A stretch of 64,000 nt of DNA from Acidobacteriaceae bacterium. Lineage in GTDB: Bacteria; Acidobacteriota; Terriglobia; Terriglobales; Acidobacteriaceae. The notes under the pieces were generated by a model. It did not search any database, was not told where the DNA came from, and saw only the letters and a program-made list of their open reading frames with translations. The translations under genes and the position numbers were made by a program. Location: NCBI GenBank assembly GCA_025352065.1, contig JANXUC010000164.1:1-64000 (forward strand), given 5' to 3'. Positions 1 through 64,000 of the stretch are shown here, piece after piece (position 1 is the stretch's first letter; each line of letters starts with the position of its first letter).

Positions 1-114
1 TCAAGAATTCAGTTGGAAGTAATGGAGGGCAACACGGCCGCGGCGGCGCTTTGGAAATCTCTCGGATTCCGCAAGGTCACGGAACGCTACGTTTTGGCCG
101 GAGACGGTCGTTGA
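1..114 (+). CDS. GNAT-family acetyltransferase, C-terminal fragment
   Basis: Frame 1 is open from the window edge to a TGA at 112-114 and encodes about 37 residues. They contain the pattern EGNTAAAALWKSLGF, typical of the last alpha-beta unit of GNAT N-acetyltransferases, where a small side chain, then Y/W and a GF turn, follow the acetyl-CoA site. The gene starts outside the window. Its stop overlaps the proposed TTG start of the next gene (TTGA at 111-114), so the two are probably translationally coupled. The neighbouring PseI suggests it could acetylate an amino-sugar precursor of a nonulosonic acid, but the visible fragment cannot show the substrate. Confidence 0.72.
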   Translation, partial: SRIQLEVMEGNTAAAALWKSLGFRKVTERYVLAGDGR

Positions 115-863
115 AAGCCGCTATTGCACAACCGACTTACCTGCCTTGGCTGGGATACTTCGACCTCATGGATCAAGCGGATGTTTTCGTCATTCTCGAT
201 TCCGTGCAATTCGAGAAGCAATCTTGGCAACAACGTAATCGTATTAGGACCCCGGCCGGTCTGCAGTGGCTTACCGTCCCAGTTGCGTTTCGTGGGCGGC
301 TCGCACAGCGCATCGACGAAGTCGGGATTCGTGAGCCTAACTTTTGGGAAACTCACCTCCGCGCCATCGAGTTAAACTACAGACGAACCCCGTATTTCGC
401 GACGTACTTCGCAGAATTCGCAGGACTTCTCAAAGATACCCACGCCGGTTGCCTATTGGTGAATCTGAATTTGAAGCTGATTTGCTGGTTCATACAGATG
501 TTGGGTCTTCGCACACAAATCTACCGCTCCTCCGCGATGCAGCAAACTGGAAAGCGTACGGAATTGCTCGCCAATATTCTGCAATCCCTAAGTGCAAATG
601 AATATATTTCCCCCCTTGGCTCGGCCGACTATTTGCTCTCAGAAATGAGAATCATGACGGACCACGGAATCGAAGTCGGGTTTCAACACTACGAACACCC
701 GGAATACAAACAGCGCTTTGCACCATTCCAGCCTTACGCGACTGTCCTAGACCTGCTCTTCAACGAGGGGCCACGTTCCCTGGAGATACTCCGCAGCGGA
801 CGCCGCACGCCCTACGCACCACAGGAAGTAAGACAGCTGCTTGCGAAACAGGTGGGAACCTGA
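111..863 (+). CDS. WbqC-like family protein
   Basis: A 250-residue protein if the TTG at 111 is the start. This start gives the N-terminus (M)KAAIAQPTYLPWLGYFDL, which is the conserved opening of WbqC-family proteins. The longer reading from 51 only adds residues that overlap the preceding acetyltransferase. Further family-like stretches are FVILDSVQFEKQSWQQRNRI and WLTVPV. WbqC proteins are found in O-antigen and surface-glycan clusters and are thought to help make or attach unusual amino sugars, but no defined reaction can be read here. The stop TGA at 861-863 overlaps the ATG of the PseI gene by one base, supporting a single operon. Confidence 0.8.
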   Translation: MKAAIAQPTYLPWLGYFDLMDQADVFVILDSVQFEKQSWQQRNRIRTPAGLQWLTVPVAFRGRLAQRIDEVGIREPNFWETHLRAIELNYRRTPYFATYFAEFAGLLKDTHAGCLLVNLNLKLICWFIQMLGLRTQIYRSSAMQQTGKRTELLANILQSLSANEYISPLGSADYLLSEMRIMTDHGIEVGFQHYEHPEYKQRFAPFQPYATVLDLLFNEGPRSLEILRSGRRTPYAPQEVRQLLAKQVGT

Positions 864-1924
864 TGCCGAAGACCTTTTCCATCGCCAATCGCCCCATCGG
901 CCCAGGCCATCCTACCTACATCATCGCCGAGCTCTCCGCCAACCACAATCAGGACTTCGACCAGGCAGTAAAAATACTGGAAGCCGCGCGCAACGCTGGC
1001 GCCGACGCCGTCAAGATCCAGACCTACACCGCAGACACCATCACCATGCGCAGCGATCGCGAAGAATTTCAAGTCAAGGGCGGCACGCTCTGGGATGGCC
1101 GCACGCTCCATGATCTCTACCAGGAAGCATTCACGCCATGGGAATGGCAGCCAAAACTCAAAGCCATCGCCGACGGCTGGAATCTCCCACTCTTCTCCAG
1201 CGCGTTCGATTCGACCGCCGTCGATTTTTTGGAAGCAATGCATGTACCCGCGCACAAAATTGCCTCTCCAGAGCTGGTGGATATCCCGCTGATTCAGAAA
1301 ATGGCACGCACCGGCAAGCCGCTAATCATGTCCACAGGCATGGCCACGATCGAAGAGATTGAAGAAGCCCTCACCGCCGCACGCGCAGCTGGCGCCCAAC
1401 AGATCGCGTTGCTGAAATGCACCAGCGCCTATCCTGCCGCACCCGCGGAAATGAATCTGCGGACCATCCCAGAGATGGCGCGGCGCTTTGATGTTCCCGT
1501 CGGCCTCTCCGACCACACCATGGGCATTGAAGTCCCCGTCGCAGCCGTCGCGCTCGGTGCCTGCATTCTGGAGAAGCACTTGACGCTGGCGCGCGATTTG
1601 AAAGGCCCGGACAGCGAATTCTCTCTTGATCCCACAGAGTTTCGTAACCTCGTGCAAGCCGTTCGCAATGCAGAACAATCTCTAGGCGCAATCCACTTCG
1701 GAGTAAGTGGCCGCGAAGAAGCGACTCGCCGCTTTCGTCGCTCTCTGTTCGTGGTCGCCGACATCAAGCGCGGCGAAACCTTCACCCCAGAAACGGTTCG
1801 TTCCATCCGCCCCGCTCAAGGCCTGCACCCCAGACATCTGCCGGAAGTATTGGGACGGCGCGCCGCCCGTGATCTTACATCTGGCACGCCGCTGGCATGG
1901 GAAATGGTTGCTTCACCAGATTGA
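863..1924 (+). CDS. pseI: Pseudaminic acid synthase (NeuB family)
   Basis: 353 residues, the usual length of NeuB/PseI enzymes, which condense phosphoenolpyruvate with a six-carbon amino sugar to give a nine-carbon nonulosonic acid. The N-terminal TIM-barrel domain (about 1-280) carries YIIAELSANHNQ near the start, KIQTYTADT, MSTGMA and SDHTMG. The C-terminal 60 residues form the SAF (antifreeze-like) domain, with GLHPRHLPEVLGRRA. The stretch DLYQEAFTPWEW resembles pseudaminic-type (PseI) rather than sialic-type (NeuB) synthases. The gene follows a WbqC-like protein and a GNAT fragment with overlapping start/stop codons. The product is likely used on a surface glycan or glycosylated protein. 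The choice of PseI over NeuB or LegI rests on motifs alone. Confidence 0.85.
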   Translation: MPKTFSIANRPIGPGHPTYIIAELSANHNQDFDQAVKILEAARNAGADAVKIQTYTADTITMRSDREEFQVKGGTLWDGRTLHDLYQEAFTPWEWQPKLKAIADGWNLPLFSSAFDSTAVDFLEAMHVPAHKIASPELVDIPLIQKMARTGKPLIMSTGMATIEEIEEALTAARAAGAQQIALLKCTSAYPAAPAEMNLRTIPEMARRFDVPVGLSDHTMGIEVPVAAVALGACILEKHLTLARDLKGPDSEFSLDPTEFRNLVQAVRNAEQSLGAIHFGVSGREEATRRFRRSLFVVADIKRGETFTPETVRSIRPAQGLHPRHLPEVLGRRAARDLTSGTPLAWEMVASPD

Positions 1925-1947
1925 ACCATCGATCCTGCATAGTGTTT

Positions 1948-2079
1948 GTCATTCTGAGAGCCTGTGACCTTTATTGTTTGTTCCAAAAACTAACGCTGAA
2001 AACAAACAACTTACGCGCCTAAAAACCGCGTAATTTGAATAAAGTCACAGCCTCTGAGCGCAGCGAAGAATCTCTTTAG
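1948..2079. repeat. Family A dispersed repeat, split copy
   Basis: The left half (TTGTCATTCTGAG, ending 1958) and right half (CTGAGCGCAGCGAAGAATCT, from 2054) together make a standard copy of this dispersed repeat. An unsplit version is visible on the opposite strand at 44438-44463. The two halves are separated by a 95-bp insertion listed separately. Confidence 0.7.
1959..2053. mobile_element. 95-bp MITE-like insertion
   Basis: The insert is bounded by imperfect inverted repeats: AGCCTGTGACCTTTATT at 1959-1975 and, reading inward from the right end at 2053, AGGCTGTGACTTTATT. It is flanked by a direct duplication CTGAG (1954-1958 and 2054-2058). Removing the insert and one CTGAG restores an intact dispersed repeat. 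It has no coding capacity; an internal hairpin TTACGCG/CGCGTAA lies at 2011-2017 and 2027-2033. The structure fits a miniature inverted-repeat element moved by an unseen transposase. Confidence 0.6.
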
Positions 2080-2372
2080 AACATCAATAGTCCTGGGGGC
2101 GATTTGGGTTCATCGCGTCTCTCAAACTAGCGGCTAACGTTGCATTCATGAAACAAACGCCAGAATCCCTAAAGCATAACCATGTGTAGAATTTACGGAA
2201 TCTTTCGCTCGAACAACGCGCTAAACGATCACGACCTGTCTTGGGGCTTTCGTCAGACTTTTCTCCACAGGATCGGGCCAACTTACTTTGGTTTGGTTTT
2301 CCCTGAAACAATCCAACCTCAAGAGTAAGGCAACTCGTGATAAGGTAAGGAATAGAGAAAAAAGAGCTTTCC

Positions 2373-2612
2373 ATGCAAAAGCGCGCAAAGATTACGAGCA
2401 AAGGTCAAATCACCATTCCCCGCGAGGTTCGACAGGCGCTGGGAGTGCGCCCGGGCGACCGCCTTCTGTTCGAGACCGACGACCAAGGGGTTCGGGTCCG
2501 TCCCCTCAGGACGGAAAGCCCGTTTGCCAAGTACAGGGGTATCGGCAACCCGGGCATTCCTTCCAGCAAGAAAGCTATCAACGACTGGCTACGCAAGATG
2601 CGCGGAGAGTAA
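2373..2612 (+). CDS. AbrB/MazE-type antitoxin (VapB-like)
   Basis: 79 residues. The N-terminal half reads KITSKGQITIPREVRQALGV, the swapped-hairpin AbrB/SpoVT DNA-binding fold used by VapB and MazE antitoxins. The C-terminal half, with SKKAINDWLRKMRGE, is charged and would wrap the toxin. The gene lies 8 bp before a PIN-domain toxin gene, the normal antitoxin-first order, so the complex probably represses its own promoter. A longer overlapping frame beginning at 2288 is a shadow upstream of the toxin start. Confidence 0.85.
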   Translation: MQKRAKITSKGQITIPREVRQALGVRPGDRLLFETDDQGVRVRPLRTESPFAKYRGIGNPGIPSSKKAINDWLRKMRGE

Positions 2613-2620
2613 CTTCAGCC

Positions 2621-3043
2621 GTGACAACAGCCATTGATACGAACGTCATCGTCGCGCTCTGGGACAAGGATGCCGCGCTGAACACGTTGGCGCAATCTGC
2701 GTTGGACAACGCGCACCAAAATGGAAAGCTCGTCGTGGCTGCACCTGTCTTCGCAGAACTTTTAGCGACTCCGAGCCGGACCGAGACCTTCGTCAATTCC
2801 TTCTTTCGCGAAACCGGAATTACTATCGAGTGGGATCTGGATGAATTAGTTTGGCGGGCGGCGGGCAAAGCGTTTCAATCGTACGCTGAGCGCCGCAAAA
2901 AACAGCTCGCCGCCAGCCCGCGTCGCACTCTCGCTGACTTCCTGATCGGTGCTCATGCGGCCAAGTCGGGCTATCGGCTGCTCACCATGGACGACCGTCT
3001 TTACCGCGTATCGTTTCACGGACTGACCGTAATCAAACTCTAG
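2621..3043 (+). CDS. PIN-domain ribonuclease toxin (VapC-like)
   Basis: 140 residues from a GTG at 2621. This start is chosen because it lies 8 bp after the antitoxin stop and places the first catalytic Asp at residue 6 (TTAIDTNV). PIN-domain acidic residues are visible at D6, E46 (PVFAEL), D106 (TLADFLIGAHA) and D124/D125 (LLTMDDRLY), a complete metal-binding set. VapC toxins cleave tRNA or rRNA when the antitoxin is degraded; the target cannot be predicted. The pair forms a self-contained module beside a MITE-like insertion, consistent with horizontal movement. Confidence 0.86.
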   Translation: MTTAIDTNVIVALWDKDAALNTLAQSALDNAHQNGKLVVAAPVFAELLATPSRTETFVNSFFRETGITIEWDLDELVWRAAGKAFQSYAERRKKQLAASPRRTLADFLIGAHAAKSGYRLLTMDDRLYRVSFHGLTVIKL

Positions 3044-3054
3044 CTATCCCGCCT

Positions 3055-4605
3055 CTACCGCACCACATCCGCCAATTTCCCACTGGCAATCAACTCCGAC
3101 AACCTCGCAAAATCTCCTGACATCACCCGATCCTTCTCAATCGGCGGAGACGCGGTACGAATCGCAGCATGCGCAACCTGCCCTCGCTTCGACGGTTTCA
3201 GCGGTGCCAGAAAATCCACTGCCTGTGCCGCCGCCATAGCCTCGATGGCCAAAACATTGCGCGTATTTTCCACGACGCGCTTCAGTTTGATCGCACCCGT
3301 CATTCCCATGGAAACAAAATCTTCCTTATTCCCCGAAGTCGTAATGGAATCCGCCGATGCCGGATGCGCGTAGATTTTGTTTTCGCTGACCAGCGCCGCA
3401 GCCGTAACCTGCGCCATCATGAATCCGGAATGCAATCCTGCTCCAGGAGCCAGAAACGGCGGCAGACCTTCACTCAGCGCGGGATTCACCATACGCTCCA
3501 AACGCCGCTCCGAAATCCCCGCCAAGGCACACAACGCAATAGCCAGGAAATCCAGCGCAAACGCCACCGGCTCGCCGTGGAAATTACCACCCGAAATCAC
3601 ATCTCCCTGCCCATCCCACTGCCCAGCTACCCGCTTCGCATTCTTCGCGAATACAAGCGGGTTATCCACCGCGGAGTTCGCTTCTATTTCAAATACAGAA
3701 CGACAATACGCCAGCGCATCACGCACCGCGCCATGCACCTGCGGAATACAGCGCAGCGAATAAGCATCCTGCACTTTGCCGCACTCGCGATGAGACTCCC
3801 GTATCTGGCTCCCCTCCAGCAGCTTCCGCAGATTCGCCGCCGTATGAACTTGCCCGGCGTGGGGACGCGCCTTATGAATCCGATCATCGAACGCCGCATC
3901 CGTCCCCTTCAGTGCGTCCAACGATAGCGACGCAATCACCTCCCCAGAATCCACCAGCGTTTCCGCAGCCAGTAATGACAATGCACCCACCGCCAACATT
4001 GCCTGTGTGCCGTTGATCAGCGAAATTGCTTCTTTCGCTTCCAGAACAACAGGCTGGATGCCAGCCTTCTTCATCGCCTCAGCCGAGGAGACTTTGCCGA
4101 CACCTTTCTCTCCCCAACATTCCCCTTCTCCGATGAGCGCCAGCGCCAAGTGCGCCAACGGCGCTAAATCCCCGCTCGCTCCAACACTGCCTTGCGAAGG
4201 CACTATCGGTGCCACGCCGCGATTCAGCATCTCGCACAGCGTGTCCAGCGTGACCGGGCGAATGCCAGAAAATCCCTTAGCCAGCGAATTCGCCCGAAAC
4301 AACATCATGGCCCGGGTTTCCGCCACAGAAAGCGGCTCGCCTACGCCGACGCAGTGCGAGCGAACAAGATTGATCTGTAGCTCCAGAATCTGATCACCCT
4401 TAATATGCACATCGCTCAACTTGCCTACGCCTGTCGTAATCGCATACGCGATCTGGTCCTTGGCCACAAGTGCATCCACCACAGCGCGCGCCCGCTCCAC
4501 CGCCTCGCGCGCATCGGGATCCAGCAGAACGGGCCGGCGCTCAACTGCAACTTCGCGCACGGCCTCCAGTGTAAGGTCGTTTCCGTTTATGTGAAGGGCT
4601 TGCAT
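3055..4605 (-). CDS. hutH: Histidine ammonia-lyase
   Basis: 516 residues, normal for the family. The enzyme deaminates L-histidine to urocanate and ammonia, the first step of histidine breakdown. The prosthetic-group motif GSVGASGDLAPLAHLAL is present; Ala143-Ser144-Gly145 would cyclise to form the MIO electrophile. Other family features are TTGVGKLSD near residue 58 and QDAYSLRCIPQVHGA. The start ATG at 4605 gives the expected N-terminus. No hutU, hutI or hutG is adjacent, so the rest of the pathway must be elsewhere. It is convergent with the VapC-like gene, 11 bp apart. Phenylalanine/tyrosine ammonia-lyase is a less likely alternative. Confidence 0.93.
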   Translation of the reverse strand: MQALHINGNDLTLEAVREVAVERRPVLLDPDAREAVERARAVVDALVAKDQIAYAITTGVGKLSDVHIKGDQILELQINLVRSHCVGVGEPLSVAETRAMMLFRANSLAKGFSGIRPVTLDTLCEMLNRGVAPIVPSQGSVGASGDLAPLAHLALALIGEGECWGEKGVGKVSSAEAMKKAGIQPVVLEAKEAISLINGTQAMLAVGALSLLAAETLVDSGEVIASLSLDALKGTDAAFDDRIHKARPHAGQVHTAANLRKLLEGSQIRESHRECGKVQDAYSLRCIPQVHGAVRDALAYCRSVFEIEANSAVDNPLVFAKNAKRVAGQWDGQGDVISGGNFHGEPVAFALDFLAIALCALAGISERRLERMVNPALSEGLPPFLAPGAGLHSGFMMAQVTAAALVSENKIYAHPASADSITTSGNKEDFVSMGMTGAIKLKRVVENTRNVLAIEAMAAAQAVDFLAPLKPSKRGQVAHAAIRTASPPIEKDRVMSGDFARLSELIASGKLADVVR

Positions 4606-5146
4606 GGGCTTCTATCTCCTAGCTTCCGCTCTTAGCTCAAACTTCTAAGGTTACAAGGTTTCAGGAATTTGAGCGAGACAGCTTTACCCAGCTCAAGCAC
4701 TCCCCAAAACCTACACCGTGGCGCGGAAACCGTAAACGGAATAGGTAGATATACCAACGGAAACCCACCAGAGCAGACAATCAGGCAAGGGGTGCCCCGT
4801 CCTTGTCGCGTGCTTTGCGACAAGGCGGGGACTTTCCCGGAGAAGCTCGGTCCGATCAATCCTCGGTCCGCTCTCTAGCTTTTGTCCGCTTGAACTTTGG
4901 TCCGCTCTAGCAATGGAAGAACTCTAAAAATTTGTCATTCCGAACAGTTTTAGCGTGAGGAATCTGCTGTTTGCTTTCCAGAAACCGATCCCACCATCAC
5001 TCGCGCGCACGGCAAGGGCACGGCTTCACAGGCTGCTTTCCTCAGTGAACCTCAGCGTCCTCTGTGCTAGAAAGCGTCTTCAACCGAACTCGGACCAGTA
5101 AATCACTTAACGCAGCCTTCGCACTATTGGACTCAGGAGTGAGGTT
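4606..5146. other. Gene-free region with dispersed repeats
   Basis: No convincing coding sequence. It contains a family C hairpin at about 4790-4836 (GCCCCGTCCTTGTCGC ... GCGACAAGGCGGGG, a long nearly perfect inverted repeat) and a family A copy at about 4931-4979 (TTTGTCATTCCGAAC ... GAGGAATCTGCT). The hutH promoter should lie at its left end, but no clear -35/-10 pair was identified. Confidence 0.6.
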
Positions 5147-5287
5147 TTACCAGCCTCTTCCTCCAACCTTTTGCGAAGCCGCGCCACCCAGCGCCCAAAC
5201 CACCGCCGCCCAGTCCCCTTCCACGTACTCCATTTCGGCCAGCATCGCGTTGCCCCACTCCTGCATGCTCGAATATGCCCGACGCAC
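5147..5287 (-). pseudogene. Possible remnant of a PadR-linked short protein
   Basis: A 46-codon frame (GTG at 5287) downstream of the PadR gene reads YSSMQEWGNAMLAEMEYVEG, with a hydrophobic continuation WAAVVWALGGAA. It looks more protein-like than the other frames and resembles, from memory, short membrane-associated proteins encoded after PadR regulators in Acidobacteria. An in-frame TAG lies just upstream and the frame ends early, so it would be a truncated remnant. Weakly supported. Confidence 0.3.
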
Positions 5288-5328
5288 TGCAGCACCCAAA
5301 ATCTTGGCCGACTACCCACGAATCGTCA

Positions 5329-5637
5329 TCAAATTTTCCCTCCGCCCAACGCAGGCTGCAGACGGCCGCCTCTCGGCTTCGCTGGCAACGTTTGCCGTAT
5401 GTACTGCCAGCCACTCGTCGTGAGGCGGTACATGTGACGTGCCGGCCGGCCGTCTTCCGAAGCTTCCCAACGCGTCTCCAGCACCCCTCGTTCCGCCAGA
5501 CGCATCAGGATCGGATACAACGACCCCGACTTCAAACCCGTGTCTTTGCTGATGTCATAGCCATACTTCCAGGCTCCGGGAGTCTGCTGAAAGGCGGCCA
5601 GAACGACAAAGGTTTGAGGAGATTTCCGCAGTTTCAT
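5329..5637 (-). CDS. PadR-family transcriptional regulator
   Basis: 102 residues, the length of minimal (subfamily 2) PadR proteins. The winged-helix domain is evident: FVVLAAFQQTPGAWKYGYDI, then LKSGSLYPILMRLAERGVL, which includes the recognition helix, and GRPARHMYRLTTSGWQYI, which forms the wing. PadR proteins repress small regulons, often for transporters or stress genes. A perfect palindrome CTACATATGTAG lies 10 bp upstream of the ATG and is a likely autoregulatory operator. The short downstream frame may be a decayed partner gene, leaving this regulator without an obvious local target. Confidence 0.88.
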   Translation of the reverse strand: MKLRKSPQTFVVLAAFQQTPGAWKYGYDISKDTGLKSGSLYPILMRLAERGVLETRWEASEDGRPARHMYRLTTSGWQYIRQTLPAKPRGGRLQPALGGGKI

Positions 5638-5646
5638 GGGCTAAAT

Positions 5647-5658
5647 CTACATATGTAG
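5647..5658. promoter_or_regulatory. Palindromic operator upstream of padR-like gene
   Basis: CTACATATGTAG is a perfect 12-bp palindrome ending 10 bp from the start codon. Dyads containing an ATAT or ATGTACAT core are typical PadR targets, so autorepression is inferred. Confidence 0.6.
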
Positions 5659-5785
5659 AGTTAGCCCGTCAACCGCCACTTTTTGCGCGCTTTTCGCCAC
5701 ACACGCAACAAAGGCTCCCACCAAAATGAGAGCCCTCGCTGAGCATATCTTACTGTAAACCACTGACTACAAGTGACTTACTCTG

Positions 5786-8700
5786 TTACTGCTGCGTCAG
5801 CTTGATGTAATCCACCACCACCGTGTAACCCGTGCTGCTGGCGTTGTGTCCCACAGCCGTGAACTTAAAGGTATAGTTCCCAGCCGCTGGCAATGTGACC
5901 AGTCCTGCGTCGTATTCTACGAAGACGCCGTTGCCGTTCGCGTTATATTCGTCCTGACCGGCGCCTACGTTGACGCCGTTCACGGACGTCTGGACGATGG
6001 CGCGGGTCGGGAACTGTTTGGTCGCAAAGCGGACGTCGTAAGTTCCCGCTTGCGTCACATTGACGGTGAACTGCAAGTAGGCCCCGACTGCGGTCCCATC
6101 CGCAATCACTCCTAACCCGCCGGAGAAGGACGGCCACGCGAACGAACGAACGTTCGGGCTGCCGGTCGCCGGTATACTTTCCGCCTCATACTTGGTTACT
6201 TTGTTAATTGTGTAAACAGCGGTCGCGAGTGCGCTTGTGTTGTAGCCGTTCGCACCCGCAATCGCTTTGATGGTTGTAGTAGCCGCCACCGGAATCGCAG
6301 CCGTATAAACTTTGGACGACGTGGTCGGGTTACTGCCATCCGTTGTGTAGTAGATGGTCGCCGCAGGCGTCGTATCGCTCAGCGTCACGGACTGCGCAGC
6401 CGGGTACGACCCCGGAGCGGGACTGAACGTCGGTGTCGCCGCCGTCGGCAAGGTTGAGGTGGACGTATAGGTCCAACTAATCACGTCCTGAATCGCGGTC
6501 AATCCTCCGGTCCCGCCCGTGAAGCCGACGTAAGCCGTGTTAGCACCCACGGTGGAAGCAATATTCACCGCCCAACTGTTGCTGAATGTCGCGTTGGTCG
6601 TGGCATCCGTTAGCGTCATTTTCAACGTCGTACCGTCGTAAGTCATGTGCGCGTTGAAAACGTCGCCACTCAGGAGACTCACACCGGAGCTGGTCATATC
6701 CACTGCTGGCGTGGTTGGAGAAATACCGTTCAAGTACAGCCCGGTGGAATCCGTGCCTTCGCCGCTATTGCTGTAGATATCAAACTTGACTGCAACGCTC
6801 GTCGGGATACCTCCCACACCACCCACAATATCCGGTCCGTAGCCCAGCCCGCCACCTGTCGGTCCCAGCGCGGTCGTGCCCGTGTTCTGAATTACGAACG
6901 TCATGCCGTCCGCTTGCGCCGTGGTCATCTGGAAACTGAAATCGTTGGTGAAGTTCGTCACATTCACCGGCGTTGTAAAGAATGCGCTGCCCGCCTCGGT
7001 CCCGCCCCCATTGGTCAAACGCAGCCGTGTACCACTCAACGCCGCCGAACCATTCAGAGCCAGCCCGGTGGTACTGAAGCCGCCGCCGTAGTTGATTCCG
7101 CCAGACCCCGAGCTGATGGTGTACGTACCGCCAGCCAAGGCGCTGTTGTTGAATCCCGCCGCCGCCGCAATCGCCTTGATCGTCGTTGTCGCGCTGACTG
7201 CGATCACGCCGCTATATTTCGTAGACGAGGTCGTCGGCGTGCTGCCGTTCGTCGTGTAGTAGATCGACGCACCGGCTGTTGTATCGGCTAGCGCCACATT
7301 GACTCCGCTGGTATAGCTCCCCGGCGCAGGGCTGAACGTCGGTGTCGCCGTTGTCGGCGTGGTGCTAACCAATCCCCAAGCCGTAACTTTACCCTGGCTC
7401 CCAGCGTAGACCTTGCCATTGGCAACCATCGGCGCCGTGAACTTCACGCCGCCACCCGATTGATCTCGGGTTCCCGCCTGATTGCTGTTGTAGAGCATGG
7501 TTGCAAGGTTTGTCGCATCGAAGGCATACAGAATCTGGCAGCAACTCGAATTGAACGAACTGTTGTCCAGCACCCACACAATACCGCTGTTCGTTCCGTT
7601 CGCGGAAATTACTGGCGCTGCCGTTGAAAAACCAAACGTCTGGTTGCTTTGCGACGTGGGCGACGTGGAAAGAACCCCGCTGCTGTTGGCATTGAACGAG
7701 AACGCTTTAATCCGGTCGGCGCTGCCTCCGTCGTTCCCGCCGCCCCAATACACACTGCCGTTCCAATACGCGGGTGAACCCCAGATGCCCGTCGTCGCAC
7801 CCGGAATTTCCTGCACAATCTGCGTATCGATACTAGTGCAGGTGGAGCAGAACTTGCCCATATTGTCGCGGTCCAGCAGATAAATCTTGCCTTCCTTGCC
7901 CATCTGTACCAGCAGGTGCGGATGCGCCGAACCCGTCGGTAGATCCGGCAGCACCATCACGCCACCCGAACCTACATCGGTGTCGCCGCCATTCAAACTG
8001 CCTTGATTGAACGGCGTAAACCAGTCCGCCACCGCAAACCCGCCAGACGGACCGCTCAACTTAATCACGCTATCGCCGTAGTCGCCATTGGTAGAGCCGT
8101 CATACGTACCATTGCCGGTCGCAAAATAAATATTCCCGCTGGCGTCCGTCGCCAGCCCGTCGCCCGACATCCAGATGCCATCCAATCCGCCATTGGGATT
8201 CGTGCTGAATACCGCCTCCTGCGCTAGCGTGGCAGCGTTGTACGACATCACCCAGCCGTGATAAGGCCCGACATCGCAATGCGACGCCCAAGCGATTACG
8301 ACGTGCCCATTCTGCAACAGCAGCCCCGGGCGATTGTGTTCTTTTAATGGATCAAACGAAACAATACCGCCGACATTCCCGTCGCCAGTGCCACTCACGG
8401 AGCCGGTAATCCGCACCGGACCGCCAAACTTCTCCGCTCCTGTCACGATATCCAGGGCATGAATTCGCTGAAGATACGATCCATTCTCTTTCGTCTTTGC
8501 CACTAGATAGATTGTGTTCGTCGAAGGATCAATTACGGGAGTACTCGTAATGCCAACTTCCGGCACCAGATCACCGCAAGCCACATCCCCGCTGGATGCT
8601 GTCGTGATTCCCGCCCCCGCATTGATAAAACTCTTTTGCCATAGAACTGCGCCAGAATCGGCGTCCAGCGCGTACAGGCTGTCATGCTCGGTCGCAACGT

Positions 8701-8986
8701 AGACCACGTTGTGCTTCCCACCCGCTATGTTCGCCACATTCGGGACATAGAGCGGCTGGGCATAAACGTACCCGTCGACGGTCGTAGAAAACAATTTGCC
8801 GAATTGCGACTGGTTCACATTCGCGGGACTAAGTACCACTTCCTGGATATTCTGCCCGGTGCGGGCGTTGTCATTGTGATACGTCGTAACGCTTACCTGC
8901 GCGGCGGCAAAAGTTGCCAAAAACAAGCACAGACCGACACACATGGATTGGGCAGGGGGAAACACACGGGCAGACAACCGATTCAT
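5786..8986 (-). CDS. Secreted PQQ-like beta-propeller/lectin/CBM mosaic protein
   Basis: 1066 residues with a signal peptide (hydrophobic stretch before AAAQ, about residue 30). Visible order: a beta-propeller resembling the quinoprotein/PQQ fold (about 35-545; VVYVATEHDSLYALDADSGA, IYLLDRDN); a chitobiase-like FN3 module (about 555-625; TPTFSPAPGS, IYYTTNGSTPTTSS); an L-type lectin-like domain (about 635-840; FSFQMTTAQADGMTFVIQN); a second chitobiase-like module (about 850-925, TIYYTTDGSNPTTSS); and a C-terminal carbohydrate-binding module of the CBM6/35 type (about 930-1066, KYEAESIPA). No catalytic domain is recognised. It probably binds polysaccharide outside the cell, or acts as a cell-surface scaffold. 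The gene is divergent from the TonB receptor gene. Confidence 0.8.
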   Translation of the reverse strand: MNRLSARVFPPAQSMCVGLCLFLATFAAAQVSVTTYHNDNARTGQNIQEVVLSPANVNQSQFGKLFSTTVDGYVYAQPLYVPNVANIAGGKHNVVYVATEHDSLYALDADSGAVLWQKSFINAGAGITTASSGDVACGDLVPEVGITSTPVIDPSTNTIYLVAKTKENGSYLQRIHALDIVTGAEKFGGPVRITGSVSGTGDGNVGGIVSFDPLKEHNRPGLLLQNGHVVIAWASHCDVGPYHGWVMSYNAATLAQEAVFSTNPNGGLDGIWMSGDGLATDASGNIYFATGNGTYDGSTNGDYGDSVIKLSGPSGGFAVADWFTPFNQGSLNGGDTDVGSGGVMVLPDLPTGSAHPHLLVQMGKEGKIYLLDRDNMGKFCSTCTSIDTQIVQEIPGATTGIWGSPAYWNGSVYWGGGNDGGSADRIKAFSFNANSSGVLSTSPTSQSNQTFGFSTAAPVISANGTNSGIVWVLDNSSFNSSCCQILYAFDATNLATMLYNSNQAGTRDQSGGGVKFTAPMVANGKVYAGSQGKVTAWGLVSTTPTTATPTFSPAPGSYTSGVNVALADTTAGASIYYTTNGSTPTTSSTKYSGVIAVSATTTIKAIAAAAGFNNSALAGGTYTISSGSGGINYGGGFSTTGLALNGSAALSGTRLRLTNGGGTEAGSAFFTTPVNVTNFTNDFSFQMTTAQADGMTFVIQNTGTTALGPTGGGLGYGPDIVGGVGGIPTSVAVKFDIYSNSGEGTDSTGLYLNGISPTTPAVDMTSSGVSLLSGDVFNAHMTYDGTTLKMTLTDATTNATFSNSWAVNIASTVGANTAYVGFTGGTGGLTAIQDVISWTYTSTSTLPTAATPTFSPAPGSYPAAQSVTLSDTTPAATIYYTTDGSNPTTSSKVYTAAIPVAATTTIKAIAGANGYNTSALATAVYTINKVTKYEAESIPATGSPNVRSFAWPSFSGGLGVIADGTAVGAYLQFTVNVTQAGTYDVRFATKQFPTRAIVQTSVNGVNVGAGQDEYNANGNGVFVEYDAGLVTLPAAGNYTFKFTAVGHNASSTGYTVVVDYIKLTQQ

Positions 8987-9000
8987 AAACGAGCTCCTGG

Positions 9001-9417
9001 GAGAGGGTCTGTTCTAAATTCAACCAAAACAACATTACAGCCCGAAAGCCAAGTCTGGCGCGGGGTTTGGGCGAAATTTCTTTTCGCCTTTGAAAGCGTC
9101 AGCGATTTTACACTGATTCCCCGGGTTGGCAACCCTATTTTTTCGTCCTGCAGGACGCAGGGTCCACGATAGGGGGTGCCCGAAATGCCGACCGTTCAGC
9201 AGGTGTTACGCAGTCGGCTTAAACCCCTCAGGCCAACCTCCGCTTGCCCTCTTGTGTGCTCACGCAACAACTGATAACCCTCCCACCCCGCCCTAAGTTG
9301 CCTCCACCAAAGAGGACTGTAGAATCCCCTACCCCGCTGCTACAAAAAGCACAGGCTCATTTTTCAGAATTGGGCCACCTGCCGCCGAATAGTCGGCAGC
9401 AGATCGCGGAGGCTTGG
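9001..9417. other. Divergent intergenic region before the TonB receptor
   Basis: It separates the divergently read propeller and TonB-receptor genes and should hold both promoters. It contains a short hairpin GGGTTGGCAACCC (9123-9135) followed by a T-rich run, which could end a short transcript, and a perfect 14-bp palindrome CGTCCTGCAGGACG (9144-9157) that might bind a regulator. The open frame 9244-9417 upstream of the receptor is considered untranslated. Confidence 0.4.
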
Positions 9418-12400
9418 ATGTGGCACGGCAGGTGGCGGGTTTACGGGCTTCTTTTCGTGCAGTTCATCGCTCTATTGCTAACCACTCCGCCAGCCCACGC
9501 CCAGGACGGCTCCACCGGAGCCATCCGCGGCAAGGTTGAAGATATCTCCGGTGCGCGCATCGCAGGCGCTCAAGTCTCCGCCAGCAATGACGACAACGGC
9601 ATCGTCCGGCGCACTCTGGCCGACGCCAAAGGCAACTTCGCTGCGCAATTGTTACCACCCGGCGCCTACACCGTCCGCGTCACTTCTCCGGGAATGCAAA
9701 CCGAACTGCAGAACGCCATCCGCGTTGAACTTGGCTCCGCCACGGAAGTCTTATTCCAGCTCCGCGTCGCTGAGAACAATGAGTCTGTAACCGTCGTCGG
9801 CGAATCACGGCCCGTCGAGACTCAGGCCAATGGTGTCTCCAATCTCGTTGACTCTCGCGCCATCGCCGAACTACCCCTCAATGGTCGGCGCTTCACTGAC
9901 TTAGCGCTCCTGACTCCCGGCGTCGCGCAAGACCCTCGCGGCCTCACCTCCGGCTCCAACGGCGACCTCTCCTCTGGAGGCATTCGCGGCTTCCAAACCA
10001 GCTTCCTCGTCGATGGCGCTGACAACAATAACGGCTTCTTCTCTCAGGCCCGCGGCGGCTATCGCGCACCCTACCAATTCAGCAACGAAGTCGTCCAGGA
10101 ATTCCGTGTCGCCTCCAGCGGCTACAGCTCCGAACTGGGGCGTGCCAGCGGCGGCGTCATCAATATCATCACCAAATCCGGCGGAAACCGCTTCCATGGC
10201 AGTGCTTTCTACAACTTACGAGACAGCTCCTTCAACGCCAGAACTCCCGGCCTCAACTCCCGGCCTACCGATCGCCAGCACCAGGGCGCAGTCACCTTTG
10301 GCGGCCCACTGAAGCATGATCGAGTCTTCCTCTTCGCTGGCTACGACCAGCACCTGTTCCGCGTCCCCACCGCTGTCCGGTTCGACAATGGAAGCCCTGC
10401 CTATGCCCCCCAGAAGGGCCAGGAACCGCTCTTCCACGGCGACTACGAAGATAGTGACCACGACCTTGTCTTTGCTCAGGCGGCCCAACTCTCGCGTCTG
10501 GGCGGCGACTTCCCTTCTTCCCAAATCGGGAATACCTCCTTCGCGAAAACCGACTTCACCCTCAACTCCCGCAACCAGCTCTCCGCACGCATCAGCACCT
10601 CCCTTTATTGGGGCACCAACAACAGCTTCCTGGATTTAGGAAATCCAATCACAAATTCCGCCATCAGCGACAACGGCCAGGAGCGCGTCACCACCGAAAC
10701 AGTCGCCCTTTCGCTCAACAGCGGCCTTACCAACCAACTCACCAATAATCTACGTGCGCAAGTTTCGCGAGATCTGCAACGCTCCGTCCCCAATTCCACG
10801 GCTCCGCTGGCGAGAATTTCCACTGTCTTCGAGGGCGTTGGCCGCTCCTCCGTCCTACCTCGACGCACCAGCGAAGACCGCTTACATCTTGCTGAAACCC
10901 TGCACCTTGAGAAAACTCGCCACTCTCTGAAGTTCGGCGGCGACGGGCTGATTACCCGCATCGACAGCTTTTTTCCAGCTCTCTCCGGCGGCGAATTCAT
11001 CTTCGACAAGATCAAAGTAAATCCGTTTACCTTCATACCCGAAGAAGGCGGCCTGGAGCTGACCCCGTTCCGCGCTTTCGCCCACAACGTGCCCCGCTAT
11101 TACATCCAGAACTTCGGCTCTCCACACACACAGCCCAACACGCGGGAATACTCCGCCTTCGCGCAAGACACCATCCGCCTGCGCGATAACCTCAACATAA
11201 CGCTAGGCGTTCGTTATGACCTGCAAACTTTCGCCCAGACCGGACTCCCCTCCAACCCGCTTTGGCCGCAATCCGGACGCGCTCCCCACGCCACCAACAA
11301 TTTCGCTCCGCGCTTCGGATTTGCCTGGTCCCTGCGCGGAGATCATCCTATCGTCGTACGCGGCGGCTTCGGCGTTTTCTACAGCCGCATCCCGCAAATG
11401 TACGAATCGGCGCTAGCCACGGAAAATGGCTCCAACAGCTTGCACTTGATTCTGGACAACACACACACCCTCGAGCGCCAATTTTTTCCTGCCTACCCGA
11501 ACGCGTTGGTCAACTGCTCGCCGACGGCCATCACCTGTCTGCCACCCGCTGGCCTCCTCAGCCAGTCGAGCACCGACGTATCCGCCTTCGCGCCAAACTA
11601 CAAGACTCCTCAAGTGCAGCAGTCCAGCCTCAGCGTCGAAAAGGAAATCGGAGCCAGGATTGTCGCGGAAGTCTCATTCCTGCATACACATGGCGTGCAT
11701 ATGATCCGCGCGCTCGACGTCAATTTGCCGCCGCCAGCCGACGTCCAATATCCTGTATTTGACGAAGCCGGGATCAATCTTTTGGGTTACTATCCGGTGC
11801 AAACCTTCTCCACCTGGCAGCTCACGCAGTCCCTCACCTGCCCCGTCCCGCCCTGCATTAATCCGCTGAATCGCCCAATTCCCCAGCTTGGAGCCATCAA
11901 CGTATTTGAGACTCACGCCTCCAGCCAGTACAATGGTTTGACGGTCTCCGTCCAGCGGCGCATGCGGGACGGACTGTATTTTCGGATGGGATATACCTGG
12001 GCCCATGCGATCGACGATGGGCAGGATGCGCTCGTAGCGGGTCGCCCGGTCACCGTTCAAAATTCATTTAGAACAAGCGCCGAAAAGGCGTCGAGTGTCA
12101 CCGACCAGCGTCATCGGTTGGTTTTTTCCGTAATCACAGAGCCGAACCCTATGCCAGCTAGCCAACATGTTCTCTCCAGCTTGTTCAACCACTGGAAACT
12201 CGCAAGCGTGGTAACTGTCGGGAGCGGAAGGCCTTACGAGGCAAAGGTGACTGGGGATCCGAATCAGGATGGAAACAGCTTGAACGACAGGTTGCCAGGA
12301 CGAGGGCGCAACTCATCGGTTGGACCATCGTACAGCACGACCGATGCGCGCTTTAGCCGTAATTTTCATATCAGCAACAAAGTAGGACTCGAATTTCTCG

Positions 12401-12612
12401 TGGAGACATTCAACCTCTTCAACCACAGCAACAAGCGGCTGATCATCAGCGAGGACGGCTTCCAAACCCAGGCGGCTCAATTCGTTCCGTTCGCGCAGCG
12501 TTCTGGAACAACGTTTTATCCGGGCCAATACCGGCGCGGAACGGCATCTACCGCAGCTACAAGCACTTACGCTCCGCGGCAGGTGGAAGTCGCGATTCGA
12601 CTTAAGTTCTAA
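9418..12612 (+). CDS. TonB-dependent receptor, Oar-like, with carboxypeptidase regulatory-like domain
   Basis: 1064 residues from the ATG at 9418, chosen because it begins a signal peptide (WRVYGLLFVQFIALLLTT, cleavage near AHAQ) and has GCGGAGG just upstream. A TTG at 9244 would add 58 residues before the signal peptide. After the signal comes a carboxypeptidase-like (transthyretin-fold) module (GAIRGKVEDISGARIAGAQV; GNFAAQLLPPGAYTVRV), a plug domain (LPLNGRRFTDLALLTPGV; GGVINIITKSGGNRFHGSAF), then a long outer-membrane barrel ending in an aromatic residue (VEVAIRLKF). Such receptors are greatly expanded in Acidobacteria and import large ligands such as glycans or peptides; the ligand is unknown. 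A hairpin follows the stop codon. Confidence 0.9.
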   Translation: MWHGRWRVYGLLFVQFIALLLTTPPAHAQDGSTGAIRGKVEDISGARIAGAQVSASNDDNGIVRRTLADAKGNFAAQLLPPGAYTVRVTSPGMQTELQNAIRVELGSATEVLFQLRVAENNESVTVVGESRPVETQANGVSNLVDSRAIAELPLNGRRFTDLALLTPGVAQDPRGLTSGSNGDLSSGGIRGFQTSFLVDGADNNNGFFSQARGGYRAPYQFSNEVVQEFRVASSGYSSELGRASGGVINIITKSGGNRFHGSAFYNLRDSSFNARTPGLNSRPTDRQHQGAVTFGGPLKHDRVFLFAGYDQHLFRVPTAVRFDNGSPAYAPQKGQEPLFHGDYEDSDHDLVFAQAAQLSRLGGDFPSSQIGNTSFAKTDFTLNSRNQLSARISTSLYWGTNNSFLDLGNPITNSAISDNGQERVTTETVALSLNSGLTNQLTNNLRAQVSRDLQRSVPNSTAPLARISTVFEGVGRSSVLPRRTSEDRLHLAETLHLEKTRHSLKFGGDGLITRIDSFFPALSGGEFIFDKIKVNPFTFIPEEGGLELTPFRAFAHNVPRYYIQNFGSPHTQPNTREYSAFAQDTIRLRDNLNITLGVRYDLQTFAQTGLPSNPLWPQSGRAPHATNNFAPRFGFAWSLRGDHPIVVRGGFGVFYSRIPQMYESALATENGSNSLHLILDNTHTLERQFFPAYPNALVNCSPTAITCLPPAGLLSQSSTDVSAFAPNYKTPQVQQSSLSVEKEIGARIVAEVSFLHTHGVHMIRALDVNLPPPADVQYPVFDEAGINLLGYYPVQTFSTWQLTQSLTCPVPPCINPLNRPIPQLGAINVFETHASSQYNGLTVSVQRRMRDGLYFRMGYTWAHAIDDGQDALVAGRPVTVQNSFRTSAEKASSVTDQRHRLVFSVITEPNPMPASQHVLSSLFNHWKLASVVTVGSGRPYEAKVTGDPNQDGNSLNDRLPGRGRNSSVGPSYSTTDARFSRNFHISNKVGLEFLVETFNLFNHSNKRLIISEDGFQTQAAQFVPFAQRSGTTFYPGQYRRGTASTAATSTYAPRQVEVAIRLKF

Positions 12613-12638
12613 AGCCGTGCCAAGATTCCGGCACGGCT
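12613..12638 (+). terminator. Hairpin after TonB receptor gene
   Basis: AGCCGTGCC (12613-12621) pairs perfectly with GGCACGGCT (12630-12638) across an 8-nt loop, directly at the stop codon. There is no strong T-run behind it, so it is a terminator-like or 3'-protecting hairpin rather than a textbook terminator. Confidence 0.5.
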
Positions 12639-12750
12639 GTGTATTTGAGAGCAAGTACAAGAAAGATCGTTCATTTTTCTTGACTTGCAACAGAAGATTT
12701 GAAATAAGTTTGTAGGGTCCTAGTGGGACGAGTTTGGGGGTGTATCGAAT

Positions 12751-12948
12751 TTGGCGGAAGTTAGATTGCAGGAGGGTGAGTCTCTGGAGAATGCCTTGCG
12801 GCGTTTCAAGCGCAAAGTGCAGCAGGAAGACATCATCAAGGAAGTGAAGCGACACTCCTACTACCTCAAGCCAGGCGAGAAAAAACGCGTAAAAGAAGCG
12901 TTGGCTCGCAAACGTAGCAGAAAAAAAGCTCGCAAAGAGCAAGACTAA
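12751..12948 (+). CDS. rpsU: 30S ribosomal protein S21
   Basis: 65 residues, typical for bS21, a small basic protein of the 30S platform near the anti-Shine-Dalgarno end of 16S rRNA. The sequence starts AEVRLQEGESLENALRRFKR and ends in a Lys/Arg-rich tail (ALARKRSRKKARKEQD). The start is a TTG at 12751; the family N-terminus fits it exactly and no in-frame ATG exists nearby. A GC-rich hairpin follows the stop. It is transcribed alone, ahead of a zinc-ribbon gene. Confidence 0.93.
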   Translation: MAEVRLQEGESLENALRRFKRKVQQEDIIKEVKRHSYYLKPGEKKRVKEALARKRSRKKARKEQD

Positions 12949-12954
12949 GCAGGA

Positions 12955-12981
12955 GGGCCGCCACCATTGCGGTGGCGGCCC
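12955..12981 (+). terminator. Hairpin after rpsU
   Basis: GGGCCGCCACC (12955-12965) and GGTGGCGGCCC (12971-12981) form a perfect 11-bp stem with loop ATTGC. It starts 7 bp after the stop codon. There is only a weak T tract afterwards. Confidence 0.6.
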
Positions 12982-13248
12982 AAGTTGCTAGGGGAACCGG
13001 GTTTCGATTCCTTTCGTTGTACGGTGGCCGCTCTGGCCGCGATTTCCCCACCTCATACGCGTATTCCTACTTCATACGGAATTATCCATACCGAGCAAAC
13101 CTTGTGTGTGGCGGGCCGAACACCAGCAGTCGTTTCGGAACAACGAGCGGATGAACGAGGACGCGCAATCCACCCACGAACTACCAAGGGAATTTCTCGT
13201 CTTGGGTGTGGGAGAGCCTGCCCCCCGTTAAAAAGGAGCTTACACTCG

Positions 13249-13563
13249 ATGGAATTCCAGGATAAAGCACTGACCTGCATGGACTGTGGGACCGACTTTA
13301 TTTTTACAGCCGGCGAGCAGCTTTTCTTCCATGACAAGCAGTTCAAGAATGAACCCAAACGTTGCAAATTTTGCAAAGCAAAACGCACTGCCACTTTCGG
13401 TCCAGCCGGACCGGAAGCGGTTCCAGCCTACAACAAGGTCGAAACCCGCACCATCTGTTCCCAATGCAACAAAGAGACAACGGTACCATTCCGTCCCAGC
13501 CAGGGCAGGCCGGTTCTGTGTCGCGAGTGCTTCCAGCAAACCAGGGTGGCGGCCGCAGTCTGA
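13249..13563 (+). CDS. Zinc-ribbon domain protein (two CxxC modules)
   Basis: 104 residues from ATG 13249, preceded by AAAAAGGAGCT. It has two zinc-ribbon-like halves: CMDCG (near residue 10) with CKFC (near 40), and CSQC (near 70) with CREC (near 92). The first half (LTCMDCGTDFIFTAGEQLFF) matches the probable zinc-binding domain found in many small cytosolic bacterial proteins, some of them cold-shock or RNA associated. Four CxxC pairs would bind two zinc ions. No enzymatic domain is seen, and the role is unknown. The longer frame from 12967 runs through the rpsU terminator region and is not accepted as the start. Confidence 0.82.
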   Translation: MEFQDKALTCMDCGTDFIFTAGEQLFFHDKQFKNEPKRCKFCKAKRTATFGPAGPEAVPAYNKVETRTICSQCNKETTVPFRPSQGRPVLCRECFQQTRVAAAV

Positions 13564-13622
13564 TCGGTGGACGAGGCTATGGCAACCCAAGCCCTCCCCC
13601 TCTTTGCTACGATTAAGTTGGG

Positions 13623-14960
13623 ATGCCTAGCTTCTACATTGAAAATTTTGGCTGTCGCGCAAGCCAGGCCGACGGCGCCACCATTCACGGCCAACTGGCG
13701 ACCCGGGGACTCAATCCCGGTTCGCCAGCAACCGCCGACTACGTTGTTCTGAATACCTGCACGGTCACAGCCTCCGCCGATCAACAAGCCCGCGCTGCCC
13801 TGCGACGCATCCGCCGTCAGAATCTCCAGGCCGAAGTTCTGATAACAGGTTGCTACGCTCAGCGTGCCCCCGAGGAAGTCGCCGCCCTCCCCGGCGTAAC
13901 TTGGGTTGCTGGCAATTCGCACAAGCATGCTGTTGCAGACATCCTACTTTCACCTTCCGGCCGTCCCGCCTCGGCCCCGCAAGCGCGGTTCATACCCTTG
14001 CAGACGCTGCAACAGCCCCCCGCCACCATCCATGTCGGAGATATTTTCGCCCACACCGAGCTCCTCGCCGCACCCGTGTTCGGCACTGGCGAAGACCGCA
14101 CCCGCCCCATCCTTAAGGTGCAGGATGGCTGCAACAACCGCTGTTCGTTTTGTGTTATACCTTCCGTCCGCGGGCAAAGCCGCTCCCGCAAACTCGCCGA
14201 GGTCATGGCCGACATCAATACGTTAGTAGCGGATGGTTACCAGGAAGTCGTCCTCTCGGGGATCAACTTAGGACGATGGGGTCGTGACCTCAGCCCTACT
14301 TCAAAATTTGAAACTTTGATTGAAGCAGTATTGGAACAAACCGCACTTCCAAAACTTCGCATCAGCTCCGTGGAACCAATGGATTGGAGCATGGCCCTGA
14401 TCGACCTAGTCCGTTCTTCACCGCGCATCGCCAAGCACGCGCACATCCCCATGCAATCCGGCAGCGACGCGGTGCTGCGCAGGATGCATCGCAAGTACCG
14501 CCCTTGGCACTATGGCGAAAAAATTGAAGCGATCCGTGCAGCCATGCCAACGGCCGCAATCGGCGCCGACGTCATGACCGGCTTCCCAGGGGAAACCGAC
14601 GCGGAGTTTGACGAAACGCGCCGCATGATCGAAGACTTGCCCTTCACCTACCTGCATCTGTTCCCCTATTCCGCGCGTCCGGGCACACCCGCGGCGACTT
14701 CGCCGAATCAGGTTCCCTCGCATATCTCAAAACAACGAATTGCCATATTGCGCGAAATCATCACCCCAAAAAAGCTCGCCTTCGCGCGCTCCTTCATCGG
14801 CCAGACGCTCTCCGCCATCACCCTGCGGAATTCCGCCCACGATACTTCCAATGCCATCACCGATAACTACCTCAAGCTGCGTCTGACCGGACGATATGAA
14901 GCCAACCGATGGATCCAAGTCCGCATGGAAGGCGAAGCCGATGGCATCCTCACTGGCTAG
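13623..14960 (+). CDS. mtaB: tRNA t6A37 methylthiotransferase (MtaB-like)
   Basis: 445 residues of the MiaB/MtaB/RimO radical-SAM family. The N-terminal UPF0004 domain supplies C11 (ENFGCRASQADG), C46 (LNTCTVTA) and C77 (ITGCYAQR) for one Fe-S cluster. The radical-SAM motif CNNRCSFC supplies C170, C174 and C177 for the second. The last ~70 residues would be the TRAM domain. The NTCTVT and GCYAQ signatures favour MtaB, which converts t6A to ms2t6A at position 37 of tRNAs reading ANN codons, over MiaB or RimO. The gene stands alone between the zinc-ribbon gene and the infC operon. Confidence 0.88.
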   Translation: MPSFYIENFGCRASQADGATIHGQLATRGLNPGSPATADYVVLNTCTVTASADQQARAALRRIRRQNLQAEVLITGCYAQRAPEEVAALPGVTWVAGNSHKHAVADILLSPSGRPASAPQARFIPLQTLQQPPATIHVGDIFAHTELLAAPVFGTGEDRTRPILKVQDGCNNRCSFCVIPSVRGQSRSRKLAEVMADINTLVADGYQEVVLSGINLGRWGRDLSPTSKFETLIEAVLEQTALPKLRISSVEPMDWSMALIDLVRSSPRIAKHAHIPMQSGSDAVLRRMHRKYRPWHYGEKIEAIRAAMPTAAIGADVMTGFPGETDAEFDETRRMIEDLPFTYLHLFPYSARPGTPAATSPNQVPSHISKQRIAILREIITPKKLAFARSFIGQTLSAITLRNSAHDTSNAITDNYLKLRLTGRYEANRWIQVRMEGEADGILTG

Positions 14961-15090
14961 CCCGTAACCACGTAGCCACAGGCACCTCGCCTGTGCGCTC
15001 TTAGCCAGCTCTTGCCAGGACGCAGCCTGGGATTCCGGCTCTCCCTAACCCGCCCGCATGCTATACTTTCGAAGTATCTTAGGGCACTAC

Positions 15091-15103
15091 GGAGGCTAGT
15101 ATC
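15091..15103 (+). promoter_or_regulatory. infC ribosome-binding site with ATC start codon
   Basis: GGAGG at 15091-15095 is followed after 5 nt by ATC at 15101, in frame with IF3 and downstream of an in-frame TAG at 15080. Rare AUU/AUC starts on infC allow IF3 to repress its own translation by rejecting the codon. Confidence 0.75.
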
Positions 15104-15721
15104 GATAAGCGTTTTATCCGCACGAATGATCGCATCCGCGTGCGTGAAGTCCGCGTGATTGACGACGAGGGCAACCAACTTGGCATTATGACGCCCTACG
15201 ACGCCATCAAAAAGGCGAAGGAAAAGAACCTCGATTTGGTGGAAGTTTCCCCCTCCGCGGTGCCTCCTGTATGCCGCATCATGGATTTCGGCAAGTATAT
15301 TTACCAGCAGGAAAAGCGCGAGCGTGAAGCTAAAAAGAACCAGAAAGTGATCGTAGTCAAGGAAGTGAAGTTCCGCATCAACGTGGACGATCACGACTAC
15401 GACACTAAAAAGAATCACGTACTGCGATTCCTCGAAGAAGGTGACAAGGTTAAAGCGACCATCTTTTTCCGAGGCCGCGAAATGACGCGGCAGATGCTGG
15501 GCGCAAAGATTTTGGAACGATTGATCAAAGATGTTGGCGATCACGGAATTGTAGAATTCCGGCCACGACAGGAAGGCAACACGCTGCACCTGATCATGGC
15601 GCCCAAGAAGGTAGCTGCCCCGGCCGGAGAAAAGAAGCCGAAGCAGCCCAAGCCGCCTCAATCGCAACAGCCACCGGCCTCACCGCCAGCCGCTGCGGCG
15701 ACCCCGGGCAGCCAAAGCTAA
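15101..15721 (+). CDS. infC: Translation initiation factor IF-3
   Basis: 206 residues when read from the ATC at 15101 (IDKRFIRTNDRIRVREVRVI), which restores the normal IF3 N-terminus; the GTG at 15140 would lose conserved residues. The N-domain covers about 1-85 (NQLGIMTPYDAIKKAKEKNL; PPVCRIMDFGKYIYQ). The C-domain covers about 90-175 (KEVKFRINVDDHDYDTKKNH). The final ~35 residues are a Lys/Pro/Ala-rich tail longer than in E. coli IF3. IF3 binds the 30S subunit, prevents premature 50S joining and checks the start codon. It is first in the infC-rpmI-rplT-pheS-pheT order, and autoregulation through the ATC start is expected. Confidence 0.93.
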   Translation: MDKRFIRTNDRIRVREVRVIDDEGNQLGIMTPYDAIKKAKEKNLDLVEVSPSAVPPVCRIMDFGKYIYQQEKREREAKKNQKVIVVKEVKFRINVDDHDYDTKKNHVLRFLEEGDKVKATIFFRGREMTRQMLGAKILERLIKDVGDHGIVEFRPRQEGNTLHLIMAPKKVAAPAGEKKPKQPKPPQSQQPPASPPAAAATPGSQS

Positions 15722-15944
15722 TCCCGTTCAGCATCACCGTGTGGGCCATCGCCTTCCGGGAAGGCGAAGCGGAAATTTTGTTGTTCGCAAGTGCATCGAA
15801 GTTTGTTGTTCGCAAAGTGCATTGAAAAAGGCTCCACGGGAAGGGCACCACTTCAGTCGTGCCATCAGGATCAGCAGGATTTGGGCTTCAGCCCCTGAGG
15901 CAGCTCTTCCCGGTTGTTGTTACAGTTGATTTTTCAGAGGACGT
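15722..15944. repeat. infC-rpmI spacer with repeat-like hairpin
   Basis: 223 bp between infC and rpmI. It includes GCCTTCCGGGAAGGC, a hairpin at about 15750-15765, and a family F type segment ending GGGCTTCAGCCCCTGAGG near 15883-15900. No gene was seen. In many bacteria infC and rpmI are only tens of bases apart, so repeats have stretched this operon. Confidence 0.5.
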
Positions 15945-16139
15945 ATGCCAAAGCTTAAAACACACAAAGGCGCTGCGAAGCGCTTTAAAAAAACGGGAAC
16001 TGGAAAAGTAATGCGTTCCAGTTCGTTCCTGCGCCACATTCTGACTTCGAAAAAAACGAAACGGAAGCGGCATTTGCGCGGCACCAGCTTAGTCAGTGAC
16101 GCGGATACACCCAAAATCAAACGGATGATTCCCTACTAG
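15945..16139 (+). CDS. rpmI: 50S ribosomal protein L35
   Basis: 64 residues, normal for bL35. It begins [20 protein letters not shown] and continues with the conserved [19 protein letters not shown] segment, a highly basic rRNA-binding protein of the large subunit. It lies between infC and rplT, as expected. The C-terminus [11 protein letters not shown] is complete. The three hairpins that follow (16159-16254) may govern how much transcription passes on to rplT. Confidence 0.95.
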
Positions 16140-16158
16140 TTGCTCGGGGAAGATTCGC

Positions 16159-16254
16159 GGTGCGGGCTGAATATTTGAATGCCCGCACCAAAGCGCCGCA
16201 GCAATCCGCGGCGCGGGCGTGTGAAGAGGCTTTTCCGATCCACCCGGATCGGAA
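16159..16254 (+). promoter_or_regulatory. Three tandem hairpins between rpmI and rplT
   Basis: Perfect stems: GGTGCGGGC/GCCCGCACC (16159-16167, 16181-16189), GCGCCGC/GCGGCGC (16193-16199, 16208-16214) and TTCCGATCC/GGATCGGAA (16233-16241, 16246-16254). They fill the 180-bp spacer before rplT. An attenuator or an L20-binding autoregulatory site is possible; no U tract follows any of them closely. Confidence 0.5.
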
Positions 16255-16319
16255 TCCTTACCTCCAGCCGCCATAATCAGGCCGTCTCATAGAGACAGCC
16301 CTCTAAAAGGAGAACAGCA

Positions 16320-16742
16320 ATGCCTCGTGTAAAACGCGGAACTAAACGCCGCGCCCGTCGTAAAAAAATTCTCAAACGCGCCAGTGGATATTTCCTTACT
16401 AAATCCAAACTGTACCGCGCAGCACAGCAGGCCGTCGAGCGCGGTCTCATGTACGCCTTCACCGGACGCAAACAGAAGAAGCGCCAGTTCCGCTCCCTCT
16501 GGATCGTCCGCATTGGCGCCGCCACGCGTCCGCACGGCCTCAGCTATAGCCAGTTTGTTAGCGGATTGAAACTAGCGGGCATCGACCTTGACCGCAAAAT
16601 CCTGGCCGACCTGGCGGTAAAAGATTCGGCAGGCTTCGCGAACTTGGTCGAACAGGCGAAAACCGCCAACGCCGCGCACAAAGCAGAAGTCGCCAAAAAG
16701 AAACCAGCGGCAGAGAAACCTGCGCCCAAGAAAACAGCGTAA
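16320..16742 (+). CDS. rplT: 50S ribosomal protein L20
   Basis: 140 residues, compared with about 117 in most bL20 proteins. The body is canonical: [20 protein letters not shown], then [19 protein letters not shown] and [20 protein letters not shown]. The extra ~22 residues are a C-terminal Lys/Ala/Pro-rich tail similar in style to the tail on IF3 in the same operon. L20 is needed early in 50S assembly and often represses its own operon by binding mRNA. A clean AAAAGGAG site lies just before the ATG. Confidence 0.95.
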
Positions 16743-16927
16743 GCGTTTAAGAACAACGGGTGCCCCGTCCTTCTTTCGCGTACTTTGGGAAAGAGGGCGG
16801 GGACTTCTACCGTGATCGTGTGGCAGCGAAGCTTGCTCCGCTGGGCGGTTGATCCGTATCAGGGCACGGCTTTAGCCGTGCCGTTAAGCGCCTAAATGAA
16901 TTGCGGCTTTAGCCGCTGCAAAACTCC
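16743..16927. repeat. Family C and F repeats between rplT and pheS
   Basis: A family C hairpin at about 16758-16807 (GGTGCCCCGTCCTTCTTT ... AAAGAGGGCGGGGA) is followed by GGCACGGCTTTAGCCGTGCC near 16863-16882 and a further GCGGCTTTAGCCGC near 16903-16916, both short palindromic hairpins. The pheS start codon follows directly with no strong Shine-Dalgarno sequence. Confidence 0.55.
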
Positions 16928-18025
16928 ATGTACACCGTCCCCCAACTCACGGACTTCTCGGGCCAAGCCCTGAACGCAGAAAAAGAGCGCCTGACCGACG
17001 CTGTGGAATCTGAAGCCGCCGCCGTCAAAGACGAAGCCGCGCAAAAACTTTTTCGCGACCGCTGGATGGCCCGCAAAAACGGCATCCTAACCCAAGTCAA
17101 CGACCTCTGGCTCAAAGCCTCCCCCAAAGAAGCCAAGCGGGATGTCGGCGCGCTCGTCAACGACATCAAAATCCTGGTTGAGAGCACCGTGGACGCCACC
17201 GCCCTCGGCCTGAAGCCCCAATCAGTCACCGTCTCCGACCGCCTCGACATCACCCTCCCCGGAATCCGCCGCCCGATTGGCGCCGAGCATCCCGTCCTCC
17301 GCACCATGAACGACGTCATCTCCGTCTTCCGCGCCATGGGATACTCCGTCGCAGAAGGCCCCGAAGTCGAAACCGATTTCTATAATTTCGAAGCACTAAA
17401 CTTTCCGCCGAACCACCCCGCCCGCGACACCCAGGACACGCTCACCATCGCCGACCAGGAATCGAAGCCCCTGCGCGAACGCCTGCTGCTGCGCACGCAC
17501 ACGAGTCCGGTCCAGATTCGCACCATGGAACAACAGAAGCCCCCGGTCCGCATCATCTGCCCCGGCAAAGTTCACCGCCGCGACACGCCCGATGCCAGCC
17601 ATTCACCGGTCTTCCACCAAGTCGAAGGTTTAGCGGTCGACACAAACATCACATTCAGCGACTTAAAAGGCACGCTTGATCACGCCATGAAAGCGCTCTT
17701 CGGCTCAGCGGTAAAGACAAGATTTTTCCCGTCCTTCTTCCCCTTCACCGAACCAAGCGCCGACGTTGCGATCAGTTGCATCATCTGCGGCGGCAAGGGC
17801 TGCCGCACCTGCAAACAAACTGGTTGGGTCGAACTGATGGGCTGCGGCATGGTCGATCCCAGCGTCTTTGATTTCGTGAAAGACAACGGCTACGACTCCA
17901 CCAAAATCAGTGGTTTCGCTTTTGGAATGGGCGTTGAACGCCTGGCCATGATGAAGTACGGCATCGACGACATCCAATTGCTGTTTCAGGGGGACGTGCG
18001 CTTTTTACAGCAAGAAAGCAATTGA
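16928..18025 (+). CDS. pheS: Phenylalanyl-tRNA synthetase alpha subunit
   Basis: 365 residues. The N-terminal ~90 residues are a charged helical arm that contacts tRNA-Phe. The class II catalytic core follows: motif 2 around FHQVEGLAVD and motif 3 around GFAFGMGVERLAMMKYGI. HRRDTPDASHSPVF is a strong family signature. Partnered with PheT, it charges tRNA-Phe in an alpha2-beta2 complex. It contains the CIICGGKGCRTCKQTGW stretch, four cysteines in a small loop that could bind zinc, as in some bacterial PheS. pheT starts 43 bp downstream. Confidence 0.95.
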   Translation: MYTVPQLTDFSGQALNAEKERLTDAVESEAAAVKDEAAQKLFRDRWMARKNGILTQVNDLWLKASPKEAKRDVGALVNDIKILVESTVDATALGLKPQSVTVSDRLDITLPGIRRPIGAEHPVLRTMNDVISVFRAMGYSVAEGPEVETDFYNFEALNFPPNHPARDTQDTLTIADQESKPLRERLLLRTHTSPVQIRTMEQQKPPVRIICPGKVHRRDTPDASHSPVFHQVEGLAVDTNITFSDLKGTLDHAMKALFGSAVKTRFFPSFFPFTEPSADVAISCIICGGKGCRTCKQTGWVELMGCGMVDPSVFDFVKDNGYDSTKISGFAFGMGVERLAMMKYGIDDIQLLFQGDVRFLQQESN

Positions 18026-18068
18026 CGGTGCCCCAGCTTCAGCCGCTGAGGTAAGGCTTCTTAGTCTC

Positions 18069-20129
18069 ATGAAACTCTCCGCCCAATGGCTCCGTGAATT
18101 CGTAGAAATCCCCGTCGACGACGCGCGCCTAGCCGACGACCTCACCCACGCTGGCATCGCCGTCGAAACCGCCACCGGCTCCTGGGATGGCCCCATCTTA
18201 GACACCGTCTTCGACATGGACATCACCACCAACCGTCCCGATGCCATGAACCACTACGGCGCAGCCCGCGAAGCCTCCGCCCTGTACGATCTTCCGCTCA
18301 AGCCCACTGTTCCAAAACTGCCGACTGCCAAGCCCGGCACCGGCTTCCCCATCGAAATCCAGGAACCCGACCTCTGCCCCCGCTTCACGGCCCGCGTAGT
18401 CCGCAACGTCGTCATTCGACCTTCTCCGGCCCCGATCACCAAGCGCCTTGCCCTGCTCGACCATCGCGGCATCAGCAACGTAGTCGATGCCTCCAACTAT
18501 GTCCTCTGGGAAATCGGCAAACCGACGCACGCCTTTGATCTCGATCTTCTCGAAGGCGGCAAAATCGTAATCCGCAAAGCCTGCGCCGGGGAAACGCTGA
18601 AGACTCTCGACGGCATCGAGCGCAAGCTCACCAACGAAGACCTAATCGTGGCCGATGGCCGCAAACCTATTGCGCTAGCTGGCGTCATGGGCGGCTTCGA
18701 TACCATGATCACCGACAAAACGAAGAATATCCTGATCGAGTCCGCCTGGTTCGATCCAGCAACGGTTCGCGCAATGTCGCGCCGCCACGGCCTCCACACC
18801 GACGCCTCACACCGCTTCGAACGCGGCGCCGATTTTGAATCCACGATCCTCTCTTGTAACCGCGTAGCCGAACTCGTTCTTGCGTCCGGCGTCGGAGAAC
18901 CAAACGGAGAACTCGAAGGCGACATCATCGACATCATCGCTCGCCCATTGCCCCGGACGTCTGTAATTCTGCACCTCGCGGAAGTGCGCCGCCACCTCGG
19001 CAAAGAACTTACCTACGATGAAGTCTGCCGTATTCTGCAGCGCCTGGGTTTTACTCTGACCCCTGCAACGGCAGACGAAAACGCCGAGCTTCCGGTCACC
19101 ATCCCGAGCTGGCGTCTCGACGTTACGCGCGAGATTGATCTAATCGAAGAAATCGCGCGCCAGCATGGCTACAACAAATTTCCCAACACGCTACCGCCGT
19201 TTTCAGGCTCCGTCACCGAACTTCCGAATGCTCCAAAAGATGCCCGCCTGCGCACTTCTCTGCTCGCGCTCGGCTACAACGAAGCCATTTCCATGACGTT
19301 CATCGCGCCCGAACACGCCAAAACATTCTCCGCTGCAGATGTCCTCATGGTTGCGAACCCTCTCAGCGACGAGGCTTCCGCCATGCGCACCTCGCTGATT
19401 CCTGGCATGCTCGACATGCTGGCCTGGAACCTCAACCGCGGCTCCGACAATGTTCGCCTGTTCGAATCTGGGAACATCTTCGAAAAGACAGCCACGTCCC
19501 GCGACGAACAAAAACGCATCTGCATGGGCGCCACAGGCAACGCGATTCCTACCAGCGTTCACGAGAAATCACGCCCCTATTCCTTCTTCGACGTCAAGGG
19601 CGATATCGAAGCTCTTCTCTCGGCCTTTCTTAACTCCGTCGCGTTCGACACGGGTGCGGCGCCGTACTTCCACCCCGGACGCTCCGCGCGCGCTATTATC
19701 GGCGGCAAGCAAGTCGCACAATTCGGCCAGATCCACCCCGACATCGCAGCCGTTCGCAAATTCCGCCAGGACGTTTTTGTCGCCGAGATCTACCTCGACA
19801 AACTCTACGAAGAAAAGCTGCGAGAGCCTCGTTACTCGACCCCGTCGAAATTCCCCGCCGTCGCTCGCGACTTTTCGTTTGTTTTCCCCGAGACGACTGC
19901 TTTTGAAGATATCCGCATCGTTGTCCGCGGCCTTCCCATCCCCTTACTCGCCGCCTTCGACCCTGTCGAGACCTTCCGTGGCGGCAACACCGCCGCAGGC
20001 AAGTATTCCCTGCTCCTCCGCGCTATCTTCCAGTCTCCCGACCGCACCCTCCGTGAAGAAGAACTCGCACTGTGGTCAACCCAAATCATGCAATCGTTAG
20101 TAAATCTCGGTGGCGCTCTGCGAACTTAA
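18069..20129 (+). CDS. pheT: Phenylalanyl-tRNA synthetase beta subunit (short form)
   Basis: 686 residues; the usual bacterial form is near 800. The N-terminus (MKLSAQWLREFVEIPV) runs directly into DMDITTNRPDAMNHYGAARE, so the EMAP/B2 tRNA-binding-like domain normally found at about residues 40-150 is absent. The B3/B4 editing region (GISNVVDASNYVL, KTLDGIERKL), the B5 domain, the catalytic-like core (ARQHGYNKFPNTLPP) and the C-terminal FDX-ACB anticodon domain (SLLLRAIFQSPDRTLREEE) are present. The protein should still form the alpha2-beta2 synthetase. No frameshift is evident. Confidence 0.94.
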   Translation: MKLSAQWLREFVEIPVDDARLADDLTHAGIAVETATGSWDGPILDTVFDMDITTNRPDAMNHYGAAREASALYDLPLKPTVPKLPTAKPGTGFPIEIQEPDLCPRFTARVVRNVVIRPSPAPITKRLALLDHRGISNVVDASNYVLWEIGKPTHAFDLDLLEGGKIVIRKACAGETLKTLDGIERKLTNEDLIVADGRKPIALAGVMGGFDTMITDKTKNILIESAWFDPATVRAMSRRHGLHTDASHRFERGADFESTILSCNRVAELVLASGVGEPNGELEGDIIDIIARPLPRTSVILHLAEVRRHLGKELTYDEVCRILQRLGFTLTPATADENAELPVTIPSWRLDVTREIDLIEEIARQHGYNKFPNTLPPFSGSVTELPNAPKDARLRTSLLALGYNEAISMTFIAPEHAKTFSAADVLMVANPLSDEASAMRTSLIPGMLDMLAWNLNRGSDNVRLFESGNIFEKTATSRDEQKRICMGATGNAIPTSVHEKSRPYSFFDVKGDIEALLSAFLNSVAFDTGAAPYFHPGRSARAIIGGKQVAQFGQIHPDIAAVRKFRQDVFVAEIYLDKLYEEKLREPRYSTPSKFPAVARDFSFVFPETTAFEDIRIVVRGLPIPLLAAFDPVETFRGGNTAAGKYSLLLRAIFQSPDRTLREEELALWSTQIMQSLVNLGGALRT

Positions 20130-20268
20130 CCACGAAATGCCCGCGACAACCGAAGAATCAGATCCTCACTCAGTTTGCCCCTCTGTGTAACTCCGTGTTC
20201 TCAGTGGTTACCAGCGCTTCGGGTCCTTCTCAGCGCCTCCGTAGTAAATCAAACTTATACTGGAGCAC

Positions 20269-21450
20269 ATGACCAAAACCTTCGTCAGCGACAAAGTCGC
20301 CCGCTTCACCGAATCCGTCATCCGCGACATGTCTCGCCAAGCCGCACAGCACAACGCCGTCAACCTCGCCCAAGGCTTCCCCGACTTCCCCGCCCCGGAA
20401 GAAATCAAACGCGCCGCCCAGGAAGCCGTCGGCAAAGACATCAACCAATACGCCATCACCTGGGGCTCGCGCCATCTCCGCGCCGCCATTGCCCGCCAAA
20501 TGCAACTCTGGCAAGGCGTCACCATTGATCCAGAAACAGAAATCACCGTCTGCTGCGGCTCCACCGAAGCTATGATGGCCGCCCTTCTCGCCACCACGAA
20601 TCCCGGCGAAGAAGTCATCATCTTCGAGCCCTACTACGAAAACTACGGCCCCGACACCATCCTAAGCGGAGCCAAACCAGTCTTCGTCAAACTCCGCCCA
20701 CCGCAAGAACTCAACGGCGAATGGACTTTCGACGAACACCAACTCCGCGCCGCCTTCCACAGCCACACCAAAGCCATCATCGTCAACACGCCGAACAATC
20801 CCACCGGCAAAGTGTTCTCGCGCCCAGAACTCGAGCTCATCCGCGACCTCTGCCTCGAATTCAACGTCCTCGCCATCACCGACGAGATCTACGAACATAT
20901 TCTCTACGACGGCGCGAAGCACATCTCCCTCGTCGAACTCGATGGCATGCGCGACCGCACCATCGTCATCAACGGCATGTCAAAAACTTTCAGCGTCACC
21001 GGATGGCGGGTAGGATGGGCTGTTGCGGCTCCGCAAATCACTTCCGCCATCCGCAAAGTCCACGACTTTCTCACCGTCGGCGCTCCCGCCCCTCTGCAAG
21101 AAGCCGGAGCCGTCGCCCTAAGCCTGCCTCCGACTTACTATCAAGATCTCGCCGCCCGTTACCTCGCGCGCCGCAACCATTTAATGCCCGTTCTCGATAA
21201 AGCTGGCTTCCTCTGTTTCCGTCCACGCGGCGCCTACTACGTCATGACCGACATCAGCGCCTTCGCTTTCGACAATGACCTCCTCTTCGCCAAACATTTA
21301 GTCCAGAATATCGGCATCGCTTGCGTCCCCGGCTCCAGCTTTTACAACGATCCCCGCGACGGTGCCCGCCAAGTCCGCTTCGCCTTCTGCAAACGTGAGC
21401 AAACTCTCGACGCAGCCGCCGAACGCTTCCGCAAACTGCAAATACACTAG
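20269..21450 (+). CDS. PLP-dependent class I/II aminotransferase
   Basis: 393 residues of fold type I. K239 in INGMSKTFSVTGWRVGW would form the aldimine with PLP; N177 in NTPNNPTG and D205 in AITDEIYEH contact the cofactor; the conserved Arg near RQVRFAFC would bind the substrate carboxylate. The N-terminal pattern NAVNLAQGFPDFPAPEEI and TWGSRHLR resemble methionine/kynurenine-type aminotransferases (YbdL, KAT) more than aspartate aminotransferase. Substrate specificity is uncertain. The gene is monocistronic, separated from pheT by 139 bp. Confidence 0.85.
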   Translation: MTKTFVSDKVARFTESVIRDMSRQAAQHNAVNLAQGFPDFPAPEEIKRAAQEAVGKDINQYAITWGSRHLRAAIARQMQLWQGVTIDPETEITVCCGSTEAMMAALLATTNPGEEVIIFEPYYENYGPDTILSGAKPVFVKLRPPQELNGEWTFDEHQLRAAFHSHTKAIIVNTPNNPTGKVFSRPELELIRDLCLEFNVLAITDEIYEHILYDGAKHISLVELDGMRDRTIVINGMSKTFSVTGWRVGWAVAAPQITSAIRKVHDFLTVGAPAPLQEAGAVALSLPPTYYQDLAARYLARRNHLMPVLDKAGFLCFRPRGAYYVMTDISAFAFDNDLLFAKHLVQNIGIACVPGSSFYNDPRDGARQVRFAFCKREQTLDAAAERFRKLQIH

Positions 21451-21470
21451 CTTTCAAGAAACGCCCGTTC

Positions 21471-21515
21471 AGATTGTCATTCCGAACGGCCTTATAGTGA
21501 GGAATCTGCTTTTCC
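21471..21515. repeat. Family A dispersed repeat
   Basis: AGATTGTCATTCCGAACGGC followed by TAGTGAGGAATCTGCTTTT, a full copy of the family that also occurs near 4931, 25262, 25972, 26675, 41772 and 44376. Confidence 0.7.
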
Positions 21516-21577
21516 GGCCCCGGTCTGCGATATACTCGGCCTAAGCGGCCCAGTTTTTAAGGAAGAGGATTCCAACC

Positions 21578-21859
21578 ATGTCAGCCAAAGCGGAAGTGTT
21601 GTCAATGGATTTGCCAGCGGATGATTTTCACGCACTGGAAGAGAAAGTATACCGCACTATCGAAATGCTAAAGTCCGCCCGCGAAGCCAAAGCCACTGCC
21701 GAGCGCGACGCACTCCGCCTCCGTGAGCAACTCGAAGCCCGCGTAGAAGAAATCGAAAATCTCAAACGCGAAGCCATGAAACTCCGTAAAGACCGCGAAG
21801 AAGTTCGCTCCCGCGTAGAAAAGATGATGCGCCAAATTGAAGAAGTCGCCGCCAACTAA
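21578..21859 (+). CDS. ZapB-like coiled-coil protein
   Basis: 93 residues, almost entirely charged heptad-rich helix (VYRTIEMLKSAREAKATAER, LREQLEARVEEIENLKREAM) predicted to form a coiled coil. There is no signal peptide or membrane segment. The next gene, 26 bp away, is zapA, so a role as a ZapB-like partner in bundling FtsZ filaments at the division site is likely. The assignment is by context and shape; short coiled coils cannot be named by sequence alone. Confidence 0.7.
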   Translation: MSAKAEVLSMDLPADDFHALEEKVYRTIEMLKSAREAKATAERDALRLREQLEARVEEIENLKREAMKLRKDREEVRSRVEKMMRQIEEVAAN

Positions 21860-21885
21860 ACTGCGGCAGTTCAGGAGAGATTGCT

Positions 21886-22242
21886 ATGGCATCGGTTCCA
21901 AAAGAATCCAACGCGTCGCGCTCGTCTGAGACTTCGACTCCAGATTCAGCCACCAGCGTTCGCGTCGAAATCTTCGACCAGGCCTACAACCTCCGCGGCA
22001 CCGATCCCGACTACATCAAGCAGTTAGCGGAATACGTCGACTCCAAAATGCGCGCAGTCGCCTCGCAGACCACCACGGTTGAAACCATCCGGCTCGCCGT
22101 CCTCGCCGCCCTCAACATCGCCGACGAGTACCACATGCTCCTCAAGAACAACGACACTCCGTCTTCCGAGTACAGCAAACGCGCAAAAACCTTGGCCCTG
22201 GTTTTAGATGAAGTCCTGGAAACCCACCGCCGCACCGGATAG
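21886..22242 (+). CDS. zapA: Cell division protein ZapA
   Basis: 118 residues. After a Ser/Thr-rich N-terminal extension of about 25 residues comes the ZapA domain: VRVEIFDQAYNLRGTDPDYI, then QLAEYVDSKMRAVAS and IRLAVLAALNIADEYHML, matching the globular beta-alpha head and start of the dimer helix. ZapA binds FtsZ and cross-links protofilaments. It has an AGGAG site 8 bp upstream. In many bacteria a 6S RNA follows zapA; here the downstream space is only a short repeat before convergent alaS. Confidence 0.87.
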   Translation: MASVPKESNASRSSETSTPDSATSVRVEIFDQAYNLRGTDPDYIKQLAEYVDSKMRAVASQTTTVETIRLAVLAALNIADEYHMLLKNNDTPSSEYSKRAKTLALVLDEVLETHRRTG

Positions 22243-22252
22243 AGAAAGCTCG

Positions 22253-22284
22253 TGTAGGGCGAGCATTCTGCTCGCCGCTCTCGT
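22253..22284. repeat. Family D dispersed repeat
   Basis: GTGTAGGGCGAGCATTCTGC then TCGCCGCTCT, containing the inverted pair GGCGAGCA/TGCTCGCC. Other copies lie at about 26611, 26739, 31371 and 48710. Here it sits between the convergent zapA and alaS genes, where it could act as a bidirectional stop. Confidence 0.65.
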
Positions 22285-22294
22285 TCGGATAAAC

Positions 22295-25159
22295 CTATCC
22301 GAGCAACTCCTCCACCACCCCGTAAACCGCGCCCAGCGCCCCATCCAGGGCCGCTACGTCTTTTCCACCAGCCTCGGCCATATCCGGGCGCCCGCCACCC
22401 TTGCCTCCAACCTTCTGCGCGATTGGAGCAATCACTTTCCCCGCCTGTACCCGTCCAACCAAATCCTTCGTAACGCAGACAATCAACGACACGCCACCCT
22501 CGCCAGCCGATCCCAACACCACCACTCCCGACCCAATCTTGTCGCGAAGCTGATCCACCAGCGTCCGCATCTGCGCCCGTTCCAAATTGTCAACACGGTG
22601 CGCCAGCACCTTCACGCCCTTCACCAGTTTAATCTTGTCCTCCACCGACGCCACAGTTGATGACGCCGACTTCATCCGCACCTGATCCAGTTCCCGCGTC
22701 AGCCGCTTGATCTCCGAATCCTTCTTCTCCATCTCCCCGCGCAACGCCTCAGCCGGAGACTTCGTAGACTCTGCTCGATTGGTGAAACCTGCAACAATCT
22801 CTCCCAGTTCATGATCCCGTCGGAAGTGCTGCAAAGACCTCTCTCCCGCCACCGCCTCCACGCGGCGCACCCCAGAAGACACACTGCCTTCGCTCAGAAT
22901 CTTAATCAGCCCAATCTCGCCAGTCGCCGCCGTGTGCGTTCCGCCGCAAAGCTCCGTCGAGAAATCTCCAATCTTCACCACCCGAACCTTGTCGCCATAC
23001 TTCTCGCCAAACAGCGCCATCGCTTTGTATTCGTTCACCGCCTGATCAATCGGCACGTCGGCCATCGTCTTCACTTCCGTATTACGCAGAACTTCCTTAT
23101 TAATAATGCCCTCAACATCCTGCAACTCTTCGTCTTCCACCGCGGCAAAATGCGAAAAATCAAATCGCAAATGCCCCGCATCTACCAGCGACCCCGCCTG
23201 CTTCACATGTTTGCCCAAAGTCTCCCGCAGCGCCGCATGAAGAAGATGCGTCGCCGTATGATGCCGCATCGTCGCACGTCGAATATCGGAATCCACCACG
23301 GCATTCACCTTCTGCCCCACGCGAATCGCCTGCTTGGCCAAAACCTTGTGCGCCCGCACGCCCTGCACCGGTGCGTAACAGCCTTGTACTTCCGCAACGA
23401 TACTGTTGTGATCCTCGCTGTAAAGCAACCCGCGATCCCCAACCTGTCCGCCCGACTCCGCATAAAACGGCGTGTGGTCAAGAATAATTTCGCCTTCTTC
23501 GCCAGCACCCAACTCCTGCACACCTTGGCCCATTTTCAGAATAGCCAGAACTTCGCACCTACTAGATTCCGTCTGCCGATACCCCTCAAACTCCGACTTC
23601 GGCAAACTCTGATAAGCAGGATTCGCCGTCTGCTTCGCCGCACCCTTCCAGGAAGCACGGGCCCGTTTTTGCTCCGCCATCAGGGCGCTGTCAAAGCCTT
23701 CCGTATCAAAGGCCACACCTTGATCCCGGGCTGCGTCTTCTATGAAATCCCGTGGTAACCCGTACGTCTCGTACAGATTGAATGCCTTCGCCCCATCTAA
23801 CTTTGGAAAATAGTTCGCCCTAAAGTACGCGACAAGGTCGATATCCTCCTTCCATCCGCTCAGTTCGATTGCGACATCTGGAGTCACTCGCCGAGGATCA
23901 AGTCTTCGCAACACTTCGTCAAGCAATAAAGTATCTATCGGGCCATGATGATCTTTCCCGTAGCCTGCCAAGCACGCTGCCCTCTCTTCTTCCCTAGCGC
24001 TATTGAGCATCTCCTCCAACTTCTCCGAAGCTTGCTCAACCGTCCTACTAAATTGCTTCTCTTCAGCAAGAATAATTGACGAGACGCGGTCCGCGGTTTC
24101 TAAGAGCTCCGGATAAGCATGTTTCATGAGTTCGGAAACTACTGGAACCATGCGAAAGAAAAATGGTTCCCTTTGCTTTAGCAGGTGTCCGTGTCGAATC
24201 GCCCGCCGCATGATCTTTCGCAAAACATATCCACGGCCTTCGTTCGAGGGACGAACTCCGTCTGAAATCAAGAAAGTAGCTGCCCTTGCATGATCCGCAA
24301 TAATACGAAGCGACGGAACCACCTTGATATCGGCTTTAGGATCAACTTTCACCAACTCAGCTGCTCGACCAGTCAGTGGCGTGAACAAATCTGTCTCATA
24401 GTTCGAAATCACACCCTGCAATACCGACGCCACCCGCTCCAGCCCCATACCCGTATCAATCGACGGCTTCGGCAGAGGCGTCAACTTGCCGCTCGAATCG
24501 CGATCAAACTGCATGAACACCAAATTCCAAATCTCAACATACCGCCCGCACTCGCACCCAAATTTGCAGTCCGTGTGCCCCGCGTCGCTGGCCGCTGGAC
24601 CCATGTCATAGTGAATCTCGCTGCAAGGGCCGCACGGCCCCGTATCACCCATCTGCCAGAAATTGTCCTTCGACCCGAGCTCGAAAATCCTATCTTTCGC
24701 AATTCCCTGCCCCGCCCACAAGTCATACGCCTCGGCGTCCCGCTCCACACCGTTCTCACCCTTAAAAATCGTCACATACAGCTTGCCCTTATCAATCCCA
24801 AACCACTCCGGCGAAGTAATCAGTTCCCACGCATAGGCAACGGCATCTTTCTTGAAGTAGTCCCCAAAAGAAAAATTCCCCAGCATCTCAAAAAACGTAT
24901 GATGCCGGTTCGTAAACCCAACATTCTCCAGATCGTTATGCTTCCCGCCCGCTCGCACACACTTCTGCGAAGTCGTGGCCCGCACGTACCCGCGTTGTTC
25001 CACTCCAAGAAATACATCCTTGAACTGGTTCATCCCAGCATTGGTAAACAGCAAGGTAGGATCGTTCGCGGGAACCAGCGACGACGAGTGAACTTCCTTG
25101 TGCCCCTTCTGCACAAAGAAATCCAGAAACTTGCGGCGTATCTCCGAACCAGTCATCAT
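22295..25159 (-). CDS. alaS: Alanyl-tRNA synthetase
   Basis: 954 residues (the ATG three bases later is an equally good start); the family is normally about 870-890. The class II catalytic domain is at the N-terminus ([52 protein letters not shown]), with the editing domain around [17 protein letters not shown] and [13 protein letters not shown], then a C-terminal C-Ala domain. About 65 extra residues lie between the tRNA-recognition helices and the [20 protein letters not shown] segment (residues ~386-450, DNA 23806-24001), with codon use that looks less GC-biased than the rest. Catalytic and editing residues look intact, so it should be the essential AlaRS. Confidence 0.95.
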
Positions 25160-25198
25160 GAAAGAAATTCTAAATGATTAGGCAAAAAAGAAGCGTTC

Positions 25199-25313
25199 GG
25201 TGCCCCAGGTTCACGCGCGTCCTCTGCGCGTGAACCTGGGTAGCGAGAGATCTCTCCCAAGATTGTCATTCCGCCCCTGAATGAAGTGAAGGGGAGCAAC
25301 CTGCTGTTGCTCT
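25199..25313. repeat. Family B hairpin plus family A copy
   Basis: CCCAGGTTCACGCGC (25204-25218) pairs perfectly with GCGCGTGAACCTGGG (25226-25240), a 15-bp stem with a 7-nt loop. A family A copy follows at about 25262-25313. Together they fill the space upstream of alaS; the alaS promoter must be close to or inside them. Confidence 0.7.
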
Positions 25314-25452
25314 TCGTCTGCCTTCGATGCCAAACCAGGCAAATACGCTGTATGCGCACCAAAAACTAAACTCCCTTAAGCATAGGCAACTCCACAAGGC
25401 ATTTACACACTCTAACCTTTCTTGGCCCTAATAAATTTAGACGGAGAGTTGA

Positions 25453-25905
25453 ATGCATAAGCAAATTGGCGTTGTTGCCTTGGCTATCACGTTGGCGATA
25501 GCGTTGACTGGGTGCGGCACCACGCCCGGCACCATTAACGGGTTTTGGACCGCTACTCTAACCAATCCCGCAGGGACGCCAGCGCTCGCGTTCCAAACCA
25601 CCTTCCTGCAGGGGGGCGGTACCGGGCTCACTATCAGTAACTTCGCGTTTACAACCTCGGGTTCTTGCTTTGTATCGGGGCAAACCTCGGAGACCGGTTC
25701 CTTTAGCCTCGGCGGGAACTACAACGGCAAGGTAACAGGTTCGCTCGCTATGATCGTCACAAGCACGGTTCCGAATGCAAACAACCTGCTCAACCTCAAG
25801 GGCACTGTAAACGGAGGCACCATTACCGGCACGTGGACCCTTACCGGGGGTACGGGTTGCACCGGAAATGGAACGTTCATAGCCACCTCCACGCGATCGG
25901 TATAG
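25453..25905 (+). CDS. Secreted lipoprotein of unknown function
   Basis: 150 residues. The N-terminus is a lipoprotein signal (VVALAITLAIALTGC) with a good lipobox ending at Cys22. The mature part is rich in Gly, Thr, Asn and Ser, with alternating hydrophobic strands (GFWTATLTNPAG, GKVTGSLAMIVTS, GTVNGGTITGTWTLTGGTG). This suggests a small all-beta, lipocalin- or jellyroll-like domain. Three further cysteines (two around SGSCF and one in TGCTG) may form a disulfide. No enzymatic motif is visible. It is monocistronic and flanked by dispersed repeats on both sides. Confidence 0.75.
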   Translation: MHKQIGVVALAITLAIALTGCGTTPGTINGFWTATLTNPAGTPALAFQTTFLQGGGTGLTISNFAFTTSGSCFVSGQTSETGSFSLGGNYNGKVTGSLAMIVTSTVPNANNLLNLKGTVNGGTITGTWTLTGGTGCTGNGTFIATSTRSV

Positions 25906-25917
25906 ACTTGGCAAGCT

Positions 25918-26003
25918 CGGTGCCCCAGATTCGCGTTCGTTTTTTTTGAACGCCAACCTGGGCGGCCGCTTCATTCCAAGTGCAGCGAGGAATCTGCCGT
26001 ATC
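25918..26003. repeat. Family B and family A repeats
   Basis: CGGTGCCCCAGATTCGCG ... CCAACCTGGG (family B, imperfect hairpin) followed by CATTCCAAGTGCAGCGAGG AATCTGCC (short family A). They separate the lipoprotein gene from convergent recX. Confidence 0.6.
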
Positions 26004-26042
26004 TCCCTGTGGGAACCTCTGTGTCATCTGTGGTTGGCCGTT

Positions 26043-26585
26043 CTACTCGGTGGTCTCTTCCGATTCCAGCGCCGTCAGCACTTCCTCTTCCACGTCCCAC
26101 TTCTTCAAGATCGTAAAAATCGTCTTCGGCCCAAACCCTGCCCGCATCAGTCCCCGGAAAATCCGCGCCGCCTGCTTCTGATCTTCCGGCTTCTTAATTC
26201 GTTTCCGACGAAGATACTCTCGCGCCTGCTTCTCGTCATTCACTTCCTCAAAAACTTCGCCCACAGTCTTCTCGATAACTTCGCCATGCACGCCGCGCAT
26301 CTTCAAGTCTGTCTCGATACGCCGTCGCCCGAATTTCTCATTATCCCGTCGGTACGACGAAAATGCCGTCGCATAACTCGTATCGTTCAAGTACCCCGAG
26401 TCCTTCAGACGAACAATCACCAGGTCCACCAGCGCCTGCCCCAACTCCGTATCAATCTCTACGCGATTCCGCAACAAACGCCGCATCTCCGCCACCGACC
26501 GCATTCGGCGTCCCAGCGCCCCCACCGCATACTCATGCAGAGACGCCTCGTCCATCAGTTTCGTCTTGGCGCGCGCAAAGGCCAT
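26043..26585 (-). CDS. recX: Regulatory protein RecX
   Basis: 180 residues from ATG 26585. A longer frame to 26627 exists, but its first 14 codons (MLALHMRF...) are simply the translated family D repeat, so the inner Met (MAFARAKTK) is preferred. RecX three-helix repeats are seen: LHEYAVGALGRRMRSVAEMR, LKDSGYLNDTSYATAFSSYR, FGRRRIETDLKMRGV and ARIFRGLMRAGFGPKTIF. RecX binds RecA filaments and limits their activity. No recA is adjacent. The frame is intact. Confidence 0.88.
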   Translation of the reverse strand: MAFARAKTKLMDEASLHEYAVGALGRRMRSVAEMRRLLRNRVEIDTELGQALVDLVIVRLKDSGYLNDTSYATAFSSYRRDNEKFGRRRIETDLKMRGVHGEVIEKTVGEVFEEVNDEKQAREYLRRKRIKKPEDQKQAARIFRGLMRAGFGPKTIFTILKKWDVEEEVLTALESEETTE

Positions 26586-26610
26586 AATCCTATTGTCGCA
26601 CCGGAACCGC

Positions 26611-26765
26611 ATGTGTAGGGCGAGCATTCATGCTCGCCGCTCTTAGCTCAGCCCCAAGACGTTCCCCTCTAAGAATTGTCATTCCGAAACGCAGTGAGGA
26701 ATCCGCTGTTTGCTTTTGTCGCGCTGGAACCGCCCGTGTAGGGCGAGCATTCATGCCGCCAGCTT
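26611..26765. repeat. Cluster of family D, A and D repeats
   Basis: Two family D copies (TGTAGGGCGAGCATTCATGC at about 26611 and again at about 26739) bracket a family A copy (AATTGTCATTCCGAAACGCAG at about 26675). The first D copy supplies the false N-terminus of the longest recX frame. Confidence 0.68.
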
Positions 26766-26912
26766 TTGACGTTGATCCGTATCCGGACACGGCTTCCTCT
26801 GTGCCCCTCTGTGTCGTCTGTGGTTAAAAGGTTTGTGTGGACAAAAAAATCGGGGCGCATCTTTCGACGCGCCCCAGCCTCAGGAGGAACACATTCGTTG
26901 TAAATTCCGAAC

Positions 26913-28034
26913 TTACCGTCCAAACCCCGCGCTCTGCATCGATTGCCGCGAAATTTCGCTGGTCGACGCAATACCCGAAGCACGCAGCTTAAAGTCGTCG
27001 GCGTTGGAAGCATTCTCCACCGCAACTTCAAACGAAATCAGCCCGGCCTGGAACAGATCCCACAGCGATTGATCAAACGTCTGCATACCATACTGGGATG
27101 TACCGGCGGCAATCGCATCTCGAATCGACCGCGTCTTTTCCGGGACAAGAATACATTCGCGAATGTAGGCCGTGTTGATCATCACCTCAACCGCGGGCAC
27201 TCGGCCCTCCGAATCGCAGCGCCGCACCAACCGCTGACTGACCACAGCGCGTAAGGTCGCTGCCAGCTGTAGGCGAACCTGCTTCTGCTCCGGAGGAGGA
27301 AATACCGCAATAATTCGGTTAATCGTTTCAATACAATCCAGCGTGTGCAATGTCGAGAACACCATGTGACCGGTTTCGGCAGCATGCAGCGCCGTACCAA
27401 TCGTTTCCAAATCGCGCATTTCGCCAACCAGAATCACATCGGGATCTTGACGCAGAGAAGCTCGCAACGCGGTACCAAACGAAGGCGTATCCACTCCAAT
27501 TTCGCGCTGGTTCACGTATCCCTTTTTGTCGCGATGCAGAAATTCGATCGGATCTTCAATCGTAATAATGTGTTCCGCTCGCGTAGAATTCACGCGATCC
27601 AGCATCGCCGCCAAGGTCGTCGATTTACCGGAACCCGTTACGCCCGTCACCAGCACAATGCCGCGCGGCATTTCGCAAATCTGTTCCACAATCTTCGGCA
27701 GATGCAATTCATCCAGCGCCCGAATCTTCGTAGGAATAACGCGCAGCACCAATCCCACGTTCCCTCTCTGCTGAAACACATTCACACGGAAGCGGCCCAA
27801 GCCGGCCACGCCGTAAGCCATATCAATTTCAGCCACTTCCTTAAACTTCGCCTTCTGCCGCGCCGACATCATGCTAAACGCCATGTTCAACATGTCTTCC
27901 GCAGCAATTCGCGGCTGGTCCGTCAGCGGATACAACTCCCCATCAATCCTAAGATGTGGATAATTTCCGACCTTGAGGTGTAAGTCGGAGGCTTTGCGTT
28001 CTGTGGCTATGCGAAGCAGGTCATCAATGTTCAT
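26913..28034 (-). CDS. pilT: Twitching motility ATPase PilT
   Basis: 373 residues. An N-terminal PAS-like domain (residues 1-100, KASDLHLKVGNYPHLRIDG) is followed by the RecA-like motor: Walker A GVTGSGKST at 131-139, the Asp box around ITIEDPIEFLH, Walker B QDPDVILVGEMRDLET and the His box ETGHMVFSTLHT. The C-terminal signature around RSIRDAIAAGTSQYGMQTFD is present. PilT powers retraction of type IV pili from the cytoplasmic side of the inner membrane. No pilB or pilC is adjacent, so it is an isolated member; a PilU-like paralogue is possible but the motifs fit PilT. Confidence 0.93.
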   Translation of the reverse strand: MNIDDLLRIATERKASDLHLKVGNYPHLRIDGELYPLTDQPRIAAEDMLNMAFSMMSARQKAKFKEVAEIDMAYGVAGLGRFRVNVFQQRGNVGLVLRVIPTKIRALDELHLPKIVEQICEMPRGIVLVTGVTGSGKSTTLAAMLDRVNSTRAEHIITIEDPIEFLHRDKKGYVNQREIGVDTPSFGTALRASLRQDPDVILVGEMRDLETIGTALHAAETGHMVFSTLHTLDCIETINRIIAVFPPPEQKQVRLQLAATLRAVVSQRLVRRCDSEGRVPAVEVMINTAYIRECILVPEKTRSIRDAIAAGTSQYGMQTFDQSLWDLFQAGLISFEVAVENASNADDFKLRASGIASTSEISRQSMQSAGFGR

Positions 28035-28217
28035 TGCGTGGTAAGCCCCCGTCGACTCAAGCGACTGTAGATATCATGGCCCCACAGGGCACTCTGCGGA
28101 AGATGACTTAGGTAATGGGTGCCTCGTTGGACGTTCGTGTACCTCAAAAACTAAAGCCGCCCAGTAAAGGACGGCTTTAGAAACGCAGCGGAGCGAGCTC
28201 CGCTGCCACACGAACCT

Positions 28218-29171
28218 TTACACCCCGACCGGCTGTTTGGCATCGACAGCGACGGGCACCGGGGTGAGCCAGCCGAAGCGGTCTTTAACTTCACCGCGGA
28301 CGATTCCGTAGAAGGCCTTTTGCAGAGATACCGTGACCGGACCCTTCTTGCCGTCGGCCACGTTCATCTTATCGACGGAGAAGATTGGGGTGATTTCCGC
28401 TGCCGTGCCAGCGAAGAAGACTTCATCGGCGATGTACAGCATCTCGCGTGGAATGGCCTGTTCTACCACAGGAATGGCAGCCTCGCGCGCCAGCGTCAGG
28501 ATGGAATCCCTGGTAATTCCCGGCAACACTGAATTCCCCAGCGGCGCCGTCATCAACTTACCGTTCCGTACAAGAAACAAATTCGCGCCCGAAGCCTCGC
28601 TCACAAAACCACCCGTATCCAGTGCAATCCCCTCTTCGTAGCCGTTCACAATCGCTTCCATCTTAATCAGCTGCGAGTTCATGTAATTGGCGCCAGCCTT
28701 GGCCATGGCCGGCATCGTATTGGGCGCCAGCCGCGTCCATGACGACACGCACGCCGCCACTCCCTCATCGCTGTCGTGACCCATGTACTTGCCCCACGGA
28801 AAGTTGGCGATATAAACCTCCGTCGGCGAGCCAAAAGGATTCACGCCCGCCTGCCCGTAACCTCGCAACACAATCGGACGAATGTAGCACGGCCAGGACT
28901 TGTTGGCGGCCACCAGATCCGTCATCGCAGAAATCAGCTGTTCCCGCGTATACTCCAGATCAATGCGGTAGATTTTGGCCGAATCCAGCAGGCGCTGCAT
29001 ATGTTCCTGCGCGCGAAAAATGGCAGGGCCGCTGGGCAGCGCATAGCAGCGAATCCCCTCGAATACGGACGACCCATAGTTCACAACGTGCGACATCACA
29101 TGCAGCGTCGCGCTATCCCAGGGAATCATTTTCCCGTTATGCCAAATGTTTTCAGTCTTCTCAATAGCCAT
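28218..29171 (-). CDS. ilvE: Branched-chain amino acid aminotransferase
   Basis: 317 residues from ATG 29171, preceded by GGAGG at a good distance; the frame can be extended to 29258 but lacks family similarity there. Fold type IV PLP enzyme: FEGIRCYALPSGPAIFRAQE, the cofactor Lys in AKAGANYMNS, and GYEEGIALDTGGFVSEASG with the phosphate-binding loop. It transaminates leucine, isoleucine and valine with 2-oxoglutarate in the cytosol. D-amino acid or aminodeoxychorismate enzymes of the same fold are less likely given the HNGKMIPWDSATLHVMSH start. It is transcribed alone. Confidence 0.9.
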   Translation of the reverse strand: MAIEKTENIWHNGKMIPWDSATLHVMSHVVNYGSSVFEGIRCYALPSGPAIFRAQEHMQRLLDSAKIYRIDLEYTREQLISAMTDLVAANKSWPCYIRPIVLRGYGQAGVNPFGSPTEVYIANFPWGKYMGHDSDEGVAACVSSWTRLAPNTMPAMAKAGANYMNSQLIKMEAIVNGYEEGIALDTGGFVSEASGANLFLVRNGKLMTAPLGNSVLPGITRDSILTLAREAAIPVVEQAIPREMLYIADEVFFAGTAAEITPIFSVDKMNVADGKKGPVTVSLQKAFYGIVRGEVKDRFGWLTPVPVAVDAKQPVGV

Positions 29172-29259
29172 TAAGATTGCCTCCACTACCACTGTAGAAA
29201 TTATAGCTGAGGGGCAAGAATTGGTGGCGCTGCGCTCCCTGTCGCGAGATTCCCGCAAC

Positions 29260-29302
29260 CCAGGTTATCGTCCAAAGAACGGACGCGAACCTGGGGCACC
29301 GC
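29260..29302. repeat. Family B dispersed repeat
   Basis: ACCCAGGTTATCGTCCAAAG and CGGACGCGAACCTGGGGCACC form the family B hairpin in reverse orientation, immediately upstream of ilvE. Copies with nearly the same loop lie at about 36199, 43740 and 45887. Confidence 0.68.
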
Positions 29303-29377
29303 AGGTCTCTTGACAGTGTTTTAATATTTCTTTATATTGCAAAGTACTTTTGATTCACCTTCGGGAGGATTACATCC

Positions 29378-29674
29378 ATGACCCAGCAGCAAATCAACCG
29401 CCTCAGCAGCATCACCGTGATCGGCCTATCTCTTGTCGCCTTACTTACAGTGATGACCGGGTATCTGCAACCACCGCGACATCCTGAGCCGGACGAAGGC
29501 ACGGCAGCCCATATCTTCCAGTTGGCCATCGTGGCGTTAGTACCGGCGCTGTTACTTTTTCTCGCCACAGCGGATTGGAAGCAGCGTTGGCAAAGCGTCC
29601 GCCCCTTGACCTTCCCAGCCGCCACCTTGGCTCTGGCGTTCGGAGCACTGTATTACCTGGAGCACTACCGGTAG
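29378..29674 (+). CDS. Small three-helix membrane protein
   Basis: 98 residues with three predicted transmembrane segments: ITVIGLSLVALLTVMTGYL, IFQLAIVALVPALLLFLAT and LTFPAATLALAFGALYYLE. The loop after the first helix is acidic (PEPDEGTAAH). It has a GGGAGGAT Shine-Dalgarno-like site before the ATG. It is not recognised as a member of a characterised family. Likely an inner-membrane protein of unknown role. Confidence 0.7.
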   Translation: MTQQQINRLSSITVIGLSLVALLTVMTGYLQPPRHPEPDEGTAAHIFQLAIVALVPALLLFLATADWKQRWQSVRPLTFPAATLALAFGALYYLEHYR

Positions 29675-29854
29675 CACAGCTCGCTGGAAGATCGGAGTGC
29701 GGCACCCTCCACCCAGGCACCGAGCCAAAGGGCGGAAATTCCCAAATTGGGAAATTCTTGTCAAGCCCCCTCAAATGCCCTTTTCCTCCTAACTCGCTCA
29801 TTCCACAACGAAAACAGTTCGCGAAATAGTGGCGGACTCCCTGCCCTAACTTGA

Positions 29855-29919
29855 TATACTGGACTTAGAAGAGAAATCTTCCATGGCGCAGCCCTCCTGG
29901 GGCTTGCGCCTTTTCTTTT
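29855..29919 (+). promoter_or_regulatory. Short promoter-hairpin-terminator unit before the nuclease gene
   Basis: A TATACT -10-like box (29855-29860) is followed by GAAGA-GAAA-TCTTC (29868-29881, a GNRA tetraloop hairpin) and then GGCGCAGCCC TCCT GGGGCTTGCGCC (29885-29910) with a TTTTCTTTT tract (29911-29919), an intrinsic terminator. The unit would yield an RNA of roughly 55 nt or attenuate the gene starting at 29944. Confidence 0.55.
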
Positions 29920-29943
29920 AGCCTGTAAAGGAGTGTGTAACAA

Positions 29944-30441
29944 ATGCGCAAGAACCCAAAACGCCGTGGGGAGATGGGCGAGATTTCGTTTCTGCAGCGA
30001 GCCTCGCAGAAGGGTCTGCGGGTATCGAGACCCTTTGGCGACTCGGACGCCTACGACTTTATTGTCGACAATGGGAGGCAGCGGTGGCGCGTGCAGGAGA
30101 AAGTGACGTCAACGCGCCACTCCAAAGGCAGCTACAGCATTAAGGCGGGACGGCGAGCTTATGTCAAAGCTGGCGAAGAAGCTGTGTTCTTGCCCTATCT
30201 GGCCTCCGAAATCGACTTCCTTGCGCTGCATTTTGCGCCCGAGGATATGTGGTTCATTATCCCGATTGAGGCGCTGAATGGGCGCACCAGCTTGTGCTTT
30301 GCGTTCCGGTACCCGGATCGGGGCCTTGTGCGCCGTTTCTGGAAAGGTGGGATTTGCTGCTGGGGGAGAAGGCCAAAGGGTAAGGGTGTATGGGCGACGG
30401 CCTTCCTACACCCAGGTTCTCGTCAGAATCCCACCGTTTAA
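29944..30441 (+). pseudogene. PD-(D/E)XK endonuclease-like protein, frameshifted C-terminus
   Basis: The frame encodes 165 residues, but only the first ~125 look native. RRGEMGEISFLQRASQKGL, GDSDAYDFIVDNG and WRVQEKVT give candidate catalytic residues E10/E13, D38 and the Q51-E52-K53 unit, resembling small PD-(D/E)XK domain proteins common in Acidobacteria. Near 30325 the natural ending continues in another frame (FLERWDLLLGEKAKG, then TAA at 30381-30383). This implies loss of one base; the listed frame instead runs through repeat DNA to 30441 and gives HPGSRQNPTV. Activity of the altered protein is uncertain because the catalytic part is upstream of the shift. Confidence 0.6.
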
Positions 30442-30505
30442 AAAACGAAGGGTGGGGCACCTGGCGAGAGAACTCCGGGCTTTAGCCCCCGTGGCACGCT
30501 GACCA
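30405..30505. repeat. Family B/C repeat fragments
   Basis: CACCCAGGTTCTCGTCAGAA (family B fragment) abuts CGAAGGGTGGGGCACC (half of family C), and then a GGGCTTTAGCCCCCGTGG segment (family F). They overlap the 3' end of the frameshifted nuclease gene. Confidence 0.55.
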
Positions 30506-30550
30506 ATTATTCCTTTGACAGACTATTCCATCTATGGCATATTAATCATT

Positions 30551-30907
30551 GTGGAGTGGAACATCGAATTCACCGATGAATTTGAGCGTTGGTGGACTTC
30601 CCTGTCTGAAGACGAGCAGGTGGAGATCGGTGCCAAGGTCGAACTACTGGAAGAACATGGCCCTACACTTCCTCGACCCCATGCGGACAGGATCGAGAGT
30701 TCCCGGCATTCCAACATGAAGGAGCTGCGGGGCAAGGTGGATGAGCGGCACTTGCGAGTTCTGTATGCCTTTGATCCCGCGCGCACAGCGGTTCTCCTGA
30801 TCGGCGGAGATAAAACGGGCAATCCGAAGTGGTATGAGAAGTTCGTGCCCATTGCCGATGATCTGTTTGACGAACATCTGACTGAAATGAAAAAGAAGAA
30901 ACGGTAG
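30551..30907 (+). CDS. RelE/HigB-type toxin (Gp49-like)
   Basis: 118 residues from GTG 30551 (a longer frame from 30515 adds unlikely residues). It begins (M)EWNIEFTDEFERWWTSLSED and contains MKELRGKVDERHLRVLYAFD and AVLLIGGDKTGN, the pattern of HigB/Gp49 toxins of the RelE-ParE superfamily, which cleave ribosome-bound mRNA. The partner HTH gene follows 46 bp downstream, the toxin-first order typical of HigBA. The conserved Arg and Lys residues of the active-site groove appear present. Confidence 0.83.
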   Translation: MEWNIEFTDEFERWWTSLSEDEQVEIGAKVELLEEHGPTLPRPHADRIESSRHSNMKELRGKVDERHLRVLYAFDPARTAVLLIGGDKTGNPKWYEKFVPIADDLFDEHLTEMKKKKR

Positions 30908-30953
30908 TGAAGCACCATTCACGGTCGCAAGACCGGTACAGGAGAAAGACTTC

Positions 30954-31286
30954 ATGGCTAAGAATTTCAAAACCCTCCGCGAGAAAATGTCTCCCACCGC
31001 GCGGGACCGATCTTCCGCCCTAGCGGCGAAGTACCGTGCCGAGATGCCTCTCGACGAACTCCGCGAAGCGCGGGAAATGACCCAGCAGCATCTTGCCCGA
31101 CTACTCAAGGTCAACCAATCCGCCATCTCCAAAATGGAACGCAGGGCGGACGTGTATGTGAGCACGCTGCAAACCGTGATTCGGGCTATGGGGGGAAAGC
31201 TGAAGATTACCGCCAGCTTTCCAGAGGGAGAGGTTGAAATCAACCAGTTTCGGATGGTGAAGAAGGCGGGGGCGGGGAAGGAATAG
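30954..31286 (+). CDS. XRE-family antitoxin (HigA-like)
   Basis: 110 residues. An N-terminal helical arm precedes a helix-turn-helix at about 32-64 (LREAREMTQQHLARLLKVNQ, SAISKMERRADVYVS). The C-terminus (MGGKLKITASFPEGEVEINQ) forms a short beta strand that may contact the toxin. It would neutralise the adjacent HigB-like protein and repress the operon. The last residues run into a glycine/lysine tail (VKKAGAGKE) just before a dispersed repeat. Confidence 0.83.
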   Translation: MAKNFKTLREKMSPTARDRSSALAAKYRAEMPLDELREAREMTQQHLARLLKVNQSAISKMERRADVYVSTLQTVIRAMGGKLKITASFPEGEVEINQFRMVKKAGAGKE

Positions 31287-31296
31287 CCACCCGGTT

Positions 31297-31474
31297 GCCC
31301 CAGGGTTCGCGACGCTCTCTGTCGCTAACCTGGGAGGCCCACCCGCCGCCGTTGACCTCGATCTAGCCCATGTAGGGCGAGCATTCCTGGCGGGTGGCCG
31401 AGCCTTTGATCTCCCTGACACAACTAACCCACGGGGGTGCCCCATTCTTCGCGCACTTTGCGAAGGGTGGGAAT
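31297..31474. repeat. Cluster of family B, D, E and C repeats
   Basis: In order: family B (about 31297-31340, TTGCCCCAGGGTTCGCGACG ... CTAACCTGGG); family D (about 31371); family E (GGCGGGTGGCCGAGCCTTTG, about 31390-31412); and family C (about 31434-31474, GTGCCCCATTCTTCGCGCAC ... GCGAAGGGTGGG). The E plus C combination recurs near 41600-41690. Confidence 0.65.
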
Positions 31475-31512
31475 GTGGAATCTCAACTTATTCTGCGGAA
31501 CGCACTGTTGAG

Positions 31513-32187
31513 TCAATTCTTCTTCGGTTTAACAACGGCGTCTTTGTGAACCGAGACGAGCTGCTCCGCGAGCATTTCGGCAATATGGCTTTCAAGCTCG
31601 CTAAGATCGAGCCGATTCGCGTGAGACGCCGCATCGGCGGATTCCAGCGCGCTATAGTAAGGCTTCTTATCCCGGGCAATCTGTTCAGGGATTGTGATGG
31701 AACCTGGCAGGCGATACCCAAGCCTCAGGCACAGAATCAGGTAGGACACAGCCCGCGCAGTTCGTCCGTTACCGTCTGTGAAGGGATGGATCCAGTTCAG
31801 GCGCCACAGCGCATACGCGCTCAGGTGAATGGGGGAGGCGCTTCCCCAATTCTCGTTGATGTAGTCGCAGAGTTCTTCGGTCTTTTCGGGAACAAGATGA
31901 GCTCCGACAGGCTGGTGCTTGCTGCCGGCGATTTCAATGCCCGCAGGCCGAAAGTTTCCCGCGTAGGCACTGTTTCCATCGAGCGCGATTCGGTGAAGGT
32001 GGAGAAGGTGGGAAGGGCGGAGCTTAAAAGGCCGCTCGGGATCGAGAAAATTACCGATCATCTCGACTACAGCATCAAATTGTCGTAAGCCGTTGCGCGC
32101 TTCACGCTTGGCGAGTTCGCTGGGATCCGCGACTAGCTCCGCTTCTAGGGCTTTGCTATGCCGATCCTCAGGTTCGGGAGCGTTCAT
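31513..32187 (-). CDS. Fic-domain protein (AMPylase-like toxin)
   Basis: 224 residues. The Fic motif HPFTDGNGRT is complete at 134-143, including catalytic His134 and the anion-binding GNGR. It is followed by ARAVSYLILCLRLGYRLPG, and the N-terminal helical region has LRPSHLLHLHRIALDG. Fic enzymes usually transfer AMP to Ser/Thr/Tyr of a target. The alpha-inhibitory helix is not clearly visible inside this protein; the small gene just upstream, overlapping its start by ATGA, probably encodes the partner. Target unknown. Confidence 0.88.
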   Translation of the reverse strand: MNAPEPEDRHSKALEAELVADPSELAKREARNGLRQFDAVVEMIGNFLDPERPFKLRPSHLLHLHRIALDGNSAYAGNFRPAGIEIAGSKHQPVGAHLVPEKTEELCDYINENWGSASPIHLSAYALWRLNWIHPFTDGNGRTARAVSYLILCLRLGYRLPGSITIPEQIARDKKPYYSALESADAASHANRLDLSELESHIAEMLAEQLVSVHKDAVVKPKKN

Positions 32188-32357
32188 TTTGCTTGAGCTT
32201 TGAGTGCTTCTGCCTCGCTGTCGACGGTTTCTCGCGTGATCCGAGAGTTTTCGATCTTCGTGTTGCCGAAGGCAAAGCTCCTGCGCTGCGCTTCCTGCTC
32301 TTCCGGGGTCGACTCAATTCTCTTCGCCGCAGCAATCAATTCGTCAAGCTTGGTCAT
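32184..32357 (-). CDS. Small partner (candidate antitoxin) of the Fic protein
   Basis: 57 residues from the ATG at 32357, chosen over the GTG-proximal start at 32366 because AAGGTGA lies 8 nt before it. It includes RRSFAFGNTKIENSRITRET. Class I Fic antitoxins such as VbhA use an (S/T)xxxE(G/N) motif; here the corresponding stretch would be S-FAF-G-N, with Gly instead of Glu. It overlaps fic by four bases (ATGA), so translation is coupled. Role as antitoxin is inferred from linkage. Confidence 0.65.
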   Translation of the reverse strand: MTKLDELIAAAKRIESTPEEQEAQRRSFAFGNTKIENSRITRETVDSEAEALKAQAK

Positions 32358-32548
32358 AGCTTTCACCTTATCTTAGATGGCTGGCCGATTCGGTTCGACT
32401 CTGCTGGATGGCATTCTACATTGGCTGGGGCTGTGCGAAACTTTAAGAAGGCAGTCCCGAATCCAATCACGCAACCAGGTGGGCTTAGGCATTGCCTCAA
32501 CATCCAGTTTCACCTATCCTAAAGTTGGACATAAAGGTGCGAAGACTT

Positions 32549-32821
32549 ATGACAATCGATCTCACCCCGGAACAAGAACGGCGACTGCAAGCAGTCCTAA
32601 GTCGCGGCGCTTATCAATCGGTGGAAGAGGTTGTGGAGGCCGCTTTGACCGCGGTCGAGCAACGCACGGTGCCGGGATTCGCTGGCACGCCGGAAGAACT
32701 TGACTCTTTGCTTCTCGAAGGGCTGGCTTCTAGGGAGCTATCCGAGACCGAATTCTGGGGTTCGGTCCAAGAGCAGACCGATAGCATGATGAGGGATCGC
32801 AACAGCGGCCAGCGTCGGTGA
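32549..32821 (+). CDS. ParD-like antitoxin
   Basis: 90 residues from ATG 32549; a frame from 32492 adds residues lacking the family pattern. The ribbon-helix-helix part reads MTIDLTPEQERRLQAVLSRG then YQSVEEVVEAALTAVEQ, the ParD/CopG pattern. The C-terminal part (ETEFWGSVQEQTDSMMRD) would bind the toxin. Its stop codon overlaps the GTG start of the following ParE-like gene (GTGA), so the two formed one operon. The antitoxin itself has no defect. Confidence 0.8.
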   Translation: MTIDLTPEQERRLQAVLSRGAYQSVEEVVEAALTAVEQRTVPGFAGTPEELDSLLLEGLASRELSETEFWGSVQEQTDSMMRDRNSGQRR

Positions 32822-33147
32822 AGGTGCTCTATCGGCAAGCCGCTGCCAATGACGTGGCGCGCCAGTTCCAGTAGTACCTAGTTGAAGAGAATATTCCCGG
32901 CACGGCAGTTCGGTTTCGCGACGCCGTCCAATATACCCTTGAGTCCTCGCACGAGCACCCGCGGATCGGGCCGCTCTATCGTTCGCGCAACGCTCAGCTA
33001 CAGGGGCTCCGTTCCTGGCCGGTGGCCGGGTTCGAAGCAATTCGGCTCTACTACCTCTTGGATGACAACGCGCTGCACGTCATCCGCGTCTTGCACGGGA
33101 AACGGGATCTCAAGCGCATTCTTGAAAGCGAAGAAACTCGCCCCTAG
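32818..33147 (+). pseudogene. ParE-like toxin with in-frame stop codon
   Basis: Reading from GTG 32818 gives MKVLYRQAAANDVARQFQ, then TAG at 32872-32874, then a continuous family-like remainder to TAG 33145-33147 (YLVEENIPGTAVRFRDAV; PRIGPLYRSRNAQLQGLRSW; LYYLLDDNALHVIRVLHGKR). One base change (TAC to TAG, or CAG duplicated) would restore a 109-residue ParE/RelE-type toxin. The toxin is therefore inactivated, unless the stop is read through or internally restarted. The end overlaps the convergent gene at 33144 by four bases. Confidence 0.85.
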
Positions 33148-34538
33148 TACCGATGCTGCGGCGCAGACACCGGCTTGAACGTCGGCTCGGAAGAAGGAGC
33201 AGCAGCAGCAGGAACCGCGACAGCCGCCTTCACCGCGCCCACCTCATCCCCACGGAAATAAGCCTTGTGGTTCGACGCTACCTGGCTCATGGCGACGTAG
33301 GGCTTGCTGTAGTTGTTCTGAGCATTCCAGAGCAGGAACCCGACCCCACCCTTTTCGCGGGCGACCTTGAGCTGGGTCAGAATGTACTGTGGAGAATAGG
33401 TCTTCGTGCGCCAGCCAAAGGCTTGCAGCCACGGGCGGAGCACCACTCCACTGTCTTTTGTAATTAACGCAAACCTCTGCATGGACTCGCCAATGAAGTG
33501 TTCCGGAGCGTCGCCGGGGCGCGCGATGCCATCCATGCCGAAAAAGTGGGACGGGTAGATCATCGGAGAAATCACATCGGCGTACTTCGCCATCTTTACA
33601 ATGTCCTGCCCGGTGTGGGCGAGGTCGACGTTGCGCTGCCACGCCATCACTCCGAAAACGTCGAGCGAAAGCAGAACGCCGATGGGATGCAGTTCGGCAT
33701 AGGCATGTTTCAGGAAGTCGGCGATGACGTCGGAACGCTGCCACTTGGGATTCGCTTTTTGGAAATAAAAGCTGGCATCTTTCTGGTTGCCTTCCGCTGG
33801 GAAGCGGACGTAGTCGAACTGGACTTCATCGGCACCGCTTTCGGCGGCCATCTTGGCTAGGGCAATGTCATATTCCTGCACCTTGGGCTGAGACGGGTCG
33901 GTCCAGACCAGCTTGCCGTTCTCGCGCCAGGCTGCGTTGTTGGCGTGCGACTGCACGGCGAGTTCGGGATGGGCTTTGACCAAACGTTCATCGCGGAAAA
34001 TTGCTACTCGGGCAATGGCATGCAGGCCCAGCGAATGCACGAAGCGGGTAAACTTTGGCAGCTCGGGAATGGGATGCCCCTTCTGGGCGCCAGCGAGAGG
34101 ATGCTCGAAGGGCACGCTGAGCGAACCGTCGCTATCTTTAATGTCGAAGACAATCGCGTTGCCGCCGAGTTCCTTCCAGCGGCGCATGATCTTGCGGCCG
34201 TGGTCGCTGCCTGCCATCAATCCTGTGAGGTAAATGGCGCGGACTTCAAAGTCCTTGGCTACGGGGACAGGCTTCTCTACAATGGGAGCGCTCAACGCGC
34301 CGGGGATCGTGATCGTCTCTCCCACCTTGAGCGAAATGCCTTTGCGGTCGCCGTTGGCGTGGCGGATGGCATCGCCCAATTCCGCAGAGGTCAAAAATGA
34401 CGTTTTTGAGAGATAATGGTGGGCCACGAACGGGATACTGTCGCCGCGCTTGGCGGTATAGGTGAGCGGAGCGGTCTGGGTGACGGCGGGAGTTACGAGA
34501 GCAAGGATTAAGGAAGCAACGATGCGATGCGCGCGCAC
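33144..34538 (-). CDS. Secreted LysM and glycoside-hydrolase-like protein
   Basis: 464 residues with a signal peptide (HRIVASLILALVTPAVTQTA). A LysM-like domain follows at about 25-80 (YTAKRGDSIPFVAHHYLSK ... LKVGETITIPG). The large domain (about 100-420) matches the DUF4015-type TIM-barrel putative glycosyl hydrolase: VRAIYLTGLMAGSD, NAIVFDIKDSDG, ADEVQFDYVRFPAEG, LLSLDVFGVMAW, DVISPMIYPSHF and GVGFLLWNAQNNY. Conserved Asp/Glu-rich strand ends (VFDIKDSDG, EVQFDYVRFP) suggest catalysis. LysM implies binding to peptidoglycan or chitin; the substrate is not established. The C-terminus is an Ala/Pro-rich tail. Confidence 0.82.
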   Translation of the reverse strand: MRAHRIVASLILALVTPAVTQTAPLTYTAKRGDSIPFVAHHYLSKTSFLTSAELGDAIRHANGDRKGISLKVGETITIPGALSAPIVEKPVPVAKDFEVRAIYLTGLMAGSDHGRKIMRRWKELGGNAIVFDIKDSDGSLSVPFEHPLAGAQKGHPIPELPKFTRFVHSLGLHAIARVAIFRDERLVKAHPELAVQSHANNAAWRENGKLVWTDPSQPKVQEYDIALAKMAAESGADEVQFDYVRFPAEGNQKDASFYFQKANPKWQRSDVIADFLKHAYAELHPIGVLLSLDVFGVMAWQRNVDLAHTGQDIVKMAKYADVISPMIYPSHFFGMDGIARPGDAPEHFIGESMQRFALITKDSGVVLRPWLQAFGWRTKTYSPQYILTQLKVAREKGGVGFLLWNAQNNYSKPYVAMSQVASNHKAYFRGDEVGAVKAAVAVPAAAAPSSEPTFKPVSAPQHRY

Positions 34539-34828
34539 GGGTAAGCCTTTCTACCTAGGATGTTCGGGCCGGAAATCAAGACCCAGCCCGAGCGTAACGT
34601 TGGAGGCATTACTAGGCTAGTTACCAGAGTAGCAGTCCGTCTGAGCGAATGTGATCAGACGGGGGCAGATACGCCCAGAAGTTTCCCGGATAGCGCAAAC
34701 TGTTTCGCATTCGTGCCGGTGGAAGCGGTGGAAAGCGTGACTTGAACCCGGGTAAATGCAGTTAAAGTGATGAAAAATATAGCGGTTGAATCCTTTGGGA
34801 GATGGCCAAAGGTTTGCTATTTAGGTAA
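34539..34828. other. Spacer before AAA+ gene leader
   Basis: 290 bp between the divergent glycoside-hydrolase-like gene and the structured leader. No gene-like frame. It should hold the promoters of both flanking genes, but no unambiguous -35/-10 pair was identified. No dispersed-repeat copy was recognised here. Confidence 0.4.
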
Positions 34829-34921
34829 GCATCACCAGGCAACTTGGGGAAACAAGTCCTGGGATGCAGCACAACCGTCTCTTTAAGGAAAGGTAGGCAA
34901 GGCCGCCAAAATCCGGCGGCC
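34829..34921 (+). promoter_or_regulatory. Structured 5' leader of the AAA+ gene
   Basis: A long hairpin: GCATC (34829-34833), CCAGG (34835-34839) and ACTTG (34842-34846) pair with CAAGT (34853-34857), CCTGG (34858-34862) and GATGC (34863-34867) around a GGGAAA loop. A second, perfect hairpin GGCCGCC/GGCGGCC (34901-34907, 34915-34921) ends 11 bp before the ATG and there is no strong Shine-Dalgarno. The arrangement suggests RNA-level control. It has some resemblance to GEMM-type c-di-GMP riboswitches but lacks key bases. Confidence 0.45.
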
Positions 34922-34932
34922 GCAAGAAGCTT

Positions 34933-36105
34933 ATGAAGACCGGCTTAAGCCTCGCACTGGATCCGAACCGTCGTAGCACAGAAGCGCGCGATTTCGACGC
35001 GACCCTCCGCCGCAAAATCGTTGGCCAGGACCAGGCCATCGACAAAGTAGTCGAAATTTATCAAATGTTTTTGGCGGGGTTGAATGCGCCGGGTAGGCCG
35101 GTGGGGAATCTGCTTTTCCTGGGGCCAACTGGGTCTGGGAAGACGCGGGTTGTGGAGGCGATGGCGGAAACGCTTTTTGGGGACGCTCGGGCGTGCATCA
35201 AGATTGATTGCGCTGAGTTCCAGCACTCACATGAGATTGCGAAGTTGATTGGATCGCCTCCAGGATATTTGGGGCATCGCGAGACGCATCCGCTGCTGAC
35301 GCAGGAAGCGTTGAATCAGTGGCACACGGAAAAGCTGAAGCTTTCGATTCTGCTTTTTGACGAAATCGAGAAGGCTTCGGATTCTTTGTGGCAGCTGCTG
35401 CTGGGAATTCTGGACAAGGGCACGCTGACTTTGGGCGACAACCGCCGCGTGGATATGACGCAGTGCGTTATTGTGATGACCTCGAACCTGGGGGCGAGCG
35501 AGATGAACGAGCTGATCACGGGAGGGTTCGGATTCGCGCGCACGGCGACGGCGATGGATGAGCGCTTTGACGAGAAGATCGATCGCACAGCGGTGGAAGC
35601 GGCGCGGCGCAAGTTCTCGCCGGAGTTCATGAATCGTATCGACAAGGTGGTTGTCTTCAAGATGCTGAAGCCGGACGACATGCGGTCGATTCTGGATATA
35701 GAACTTGGCATGGTGCAGCAGCGTGTGTTGATGGCTGCGGGCGCGAATCAGTTTGTGTTTACCTGCGCGCAAGGGGTGAAGGACTATCTGCTGAGCGAAG
35801 GGACGGACGCCAAGTATGGGGCTCGGCATCTGAAGCGGGCGATTGAGCGGCATCTGGTCTTCCCGCTGGCGAATCTGGTAGCTACGGGGCAGGTGCGACT
35901 GGGGGACTTCGTGCGGATTGATGTGACTCCGGAAGGCGTGATGACGTTTACCAAGGAAGCCGAAGGTACGGCTTTGCCGGGCTTCGTCGACCGCTACGGG
36001 ACGGCAGCCAGCGCGTTTGCTCAGCAGGCTCGGGCAAGCAGGGCGATTGCCAGCCGTCGGGAAGTTGGAGCGGGTGGGTCGGTTTTGGATTCTGGAACGA
36101 AGTAA
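34933..36105 (+). CDS. Single-ring ClpB/ClpA-like AAA+ ATPase
   Basis: 390 residues, about half the length of ClpB or ClpA. It corresponds to their second ring: Walker A GPTGSGKT at 64-71, pore loop SPPGYLGH near 108-115, Walker B ILLFDEIEKA with D143/E144, sensor 1 VIVMTSNLGAS, Arg finger FMNRIDKVVVF, and D2-small domain with sensor 2 KYGARHLKRAIER. No N-domain, no first ring, no M-domain. The last ~50 residues (Ala-rich, ASAFAQQARASRAIAS) are unlike Clp proteins. It probably assembles a hexamer that unfolds or remodels proteins; no IGF/L-type ClpP loop was recognised. A strong terminator follows. Confidence 0.8.
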   Translation: MKTGLSLALDPNRRSTEARDFDATLRRKIVGQDQAIDKVVEIYQMFLAGLNAPGRPVGNLLFLGPTGSGKTRVVEAMAETLFGDARACIKIDCAEFQHSHEIAKLIGSPPGYLGHRETHPLLTQEALNQWHTEKLKLSILLFDEIEKASDSLWQLLLGILDKGTLTLGDNRRVDMTQCVIVMTSNLGASEMNELITGGFGFARTATAMDERFDEKIDRTAVEAARRKFSPEFMNRIDKVVVFKMLKPDDMRSILDIELGMVQQRVLMAAGANQFVFTCAQGVKDYLLSEGTDAKYGARHLKRAIERHLVFPLANLVATGQVRLGDFVRIDVTPEGVMTFTKEAEGTALPGFVDRYGTAASAFAQQARASRAIASRREVGAGGSVLDSGTK

Positions 36106-36137
36106 GCTCTCTCTCTTCTCTTTTTCTCTCTCTTTAG

Positions 36138-36167
36138 GGGCGCCGGCGACTTCCGGCGCCCTTTTTT
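36138..36167 (+). terminator. Intrinsic terminator after the AAA+ gene
   Basis: GGGCGCCGG (36138-36146) and CCGGCGCCC (36153-36161) form a perfect 9-bp stem with a 6-nt loop, followed by TTTTTT. It is 32 bp after the stop codon and is a textbook rho-independent terminator. Confidence 0.88.
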
Positions 36168-36750
36168 GTTTAAGACTATGTAGGGTGAAGTGTGTGTCCG
36201 CCCAGGTTATCGTCCAAAGAACGGACGCGAACCCGGGGCACCCAGCCGCTCGTCAGAACCCAGCATAAGGCCAACTTTAGAGCTGATGGGGATGGAAACG
36301 TCCCGTCTGTCCCCGGATTTCTCCGTGTCCAGCATCGCCATCTGCTGGTAGCGCATATGCAAATCACATCCTAGAATCATCCTCGCCCGGCTCCTTTCCT
36401 CCGAGCCTTGGTCGCTTTCAGCGCCTCCAGGTCTACTCGCTCGTCAGGAGCCGACACGGTTATCTCATCCGCCCAAGCGTCTGCCTCCTATATGACTTGC
36501 CCGGTTCTCAAGCAGTGGGGATTCTCGGGGTGCTAGAGCGTATTTTCATACAGGCTAAACCTGCACTTTTATGAAGCGCATTCTTAAGATGGGAATGACT
36601 GGAGTTGACATGTTTGATGTATACTCCCCGTCACGGCATCGCTCCAGCGCGGTTGCTGGGGCGGGATCTACCGTTGCGTCAGGCACATCCGGGCCTGAAA
36701 TTTTCAAGGCTGGGTTTCATGGTAAAAATCGCGTGATATAGGAGAATCGA
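36168..36750. other. Gene-free region with a family B repeat
   Basis: 583 bp without a credible gene. A family B copy lies at about 36199-36243 (CGCCCAGGTTATCGTCCAA ... GGACGCGAACCCGGGGCACC). A TTTATGAAGCGCATT segment near 36571 is also found, inverted, near 44346. The promoter of the secreted PHI-1-like gene should lie at the right end. Confidence 0.5.
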
Positions 36751-37653
36751 ATGAGATTGACATGTCTTTTCGTGGTGCTGCTTGCCTGCACCGTCGTGTT
36801 CGGACAGGAAACTGTAAACAGCAAAAAGTCCCCAGTTGATCATCAGTTGGCGAGTCGCCAACCACAGCCGCCCATGCTGGGTATTCATTGGGCGAAGGAC
36901 TTCAACCCGGCCTACTCCGCCCGGAAAAGCGCCAACATGATCTGGCACAATGGGGAGATCATGCCAACTGCCTCAGTTCATGCGATATTCTGGGGCACGA
37001 GCTGGCCAGGGAACACCTCGGATAAGGTCAGTGGGATGGACACTTATTACACTGGATTCGGTGGCTCCGGCTATGCGCATGCCTCGGATGAGTACACGGG
37101 ATCGAATGGTCAAGTGACATCGACGGTATCGTATACGGGACATACTGTCGACGGCTCAACCGCCAGTGGTGGCGGCTCGACCTCCGCAATCCTTGCCGAG
37201 GTCTGCAAAGTGGTTGGGACGGGCTCAGTTCACAATGGCTTTTACCCTGTTTACGTCGATCTGCCCCGAGGAAGTGCCGGCTACTGCGGATACCACAGCG
37301 CTGGAACCTGTAGCGGCGTCACCGTGCAGTTCGCGTTCTTCTGGAACCTGGATGCTGATCCCGGTTGCGATCCGTCGGACACTTCTGGACAGCATTCCCA
37401 AGGGCTGGCCGCCATCGCCAATACCTCTTCGCACGAACTCTCGGAAGCAAGAACCGATCCGAACAACGGCGGCTGGTACGACAGTCGTGGCCAGGAGAAC
37501 GGCGATAAATGCAACTTTACATTTGCCGACCCGTTGGTGACATTCTCCAATGGGTCGGCGTGGAAGGCCCAGACCGAGTGGTCCAATGCCGCTTTCACGG
37601 CTGGAACGGGCTTCCCGAATTCCAGCGGTCAGAAAGGCTGTATCGACAACTAA
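36751..37653 (+). CDS. Secreted PHI-1/EXORDIUM-like protein
   Basis: 300 residues with a signal peptide (MRLTCLFVVLLACTVVFGQE). The mature protein has ASVHAIFWGTSWPGNTSDKV, YTGFGGSGYAHASDEY, GFYPVYVDLPRG and SSHELSEARTDPNNGGWYDS, which resemble the phosphate-induced protein 1 (PHI-1/EXORDIUM) family. Five or more cysteines (GYCGYHSAGTC, GCDPSD, KCNF, GCID) suggest disulfides outside the cytoplasm. Plant family members influence growth; bacterial members have no assigned activity. SHELSEARTDP has the feel of a metal site but is unproven. AGGAG lies before the ATG. Confidence 0.78.
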   Translation: MRLTCLFVVLLACTVVFGQETVNSKKSPVDHQLASRQPQPPMLGIHWAKDFNPAYSARKSANMIWHNGEIMPTASVHAIFWGTSWPGNTSDKVSGMDTYYTGFGGSGYAHASDEYTGSNGQVTSTVSYTGHTVDGSTASGGGSTSAILAEVCKVVGTGSVHNGFYPVYVDLPRGSAGYCGYHSAGTCSGVTVQFAFFWNLDADPGCDPSDTSGQHSQGLAAIANTSSHELSEARTDPNNGGWYDSRGQENGDKCNFTFADPLVTFSNGSAWKAQTEWSNAAFTAGTGFPNSSGQKGCIDN

Positions 37654-38337
37654 CAACGATCTGACCGCAAGGCGGGTGTTTGGGCCGTTCGAATTGATTC
37701 GGGCGGCCCAGCCTTTGCTCTCTCCCGCCCAATCAAGACAAAAGAGTCCTCCTTCTGTGTCACTTTCCTGGCGGGTAGCAATACTCCCGTAAACGACGAG
37801 GAGCAACCGGCTGATTCAGAGACCGACTATCCCCGCGCCGCCTGATCCAGGTCCTCGTTCAAGGACGTACCCCTCGTGCTGCAGCCACTGCTACCTCCGG
37901 CCAGCTATCTGTCCGGCCGATGACGAAAGGAATTTCATATTTGGCGAGGAATTTTTCTTCCTGCAGATGTGAGACGCGAAGCCGGAACATAGTGGGGGAG
38001 TAAAGAGGAAGCTCCGCCTCTTTCCCGAGGAAAATCTTCGTCGCATAGGGAGCGGGAGACTGGGAGCCAGGGGGTACCGGCGTACACCATCACGAGCGAC
38101 AGCAACCCGCGCCAGAAGCGGAGACGGAAGCTCGAATAGCTGGTTGCAGCGCCGGGAAATCTCCGGTAGTCGATCCTGTTTGGGGTGTGAAAATTGAAAG
38201 TTAGAATACAATGATGCATATATTATTGGACGGGTTTTCCCCGGCATGTCAATGCTGGACTGGCGCCCAAGCTGTAGACGACCATGGACCGGAAAAGCTT
38301 GTAAAGGTTAGAAGTTAGCACGTCAGGAGGGGGCAAC
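37654..38337. other. Gene-free region before the aminomutase cassette
   Basis: 684 bp with no convincing gene. A family E-like segment is present at about 37700-37730 (CGGGCGGCCCAGCCTTTGC). A frame on the minus strand (37891-38247) lacks protein-like composition. The right end is AT-richer around 38195-38225 and is followed by an AGGAGG site for the next gene; a promoter there is plausible. Confidence 0.45.
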
Positions 38338-39675
38338 TTGCCGACGAACGTCGCGACCAGCTTTCGAACAGAACAATCAAGGCTCCTCTATGAGCGAGCA
38401 ACAAAGTTGCTGATTGATGGAGGAAGCTCGCCTTCCCGCGGGCCGGTGAACTACGGCGAGTACCCCATTTTCATGCAGCGCGCGCAAGGGTCGCGTTTGT
38501 ACGACGTCGATGGCAACGAATACATCGACTGGATGATGGGTTTTGGCGCCCTGCCATTGGGACACGCAGATCCCGATGTGACTCGAGCAATCAGTGAAGC
38601 GGCGGCCACTGGTGCGCACTTCGCAACTGCCACCGAGATTGAGATTGAAGTCGCTGAGTTGCTGCAAAAAGCGATCCCGAATGTCGAGGCCGTGCGCTTC
38701 GCTAACACCGGTACCGAAGCGATTATGGCCGTGATCCGTCTCGCGCGCGGCTTTACGGGAAGACCGAAGATCCTCAAGTTTGAAGGTCACTACCATGGCT
38801 GGTACGACGATGTACTGGCAACATCCAATTGCCTGCCGCCAGGGGATCCGGAATTGAGCCCGGATGGAGTCAAGATCCCCGATACCCTCGGTCTCAACCG
38901 CTCTTCGCTGGATGACACAATCGTTGTGCCGTGGAATGATTTGCCCGCGTTGGAGCGCGTCCTACAACAGCATGCCGGAGAAATTGCAGCTGTAATTACC
39001 GAGGGCGTGATGGCAAATATGGGCGTCATTCCTCCCGCTCCAGGATACTTGGAAGCGGTGCAGGCCCTCGCCCGCCAGCATGGAATTCTGTTCGTTTTGG
39101 ATGAGACGGTAACGGGATTTCGAATTGCCCTGGGCGGTTGCCAGGAATACTACAAACTTTCTCCAGATATTGTTACGTTCGGCAAGGCGCTGGGTTGCGG
39201 GCTTCCTGTAGCCGCTTTCGCGGGTCGCATGGATGTGATGCGCGCCCTTGCTGGCGGAAATGTCTTGCACTACGGTACGCACAACGGTTCCCGTATCGGA
39301 ATGCACGCTGCGCGCGCAAGTTTGCGTAGACTCATGCACGACCAGGGCGCGGCCTTCCGCTATATCTGGGATTTGGCAGACCAGTTTGCCTCTGGCATGC
39401 ATGAAGTTTTTCGGCGTACGGGAACCCGGGCCATCATTCAGCGCGTCGGTCCTATGTTCCAGATCCTATTCACAGAGAAGCCGCAGATTCGAGACTATCG
39501 GGAATACTGCCAATATGTAGACCGGAAGAAATACAGGGAATTTTCCTGGAAGTTGTTCGAGCATGGTATCTATACCAGTCCGGCAGCTACGTTGCACTCG
39601 ATTGTGACTGTCGCCCATACATCGGACGATGTCAACAAGACTCTGGTGGCTATGGATGCAGTTCTAAGGCGTTAG
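38338..39675 (+). CDS. Glutamate-1-semialdehyde aminomutase-like class III aminotransferase
   Basis: 445 residues from TTG 38338, with AGGAGG 9 bp upstream. Fold type I, class III: substrate-entry and PLP motifs YDVDGNEYIDWMMGFGALPL, RFANTGTEAIMAVIRLAR, GHYHGWYDD, VLDETVTGFR, and Lys283 in DIVTFGKALGCGLP. The order matches HemL (GSA-AM), but this copy lies in a P5CR/SDR cassette rather than with heme genes, so it is probably a paralogue for another amino-aldehyde or beta-amino acid. It is the first gene of the cassette; the next gene starts 50 bp downstream. Confidence 0.82.
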   Translation: MPTNVATSFRTEQSRLLYERATKLLIDGGSSPSRGPVNYGEYPIFMQRAQGSRLYDVDGNEYIDWMMGFGALPLGHADPDVTRAISEAAATGAHFATATEIEIEVAELLQKAIPNVEAVRFANTGTEAIMAVIRLARGFTGRPKILKFEGHYHGWYDDVLATSNCLPPGDPELSPDGVKIPDTLGLNRSSLDDTIVVPWNDLPALERVLQQHAGEIAAVITEGVMANMGVIPPAPGYLEAVQALARQHGILFVLDETVTGFRIALGGCQEYYKLSPDIVTFGKALGCGLPVAAFAGRMDVMRALAGGNVLHYGTHNGSRIGMHAARASLRRLMHDQGAAFRYIWDLADQFASGMHEVFRRTGTRAIIQRVGPMFQILFTEKPQIRDYREYCQYVDRKKYREFSWKLFEHGIYTSPAATLHSIVTVAHTSDDVNKTLVAMDAVLRR

Positions 39676-39725
39676 AGGCCGGGAATCCGGAAGCATCGGA
39701 AAAGGAGCCGCCACAGTTATCCGTC

Positions 39726-40637
39726 ATGCCGCCCGGTACAGGACAATTCGTTCCAACTATCGTTTTCCTGGGAGGCGGACGCATCACGTCGGCGATCGTG
39801 GCCGGGCTGAGAGTCGCCAGAAGTCGGCAGCCTGTTGTCGTGCATGATCGCAACCTGAGCAAGCTGAAGCGCTTGCATCGTCAATACGATGTGGTAGTGG
39901 AGCCGAATCTCGAGCAAGCTGTCAGACAAGCGGATTTTCTTATCGTGGCCGTCCGGCCTGATTCCGTGCCCGCGTTGCTCGAAAGACTACGTGGAACTCT
40001 GGCAACGCGATCGCAAGAAAAGAACGTAGCGCCTTTGATCGCGATTAGTCTGGCGGCTGGTATACCCTTGGCCCGCTTGCGCCAGATGTTGAATTCCCAA
40101 GTTCTCTGGGCTCGAGCAATGCCCAGTCCTATTTGCAAGAATGGAACTGGCTTGACGGCACTGGCATGGGAGAGAGAGCTTCCTCGTCAGCAACGCCATC
40201 AGGTGCGGAGTTTTTTCAGTCAAATTGGAAGCGTGTTGGACCTTCCAGAAATCAAATTCGATGCTTTCACCGTGACTTATTCATCGAGCCACGGATATCA
40301 TGCGCTTGCGACATTGGCCGATGCTGCGGAGCAATTGGGACTGGACCGCAAAACGGCATACATGGCTGCGTCTCACGCGCTAGCGGATGGAATTGTTGCG
40401 TGGAGAAGCCAGAAGGATTCCTTGGATATCCTCTTGGAAGAAGCAGCCACTCCAGGTGGTATAGCGGAGACCGCCATGGCTGCTATGAATCGCAGCGGGT
40501 ACGCCAAAGCAGTGCAGACAGGGTTGCGTGCGGGATTGGCGGCGGCTCGCGCGAATGCCACGCCACGCGGAAGCTCCCGGAGAAGCCCAGTTACTCCCAA
40601 GAAAAAAACTGGGAAGCGTTTGAGAGGCGCTCCATAG
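39726..40637 (+). CDS. Pyrroline-5-carboxylate reductase-like oxidoreductase
   Basis: 303 residues. Rossmann N-domain: TIVFLGGGRITSAIVAGLR and ADFLIVAVRPDSVPALLERL; ISLAAGIPL and ARAMPSPICKNGTGLTAL match the P5CR active-site side. The C-terminal dimerisation helices include EEAATPGGIAETAMAAM, a strong ProC signature. The usual SGPAY segment is replaced by YSSSHGYHALATLADAAE, so the substrate may differ from P5C. The last ~25 residues are a basic tail. It is flanked by aminomutase-like and SDR genes in the same direction, implying a shared pathway with a cyclic imine. Confidence 0.8.
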   Translation: MPPGTGQFVPTIVFLGGGRITSAIVAGLRVARSRQPVVVHDRNLSKLKRLHRQYDVVVEPNLEQAVRQADFLIVAVRPDSVPALLERLRGTLATRSQEKNVAPLIAISLAAGIPLARLRQMLNSQVLWARAMPSPICKNGTGLTALAWERELPRQQRHQVRSFFSQIGSVLDLPEIKFDAFTVTYSSSHGYHALATLADAAEQLGLDRKTAYMAASHALADGIVAWRSQKDSLDILLEEAATPGGIAETAMAAMNRSGYAKAVQTGLRAGLAAARANATPRGSSRRSPVTPKKKTGKRLRGAP

Positions 40638-40700
40638 ATATGCAAGGGTGCTGGTCCGCTACTTTCACCCGGCAACTCAGGAGCATTCAAGGTTCTCGCC

Positions 40701-41498
40701 ATGAATATGCAAGAGATTCGTAATCGTGCAGGCCAGTTGCTTTCTCTGGAAGGGAAAGTAGCGCTGGTGACGGGGTCGGCGTCGGGAATCGGTCGAGGCA
40801 TCGCAATTCGATTGGCGGAGATGGGAGCTACGATTGTAGTCCTCGATAAGAACCTCGAGGGCGGCCGCGAGACTGTCACGACGATTGTGCAGGCTGGCGC
40901 GCGAGCGGTGGCGTTAGCATGCGACGTGCGTTCCCGCTCCGATTGTCAGCGGGCGGTTGCAGAGGTCGTAGCTGCTTACGGCCGGATCGATATTCTTTGT
41001 AACAATGCAGGTATCGCGATTCGTAAAGACGTTCTCATGTTGGAAGAAGAAGAGTGGGACCTGGTCTTGGGCGTCACGCTGAAGAGCGTCTACCTCCTTT
41101 CGCGCGAAGTGATTCCGCACATGATTCGCGGCGGTGGGGGATCGATCATCAACACGGGATCGGGATGGTCGCTCAAAGGCGGGCCTAAAGCAGTTTCCTA
41201 TTGCGCGGCCAAGGGCGGCGTTATGAACCTGACCAGGGCCATGGCGATCGATCACGGCAAGGACAACATTCGTGTGAATTGCGTTTGTCCCGGTGACATC
41301 GACACGCCGATGCTGGCATCCGAATGCCGCCAGCTCGGAGAAGATGCGAATCAGTTCATGAAGGAAGCGGCCAACCGGCCCTTGGCTCGCGTCGGAACGC
41401 CCGACGATGTGGCCAACGCCGTACTGTTTCTCGCCAGCGATATGTCGAAATGGGTGACGGGCGCCTCGCTTGTTGTGGACGGTGGCGGGCTGGCTTGA
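40701..41498 (+). CDS. Short-chain dehydrogenase/reductase
   Basis: 265 residues, a classical SDR. The NAD(P)-binding motif is TGSASGIG at 24-31, D50 (VVLDK) suggests NAD preference, NNAG is at 101-104, and the catalytic residues are S154 (NTGSGWS), Y167 and K171 (YCAAK). The C-terminus KWVTGASLVVDGGG is typical. It could reduce or oxidise a hydroxyl/keto intermediate in the same pathway as the two upstream enzymes; specificity cannot be read. It is the last gene of the cassette and is followed by repeats. Confidence 0.88.
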   Translation: MNMQEIRNRAGQLLSLEGKVALVTGSASGIGRGIAIRLAEMGATIVVLDKNLEGGRETVTTIVQAGARAVALACDVRSRSDCQRAVAEVVAAYGRIDILCNNAGIAIRKDVLMLEEEEWDLVLGVTLKSVYLLSREVIPHMIRGGGGSIINTGSGWSLKGGPKAVSYCAAKGGVMNLTRAMAIDHGKDNIRVNCVCPGDIDTPMLASECRQLGEDANQFMKEAANRPLARVGTPDDVANAVLFLASDMSKWVTGASLVVDGGGLA

Positions 41499-41599
41499 TC
41501 GGGAGCTTGCACGATCTCTTTTTTGAAATCATCTCTTCAGGTCCACGGTGAATATTTGGCGCAGTCTGTGGTGTGTTCTTGTCTTGCTGGCATCGCTGG

Positions 41600-41822
41600 G
41601 GGCGGGTGGCCGAGCCTTTGACCTCTCTGATCTGCACAGGACAAAAGGGTGCCTTATCCTTCGTTTTTTGAAGGGTGGGAGTAGGCACGCTTAAAGCTAT
41701 AGTTCTTCCCGTCAACTGCCGATCAAGCGCTCTATGGGAGGAGTCTCGGCTCGACCAGTGTGTGCGGGAGATCGAGGGATTCCTCGCCTTCGCCAAGAGC
41801 GCTCAGGGTGGGAATGACAATA
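41600..41822. repeat. Family E, C and A repeats
   Basis: Family E (GGCGGGTGGCCGAGCCTTTG at about 41606-41625) then family C (GGTGCCTTATCCTTCGTTTT ... GAAGGGTGGGAG, about 41646-41690), repeating the arrangement at 31390-31474. A family A variant in reverse orientation follows at about 41772-41822, ending GGGAATGACAATAAAT. Confidence 0.62.
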
Positions 41823-41845
41823 AATCTAAGGAGGACTTGATACCA

Positions 41846-43234
41846 ATGAGCGCTCATAATCGGATTTTCCGGACGATTGCATTGTTTCTAGCTGTATGCC
41901 TGGCGGCACCGCTGCCCGTGTTTGCCCGCTACCGTCCTACGCAAGGGTCGAATGCATTTTCGCGCGAGCAGGAATTGCAGGCGGGGCAGGAGGCTTCGGC
42001 GGATGTGCTGAAGAAGATGCCGGTGCTGCCGGACGGCGATCCGGTGACGTTGTACATTCAGCATTTGGGGGCGCAGTTGACGGCGCACGCTCCGGGCGAA
42101 CAGTGGCCTTACCATTTCCGCGTGGTGAATCAAAAGGAAATCAATGCGTTTGCGCTGCCGGGTGGGCCGATTTTTGTGAACATGGGAACCATTCAGGCTG
42201 CCGATAACGAAGCGGAGCTGGCTGGGGTGATGGCGCATGAGATTTCGCACGTGGTGCAGCGCCATGCTACGCGGGCTGCGACCAAGCAGATGAATGTGCA
42301 GATGCCGTTGCAGATATTGGGCGCGCTACTGGGGCGCAGCACTGTGGGCCAGTTGGCGGCGGCGGGGATTTCGTTTGGCGCGGGATCGTATTTTATGAAG
42401 AACTCGCGGCAGAACGAATCGGAAGCGGATTTGATTGGGACCGACATTATGTACGACGCGGGCTACAATCCGCGGGCGATGGCGGATTTTTTTACCAAGC
42501 TGGAAAAAGAAGGTGGGGCGAACGGGCCACAATTTTTCAGTGACCATCCGAATCCCGGGAACCGCGCGGGTTCGGTGGAGAAGGAGGTTCGCACGCTGGC
42601 TGCGAAGAGCTATCGTGGGAGCAGCGCCGAATTCGCGCAGATCAAGCAACGCGTCGTCGGCATTAAGGCGCTGACGGCGCAGGAAATTGCGGCTCAGGCT
42701 CAGCAACAGCAAGGTCAGAGCGTGAAGGGGAGGCTGCCTGCGGCTGAGTTCCCTTCGCGAAGCGTGCGGACGTTCAATCACAACTTGTTTCAGATTTCAT
42801 ATCCGGAAAACTGGCGGGTGTTTGGGGATAAGACTTCTAGCGTCAATATTGGGCCGGCTAGCGGCGTATCCGAGAGTGCGATCGCCTACGGCGTGCTGAT
42901 CAGCGACTTCCAACCGGAAAATCAGAACGCACCGCTGGATGCGGCGACGCACGAGCTGTTGAATTCGCTGCGGCAGTCGAATCAGGATATGAAGCAGGTG
43001 GGTCATGACGAGGATATTCGGGTGAGCGGAATCAATGCGAAGTCGGTGGATTTGATCGCGACTTCTCCGGTGAAGGATGCGAATGGCCAGCCGCAACGCG
43101 AGCGCGATTGGCTGGTGACTGTGCCAGGTCGGAACGGGAATCTGACTTATCTAGTTTTCATTGCGCCGGATTCGGATTTTAATACTTTGCGGCCTACGTT
43201 TGAGCAGATGCTGAGGGCGTTGCGGGTGAAGTAG
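41846..43234 (+). CDS. Secreted M48-family metallopeptidase (BepA-like)
   Basis: 462 residues from ATG 41846, preceded by AAGGAGG; the longer frame to 41675 is repeat DNA. A signal peptide (IFRTIALFLAVCLAAPLPVF) leads to an M48 domain with HEISH at 131-135 and the third ligand E193 in QNESEADLIG. FALPGGPIFVNMG and FFSDHPNPGNRAGSVEKEV are also typical of periplasmic M48 proteases such as BepA/YfgC. A C-terminal domain of about 140 residues (SYPENWRVFGDKTS onward) has no recognised activity. It probably degrades misfolded outer-membrane or secreted proteins in the periplasm. Confidence 0.88.
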   Translation: MSAHNRIFRTIALFLAVCLAAPLPVFARYRPTQGSNAFSREQELQAGQEASADVLKKMPVLPDGDPVTLYIQHLGAQLTAHAPGEQWPYHFRVVNQKEINAFALPGGPIFVNMGTIQAADNEAELAGVMAHEISHVVQRHATRAATKQMNVQMPLQILGALLGRSTVGQLAAAGISFGAGSYFMKNSRQNESEADLIGTDIMYDAGYNPRAMADFFTKLEKEGGANGPQFFSDHPNPGNRAGSVEKEVRTLAAKSYRGSSAEFAQIKQRVVGIKALTAQEIAAQAQQQQGQSVKGRLPAAEFPSRSVRTFNHNLFQISYPENWRVFGDKTSSVNIGPASGVSESAIAYGVLISDFQPENQNAPLDAATHELLNSLRQSNQDMKQVGHDEDIRVSGINAKSVDLIATSPVKDANGQPQRERDWLVTVPGRNGNLTYLVFIAPDSDFNTLRPTFEQMLRALRVK

Positions 43235-43387
43235 GATCGGGGTGCCGGACCCCAACTCTTGTCGCAGGTGATTCGACTAAGAAGCGGGGTTGTGTGTGTA
43301 ATGGCGATCTTACGCCAATTAAGATTTAGAATGCGGCTACGACGCGGTCCAGCAGTTCATTCTGTGGTCAAGGAACCGAGAGAAATC

Positions 43388-43743
43388 ATGAGGAAGACAG
43401 CCTATGGCGTGGCGCTTGCAATGACGTTCATCGGCACTATGATTGCCGCGCAGAAGAAAGCGATCCGCGAGCCCAAGACGTTTGCTTTGGATTGCTCGGC
43501 TGGCGTTGTCCGCTGCTCAAGGGTGTACCGCAGACCAGAAGCATGAGGGGCGGCTCAGTGGAAGCTGAAGCCAGGCGAGAGTGTCGGCTGGCACTCGACT
43601 GCGGCGAAGAAGAAGCGCTTGTGATACTGAAGGGTAGTGGCGTTGCGAACATCGAGGGACAACCAGATGTACCACTCAGCGAAAAGATGCTGGCATACAT
43701 TCCGCCAGCGACAAGGCACAATGTCACGAGATTTTGCTGCTGA
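43388..43743 (+). pseudogene. Decayed secreted cupin gene
   Basis: A cupin sequence can be pieced together from three frames. MRKTAYGVALAMTFIGTMIA (signal peptide, from 43388) is in one. LLKGVPQTRSMRGG and EEALVILKGSGVANIEGQPD ... MLAYIPPATRHNV are in a second. WKLKPGESVGWHST, between them, is in a third. At least three frameshifts are therefore needed, two of them compensating. The 3' end stops exactly where a family B repeat begins (about 43740), so the C-terminal strands are missing. The intact ancestor would have been a small periplasmic cupin. Confidence 0.7.
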
Positions 43744-43783
43744 GGTTCGCGTCCAAAGAACAAACGCGAACCTGGGGCACACG
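43740..43783. repeat. Family B dispersed repeat
   Basis: GAGGTTCGCGTCCAAAGAAC then AAACGCGAACCTGGGGCAC, the same loop type as the copy at 29260. It adjoins the truncated end of the cupin pseudogene. Confidence 0.66.
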
Positions 43784-43795
43784 GCGTAGCGGCGG

Positions 43796-44275
43796 CTATT
43801 GGGGCACGATGTTGGCGTGGCGGGCGACTTCCTGCCAGCGTCCGTCTTGCTTCATCCAGATTCCCGTAAAGCGAAGATGTTCGCTTTTCCCGGCGTTTGG
43901 CATTTTCCCGCCCCAAGTGACGGTTTCTTCGCCCGCCACGATCACGGTATCGCCGTAGATACGGACGTACTCTACCTGGCGGGCGTAGGAAGTGATTACA
44001 AGAAAACCGGAGTCGATCATTCCCAGAACCTGGTGTTTGTTGACGAATTTATTCAAAGGATTGGTGACAACGAAATCCTCCGACCACAAATGCGCCAGGG
44101 TTTTGGAATCCTTTTGGAGAAAAGCATCGGCTTCCTGGGCATTCAGTCGCCGGATTTCATCTTCGACGCTCTTGTCCTGGCCGGTTGGGCTGGTTGGCGT
44201 CTGCGCTGAAGCAAACAATGTTGAAAGGGCCGCTAGCGAGGCGAAGAGTAGCGCATGGGATAGATATTCCTCCAT
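43796..44275 (-). CDS. Secreted SnoaL/NTF2-like (DUF4440-type) protein
   Basis: 159 residues with a signal peptide (HALLFASLAALSTLFASAQT). The mature domain has the cone-shaped NTF2-like pattern: EDEIRRLNAQEADAFLQKDS, LAHLWSEDFVVTNPLNKFVN, VRIYGDTVIVAGEETV and FTGIWMKQDGRWQEVARHAN. DUF4440/SnoaL-like proteins bind small ligands or act as hydrolase/isomerase scaffolds; no catalytic residues can be assigned. It is transcribed towards the cupin pseudogene and separated from it by a family B repeat. Confidence 0.8.
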   Translation of the reverse strand: MEEYLSHALLFASLAALSTLFASAQTPTSPTGQDKSVEDEIRRLNAQEADAFLQKDSKTLAHLWSEDFVVTNPLNKFVNKHQVLGMIDSGFLVITSYARQVEYVRIYGDTVIVAGEETVTWGGKMPNAGKSEHLRFTGIWMKQDGRWQEVARHANIVPQ

Positions 44276-44375
44276 TGGGCAAACTTCTTAGGGTGGCAGA
44301 CTGCAATTGGTTGCATTCCCATTACGGAACGCGATTATCGTGGAGTGCGCTTCATAAATGCTAGACCTGCACTTC

Positions 44376-44463
44376 CGTGATTCAGAGCGCAGCGGAAGAA
44401 TCCTTTGGAACGCCAACAATCTTTACAACGATAGGGATTTTCGCTGCGCTCAGAATGACAATA
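44376..44463. repeat. Two family A copies in opposite orientation
   Basis: TTCAGAGCGCAGCGGAAGAATC (44380s) is partial and direct; TTTTCGCTGCGCTCAGAAT GACAAT (to 44463) is complete and inverted. The second is the uninterrupted version of the repeat that is split by the MITE at 1959-2053. Confidence 0.66.
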
Positions 44464-44478
44464 TTCATGAAACAAGCT

Positions 44479-45102
44479 CTAGGGAATAACGTGGACTACT
44501 CCCTTCATGCCGAGCAAATCGTGCAGGGCGCACTTATACGGGTAGTAGCCCGGCTTGGTGAAGGTTACTCGGAAGCGGGTCACTCCGGGAGGCGCTTGGG
44601 CAAGTCCAATGCGGTCCTGCGGCGCAGCCTGAATAAACCCGGAATGGACGCTGTCCGACTTCGAGGTGATGGTGCCGTGGCGCGCGCCGTCGGCGTCGAC
44701 GGTCACGTTCGGGGACGGAGGTATGGGATTCGGGGGTTCCGTGCCGAACGTGATGGTGTGAGGAGTAACCGAGTCGACATTGGTCCATTCCACGGTTTCG
44801 CCGACATGGACCGTGATCGCCTGGTGCGTGAAGCGCATGACGCTGAGGGTATCGGAGCCGCCCGGGGTGGAGATAACCTCGCCGCCGCCGACGATCACGC
44901 TATTACCGGAGCCGTGTTGCATCGACTGCATGTGATCCACGTCATTCAGCAACGCGGCTGCTTCGGTTCGTGTTTCGCTGTCATAGAAAGCCTGATCATG
45001 GGGCAACGACACGGAGGGATCGAGAACGTGGACGGTACCGGTCATGTTCTCGTGGAACAGGCAAACCACCTTGAAGTTCCCGGCGGCGGGCGATGACGAC
45101 AA
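44479..45102 (-). pseudogene. Two-domain cupredoxin protein, 5'-truncated
   Basis: A 207-codon frame. The C-terminal cupredoxin domain is complete: TPHTITFGTEPPNP supplies the first His, and YPYKCALHDLLGMKGVVHV gives Cys, His and Met for a type-1 copper site. The N-terminus begins in the middle of another such domain (FKVVCLFHENMTGTVHVLDP), and no signal peptide or first strands are present. Upstream an in-frame TGA blocks extension, and a fragment MKPHWSFVV lies in another frame, so a frameshift or deletion near 45100-45130 removed the 5' part. It may still give a protein from the TTG at 45102, but export is unlikely. Confidence 0.65.
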
Positions 45103-45132
45103 AGCTCCAGTGCGGCTTCATATACGAGTCCT

Positions 45133-45378
45133 CTAGGCGAGAGTTTCTACGACAGTCTGCAGCGTCGGCGGGTCAATGGAGAGCGAATTAAGCGAGGCTA
45201 CGGTCGTAACATGCGGATCAAGAATGAGTTCGTAGAGGGCCAAGCCTGCCAGCCAAAAAAACACCACGCTGGCCAGCGCGAGGATTGCGATTCCAGACAT
45301 TTCGCCATCCTCGAAGAGGCTATGGCCGAGTGCTGAGACCAGATTCTTGACAAATCGCTTTATTCGCTCAGGCATCAC
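45133..45378 (-). CDS. Small single-span membrane protein
   Basis: 81 residues with one predicted transmembrane helix (IAILALASVVFFWLAGLALYEL) and a basic N-terminal stretch (PERIKRFVKNLVSALGHSL), suggesting N-in topology. Not recognised as part of a characterised family. It ends a few bases before the truncated cupredoxin gene and is read in the same direction; the two may once have been co-transcribed. Confidence 0.5.
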   Translation of the reverse strand: MMPERIKRFVKNLVSALGHSLFEDGEMSGIAILALASVVFFWLAGLALYELILDPHVTTVASLNSLSIDPPTLQTVVETLA

Positions 45379-45514
45379 GACGAAACGATTTTATCACCGT
45401 AGCCCGAAGCCGTTAGAAGCGGGCGATTGCAGGACGGGAATGGCGTTGATGGGAAAGACTATCGAATTTTGCGTAAACTTATAGAGCCGCAACTACTAAC
45501 CCAAGGAGAAAATA

Positions 45515-45847
45515 ATGAGTGATCACTACCATGATGTTGGCGACTTACGGTTTCTGAAGGAAATGAACAAGGCTGCGCCCACGGAATTCAACGCGTGGCT
45601 CGCGCTGGATAAAATTGTTGGACGCGAGGACGGCGCGATTCCGAGGAAGTATCGCGAGCTTATCGCGCTGGGTGTGGCGTTCACGACGCAGTGTCCTTAC
45701 TGCATTGAAGTGCATGTGAAGGCTGCGAAAACGGCTGGCGCGACTCGCGAGGAAATTTCTGAGAGCGCGCTGATTGCGGCTGCGCTGCGCGCTGGAGGCG
45801 CGGCGACGCACGGAGCTATGGCGTTGAAGTTCTACGAGAACGCCTAA
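45515..45847 (+). CDS. Carboxymuconolactone decarboxylase/AhpD-like protein
   Basis: 110 residues of the all-helical CMD fold. The CPYC motif followed by His (FTTQCPYCIEVHVKAAKTAG) is the redox-active centre of AhpD-like proteins, with a preceding acidic helix (PRKYRELIALGVA). Such proteins often act as disulfide reductases for peroxiredoxins or as small oxidoreductases; no peroxiredoxin gene is adjacent. AGGAG lies before the ATG. Confidence 0.88.
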   Translation: MSDHYHDVGDLRFLKEMNKAAPTEFNAWLALDKIVGREDGAIPRKYRELIALGVAFTTQCPYCIEVHVKAAKTAGATREEISESALIAAALRAGGAATHGAMALKFYENA

Positions 45848-45886
45848 GCTAGCTACATGTTGAGGTCTACTCCCCGTGCGCCCAGG

Positions 45887-45924
45887 TTGTCGTCCGAAGA
45901 AAAGACGCGAACCTGGGTCACCGG
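45887..45924. repeat. Family B dispersed repeat
   Basis: CGCCCAGGTTGTCGTCCGAAG and AAGACGCGAACCTGGGTCACC, reverse orientation, between the AhpD-like gene and glgC. Confidence 0.65.
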
Positions 45925-46017
45925 ATCCAGCATCCATGCACACTCGTTGACTTGCCCGTCCCTCCGACGTACGATGCTTGCCAGCGATTTAGGGTATGCA
46001 GGAACACGGATCACTCG

Positions 46018-47322
46018 ATGACCAACACTTCTGAACAAGACTCCGCCTTTCCTGTTGAACGAGCGTCTCACATTCGCGTGCTGGGCGTTGTGCTCGCGGG
46101 CGGCAAAGGAACGCGACTCTTTCCGCTGACCCGGGAACGCGCTAAGCCGGCAGTTCCCTTCGGAGGCACGTACCGGATCATCGATTTCGTCCTCAGCAAT
46201 TTCATCAATTCTGGGATTAACTCGATCTATGTGCTGACGCAGTTCCGGAGCCAGTCGTTGCTGCAGCATTTGAGCGAGGTTTGGCAGTTCAGCGGACTGC
46301 TGCCGAGCCATTTCATCATCCCTGTGCCCGCGCAGATGCGTTCCGAAAATGAAGCCTGGTACCAGGGGACGGCTGACGCGATTTCTCAGAACCTAAATCT
46401 GATTCAGCAGTCGGATCCGCATGTGGTGGCCGTTTTCGGAGCCGACCACATTTACCGGATGAACATAGCCAGCATGATCGGCTTCCACATGGACAAGCGC
46501 GCGGACGTGACCGTCGCAGCTATTCCCGTGCCGCAGAAACATGCCAGCGAATTTGGGGTGATTGAGGCGAGTGAGGATGGCAGGATCATGGCTTTTCACG
46601 AGAAGAATCCGAATGCGCCTACGATTCCCGGTGACCCGAGTCAGGTCTATGCCTCGATGGGCAACTACATTTTCTCCAAGAAAACGCTGGTGGAGTTGCT
46701 GGAGGCGGATGCAAAAGATCCTTCGAGTCACCACGATTTTGGCAAAGATATTCTGCCGAAGCTGGCGGGCAAGAGTCCTATTTACGCTTACAATTTCCAG
46801 ACCAATCACATACCGGGCGATCCGGAGGGCAGTACTCCTTACTGGCGCGACGTGGGCAACATTGAAGCCTATTACGACGCGAACATGGATCTGCGAGCGG
46901 TTGCGCCGGATCTGAATCTTTACAACCGGCAGTGGCCGCTGCGGGGTGCCAGCTATCCCGATCCGCCAGCGAAGTTTACTTTTGATGAAGCGAATCGGCG
47001 CGGCGAGGCGATTGACAGCATCGTCTCAGCGGGATGCATACTTTCCGGCGGCGTGGTGCGCAACTCAGTGCTGGGGCGCGGCGTGAAGGTACATACGGCG
47101 GCGCTGGTGGAAGGCTGCGTGATTCTGGATAACTGCGACATTGGACGCTATGCCAAGGTACGCAACGCCATTCTGGATAAGAACGTGCGTGTTCCGGAAA
47201 ATACTCAGATTGGTTATGATGCCGACGCGGATCGCGCGCGCGGATGGCACGTAACGGAATCCGGCATTACGGTGATCGACGGCGAGCCGACCCCTGTGCC
47301 TGTATCTGCGGTTGCAGTCTGA
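46018..47322 (+). CDS. glgC: ADP-glucose pyrophosphorylase, first copy
   Basis: 434 residues from ATG 46018. It makes ADP-glucose from ATP and glucose-1-phosphate, the committed step of glycogen synthesis. Nucleotide-binding loop [36 protein letters not shown], the catalytic GADHIYRMN, and FHEKNPN in place of the more usual EKP glucose-phosphate loop. The left-handed beta-helix C-domain has [21 protein letters not shown] second, more canonical paralogue follows 117 bp downstream, so a mixed tetramer or functional division is possible. Confidence 0.92.
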
Positions 47323-47397
47323 TGAAGTCTGTATAGTCCGAACTCGAGCTGCAGGACCTCAGTTCTCCTCTTCCTATGTGGTACCATTTCGGTTCCA

Positions 47398-47427
47398 ATT
47401 CCGCGCAACTGGTGACTCGCGCGGAAT
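47398..47427 (+). promoter_or_regulatory. Hairpin just before the second glgC
   Basis: ATTCCGCGC (47398-47406) pairs with GCGCGGAAT (47419-47427), a perfect 9-bp stem. It ends 12 bp before the proposed ATG and 2 bp before the GGAG Shine-Dalgarno, so it may modulate initiation. Confidence 0.5.
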
Positions 47428-47439
47428 ATGGAGAAGGTG

Positions 47440-48705
47440 ATGAACGTGAGCGGAATGAAGGACACACTCGGAGTGCTTTTGGCCGGCGGTGCCGGTGAAC
47501 GGCTGTATCCTCTAACGCGCGATCGCGCGAAACCCGCAGTGACGTTCGGCGGCAACTACCGCATTATCGACATTACTCTTTCCAACTGCGTGAACTCGGA
47601 CTTGCGGCGGGTGTATATCCTGACGCAGTACAAAGCGCTGTCGCTGAATCGGCACATTCGCGAAGGCTGGAACATTGTGGCGCGCGAAATGGGAGAGTTT
47701 GTCGAGATACTTCCGCCGATGAAGCGGGTGAGTGAAAACTGGTATATGGGTACGGCGGACGCTGTCTACCAGAACATTTATTCCATTGGCTCGGAGCAGC
47801 CGAAGCACGTACTGATTCTTTCCGGGGACCATATTTACAAGATGGACTACCGGAAAATGCTGCAGCAGCACAACGATTGCGGCTCCGATATTACGCTGGC
47901 CACGCTGTTGATGGATCCCGCAGAATGTTCGCGCTTTGGGGTGGTGGAAGTGGACGGCGATAGCCGGATCACGGGGTTTCAGGAGAAACCGGAGCGGACG
48001 AATTTGCGTTCGCCTTACAATCCGTCGATGGTTTCTGTTTCGATGGGCATTTATTTGTTTAATACTGATGTTCTGATTCCAGTATTGCTGAAGGACGCTG
48101 AGGATCCATCATCGAGCCATGATTTCGGGAAAGACATTCTGCCGAAGATGGTGGATGAGTATCGCGTTTACGCGTACAACTTCGAGGATGAGAACAAGAA
48201 GAAAGCATTTTATTGGCGCGATGTGGGTACGCTGGAGGCCTACTACGAAGCCAACATGGATATGGTGGCGGTGTCGCCGGTCTTCAATCTTTACGACGCT
48301 GATTGGCCGATTCGCACGCACCAGCGACAATACCCGCCCGCGAAGTTTGTCTTTGCCGAAACAGGGCGTACCGGCACCGCGCTGGATTCCATTGTTTCCG
48401 CTGGCTGCATCGTTTCGGGAGGCTCGGTGAAGGGCTGCATTCTTTCTCCCAATGTGCGCGTGAATTCTTACACCGAAGTAGAGGACAGCATTTTGTTTCA
48501 AGAAGTAGATATTGGAAGGCACTGCAAGATCCGGAAAGCCATTATCGACCGCGACGTGCATATTCCGGAAGGAACGACGATCGGGTACGACGTTGCAGCG
48601 GATAAGGCGAGATATTTTGTTACTGAAACCGGGATAACCGTGGTGACGCGTGACTATTCGCTGTTTGAGAACGCGGTCACGGTCGACTACTTCACTCCAG
48701 AATAA
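47440..48705 (+). CDS. glgC: ADP-glucose pyrophosphorylase, second copy
   Basis: 421 residues from ATG 47440 (GGAG 6 nt upstream; starts at 47428 and 47455 are also possible). It carries the canonical motifs LLAGGAGERLYPLTRDRAKP, ENWYMGTADAVYQNIY, LSGDHIYKMDY, FQEKPERT and [17 protein letters not shown]. Similarity to the upstream copy is clear but the two differ at the glucose-phosphate loop (EKP here, EKN upstream). The frame is intact. The two are likely co-transcribed and could form a hetero-oligomer with different allosteric control. Confidence 0.92.
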   Translation: MNVSGMKDTLGVLLAGGAGERLYPLTRDRAKPAVTFGGNYRIIDITLSNCVNSDLRRVYILTQYKALSLNRHIREGWNIVAREMGEFVEILPPMKRVSENWYMGTADAVYQNIYSIGSEQPKHVLILSGDHIYKMDYRKMLQQHNDCGSDITLATLLMDPAECSRFGVVEVDGDSRITGFQEKPERTNLRSPYNPSMVSVSMGIYLFNTDVLIPVLLKDAEDPSSSHDFGKDILPKMVDEYRVYAYNFEDENKKKAFYWRDVGTLEAYYEANMDMVAVSPVFNLYDADWPIRTHQRQYPPAKFVFAETGRTGTALDSIVSAGCIVSGGSVKGCILSPNVRVNSYTEVEDSILFQEVDIGRHCKIRKAIIDRDVHIPEGTTIGYDVAADKARYFVTETGITVVTRDYSLFENAVTVDYFTPE

Positions 48706-48709
48706 CCAA

Positions 48710-48742
48710 GTAGAGCGAGCATTTGTGCTCGCCCCGCGCCGG
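48710..48742. repeat. Family D dispersed repeat
   Basis: AAGTAGAGCGAGCATTTGTG then CTCGCCCCGC, between convergent glgC and the prolyl oligopeptidase gene. Confidence 0.62.
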
Positions 48743-48784
48743 GTAACCCCGGAGGATGCTGGGGTTCCCAGAGGAGTACGGGGG

Positions 48785-50938
48785 CTAGCGGTCAACGCCT
48801 AACTGCCAGAAGAGATACGAGTAGATATCTACGAATTCTTCAATTTGCTTGGCGATTGGTTTACCCGCTCCGTGACCAGCCTTGCTCTCAATGCGCAGCA
48901 AAATTGGCCTTTCCTGGCTTGCCCCATTCTTGGCTTCCGCCTGCATCAAGGCTGCCATTTTCCTGGCATGCATGGGATCCACACGAGTATCGGTGTCGGC
49001 GGTCATGAACAGAATTGAGGGATATTCCTTCCCCGCTTGCACGTGGTGATACGGCGAATACGCGTAAAGCCATTCGAACTGCTTGGGATCTTCCGACGAG
49101 CCGTATTCCGGAATCCATAACTTGGCAATCTGGAAGTTCTGATATCGCAACATATCCAACAGAGGTACCTGGCACACGACGGCGCGGAAGAGGTCGGGAC
49201 GTTGTGTGATCATGGCCCCCATCAGCAGACCGCCATTCGATCCGCCCTGGATGGCCAAATGATCTTTGTCGGTATATTTTCCGGCGATCAGATGTTCAGC
49301 GGCGGCGATGAAGTCGTCGAAGACATTCTGTTTTTTGTCCAGCATACCGGCGCGATGCCAATCTTCGCCGAACTCGGCTCCGCCGCGCAGATTCGCCAAT
49401 GCATAGACTCCCCCATGTTCGAGCCACACATAGCGCGCGCCGCTGAAGGCGGGCGTATTGCTCACGTTGAAGCCGCCGTAGCCGGTCAGTAAGGTTGGGT
49501 TCTTGCCGTCGAGCACAATTCCCTTTTTGTGGACGACAAACATCGGGACGCGGGTCCCGTCTTTGGAGTTGTACCAAAGCTGCTTGACCTCGTAGGCGGC
49601 GGGATCGATCGGGGCATTGACTTTCGCCCAAAGCCTTGTTGCAGCGGACTTCAAGTCGTAGTGGTAGACCGTTGGCGCAGCCGCGAATGAGTGATAGGCA
49701 AAGAACACATCGTCGTGATCGTAGCGGCTCCCTGTTCCGAAAATCGAGCCAATTCCGGGCAGCGGAATGTCGCTCAGAGATTTGCCTTCCAGGGTGAATA
49801 ACTTCAGCAAAGAACTGGCGTCTTTTTCATAGGAGGCCAGCAGCTTGCCCCCAGCCACAGAAACGCCTTGCAACACGGCGTCAGCCTGCGGAATTATCTC
49901 CCGCCAATTTTCCCGTTGCGGCTTAGCAGGATCGACGACGAACACGCGGTAACGCGGTGCATCCTCATTTGTTGTGATGTAGAGAGCGTTCTTGTGCGCT
50001 TCGCCTCCGTAAAGAAAATTCTTACCGGTGGTGATACGGACTGGAGCGGCAGCCGACTTTACATCTTTCAGGAAGAGCTCGCTCTTAGTCCAGCCTTGCG
50101 AGACGGTGATCAGCAGCCAGCGTCCATCTTGTGAAAGTGAAACGTTGGGCCAGTCTTCGGGATCGCGGCCTTCGCCGAAAATCAATACGTCTTTTGCTGG
50201 ATCGGCGCCCAGGGCGTGATAAAAGACGTGGCGGTTATACATCTCCTGGCCTTCTGCGACGTCTCCTTTTTTCGGCAGGCGCGTGTAGAAGAAGCCAGAA
50301 CTGTCCGGGCTCCATGCGAGGCTCGAAGCCCGCGTGCGTTCAATCGAATCGGGCAGCAATTTGCCGGTAGCTGTTTCCAACACGTACAGCGTGCTGATTT
50401 CCGAACCGCTGGCCGAGGTTCCGTAGGCGATGTACTTGCCGTCTTCGCTGGGATACCACCAGTCCAACGCGATGGTGCCGTCGGCAGCCAGCGCGTTCAC
50501 ATCCAACAACACGCGGTCTGTGCCGTTGATACTTTCGCGGGCGTAAAGCACTGGCTGGTTCTGCAAGCCTTCGCGCTTGGTGTAGAAGAATGAGCTTCCG
50601 GCGATTTGCGGGGCATTGATGGAGCCCACTGAGAGCAATTGCGTGAGACGTTTTCCGATCTCGGCGCGCCCGGGGAGAGGATCGAGCACCTGACGCGTAT
50701 AGGTGAGCTCGTCCGTTACCCAAGCCTTCGTCTGTGGAGAGGTTCCGTCCTCCAGCCAGCGATACTTGTCAACGATCCAACGGCCGTGCAGAGTCTCTGC
50801 CACAGGCTGCACAGCAGCCTTGGGAGGGCCGGATAGTGACGCAGTTGCACTATCGGCAACCCCTCCGTCCGCCGCGAGGACTACCGCCGTCAGGACAAAC
50901 GCAGATGCCAGTATCCAAAGCAAGCGCAAACCTCCCAT
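48785..50938 (-). CDS. Secreted prolyl oligopeptidase (S9A)
   Basis: 717 residues from ATG 50938 (the frame opens at 50977, but this Met begins the signal peptide GLRLLWILASAFVLTAVV and follows CGAGGTG). A seven-bladed propeller domain spans about 80-430. The C-terminal alpha/beta-hydrolase domain has the nucleophile Ser in IQGGSNGGLLMGA (about residue 567), the charge-relay Asp around FMTADTDTRVDPMHA and the His in ESKAGHGAGKPIA. POP family enzymes cut small proline-containing peptides. The signal peptide points to the periplasm or outside. Gene intact and monocistronic. Confidence 0.92.
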   Translation of the reverse strand: MGGLRLLWILASAFVLTAVVLAADGGVADSATASLSGPPKAAVQPVAETLHGRWIVDKYRWLEDGTSPQTKAWVTDELTYTRQVLDPLPGRAEIGKRLTQLLSVGSINAPQIAGSSFFYTKREGLQNQPVLYARESINGTDRVLLDVNALAADGTIALDWWYPSEDGKYIAYGTSASGSEISTLYVLETATGKLLPDSIERTRASSLAWSPDSSGFFYTRLPKKGDVAEGQEMYNRHVFYHALGADPAKDVLIFGEGRDPEDWPNVSLSQDGRWLLITVSQGWTKSELFLKDVKSAAAPVRITTGKNFLYGGEAHKNALYITTNEDAPRYRVFVVDPAKPQRENWREIIPQADAVLQGVSVAGGKLLASYEKDASSLLKLFTLEGKSLSDIPLPGIGSIFGTGSRYDHDDVFFAYHSFAAAPTVYHYDLKSAATRLWAKVNAPIDPAAYEVKQLWYNSKDGTRVPMFVVHKKGIVLDGKNPTLLTGYGGFNVSNTPAFSGARYVWLEHGGVYALANLRGGAEFGEDWHRAGMLDKKQNVFDDFIAAAEHLIAGKYTDKDHLAIQGGSNGGLLMGAMITQRPDLFRAVVCQVPLLDMLRYQNFQIAKLWIPEYGSSEDPKQFEWLYAYSPYHHVQAGKEYPSILFMTADTDTRVDPMHARKMAALMQAEAKNGASQERPILLRIESKAGHGAGKPIAKQIEEFVDIYSYLFWQLGVDR

Positions 50939-51085
50939 GAAACACCTCGTTATCAAAATCTCCAGTTGCGAAGACATTTAAAGGTATCAAAAAACTGGTC
51001 GGATTGAAGGCTCCGGCTGCAAACACAACCAACCGTCGGGGTTTTTTTGCTCGCTATTCCTCTTAGCAAGCAGCAAAATACGCTG

Positions 51086-51741
51086 ATGCTGAAGGAGAAC
51101 TTCAACAAAACTCCGGTAGGATCACTGCCAGATGGCTGGTTTGCAGCTCACGGCGCGGGTCTGAAGGTTGTACCGTGGACCACAGACAACACTTTCTGCG
51201 GCCATCGTTCCAACGCAGCATTGCACACGAACGCGAGCGATGGTTTGCCCAATAGCGATCCTGCACGCTGGGAACGTCTCTTGAGCCTAACCTTCACGGT
51301 CCCTGCCGATTCGGATTTCGTGACGATTAATTTCGACATCTGCACCGACACGGAAGACGATCCGATACTGAATGTTCTCGCGTACGACGGCGCGTTGCTG
51401 CGGGTTACTGACCTTACCCCGGGCCACACCGTCCGCTCCGTATTGGCAGAAGCCTTTGAGCAGATTTTTGCCACGGACGTTGCCACCCACTACCCCAAAC
51501 AATGCCACAGAATAGTGATCCCAACTACTTCCCGAACGGCGATATGTCGATGTGGGCGTGTGATTCCCAGGGCTTCAATCATGTAAAAATGCGGCTTTTG
51601 GGAATGGCTGGCGCCACAGCGCAACTACGCTTCGAGTTTGCCCAAAACGGCGGCGGGATGTGTTCCGACGTTCGCCCATGGCACGTTTGCGGCGTAGCCA
51701 TCGACAACATTGTTGTTAACAGCGTAAAGATTCTGCCCTAA
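51086..51741 (+). pseudogene. Frameshifted secreted-type protein of unknown function
   Basis: The first part (LKENFNKTPVGSLPDGWF; LLSLTFTVPADSDFVTINFD; TDTEDDPILNVLAYDG; FATDVATHYPK) is in one frame, and the conserved remainder (MPQNSDPNYFPNGDMSMWAC; GFNHVKMRLLGMAGATAQLR; RPWHVCGVAIDNIVVNSV) is in the frame from 51502 to 51741. The shift lies near 51495-51502 and implies loss of one base. There is no signal peptide. It resembles a domain of secreted proteins common in Acidobacteria, but the family name was not recognised. A strong terminator follows. Confidence 0.65.
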
Positions 51742-51769
51742 AAGCAGGCTCAATTTACGTAAAACTCAA

Positions 51770-51799
51770 GCAGGCTGGGGGATCCCAGCCTGCTTTTTT
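51770..51799 (+). terminator. Intrinsic terminator
   Basis: GCAGGCTGGG (51770-51779) and CCCAGCCTGC (51784-51793) form a perfect 10-bp stem, with TTTTTT at 51794-51799. Confidence 0.88.
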
Positions 51800-51894
51800 G
51801 TTGGAAATTGCGGAATCGGATTTTTGGAGGCCGGCCTCCCGAAGCACCGGGTTTGGATGGTATATTTGTAGACAGATTTATCCGCAAACGACAT

Positions 51895-51969
<75 letters not shown>

Positions 51970-52099
51970 TTCTTTTCAAGCACTTGCTGAACCTCACTTT
52001 CAAATTGGAGCCCGTTGGGTTGCCGGTTTCACCAAAGGGCTTCCTCCGAGTGGCCAAAATTGCACAGCTTCGACGGGATCGTTCTGCCACACTGCGACC

Positions 52100-52354
52100 A
52101 TGACAACCAAGACAATCCCGGCATACCTCGAGGACGAGCGCCAAAAAGATCGAGACACTCAGTTGCGGATACAAGAAGAAGCGGCGCGCATACAGCTGCT
52201 GCACCATGGCCACCATCGCACCGCGAAACAGCCCAAACTGGAATTGCCATCTCCGGTTGTAGCCCCGGCCAAAGCAAAGAAAACGGCTGCAGCAGCTCCG
52301 AAAAAGCCACGCATTGTGCGAAAGACGGCAATAAAAGCCCGCAAAATGGCGTGA
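52100..52354 (+). CDS. Small basic Ala/Lys-rich protein
   Basis: 84 residues. The first half is charged and helical (AYLEDERQKDRDTQLRIQEE), and the second is Ala/Lys/Pro-rich (APAKAKKTAAAAPKKPRI, RKTAIKARKMA), like histone H1-type tails. It is the first frame after tRNA-Asn, with no strong Shine-Dalgarno. Whether it is expressed is uncertain. Confidence 0.4.
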   Translation: MTTKTIPAYLEDERQKDRDTQLRIQEEAARIQLLHHGHHRTAKQPKLELPSPVVAPAKAKKTAAAAPKKPRIVRKTAIKARKMA

Positions 52355-52759
52355 CTCCCGATGCCCCGTTCGCAGGGCAGGACGTGGCAGGCGCTACGAG
52401 TCCGCCAATTGCCTCGTCCCTTCCGGGCTGGTTGCCAACCTGCGATGGAGAATAGTGTTGTGGTCGATAACATCGGGAAAAATGGCGACATGCAGGAAGT
52501 TAAACGATGTGCCCAGGCGCTGCCATCGCTCCTTGATTGCAGATGCGCTGTTGGCGTAAGGAATTGAGGAGAGAGATCAGCAATGTAAGTCGCACCCGAC
52601 TCCACACAATGACTCCCTGGCTCAGGTCAAACGGAACCCAGATTTGTTACTCCAATGACGGGATCTGCGACGCGCATGGAACCGGGCCGAACCAAGGCGG
52701 GCCCTACGAGATCGCGACTCTCTCTCAGTCGCATACGCAATCCAGCCTACGGAATAGAT
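52355..52759. other. Gene-free region
   Basis: 405 bp between the small basic ORF and the methyltransferase on the opposite strand. Several frames are open for short distances but none has protein-like composition or a Shine-Dalgarno site. No member of the dispersed-repeat families was recognised here. Confidence 0.4.
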
Positions 52760-53527
52760 TTACTCGACTGGACAACCGATTAGGTATGTAACCGTCGCTA
52801 AACCGCCGGTTTCTTCACCGACCTCCCATATATAATCGTTATTTCTCAAGCAGGCTGTCATTTGGGAAAGCTCCTTCGGCGAATATGCGCGCAAGCAGGA
52901 AACAATCCCATCCCAGAACAACACGAAGGGAATTACCGGTATCACATAAGTCCAGAAGAGACGAGAGGCGCGGAACGGACGCACGAACGGCACCGCCGCA
53001 AACGCTCCAAGGAACATTAGAGGAGTGAGAACAATTGCGGTTGGACAGCATCGGGCAGCTTCGAAAATACCAATCCCTTGTCTGCTGTCGACGGCCTGCT
53101 GCAAAATGCTTACGCCCTCGCCTTCCGGAAAGTGATGAAAGGAAGTGAACATGGTTCGGAAACCCGCGAGGTGGGAGGGAACGGTGATAGCGTCGACCCT
53201 TTCGAGCGAATAGTTAACCAGATTGTGGCTCAATCGCCGGATTCGCAGGAAAGCAGCCCTATTCGGGTACTTGTCCGTGAGACAAACTTCTATTGGATGT
53301 TCATGATCGTCTTGAAATGTTCGAGGAAGCCAAGACCACGGACCGCCGCCACCCGAGCATAAATCCACTACCTGGCGCGTTTTGCACGATTGTAAAGCCC
53401 TTTGCAACCGGACTACGCAATTCCGGTAGACTCCTGCAAAACTGAAAATGAACTCCAGAGTTTCGGTTACGTCATTGCGCAGCTCGTTGGCAAACCATTC
53501 CTGCTCATGAATCTCGATCAGTCGCAT
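52760..53527 (-). CDS. SAM-dependent methyltransferase with membrane-associated C-terminus
   Basis: 255 residues from Met 53527 (the frame opens at 53563). Class I Rossmann motif I is VVDLCSGGGGPWSWLPR (about residues 55-70), then CLTDKYPNRAAF and a motif IV-like FTSFHHFPEGEGVSIL. The C-terminal part has two hydrophobic segments (AIVLTPLMFLGAFAAVPFV; LFWTYVIPVIPFVLFWDGIV) that could enter the membrane, and ends KELSQMTACLRNNDYIWEVG. Substrate unknown. No SAM-family partner is adjacent except the flavoprotein gene upstream on the same strand. Confidence 0.78.
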   Translation of the reverse strand: MRLIEIHEQEWFANELRNDVTETLEFIFSFAGVYRNCVVRLQRALQSCKTRQVVDLCSGGGGPWSWLPRTFQDDHEHPIEVCLTDKYPNRAAFLRIRRLSHNLVNYSLERVDAITVPSHLAGFRTMFTSFHHFPEGEGVSILQQAVDSRQGIGIFEAARCCPTAIVLTPLMFLGAFAAVPFVRPFRASRLFWTYVIPVIPFVLFWDGIVSCLRAYSPKELSQMTACLRNNDYIWEVGEETGGLATVTYLIGCPVE

Positions 53528-53725
53528 CCGTGGCCGACTCCTGATCTTGAAGTGGTTCTGCACATAAAAGAACCCGCCCGGGATTCTGGACGCAATGCGA
53601 CGGACACCCTAGGGTCGAATAGCAGGTTCAGCGAATTTCGTCGCCCATCCGCCGACAGCTTCTTCGTCATCACAATCCATCTTCGTCGCACAAAGCGGGC
53701 ATCAATGACTCCCTGCTACTGCTTT

Positions 53726-54685
53726 CTATGTCCGATTTGTACGCGCTCCACCATCGAACGGAACTGGGTTGATTCGTAGCTTCTGCGCCAGATGAATTGC
53801 GGCCTTCGCCACGATCTTTGCTTTCTTTAAGAATTGAGGGTGCGAGGAAAAATACCGCTTGTCATGGCAAAGCTCTTCATCCGGATCGGCCCACGCACCT
53901 GCATACCAGTGCCGCGGATCATGGAAGAACCCGTAATCGGCGTTTCCGTCCCTTAGAGAATGTGCTACCAGTTCAATGTAGGAGAGGGGCGTCTTAAAAT
54001 TTCTGACGGCCGTCCGGTCGGTATTCTTTTCATCCTTGCTAGTGATGAAGTATGCGGCCACCCGGCCCCACATTCGAGCGTCATAGTGCATCTGACCTGT
54101 ACTGGAAAGTCTGGAAGCCAGAGCCAAGCACTTATCCCGCCATTCCGGTCCTTTTTGTTCATACTGATCTGGAGCCACGAAAAATCCCCCGTCCAACGAG
54201 ATCAGCCGGTCAAGAAAAATTTTCAGACGAGTAGACATCGCTGATTGGTTGACGCCCGTGGAACAAAGCATGACATCGCTCTTGAGAACCAGCGGATAGA
54301 GTTCCTGCATAGGGTCCCAAGGGAAGCAGTTACAGGGAAATCCGCAAAGCGCGCTGCTTGTTGAATAGCACCCTTCGCAGGGTTCGACGTTATATTCCCT
54401 GAGTGCAATCTCGGTGATCTCGTAAGCTGGACTCCTCCGAAATGGCTCGACTGCGGATCGAAGCAGCAATTGACTGTTCGAAAGTTCCTGCGCAGCCGAG
54501 CTGAAGCTGGATCGCCCAGAACCATGAATGAGCAGAATATTCAGAGGACGACTCTTTTGGTTATGGTAGTCAACAGCATCTAAACAGGCCTTGACGTTCC
54601 TGGCATGTTTCTTCTTTGTGGGTTTCTGCGAAACCTGCTCCCACCATTGGCCGTACTTGATCTCCACAAAGTCTTTTGGATTCAT
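53726..54685 (-). CDS. NADPH-dependent FMN reductase/iron-sulfur flavoprotein-like
   Basis: 319 residues. A flavodoxin-like domain is visible: LNILLIHGSGRSSFSSAAQ at the FMN-phosphate loop and DVMLCSTGVNQSAMSTRLKI. The cysteine segment EPCEGCYSTSSALCGFPCNC suggests an Fe-S cluster, as in iron-sulfur flavoproteins, between the first two strands. The N-terminal ~45 residues are a basic arm. The start lies 3 bp after the stop of the small gene 54689-54958, so the two are probably one operon. It probably transfers electrons to FMN or to a small-molecule acceptor; the partner is unknown. Confidence 0.75.
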   Translation of the reverse strand: MNPKDFVEIKYGQWWEQVSQKPTKKKHARNVKACLDAVDYHNQKSRPLNILLIHGSGRSSFSSAAQELSNSQLLLRSAVEPFRRSPAYEITEIALREYNVEPCEGCYSTSSALCGFPCNCFPWDPMQELYPLVLKSDVMLCSTGVNQSAMSTRLKIFLDRLISLDGGFFVAPDQYEQKGPEWRDKCLALASRLSSTGQMHYDARMWGRVAAYFITSKDEKNTDRTAVRNFKTPLSYIELVAHSLRDGNADYGFFHDPRHWYAGAWADPDEELCHDKRYFSSHPQFLKKAKIVAKAAIHLAQKLRINPVPFDGGARTNRT

Positions 54686-54688
54686 GCC

Positions 54689-54958
54689 TCACTCCGACAC
54701 ATAAGAGACGGCCCGTGCATCGATGAGACAACTCCCAGCACCCAGCACGTTCGCCCCTTTTTCCAACTTGATCTTGCCACTCTCGAAGGATGCCTCTTTC
54801 AATGGGAATATGATGCCCTGGAGTACGGGAGTGTCCTTCTGGAAAAACATTCGCGCGAATGAGTGGAACCGGTTGACAGGTATCCCGGCCATTTTTACAG
54901 GCTCTCGTTCAGCTTTCTGTCTGGCCGATTTCTGTCTCACGGATTTCGATCTAGCCAT
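54689..54958 (-). CDS. Uncharacterised small protein
   Basis: 89 residues, basic N-terminus (RSKSVRQKSARQKAEREPVK) and then a mixed sequence with FHSFARMFFQKDTPVLQG and KIKLEKGANVLGAGSCLIDA. Not recognised. It is separated by 3 bp from the FMN-reductase-like gene downstream and may be its partner. Confidence 0.5.
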   Translation of the reverse strand: MARSKSVRQKSARQKAEREPVKMAGIPVNRFHSFARMFFQKDTPVLQGIIFPLKEASFESGKIKLEKGANVLGAGSCLIDARAVSYVSE

Positions 54959-55152
54959 CCCAAAACCACCTGTGCATTCTCGTCGTCTGTTCTCCTATGA
55001 GCCAAAGGGCGGGCAAGTGTCGCCGCAGTTCCTGCGCGTATGTCGGGAGGCCACCCGCGGCCTCTGTTCTAAATCATTTACCGTCCCCCTGTTGTGCTTC
55101 TCGCAAATATTTGTCCGAAGAAAAATCAAATGTTCGGATAGCGGGTTTCGCC

Positions 55153-55308
55153 TCAGTGGAAGGCTCCCAACATGTAGGCTATGAGGAGGATTAACAGTAT
55201 CGTGCCAAGCCCTACGCCTGCACCTCCACCGTAACCCCATTGGCTGTGACCGTAATACCCTCCACCGCCCCCTAAAACTAAGACCAAGATGATAATCAGG
55301 ATCAACAT
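55153..55308 (-). CDS. DUF3309-type glycine-rich membrane peptide
   Basis: 51 residues from ATG 55308: two short hydrophobic helices (LILIIILVLVL and TILLILLIAYMLGAF) separated by a glycine/tyrosine-rich loop (GGGGGYYGHSQWGYGGG). This is the typical composition of DUF3309 small proteins, widespread in soil and plant-associated bacteria and of unknown function. It is a convincing gene despite its size. Confidence 0.78.
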   Translation of the reverse strand: MLILIIILVLVLGGGGGYYGHSQWGYGGGAGVGLGTILLILLIAYMLGAFH

Positions 55309-56531
55309 AGTCGATATTTCTTTCTTCTGAACGTGAAACTAGCGCCCCAGCATGGCGGCAAAAGTCATTCAGGTCTGCCCACTACGAAAAGCACGACGCT
55401 GCCAAAGGAGCGCCACCGTTGACTCATTTACTGCTCCAACACCTCTTCAATCTGCCCGACCTTCTTCCAATCCGGAACCCCAACGAAGCAAGACTAAGCA
55501 ATTCCTTGGAGCATGCCTGTTCACAATTGCTCACATTCGCTAACGCGCGCGTTGAGGAATGTAACCCCAGGATTCGACGGCTTGAGTCGGTCGGTCCGTC
55601 GCGCTAGTGTTCGAAAAACTGGGGCGGACGTGTGGGTTCGAACATTTCCAATTTGGGCCACCTCTGAGCGAGCGTCGGCTTCTCTATTTCCACTCCTTAA
55701 ATTCAGCATTACCGATATGGCAGACGGTCTCGTGCCCTGCATATGTCCGCAGCTTTAAAGAGCGAATGTGTAGCCGGTAGACAATTGCGAAAGGTAAGCA
55801 ATTCTGAACGGTCCCGCCATCTTCTTGAGGCGTACTATTTATGCAACTGAAAGCATAGTGAGTTATCTTGACGATCTTGTTCGCGATTCTGTTGATTGCT
55901 TTAGACCTGCGGTTTCAACATCACAGATTGACTTTTCGATCTGTGGCTCGTATTCGCGGTGCCGAAGCACGATCCGCGTGAAGGTGCAGGACGACTGTAA
56001 CCGGCTTCATCCATGACATTGTGCCCTTCAATCTCCAGGGAAGCCGGAGAGGCGACGCCTCCTTCCCCGCGCCCAGCGAGTAGGAATGATTCTGCGCTTT
56101 CATGATGCAACTCGCCCTAGGGGAGTATGCTGCTCGGTGGACGCGCACACAGCATGGTCAAAACGGCTCAGACTCTACGACTCCGGTCGCGTATTGTCGC
56201 AGAGATAATAGAAGAAGAAACCACGCAGGGAAAAAAGACATTAATCGGTCGGACTGGTGATCCCATATCCAGGCCGGGCAAGGTTACACGACAACGATTT
56301 GTGGGGTGCGAGGCTCCGTTTCTGCGGCCAGGGATAATGCAGCTAGAGCTGAACGGTCAGATGGCCAAGGGCCTATTCGTGCGATGCCCAAAACCGCAAT
56401 ACCACCTGCCAGGAACTGCTCATTAGCCCTATTGTTCAAGAGCCGGGTAGCCCTTGAAAGATGATAAGAGTCTGCGTGGCTTCGAGAATTTACGCGAATT
56501 GCTGATCGCCAGGCTCGGAATCTAGGAGGCA
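55309..56531. other. Long gene-poor region
   Basis: 1.2 kb with no frame that looks like a real protein. Candidate frames at 55513-55758, 55901-56148 and 56127-56426 lack signal peptides, Shine-Dalgarno sites or family-like motifs. No IS-like inverted repeats were recognised. It may be decayed DNA. Confidence 0.4.
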
Positions 56532-57404
56532 ATGATCACCATGCGAAATAAGAATGAACTGCCCTGGTTCCGAGGTTCGCTGACTCTTTCAGCGCTCCTC
56601 TTGGTAATGCCCGTGGTATCTCCAGCCCAAGAGGCAGATCGCTTCCAACCCTCTGCCCCTGCGCTGCAGGCGCGACAACTCATTGATGTTGAGGCTCAGT
56701 TAGGACCGCAGCCGCCATGCGGAAAAGAACCTATTTCCGCTTCTCCGGGTCTGGATGGTCTAGCCACTGTGAAATCATGGAGCAAGTCTGATTTCGGCCA
56801 CGACTGGAAACCGCCCGCGTGCACCGGTTGGTCTGAAGTGGGCTTTACGACGTTGGTGACAATAGCAGCGCGATTTTCCCATACCGCGGAAGCTGAGGGC
56901 TTGCTTCGCCACATCGGGGCAATTTCAGAACTCAGCGGCATGCGCTACTGGTCGACCACTCACAAGCAGTGGCGAACATTAATTGTGGACGCCCACGCTC
57001 TGACCGACTCGCAGTCTGGTCACCGCCGCAAAGACTTCACGTTCGATGAGATGAAGGAAGGCAAGGTGCTCTACTTCGAACAGGTCGATAACCTTTCTGG
57101 TAAAGCCATCTACCGAATGCACATTGTCGAGGCTTCGGCGAGCCGGCTTGTCTTCGGTATCGAGAACGTCAGCACCATGCGCCATTACTTCATACCTATC
57201 CTTCACGCGGGTGAGTTGCAGTCGATGTACTTTCTGGATCGCGAATCGGATAAGGTCTGGCGCTACTACAGCATCGTGCGCACAGGAAAGAACGCCAACG
57301 GGCTGATCGCGGGAAATGAGTCTTCCTCGGTCAACCGGGCCGTGGCGTTCTATCGCTATCTAGTCGGAATTCCCACCTCCCAAGAGCCGCCGGGGGCGCG
57401 ATGA
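56532..57404 (+). CDS. Secreted protein of a DUF6675-like type
   Basis: 290 residues with a signal peptide (GSLTLSALLLVMPVVSPAQE) and AGGAGG just before the ATG. The mature sequence has SKSDFGHDWKPPACTGWSEV, GLLRHIGAISELSGMRYWST, VLYFEQVDNLSGKAIYRMHI, SMYFLDRESDKVWRYYSIVR and SSSVNRAVAFYRYLVGIP, which I associate with the DUF6675 family of unknown function. Probably periplasmic. Monocistronic. Confidence 0.65.
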   Translation: MITMRNKNELPWFRGSLTLSALLLVMPVVSPAQEADRFQPSAPALQARQLIDVEAQLGPQPPCGKEPISASPGLDGLATVKSWSKSDFGHDWKPPACTGWSEVGFTTLVTIAARFSHTAEAEGLLRHIGAISELSGMRYWSTTHKQWRTLIVDAHALTDSQSGHRRKDFTFDEMKEGKVLYFEQVDNLSGKAIYRMHIVEASASRLVFGIENVSTMRHYFIPILHAGELQSMYFLDRESDKVWRYYSIVRTGKNANGLIAGNESSSVNRAVAFYRYLVGIPTSQEPPGAR

Positions 57405-57670
57405 AGAGTTGCGAGCATAGTTGATTACGTCAACAATCCCGTGCATGAGCACGGGAGCTAAAGGTTCTTCCGCCATGGGGGAGCTTGTTCATCCACGGCT
57501 GAATTTTTTTGAGCCACACTTGGCTGAGTCTCGTCTGACCGTCGCCATCCCCATTTGACCACCGCGTCGTCTTCGTTCGTTTGTTGAACGGTGTCCACTT
57601 CCCCAGTCGGGCTTTCCGAAGTTTCCCAATCCCTCGACGCGATCTCCAGGATTCAGTGCCTGACCGGTCG

Positions 57671-58540
57671 CTACCGGCTCGACAAGCGGGAGTCGCTTGG
57701 CACGGTCGGAGTCTGCCGTCGCCCCGGGATAGGACAGCGGCAGTCGCGCAGCCGCAATCGAAGCGCCCTATATAGGCAAACCACTGGCCCCGCCACCGGC
57801 GGGAACAGCCGCTTCTCCCTCACCTCGAACTGTTCCTCTAATGCACCCATCAAGGACTCGCGTTTTTCCCCGTAGTCGTTTTTCGCGCTTTCGCCAGTGA
57901 GCAGCTTCAGGCCGAAATCAACCAGAGGCGAGAACCCGGGCGTGATCACCACCAGCGAACCATTGGGCTTTAACACACGCGCGATCTCGCGACACGCCGC
58001 CAGCACGTTGGGTACAAACTCCAGAGTGCTCACAGCTACCGCGGAATCAAAATACCGGTTGTCAAACGGAAGCGCTTCGGCAGTGCCTAGGCGAAGCTGC
58101 GCGGAAACGCCTCGCTCCGCCAGTTCGTCGGCAATCTCTTGATTCCGGTTGTGAACGTCGATTCCGTGCAGGTCCTCGCACCGACGGGAAAGTCCCGGCA
58201 GGAATACTCCGCTGCCGTACCCGATCTCAAGCAAGCGCCCGGAACGACTCTTAGGCAGAAGCGACAGCGCTAACCTGAATCGCTGCCGCTGAATCCAGCC
58301 GAGAACGGGCTTGTAGTTCCAGTCGGCATGGTCAAGCGGACCAGTCTTGATCAGTGCATTTTGCGGCAGCAGGTGAGTTCTTGACCCACTTTGCTCTGTG
58401 GCCGCAGGCGATCTCCCTAAGTGCCAAGAAATCTCTTGGGGCTTGATGGCGTCCGTCTGAAAACCAGCTTCAAACGGGTGGCTTGGTATCTCGTGTGAAG
58501 ACCGTGCTCTGCCATGCGCTGCTGCTGGGTGGGCGGCCAT
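57671..58540 (-). CDS. Class I SAM-dependent methyltransferase
   Basis: 289 residues; the conserved part begins near TGPLDHADWNYKPVLGWIQR, so the first ~65 residues may not be translated and the true start may be further in. Motif I is RLLEIGYGSGVFLPGLSRR and motif II ends in GIDVHN; FDSAVAVSTLEFVPNVLAAC and LKPNGSLVVITPGF match Methyltransf_11. Substrate unknown. The C-terminal ~35 residues (basic, Arg/Pro-rich) look unusual. Confidence 0.78.
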   Translation of the reverse strand: MAAHPAAAHGRARSSHEIPSHPFEAGFQTDAIKPQEISWHLGRSPAATEQSGSRTHLLPQNALIKTGPLDHADWNYKPVLGWIQRQRFRLALSLLPKSRSGRLLEIGYGSGVFLPGLSRRCEDLHGIDVHNRNQEIADELAERGVSAQLRLGTAEALPFDNRYFDSAVAVSTLEFVPNVLAACREIARVLKPNGSLVVITPGFSPLVDFGLKLLTGESAKNDYGEKRESLMGALEEQFEVREKRLFPPVAGPVVCLYRALRLRLRDCRCPIPGRRQTPTVPSDSRLSSR

Positions 58541-58585
58541 TCTGGATGCGCCGCCCCTTTCCCAGCATTGACTGAACAGACTCGG

Positions 58586-59134
58586 TTACAACGATGAGCT
58601 AGCTTTCTGATTCTTGACCTGAAGATCATTCACCACTTGCAGCACATTCGGCACACCGGCTGCCACCTTCTCGGCGCTGGAGCGCTTGTCAGCCGAGTTC
58701 ACTTCTCCGGTCAGAGTCACTACGCCGTTCTTCACTTCGTATTTCACATTGTCGTGCATTCTGTTCTGGATCAATGCAGCGTCCAGATTCTTCTCGATGC
58801 CTTGGTCCAAATCGGAGTTCATCGCTTTGGCTTCTTTTTCTATGCCAACCGGAACCACGGCAATCTGATCCGCAACAACTTGGGATCCCGCGAAGGACTT
58901 GGCTAAGGATTCCGCCTGTAACTTGTCGTTCTCGTTGGTCACTTGTCCACCGAGAGTCACGATGCCCTTGTCGCGATCCTGACTAACGGAGACCTTGGTG
59001 AGTCCCGCTTGATCAAGCGATTTGCGAATAGTGCCGGAAACATCAGCTGATTTTGAGGCCGTCTGTGTGCATCCGGCCAGAATCAGAACTGAGAGCAGCG
59101 TGAGCGGGGTAAGGAACAGCTTCATTGTTTTCAT
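58586..59134 (-). CDS. BON-domain lipoprotein (OsmY-like)
   Basis: 182 residues from ATG 59134 (AAAGGAAAA upstream; the frame opens at 59218). A lipoprotein signal (LFLTPLTLLSVLILAGC) has a good lipobox with Cys22. Two BON domains follow: IRKSLDQAGLTKVSVSQDRD to QVVADQIAVVPVG, and LIQNRMHDNVKYEVKNGVVT to VPNVLQVVNDLQVKN. BON proteins bind phospholipid surfaces and appear under envelope stress, as with OsmY and DolP. It lies upstream of an Mla operon that also handles lipids, but on its own. Confidence 0.87.
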   Translation of the reverse strand: MKTMKLFLTPLTLLSVLILAGCTQTASKSADVSGTIRKSLDQAGLTKVSVSQDRDKGIVTLGGQVTNENDKLQAESLAKSFAGSQVVADQIAVVPVGIEKEAKAMNSDLDQGIEKNLDAALIQNRMHDNVKYEVKNGVVTLTGEVNSADKRSSAEKVAAGVPNVLQVVNDLQVKNQKASSSL

Positions 59135-59580
59135 GTTTTTTCCTTTTGATCGGACCGTGAATTGAATCCGGGAGTGAACGGCTTCCTTGTAGACAACTAC
59201 AGCCTCGCTCAATTGCAAACGGACTGCTGTACAAAAACGCTCACTTTATGAGGAGACTTGCCCACCGTCCGCGAAGACACTAGGTGACTCTTTTCCGGGC
59301 TGGTGCCTCACTTTCCGCTAATCGCGGCGGCGCTGATTTACAAGGCGGCCAATTCTGACCGGTTTTCCGACACCTGGGACAGCCAAGTACTTGCAAGGAA
59401 CGGCAAGACACTACAATTGCGGACTGAAAATACGGACTAGCCGCAAAGAATTTCGAGAACTTACGTAGTCCAACTTTGCACGTGCCGCTGAAATTTCCCG
59501 CGCGGATATGCTCTCTTGCGACCTGCTGGCGTCACGGAGGAGATGGCGCAGGCCCATGCAAGGTTGATTGAATTCGCACT
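59135..59580. other. Gene-free region
   Basis: 446 bp containing the promoter of the BON lipoprotein gene at its left edge and nothing else recognised. No repeat-family member or gene was seen. Confidence 0.4.
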
Positions 59581-59970
59581 TCACTTCCCGGTAAAGCGAT
59601 TGCCAACTGATTGCCTCTTAGTCGAGACGTATTCCCGAGCTTTGTTAAAAACAGCCTTCATGGCATCGGATTTCTTGATTTGCGAAGCCGCCGGAAAGTA
59701 GTTGCTGATGAGAATCCGGGCACCAAGATTTTCCCAACGCGTATCAGTTTGGCTAGAAGGGTGCTCAAAATCGAGTTTCACGCCCGCTAGAAAAGTCAAG
59801 GAACAACTCCCTGCGAATGGGACTGCGATTCGTGCTTCTCTAGAGAGCGCTTCAATGGTGATTTTCGCCGCAGGCGGGCTTGCGATCAGGGTACTCGCAG
59901 GCGTAAGAAGACTCACGCAACCCGCTCTCTCGCTTGCACGAATCGAGGGGAGTTTGCGTTCAGCTGCCAT
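59581..59970 (-). CDS. Hypothetical protein after mlaD-ompA
   Basis: 129 residues. Not recognised. Begins MAAERKLPSIRASERAGCVS and includes ALSREARIAVPFAGSCSLTF and RWENLGARILISNYFPAASQ. There is no signal peptide. The ATG lies 10 bp after the MlaD-OmpA stop, so it may be the last gene of the Mla operon. It could be a remnant; conservation would decide. Confidence 0.45.
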   Translation of the reverse strand: MAAERKLPSIRASERAGCVSLLTPASTLIASPPAAKITIEALSREARIAVPFAGSCSLTFLAGVKLDFEHPSSQTDTRWENLGARILISNYFPAASQIKKSDAMKAVFNKAREYVSTKRQSVGNRFTGK

Positions 59971-59979
59971 GGCGACTAC

Positions 59980-61176
59980 TTACTGCGGTTTTGGTGTTGT
60001 GGCGGCCGAAGTCCGAAGAGGTTGGTCCGAGGTCGCTTTGGATGAGACACCCGCTGGTTGTGTTTGCTTGTTTGGCGGAATTTCGATGCCCGCTGGATAG
60101 ATGAAGATCTGCACCGTGCCCCAGCCGGTATCCGAATTCGCGTCCGTCTGCTTACCCATCCCCAGAGTTCTAAGCTGACTATCATCAAATCCGAAGTTCT
60201 CGACCAGATACTCGCGCACAACCATGGCCCGGGCCTCCGTTAGTACCAAGTCCTTCTGGGTGTCGCCTGCCATGCCCGCGGAGACCACGATTACGGCAAA
60301 CCCGAACTGGTTATTCGCCAGGAACTCGCCGCCAGCGTTGAGAACCTTCTGGTTCTTCAGCTTGGCCGAATCGTGCTTATCGAAAAGCTGCTTCGCCGAG
60401 TAAGTAAACTCCTTGATCGGCGCGCTTTGCGGCAGCCGTTCAATCTCATACTTGGCCAGTTCGGTGGAGTCTGTGTAACCGCGGCTCTTGAAATACCCGC
60501 GCAGCAAGAAGTTGTGCTTTAAGGCTTCCATATTCTCGTTGAAGCCGGTGGCCCCGGCTTGCGCCTGGGTCATGGTGTCATGCATGGCGCTCGTTGTCTG
60601 TGCAAGGTTGCTATAGAGCTGTCTGTCGTTCACCAGCGCCCCCACAGTTCCCTGCCCATGATCGATCTTGGCCGTTATCGAATCAAGATTGGCGGTCGCG
60701 CGAGTAGCATTCTGGATGGCTTGTTGGCTGGTATCCAGAATACCGCTCGTTTTCTTAAACAGGTCCGACATTTCCAACGGCGGCTGGCTCGCGATGGTAT
60801 CACCATCCCGCACTTCGGCTTTTCCAGCCGATCCAAACGAGATCGCCAGATACTGGTTTCCCAATAATCCCTCGGTTTCGATTGTGGCCACGGAGTCTTG
60901 CTTGATGATTTCGTGCGTCGACCTGCCGAGGTCCATGACTACGGTGACGTTTTCGCCCGGCTTGTGCGGCAACACAATGCTGCGCACAGTTCCGCTGTGA
61001 ACGCCGCCAACCCGCACGTCGCCGCCGGCATCCAGCCCCACCACGTTGTCGAATTGCGCCTTCAATTGGTACGTGGAGCTGAAGAGATATTGCTTCCCTC
61101 CGATAATGAAGACCCCAAGCACCAGAATTGCCAGTGTTCCAATGATGAAAGCTCCCAACCGCGCCGCTCTCGACAT
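59980..61176 (-). CDS. mlaD: MlaD-type MCE protein fused to an OmpA-like domain
   Basis: 398 residues. A short N-terminal anchor (LGAFIIGTLAILVLGVFIIG) leads to an MCE domain (KAQFDNVVGLDAGGDVRVGG; VTVVMDLGRSTHEIIKQDSV; GLLGNQYLAISFG). A helical stretch (about 135-265) precedes an OmpA-like peptidoglycan-binding domain (LTEARAMVVREYLVENFGFD, QLRTLGMGKQTDAN) and a Pro/Thr-rich end. MCE proteins form lipid-passing rings between the membranes; the OmpA part could anchor the ring to the cell wall. It lies directly after mlaF with an 8-bp gap, transcribed with mlaE. Confidence 0.85.
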   Translation of the reverse strand: MSRAARLGAFIIGTLAILVLGVFIIGGKQYLFSSTYQLKAQFDNVVGLDAGGDVRVGGVHSGTVRSIVLPHKPGENVTVVMDLGRSTHEIIKQDSVATIETEGLLGNQYLAISFGSAGKAEVRDGDTIASQPPLEMSDLFKKTSGILDTSQQAIQNATRATANLDSITAKIDHGQGTVGALVNDRQLYSNLAQTTSAMHDTMTQAQAGATGFNENMEALKHNFLLRGYFKSRGYTDSTELAKYEIERLPQSAPIKEFTYSAKQLFDKHDSAKLKNQKVLNAGGEFLANNQFGFAVIVVSAGMAGDTQKDLVLTEARAMVVREYLVENFGFDDSQLRTLGMGKQTDANSDTGWGTVQIFIYPAGIEIPPNKQTQPAGVSSKATSDQPLRTSAATTPKPQ

Positions 61177-61184
61177 ATCTCCCC

Positions 61185-61973
61185 CTACGAATGCTTTAGA
61201 AATTCCTGAACAAACTCGATCTCACTCCTCTGAAGTTCTTCAAAGCTGCCTTCGATGACGACTTTCCCCTCGTTGAGCAGGGCCAGACGGTCCGCAATCG
61301 TCTTCGCACTGTGCAGATCGTGAGTGACCACGATAGATGCCATGTGATGCTCTTGCTGCAGCTTGAGCACCAAGTCATTGATCTCCGCCGCACTCATGGG
61401 GTCGAGACCAGCGGTGGGCTCGTCAAGCAGCAAGATGTCCGGCTCCAGCGCCAGAGCGCGAGCCAGGCCGACTCGTTTCTGCATGCCACCCGAGATATCG
61501 GAAGGCATCTTCTCAAGGCCCGCTTCCATGCCCACTTCCGCTAGTAGCGCCCTGACCCGGTCGTTCCGCTCAGAGGGCGAGATCTCTTTCTTGTGGTGCT
61601 GCAGCGGAAACGCCACGTTCTGCTCGACTGTAAGCGAGTCGTAAAGCGCAGCGTGCTGAAACAAAAAGCCCATCTTCTTGCGAATTCCGCCGAGCTGATC
61701 GAGAGCCAGACCAGCAATGTCTTGCCCGTGGATGCGAACCGATCCCGAATCAGGCTTCGTCAGCCCGATGATGAGCCTCAGCAATACGCTTTTGCCGGTT
61801 CCGCTGCGCCCCAGCACAGCGAGGGTCTCGCCACGCTTCACACTCAGGCCAATCCCGTTCAAAACCTTTTGACTTCCAAATGATTTGTGCAAATTCTCGA
61901 CAGCGACAACGGGCGCACTACCGCGTTCCTTGGCTTCTACTTGCTCTGTCTCGACTTGTTCGATGGTGTCCAT
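61185..61973 (-). CDS. mlaF: Mla-type ABC transporter ATPase
   Basis: 262 residues. Walker A GRSGTGKSVLLRLIIGL, signature MPSDISGGMQKRVGLARAL, Walker B DILLLDEPTAGLDP and the H-loop VVTHDLHSAKTIADRL are complete. LIGLTKPDSGSVRIHGQDI and the specific FQHAALYDSLTVEQNVAFPL match MlaF/Ttg2A ATPases. It powers phospholipid (or hydrocarbon) transfer with the MlaE permease encoded 28 bp upstream in the operon (62002-62850). Confidence 0.92.
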   Translation of the reverse strand: MDTIEQVETEQVEAKERGSAPVVAVENLHKSFGSQKVLNGIGLSVKRGETLAVLGRSGTGKSVLLRLIIGLTKPDSGSVRIHGQDIAGLALDQLGGIRKKMGFLFQHAALYDSLTVEQNVAFPLQHHKKEISPSERNDRVRALLAEVGMEAGLEKMPSDISGGMQKRVGLARALALEPDILLLDEPTAGLDPMSAAEINDLVLKLQQEHHMASIVVTHDLHSAKTIADRLALLNEGKVVIEGSFEELQRSEIEFVQEFLKHS

Positions 61974-62001
61974 ATTTACTTGCCGGTTGCTGAATCAATG
62001 T

Positions 62002-62850
62002 TCATGGAAAAAATATGAGAGTGAGTTTCACGAGCACAACGTCGGCCAGGATCACAAACAGCGAGGACAGGACTACCGAGCTCGTAGCCGCTCGACCCAC
62101 GCCTGCGGCGCCTCCCTGCGTCCTCATTCCCTGAAAACATGCGATCAGCCCGATGATTAGGCCAAACACGGAAGTCTTAAGCGTAGGCGCCAGAAGGTCA
62201 TTGAAATGGGCTCCCTTGAAGCCAGCGTTAACGAACTGATGTAAGGAGACTGGCTCCACCAGTGCCTGCGCAACCCAGCCCATGAACAAGCCACAAAAAT
62301 CGGCAGCAAGAGTCAGTAAGGGCAGCATCAGGATGCAGGCCAGAATGCGCGTCGCAGCCAACAGCCTGTAGGGGTTGACCGCGGAGGCCTCGATGGCGTC
62401 GATCTGCTCGGTCACTTTCATCGACGCCAGCTCCGCTCCAATGCCAGCGCCCACCCGGCCACTCACTACGAGCCCGGTAATGATTGGACCGGTCTCACGA
62501 ATGATGGAGAACACAAGGGCGGCGGGAAGCAAAGACTTAGCCCCAAATCGCGTCAGGCTGTAACGGGCCTGTAAAGAGAGCACAATCCCGGTGGCGGCCC
62601 CGGCTAAAGCCACCAGCAGCAGCGACTTGGACCCGACCTCGTCGAGTTGTTTGAATAGTTCGCCGAATTCAAAGGGTGGGGTTACTGCAGCCCGCGCAAC
62701 TTGCCAGAAAAACATTCCCAGATCGCCGAACCACTCGAGAAACTCGGTGACCATGCCCTTGGCGGAGTTCGCAGCCGGAGACAAGACGGATGGGAGTTCC
62801 GCAACGTGTGCGTCCGCCCCCACGACTGCTCTGAACCGCCCGCCGATCAC
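62002..62850 (-). CDS. mlaE: Mla-type ABC transporter permease
   Basis: 282 residues. MlaE/YrbE-family permease: LVALAGAATGIVLSLQARYS, IIRETGPIITGLVVSGRVGA then IGAELASMKVTEQIDAIEAS, and LKTSVFGLIIGLIACFQGMR. At least five hydrophobic helices are visible. Its ATG overlaps the stop of the upstream secreted-protein gene by four bases. The first ~35 residues are variable and may include an alternative start. Confidence 0.9.
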   Translation of the reverse strand: MIGGRFRAVVGADAHVAELPSVLSPAANSAKGMVTEFLEWFGDLGMFFWQVARAAVTPPFEFGELFKQLDEVGSKSLLLVALAGAATGIVLSLQARYSLTRFGAKSLLPAALVFSIIRETGPIITGLVVSGRVGAGIGAELASMKVTEQIDAIEASAVNPYRLLAATRILACILMLPLLTLAADFCGLFMGWVAQALVEPVSLHQFVNAGFKGAHFNDLLAPTLKTSVFGLIIGLIACFQGMRTQGGAAGVGRAATSSVVLSSLFVILADVVLVKLTLIFFP

Positions 62851-63551
62851 GGTTTTGGACCCGGACTTGGCGCTTTGTGCGCATGCTCCAGGTGCATACG
62901 AGAAAGCAACGAGTGCGGTCCGCCGTAGATGAATTCAAGGCCGAGGTTTCCGCCTATAGACCCCAGCAAGCTGTAGTTGCCCATTCGGAGTGCATCCTTG
63001 GCGCCGTAGCGGTCGGGATACCACCCGTAGACGGCCGTAAAGGTGCCTGCATACGGAGCAATGAGAGCAGGGAACGAAAACACGCGGTGACCATCGTCGC
63101 CACGGCGTGATGTAAAGGACGAAACTACTGCATGACTCAGCCGCGGGAACAAACCTTTGCATTCGCAGCGGTAGTACAGCGTGTCCTCGCGGAAAGCCCG
63201 GGCGAGTCCATAGCGAGCTGTTGTGGTAACCGCCGCAATGCCGAAGTCGGACCCGAATCGCTTGCCGTAACCCGTTGCACCTTGCTCCCAGTCCGGAGGG
63301 GTATTGCCCGCCTGACTCAGGCCAGCACCAAATGCGGCGCCTATGATGGGATACGGGCCGAAAGCATCGAAGAAGTAGTTGCGAAGCCTCGTTTTCTCGG
63401 TGGGACGAACGTAAGATGGCAGTGGTTCCGCAGGGGCTGCGCTCGCAACCGTGCTGGAGGCGTCCCCTGGATCAGCCAGTGACTGCGCCTGCGCCATTAC
63501 TGCCGCAGCGGACGCTACAAACAACAACAGCATAAGTCGGCGCATCTTCAT
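62847..63551 (-). CDS. Secreted protein, first gene of the Mla operon
   Basis: 234 residues with a signal peptide (MRRLMLLLFVASAAAVMAQAQS). The mature part (LRNYFFDAFGPYPIIGAAFG, FGIAAVTTTARYGLARAFRE, FSFPALIAPYAGTFTAVYGW) is glycine- and aromatic-rich and may be an outer-membrane or periplasmic protein. CECKG adds two cysteines. Not recognised as a named family. The 4-bp overlap with mlaE shows it belongs to the operon, so a lipid-transport role is probable but unproven. Confidence 0.72.
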   Translation of the reverse strand: MKMRRLMLLLFVASAAAVMAQAQSLADPGDASSTVASAAPAEPLPSYVRPTEKTRLRNYFFDAFGPYPIIGAAFGAGLSQAGNTPPDWEQGATGYGKRFGSDFGIAAVTTTARYGLARAFREDTLYYRCECKGLFPRLSHAVVSSFTSRRGDDGHRVFSFPALIAPYAGTFTAVYGWYPDRYGAKDALRMGNYSLLGSIGGNLGLEFIYGGPHSLLSRMHLEHAHKAPSPGPKP

Positions 63552-63600
63552 GTTGAGATTCTCCTTGATCTAGGCCCCCGACCCTAAAGGTGAATCTCTC

Positions 63601-63759
63601 TCACACGGTAAGCGGGCAAGTTCCGTGGTCACATTGGCAAGCTATTTCTACCTCGTTGGGTCCCGCATCCTTACAGGCTTGACCACAGTATTTGTCGCCA
63701 ACCTGGACCATGCACTTGCAAGGGAGGTGTGCGCACTTGTTCGGCTCATTCGTCGTCAT
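63601..63759 (-). CDS. Bacterial metallothionein-like protein
   Basis: 52 residues from ATG 63759. Eight cysteines and several His are arranged as KCAHLPCKCMVQVGDKYCGQ, then CKDAG and ACQCDHGTCPLTV, the pattern of the SmtA/BmtA metallothionein family, which holds several Zn or Cd ions. The usual C-terminal Cys-rich finger is slightly shorter, with one cysteine fewer than the nine in SmtA. No smtB-like repressor is visible within the window. Confidence 0.82.
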   Translation of the reverse strand: MTTNEPNKCAHLPCKCMVQVGDKYCGQACKDAGPNEVEIACQCDHGTCPLTV

Positions 63760-63784
63760 TGTTGTTCTCCTTTTCTACAGCCGC

Positions 63785-63994
63785 CTATGCTACTTCCTTC
63801 TTTTCGACGATCACCGGCACCTGCACCAGTTCCTCAAATAGAGTGCGGTAGTGAAGCATCGCCGTTCTCAGGTCGTCCGTTGTCGCTTGGACTTTCCCAA
63901 CCCGCAGCGCAATCTCATGCGCAGACCGATAATTCTCTACCACTCGGGGATGGTCGACAGAGATGTCTGCCGCGCGCTGATCGAATTCGGACAC
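63785..63994 (-). CDS. Hypothetical protein at the window edge
   Basis: 69 residues if the GTG at 63994 is the start; the frame stays open to the window end, so it may be longer. The part VGKVQATTDDLRTAMLHYRT then LFEELVQVP resembles a short helical segment found in small uncharacterised bacterial proteins. Unknown function. It is on the same strand as the metallothionein-like gene, 26 bp upstream of it. Confidence 0.5.
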   Translation of the reverse strand: MSEFDQRAADISVDHPRVVENYRSAHEIALRVGKVQATTDDLRTAMLHYRTLFEELVQVPVIVEKKEVA

Positions 63995-64000
63995 GGGATA

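Follow-up and report, generated by a model that had tools for sequence, protein, structure and literature searches.

The locus raises the question of how a 95-bp insert came to split a dispersed repeat, and whether that repeat was a chance victim. The window, meaning the whole 64,000-nt stretch of Acidobacteriaceae DNA analyzed here, gave a single match to the MITE sequence model R1 (Table 1). The initial annotation had described an insert at this position, bounded by CTGAG duplications and by imperfect inverted termini of 16–17 bp, and both features were recovered (TIRs AGCCTGTGAC(C)TTTATT / AATAAAGTCACAGCCT). The insert splits a REP-like repeat (GTCATTCTGAG^CGCAGCGAAGAATC). Its 35-bp distance from the stop of the upstream ORF (863–1924) agrees with an intergenic site. 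The single-strand fold of the insert was better than 200 of 200 dinucleotide shuffles (z = −6.3).

Table 1. Features of the MITE locus, the closest empty repeat, the complete IS copy and the REP
Feature	Position	Strand	Remarks
95-bp MITE (family A)	1959..2053	+	model R1 match 74.5 bits, E 5.5e-22
Left TIR AGCCTGTGACCTTTATT	1959..1975	+	one C more than in any other copy
Right TIR AGGCTGTGACTTTATT	2038..2053	-	
Internal core TAACGCTGAAAACAAACAACTTACG	1991..2015	+	conserved in MITEs of other genera; absent from the IS
Target-site duplication CTGAG, left copy	1954..1958	+	
Target-site duplication CTGAG, right copy	2054..2058	+	
Left arm GTCATTCTGAG of split REP-like repeat	1948..1958	+	
Right arm CGCAGCGAAGAATC of split REP-like repeat	2059..2072	+	given also as CTGAGCGCAGCGAAGAATC
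Empty REP-like repeat GTCATTCTGAGCGCAGCGAAAATCC in window	44435..44459	-	right arm shortened; closest empty copy in window
Complete IS copy	L031:1093-2635		462-aa transposase, intact gene
Sequence part of REP, as distinct from its stem: GTCATTCTGAGCG			

Copies of the element in its own genome

The genome (4.25 Mb) is available as a fragmented assembly of 183 contigs, in which IS copies end contigs. The genome-wide search for further copies proposed in the initial annotation yielded 11 complete family-A copies (window copy included), two partial copies, and three copies of a sister family with 82–84% identity to family A. Nine of the complete copies were identical over 94 bp, the two exceptions being the C56 copy and the window copy with its additional C. 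Both partial copies lay at contig ends and are possibly one copy split by assembly. The near-identity of these sequences suggests recent spread. The 13 bp immediately outside the left repeat arm were unrelated among copies (at most 8/13 identical), so the copies represent separate insertions.

The elements had the properties of MITEs: a length of 93–98 bp (one of 109 bp) with 16-bp TIRs and no room for a transposase, near-identical copies at unrelated loci, and ends common to an autonomous IS of the same genome. The near-identical copies, together with an intact IS having the same termini, supported the original description of a MITE inserted into a dispersed repeat with a 5-bp target duplication. 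At one sister-family MITE (L014 1500-1603; G000:C109:14923-15026), the GTCAT half of the repeat was found as both flanks (GTCATGCTGAG ... CTCGGAATGAC), which look as if they had arisen from recombination between inverted copies or from loss of the interior of a REP pair.

A repeat shared as target by the MITE and an IS

All MITE copies of this genome with a readable flank were located at one point of one repeat, with the target consensus roughly GTCAT(T/G)C(T/C)GAG^CG(C/T)AGCGA(A/G)G(A/C)ATC. The orientation of the MITE relative to the target was fixed in family A of this genome (11/11) and differed between lineages. With 99 CTGAG and 23 C(T/C)GAGCG sites in the window, where GTCATN precedes only two of the CTGAG sites, CTGAG alone is not the target, and the placement of the MITE in the repeat is far beyond chance. 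The initial annotation missed this main point, namely that the MITE and an IS alike insert into this repeat as their fixed target, at one nucleotide position.

Empty repeats were counted over the whole genome, with 7 perfect and 70 near-perfect copies (1–3 mismatches), i.e., 77 in total, and 0 in the reversed-pattern control. Judging from counts of about 77 sites without and about 20 with an insertion, approximately one fifth of the repeat sites would be filled. With such numbers in one genome, the earlier description of a before/after comparison inside one window as rare was too strong. The empty copy that had been placed at 44438–44463 does exist, but its span had to be corrected and its right arm is shortened (Table 1). 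When the full 26-base repeat was scanned over the window with up to 3 mismatches, no match was obtained; the empty copy was recovered with the 25-base form of the repeat or with looser matching.

The empty repeats were commonly arranged as inverted pairs approximately 57 bp apart (about 12 pairs). One 84-base inverted pair folded far better than shuffles (z = −12.2), and the fold of a single REP was no better than that of shuffles. Positions 8 and 20 of the repeat covaried (36 T-A, 34 C-G, 7 exceptions). The target is thus dispersed, present in many copies, and found in inverted pairs that are predicted to fold as hairpins, as REPs and REPINs are; as read from its sequence, it is one arm of a REPIN-like inverted REP pair of ~84 bp.

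A ~1.54-kb IS whose ends and target agree with those of the MITE is present in this genome in at least five copies. The transposase of the complete copy scored 310.6 bits against NF033551, above the curated cut-off of 270, and matched Pfam DUF772 and DDE_Tnp_1; relatives scored 319.7 and 305.6, and the IS was assigned to the IS1182 family on this basis. IS ends with MITE-type termini numbered 10 (5 left and 5 right), and the end sequences AGTCTGTGACTTTATTG / AGCCTGTGACTTTATTG were read at L031 and at eight contig ends. Approximately 16 bp at the ends (AGNCTGTGACTTTATT) were all that IS and MITE had in common, and the interior of the MITE does not come from this IS.

Nine of the 10 IS ends were located in this repeat, precisely at the MITE insertion point, and every IS right end in this genome faced GTCATTC; for the IS and MITE together, the target is written GTCATTCYGAG^CGCAGCGARGAATC. 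The flank of one IS left end (L051 118-138; G000:C29) fitted the repeat over CTGAGCGC only and then diverged, possibly as an off-target or decayed site. With all MITE flanks of this genome and 9/10 IS ends in the repeat, the elements show the type 1 association described for REP-targeting ISs (PMC1525189). Since the same ends, the same target, and an intact transposase gene occur in the same genome, the likely partner of the MITE can be named: judged by sequence, it is very probably the transposase of this IS1182-family IS.

The left flanks of the IS at L047, L048, L049, and L031 were all in a variant of the repeat with an AAAAATC arm (TTTTTCGCTACGCTCAG), rare among empty copies. This bias is possibly a finer target preference of the IS compared with the MITE. 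It was also noticed in this genome that base 3 of the ends seemed to track the side of the repeat that was faced; the pattern failed in other genera and was dropped.

Relatives in other genera

The MITE sequence model was run on 398 genomes of the bacterial family, representing 79 genera. Among the relatives covered, there was no other species from the genus of the window. Related MITEs (~94 bp) were found in 15 genomes and 11 genera, with a constant layout of length, TIRs, and conserved core (CGATGCTGAAAACAAANNNCTTA). Most of these MITEs were in REP-like repeats. Of the flanks of 53 MITEs, 44 were of three site types, comprising 36 of the GTCAY type, 6 of the CCTGCC type, and 2 in which GTCATTC was found on the opposite side; the remaining 9 were others, six of which were diverged copies in genome G139. 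Exact 5-bp duplications were present at 37 of the 53 MITEs, read in 14 genomes. The duplications of the other 16 were mismatched, mostly by a single mismatch (10 at one base), which could be due to later mutation or to recombination between copies, by analogy with ISRm22 (PMC1525189); part of the mismatches may be assembly effects.

In G292, G118, G137, G273, and G354, the termini described above and CTGAG sites were found at IS copies or IS ends, with transposase identities of 68–73%. A protein search of 60 relatives at E ≤ 1e-60 yielded no intact transposase outside the own genome, but the search of a wider sample of 397 genomes did. For several of the genomes that carry the MITE, no intact transposase was recovered under the thresholds applied; a transposase scan of named genomes returned distant relatives only (38–47% identity), mostly from Planctomycetota. 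A TIGR03435 protein adjoins one of the IS relatives and, together with the overall gene content, would point to Acidobacteriota. In G292 (L180, L193, L195, L198, L200), MITEs of two subfamilies occupied one longer repeat (ACAGTTGACGTACCCTGATGTCATC-CTGAG-CGAGGGAGGGCTCCCGCGCGC), and this genome thus has its own repeated landing site.

Mechanism, alternatives and known systems

Copies, ends, duplications, target, and the intact transposase gene were all read directly from the sequence. On these grounds, it is in our assessment highly likely that the insert is a MITE belonging to an IS1182-family IS that targets REPs, and that the DDE transposase of this IS moves it in trans. The transposase would most likely act in the ordinary DDE manner on the IS and the MITE alike: it would bring both ends together and join them to a cut made around CYGAG, at a sequence-defined site of the REP, with a stagger of 5 bp. 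Gap repair would then produce the 5-bp duplication and leave both repeat arms in place. Non-coding recurring palindromes would in this way be used as low-cost landing sites.

The way in which the target is recognized is where the main alternative lies. The transposase could, like that of IS1272, read secondary structure (the REPIN hairpin), and the conservation of sequence would then reflect only that REPs are the commonest hairpins. In favor of this, the hairpins targeted by IS1272, itself of the IS1182 family, have little conserved sequence (PMC4923244, PMC5678879), the strong fold reported above is that of the full inverted pair, and one MITE (L190), with a CGGAG/CGGAG duplication, was found next to CGGAG..CTCCG at a site that is not a REP. 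Recognition of structure is nevertheless considered unlikely, as insertions occurred at one base position with GTCAYC-CTGAG-CGNAG conserved across genera and several repeat types, a single REP lacks a fold distinct from shuffles, and no hairpin deletion was seen, both arms remaining at the insertion sites.

Other alternatives concern the origin of the copies and of the flanking CTGAG. Spread of the MITE by homologous recombination or gene conversion via the repeat arms is suggested by the short arms common to all copies and by the few mismatched duplications, as recombination between copies can give such mismatches (ISRm22, PMC1525189). With lengths of about 11 and 20 bp, however, the arms are short, and the target is shared by the IS that carries these ends. 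The separated arms also matched by subtype (T-A, G-C; T-A, C-G) at all 11 copies of family A and at one copy of the sister family, and differing subtypes were found at 0 of these 12 loci; each locus has thus kept its own repeat, which argues against gene conversion, and spread without transposition is very improbable. Also very improbable is a site-specific integration without duplication, with the CTGAG copies belonging to the element: CTGAG is near-invariant at both ends, but variant targets were variant on both sides of four elements (CCGAG/CCGAG at L009 and L197, CGGAG/CGGAG at L190, and CTCAG/CTCAG at L203), which speaks against CTGAG as a part of the element. Mobilization of the element as a REPIN by a RAYT (Y1) transposase might be proposed from the seven RAYT-like Y1_Tnp matches in this genome (L101-L107) and from the REPIN-like pairs in the target. 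The ends of the element match those of the IS1182-family IS, 5-bp duplications are made, and the REP-like repeat of the target type was absent within ~1.5 kb of all seven Y1_Tnp loci (up to 6 mismatches), all of which makes a RAYT origin extremely improbable.

Within the preferred reading of a MITE moved by the IS1182-family transposase, the MITE could be an old lineage of its own, with CGATGCTGAAAACAAANNNCTTA as a functional core (e.g., an enhancer binding the transposase or a host protein) and the MITE–IS pair dependent on REPIN palindromes. We hold this extension to be doubtful; if true, the parasitism would have two levels, with one mobile repeat serving another as its habitat.

In the literature search, which extended neither to ISfinder nor to most subscription journals, no paper was found on IS1182 MITEs in REPs, none quoting the target repeat, and none joining IS1182 with MITEs for the present element. 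REPs have been described as targets of the IS3, IS110, and IS4 families and, in a looser association, of IS256 and IS5 (PMC1525189). Compared with the REP-targeting ISPsy8, ISPa11, ISPpu9/10, ISRm22, and ISRm19 (Tobes and Pareja 2006, PMC1525189), which belong to IS3, IS110, and IS4, the present pair consists of an IS1182-family IS and a MITE; imperfect duplications are a likeness to ISRm22 (PMC1525189). The habit of landing safely in REPs is known in other bacteria and newly seen with the IS1182 family, and the present lineage is added to a small set of transposons using REPs as safe landing sites.

The element resembles other bacterial MITEs (PMC10969869) in its length of ~95 bp, TIRs common to an autonomous IS, target duplication, and many copies, and differs from them in targeting confined to a REP-like repeat and in a cross-genus core that is absent from the IS. 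The likeness to REPINs (PMC3116915) lies in the target, an inverted REP pair, but here the pair is the landing site and not the mobile element, and no adjoining RAYT was found. IS1272 and TnSha1 share the transposase family and palindromic targets with the present system (PMC5678879, PMC4923244). Replacement of the target hairpin without duplication has been reported for some IS1182 members and is not shown to define the family; here, both arms were kept and CYGAG was duplicated. IS1272, the best-studied member, deletes the target hairpin without producing a duplication and follows no primary-sequence consensus (PMC5678879, PMC4923244). The insertions described here duplicate 5 bp, delete nothing, and adhere to a strict sequence target, and the present lineage is therefore a variant. 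The contrast suggests more than one target mode in one transposase family, and the filled and empty sites of this single genome make the question of sequence versus structure directly testable.
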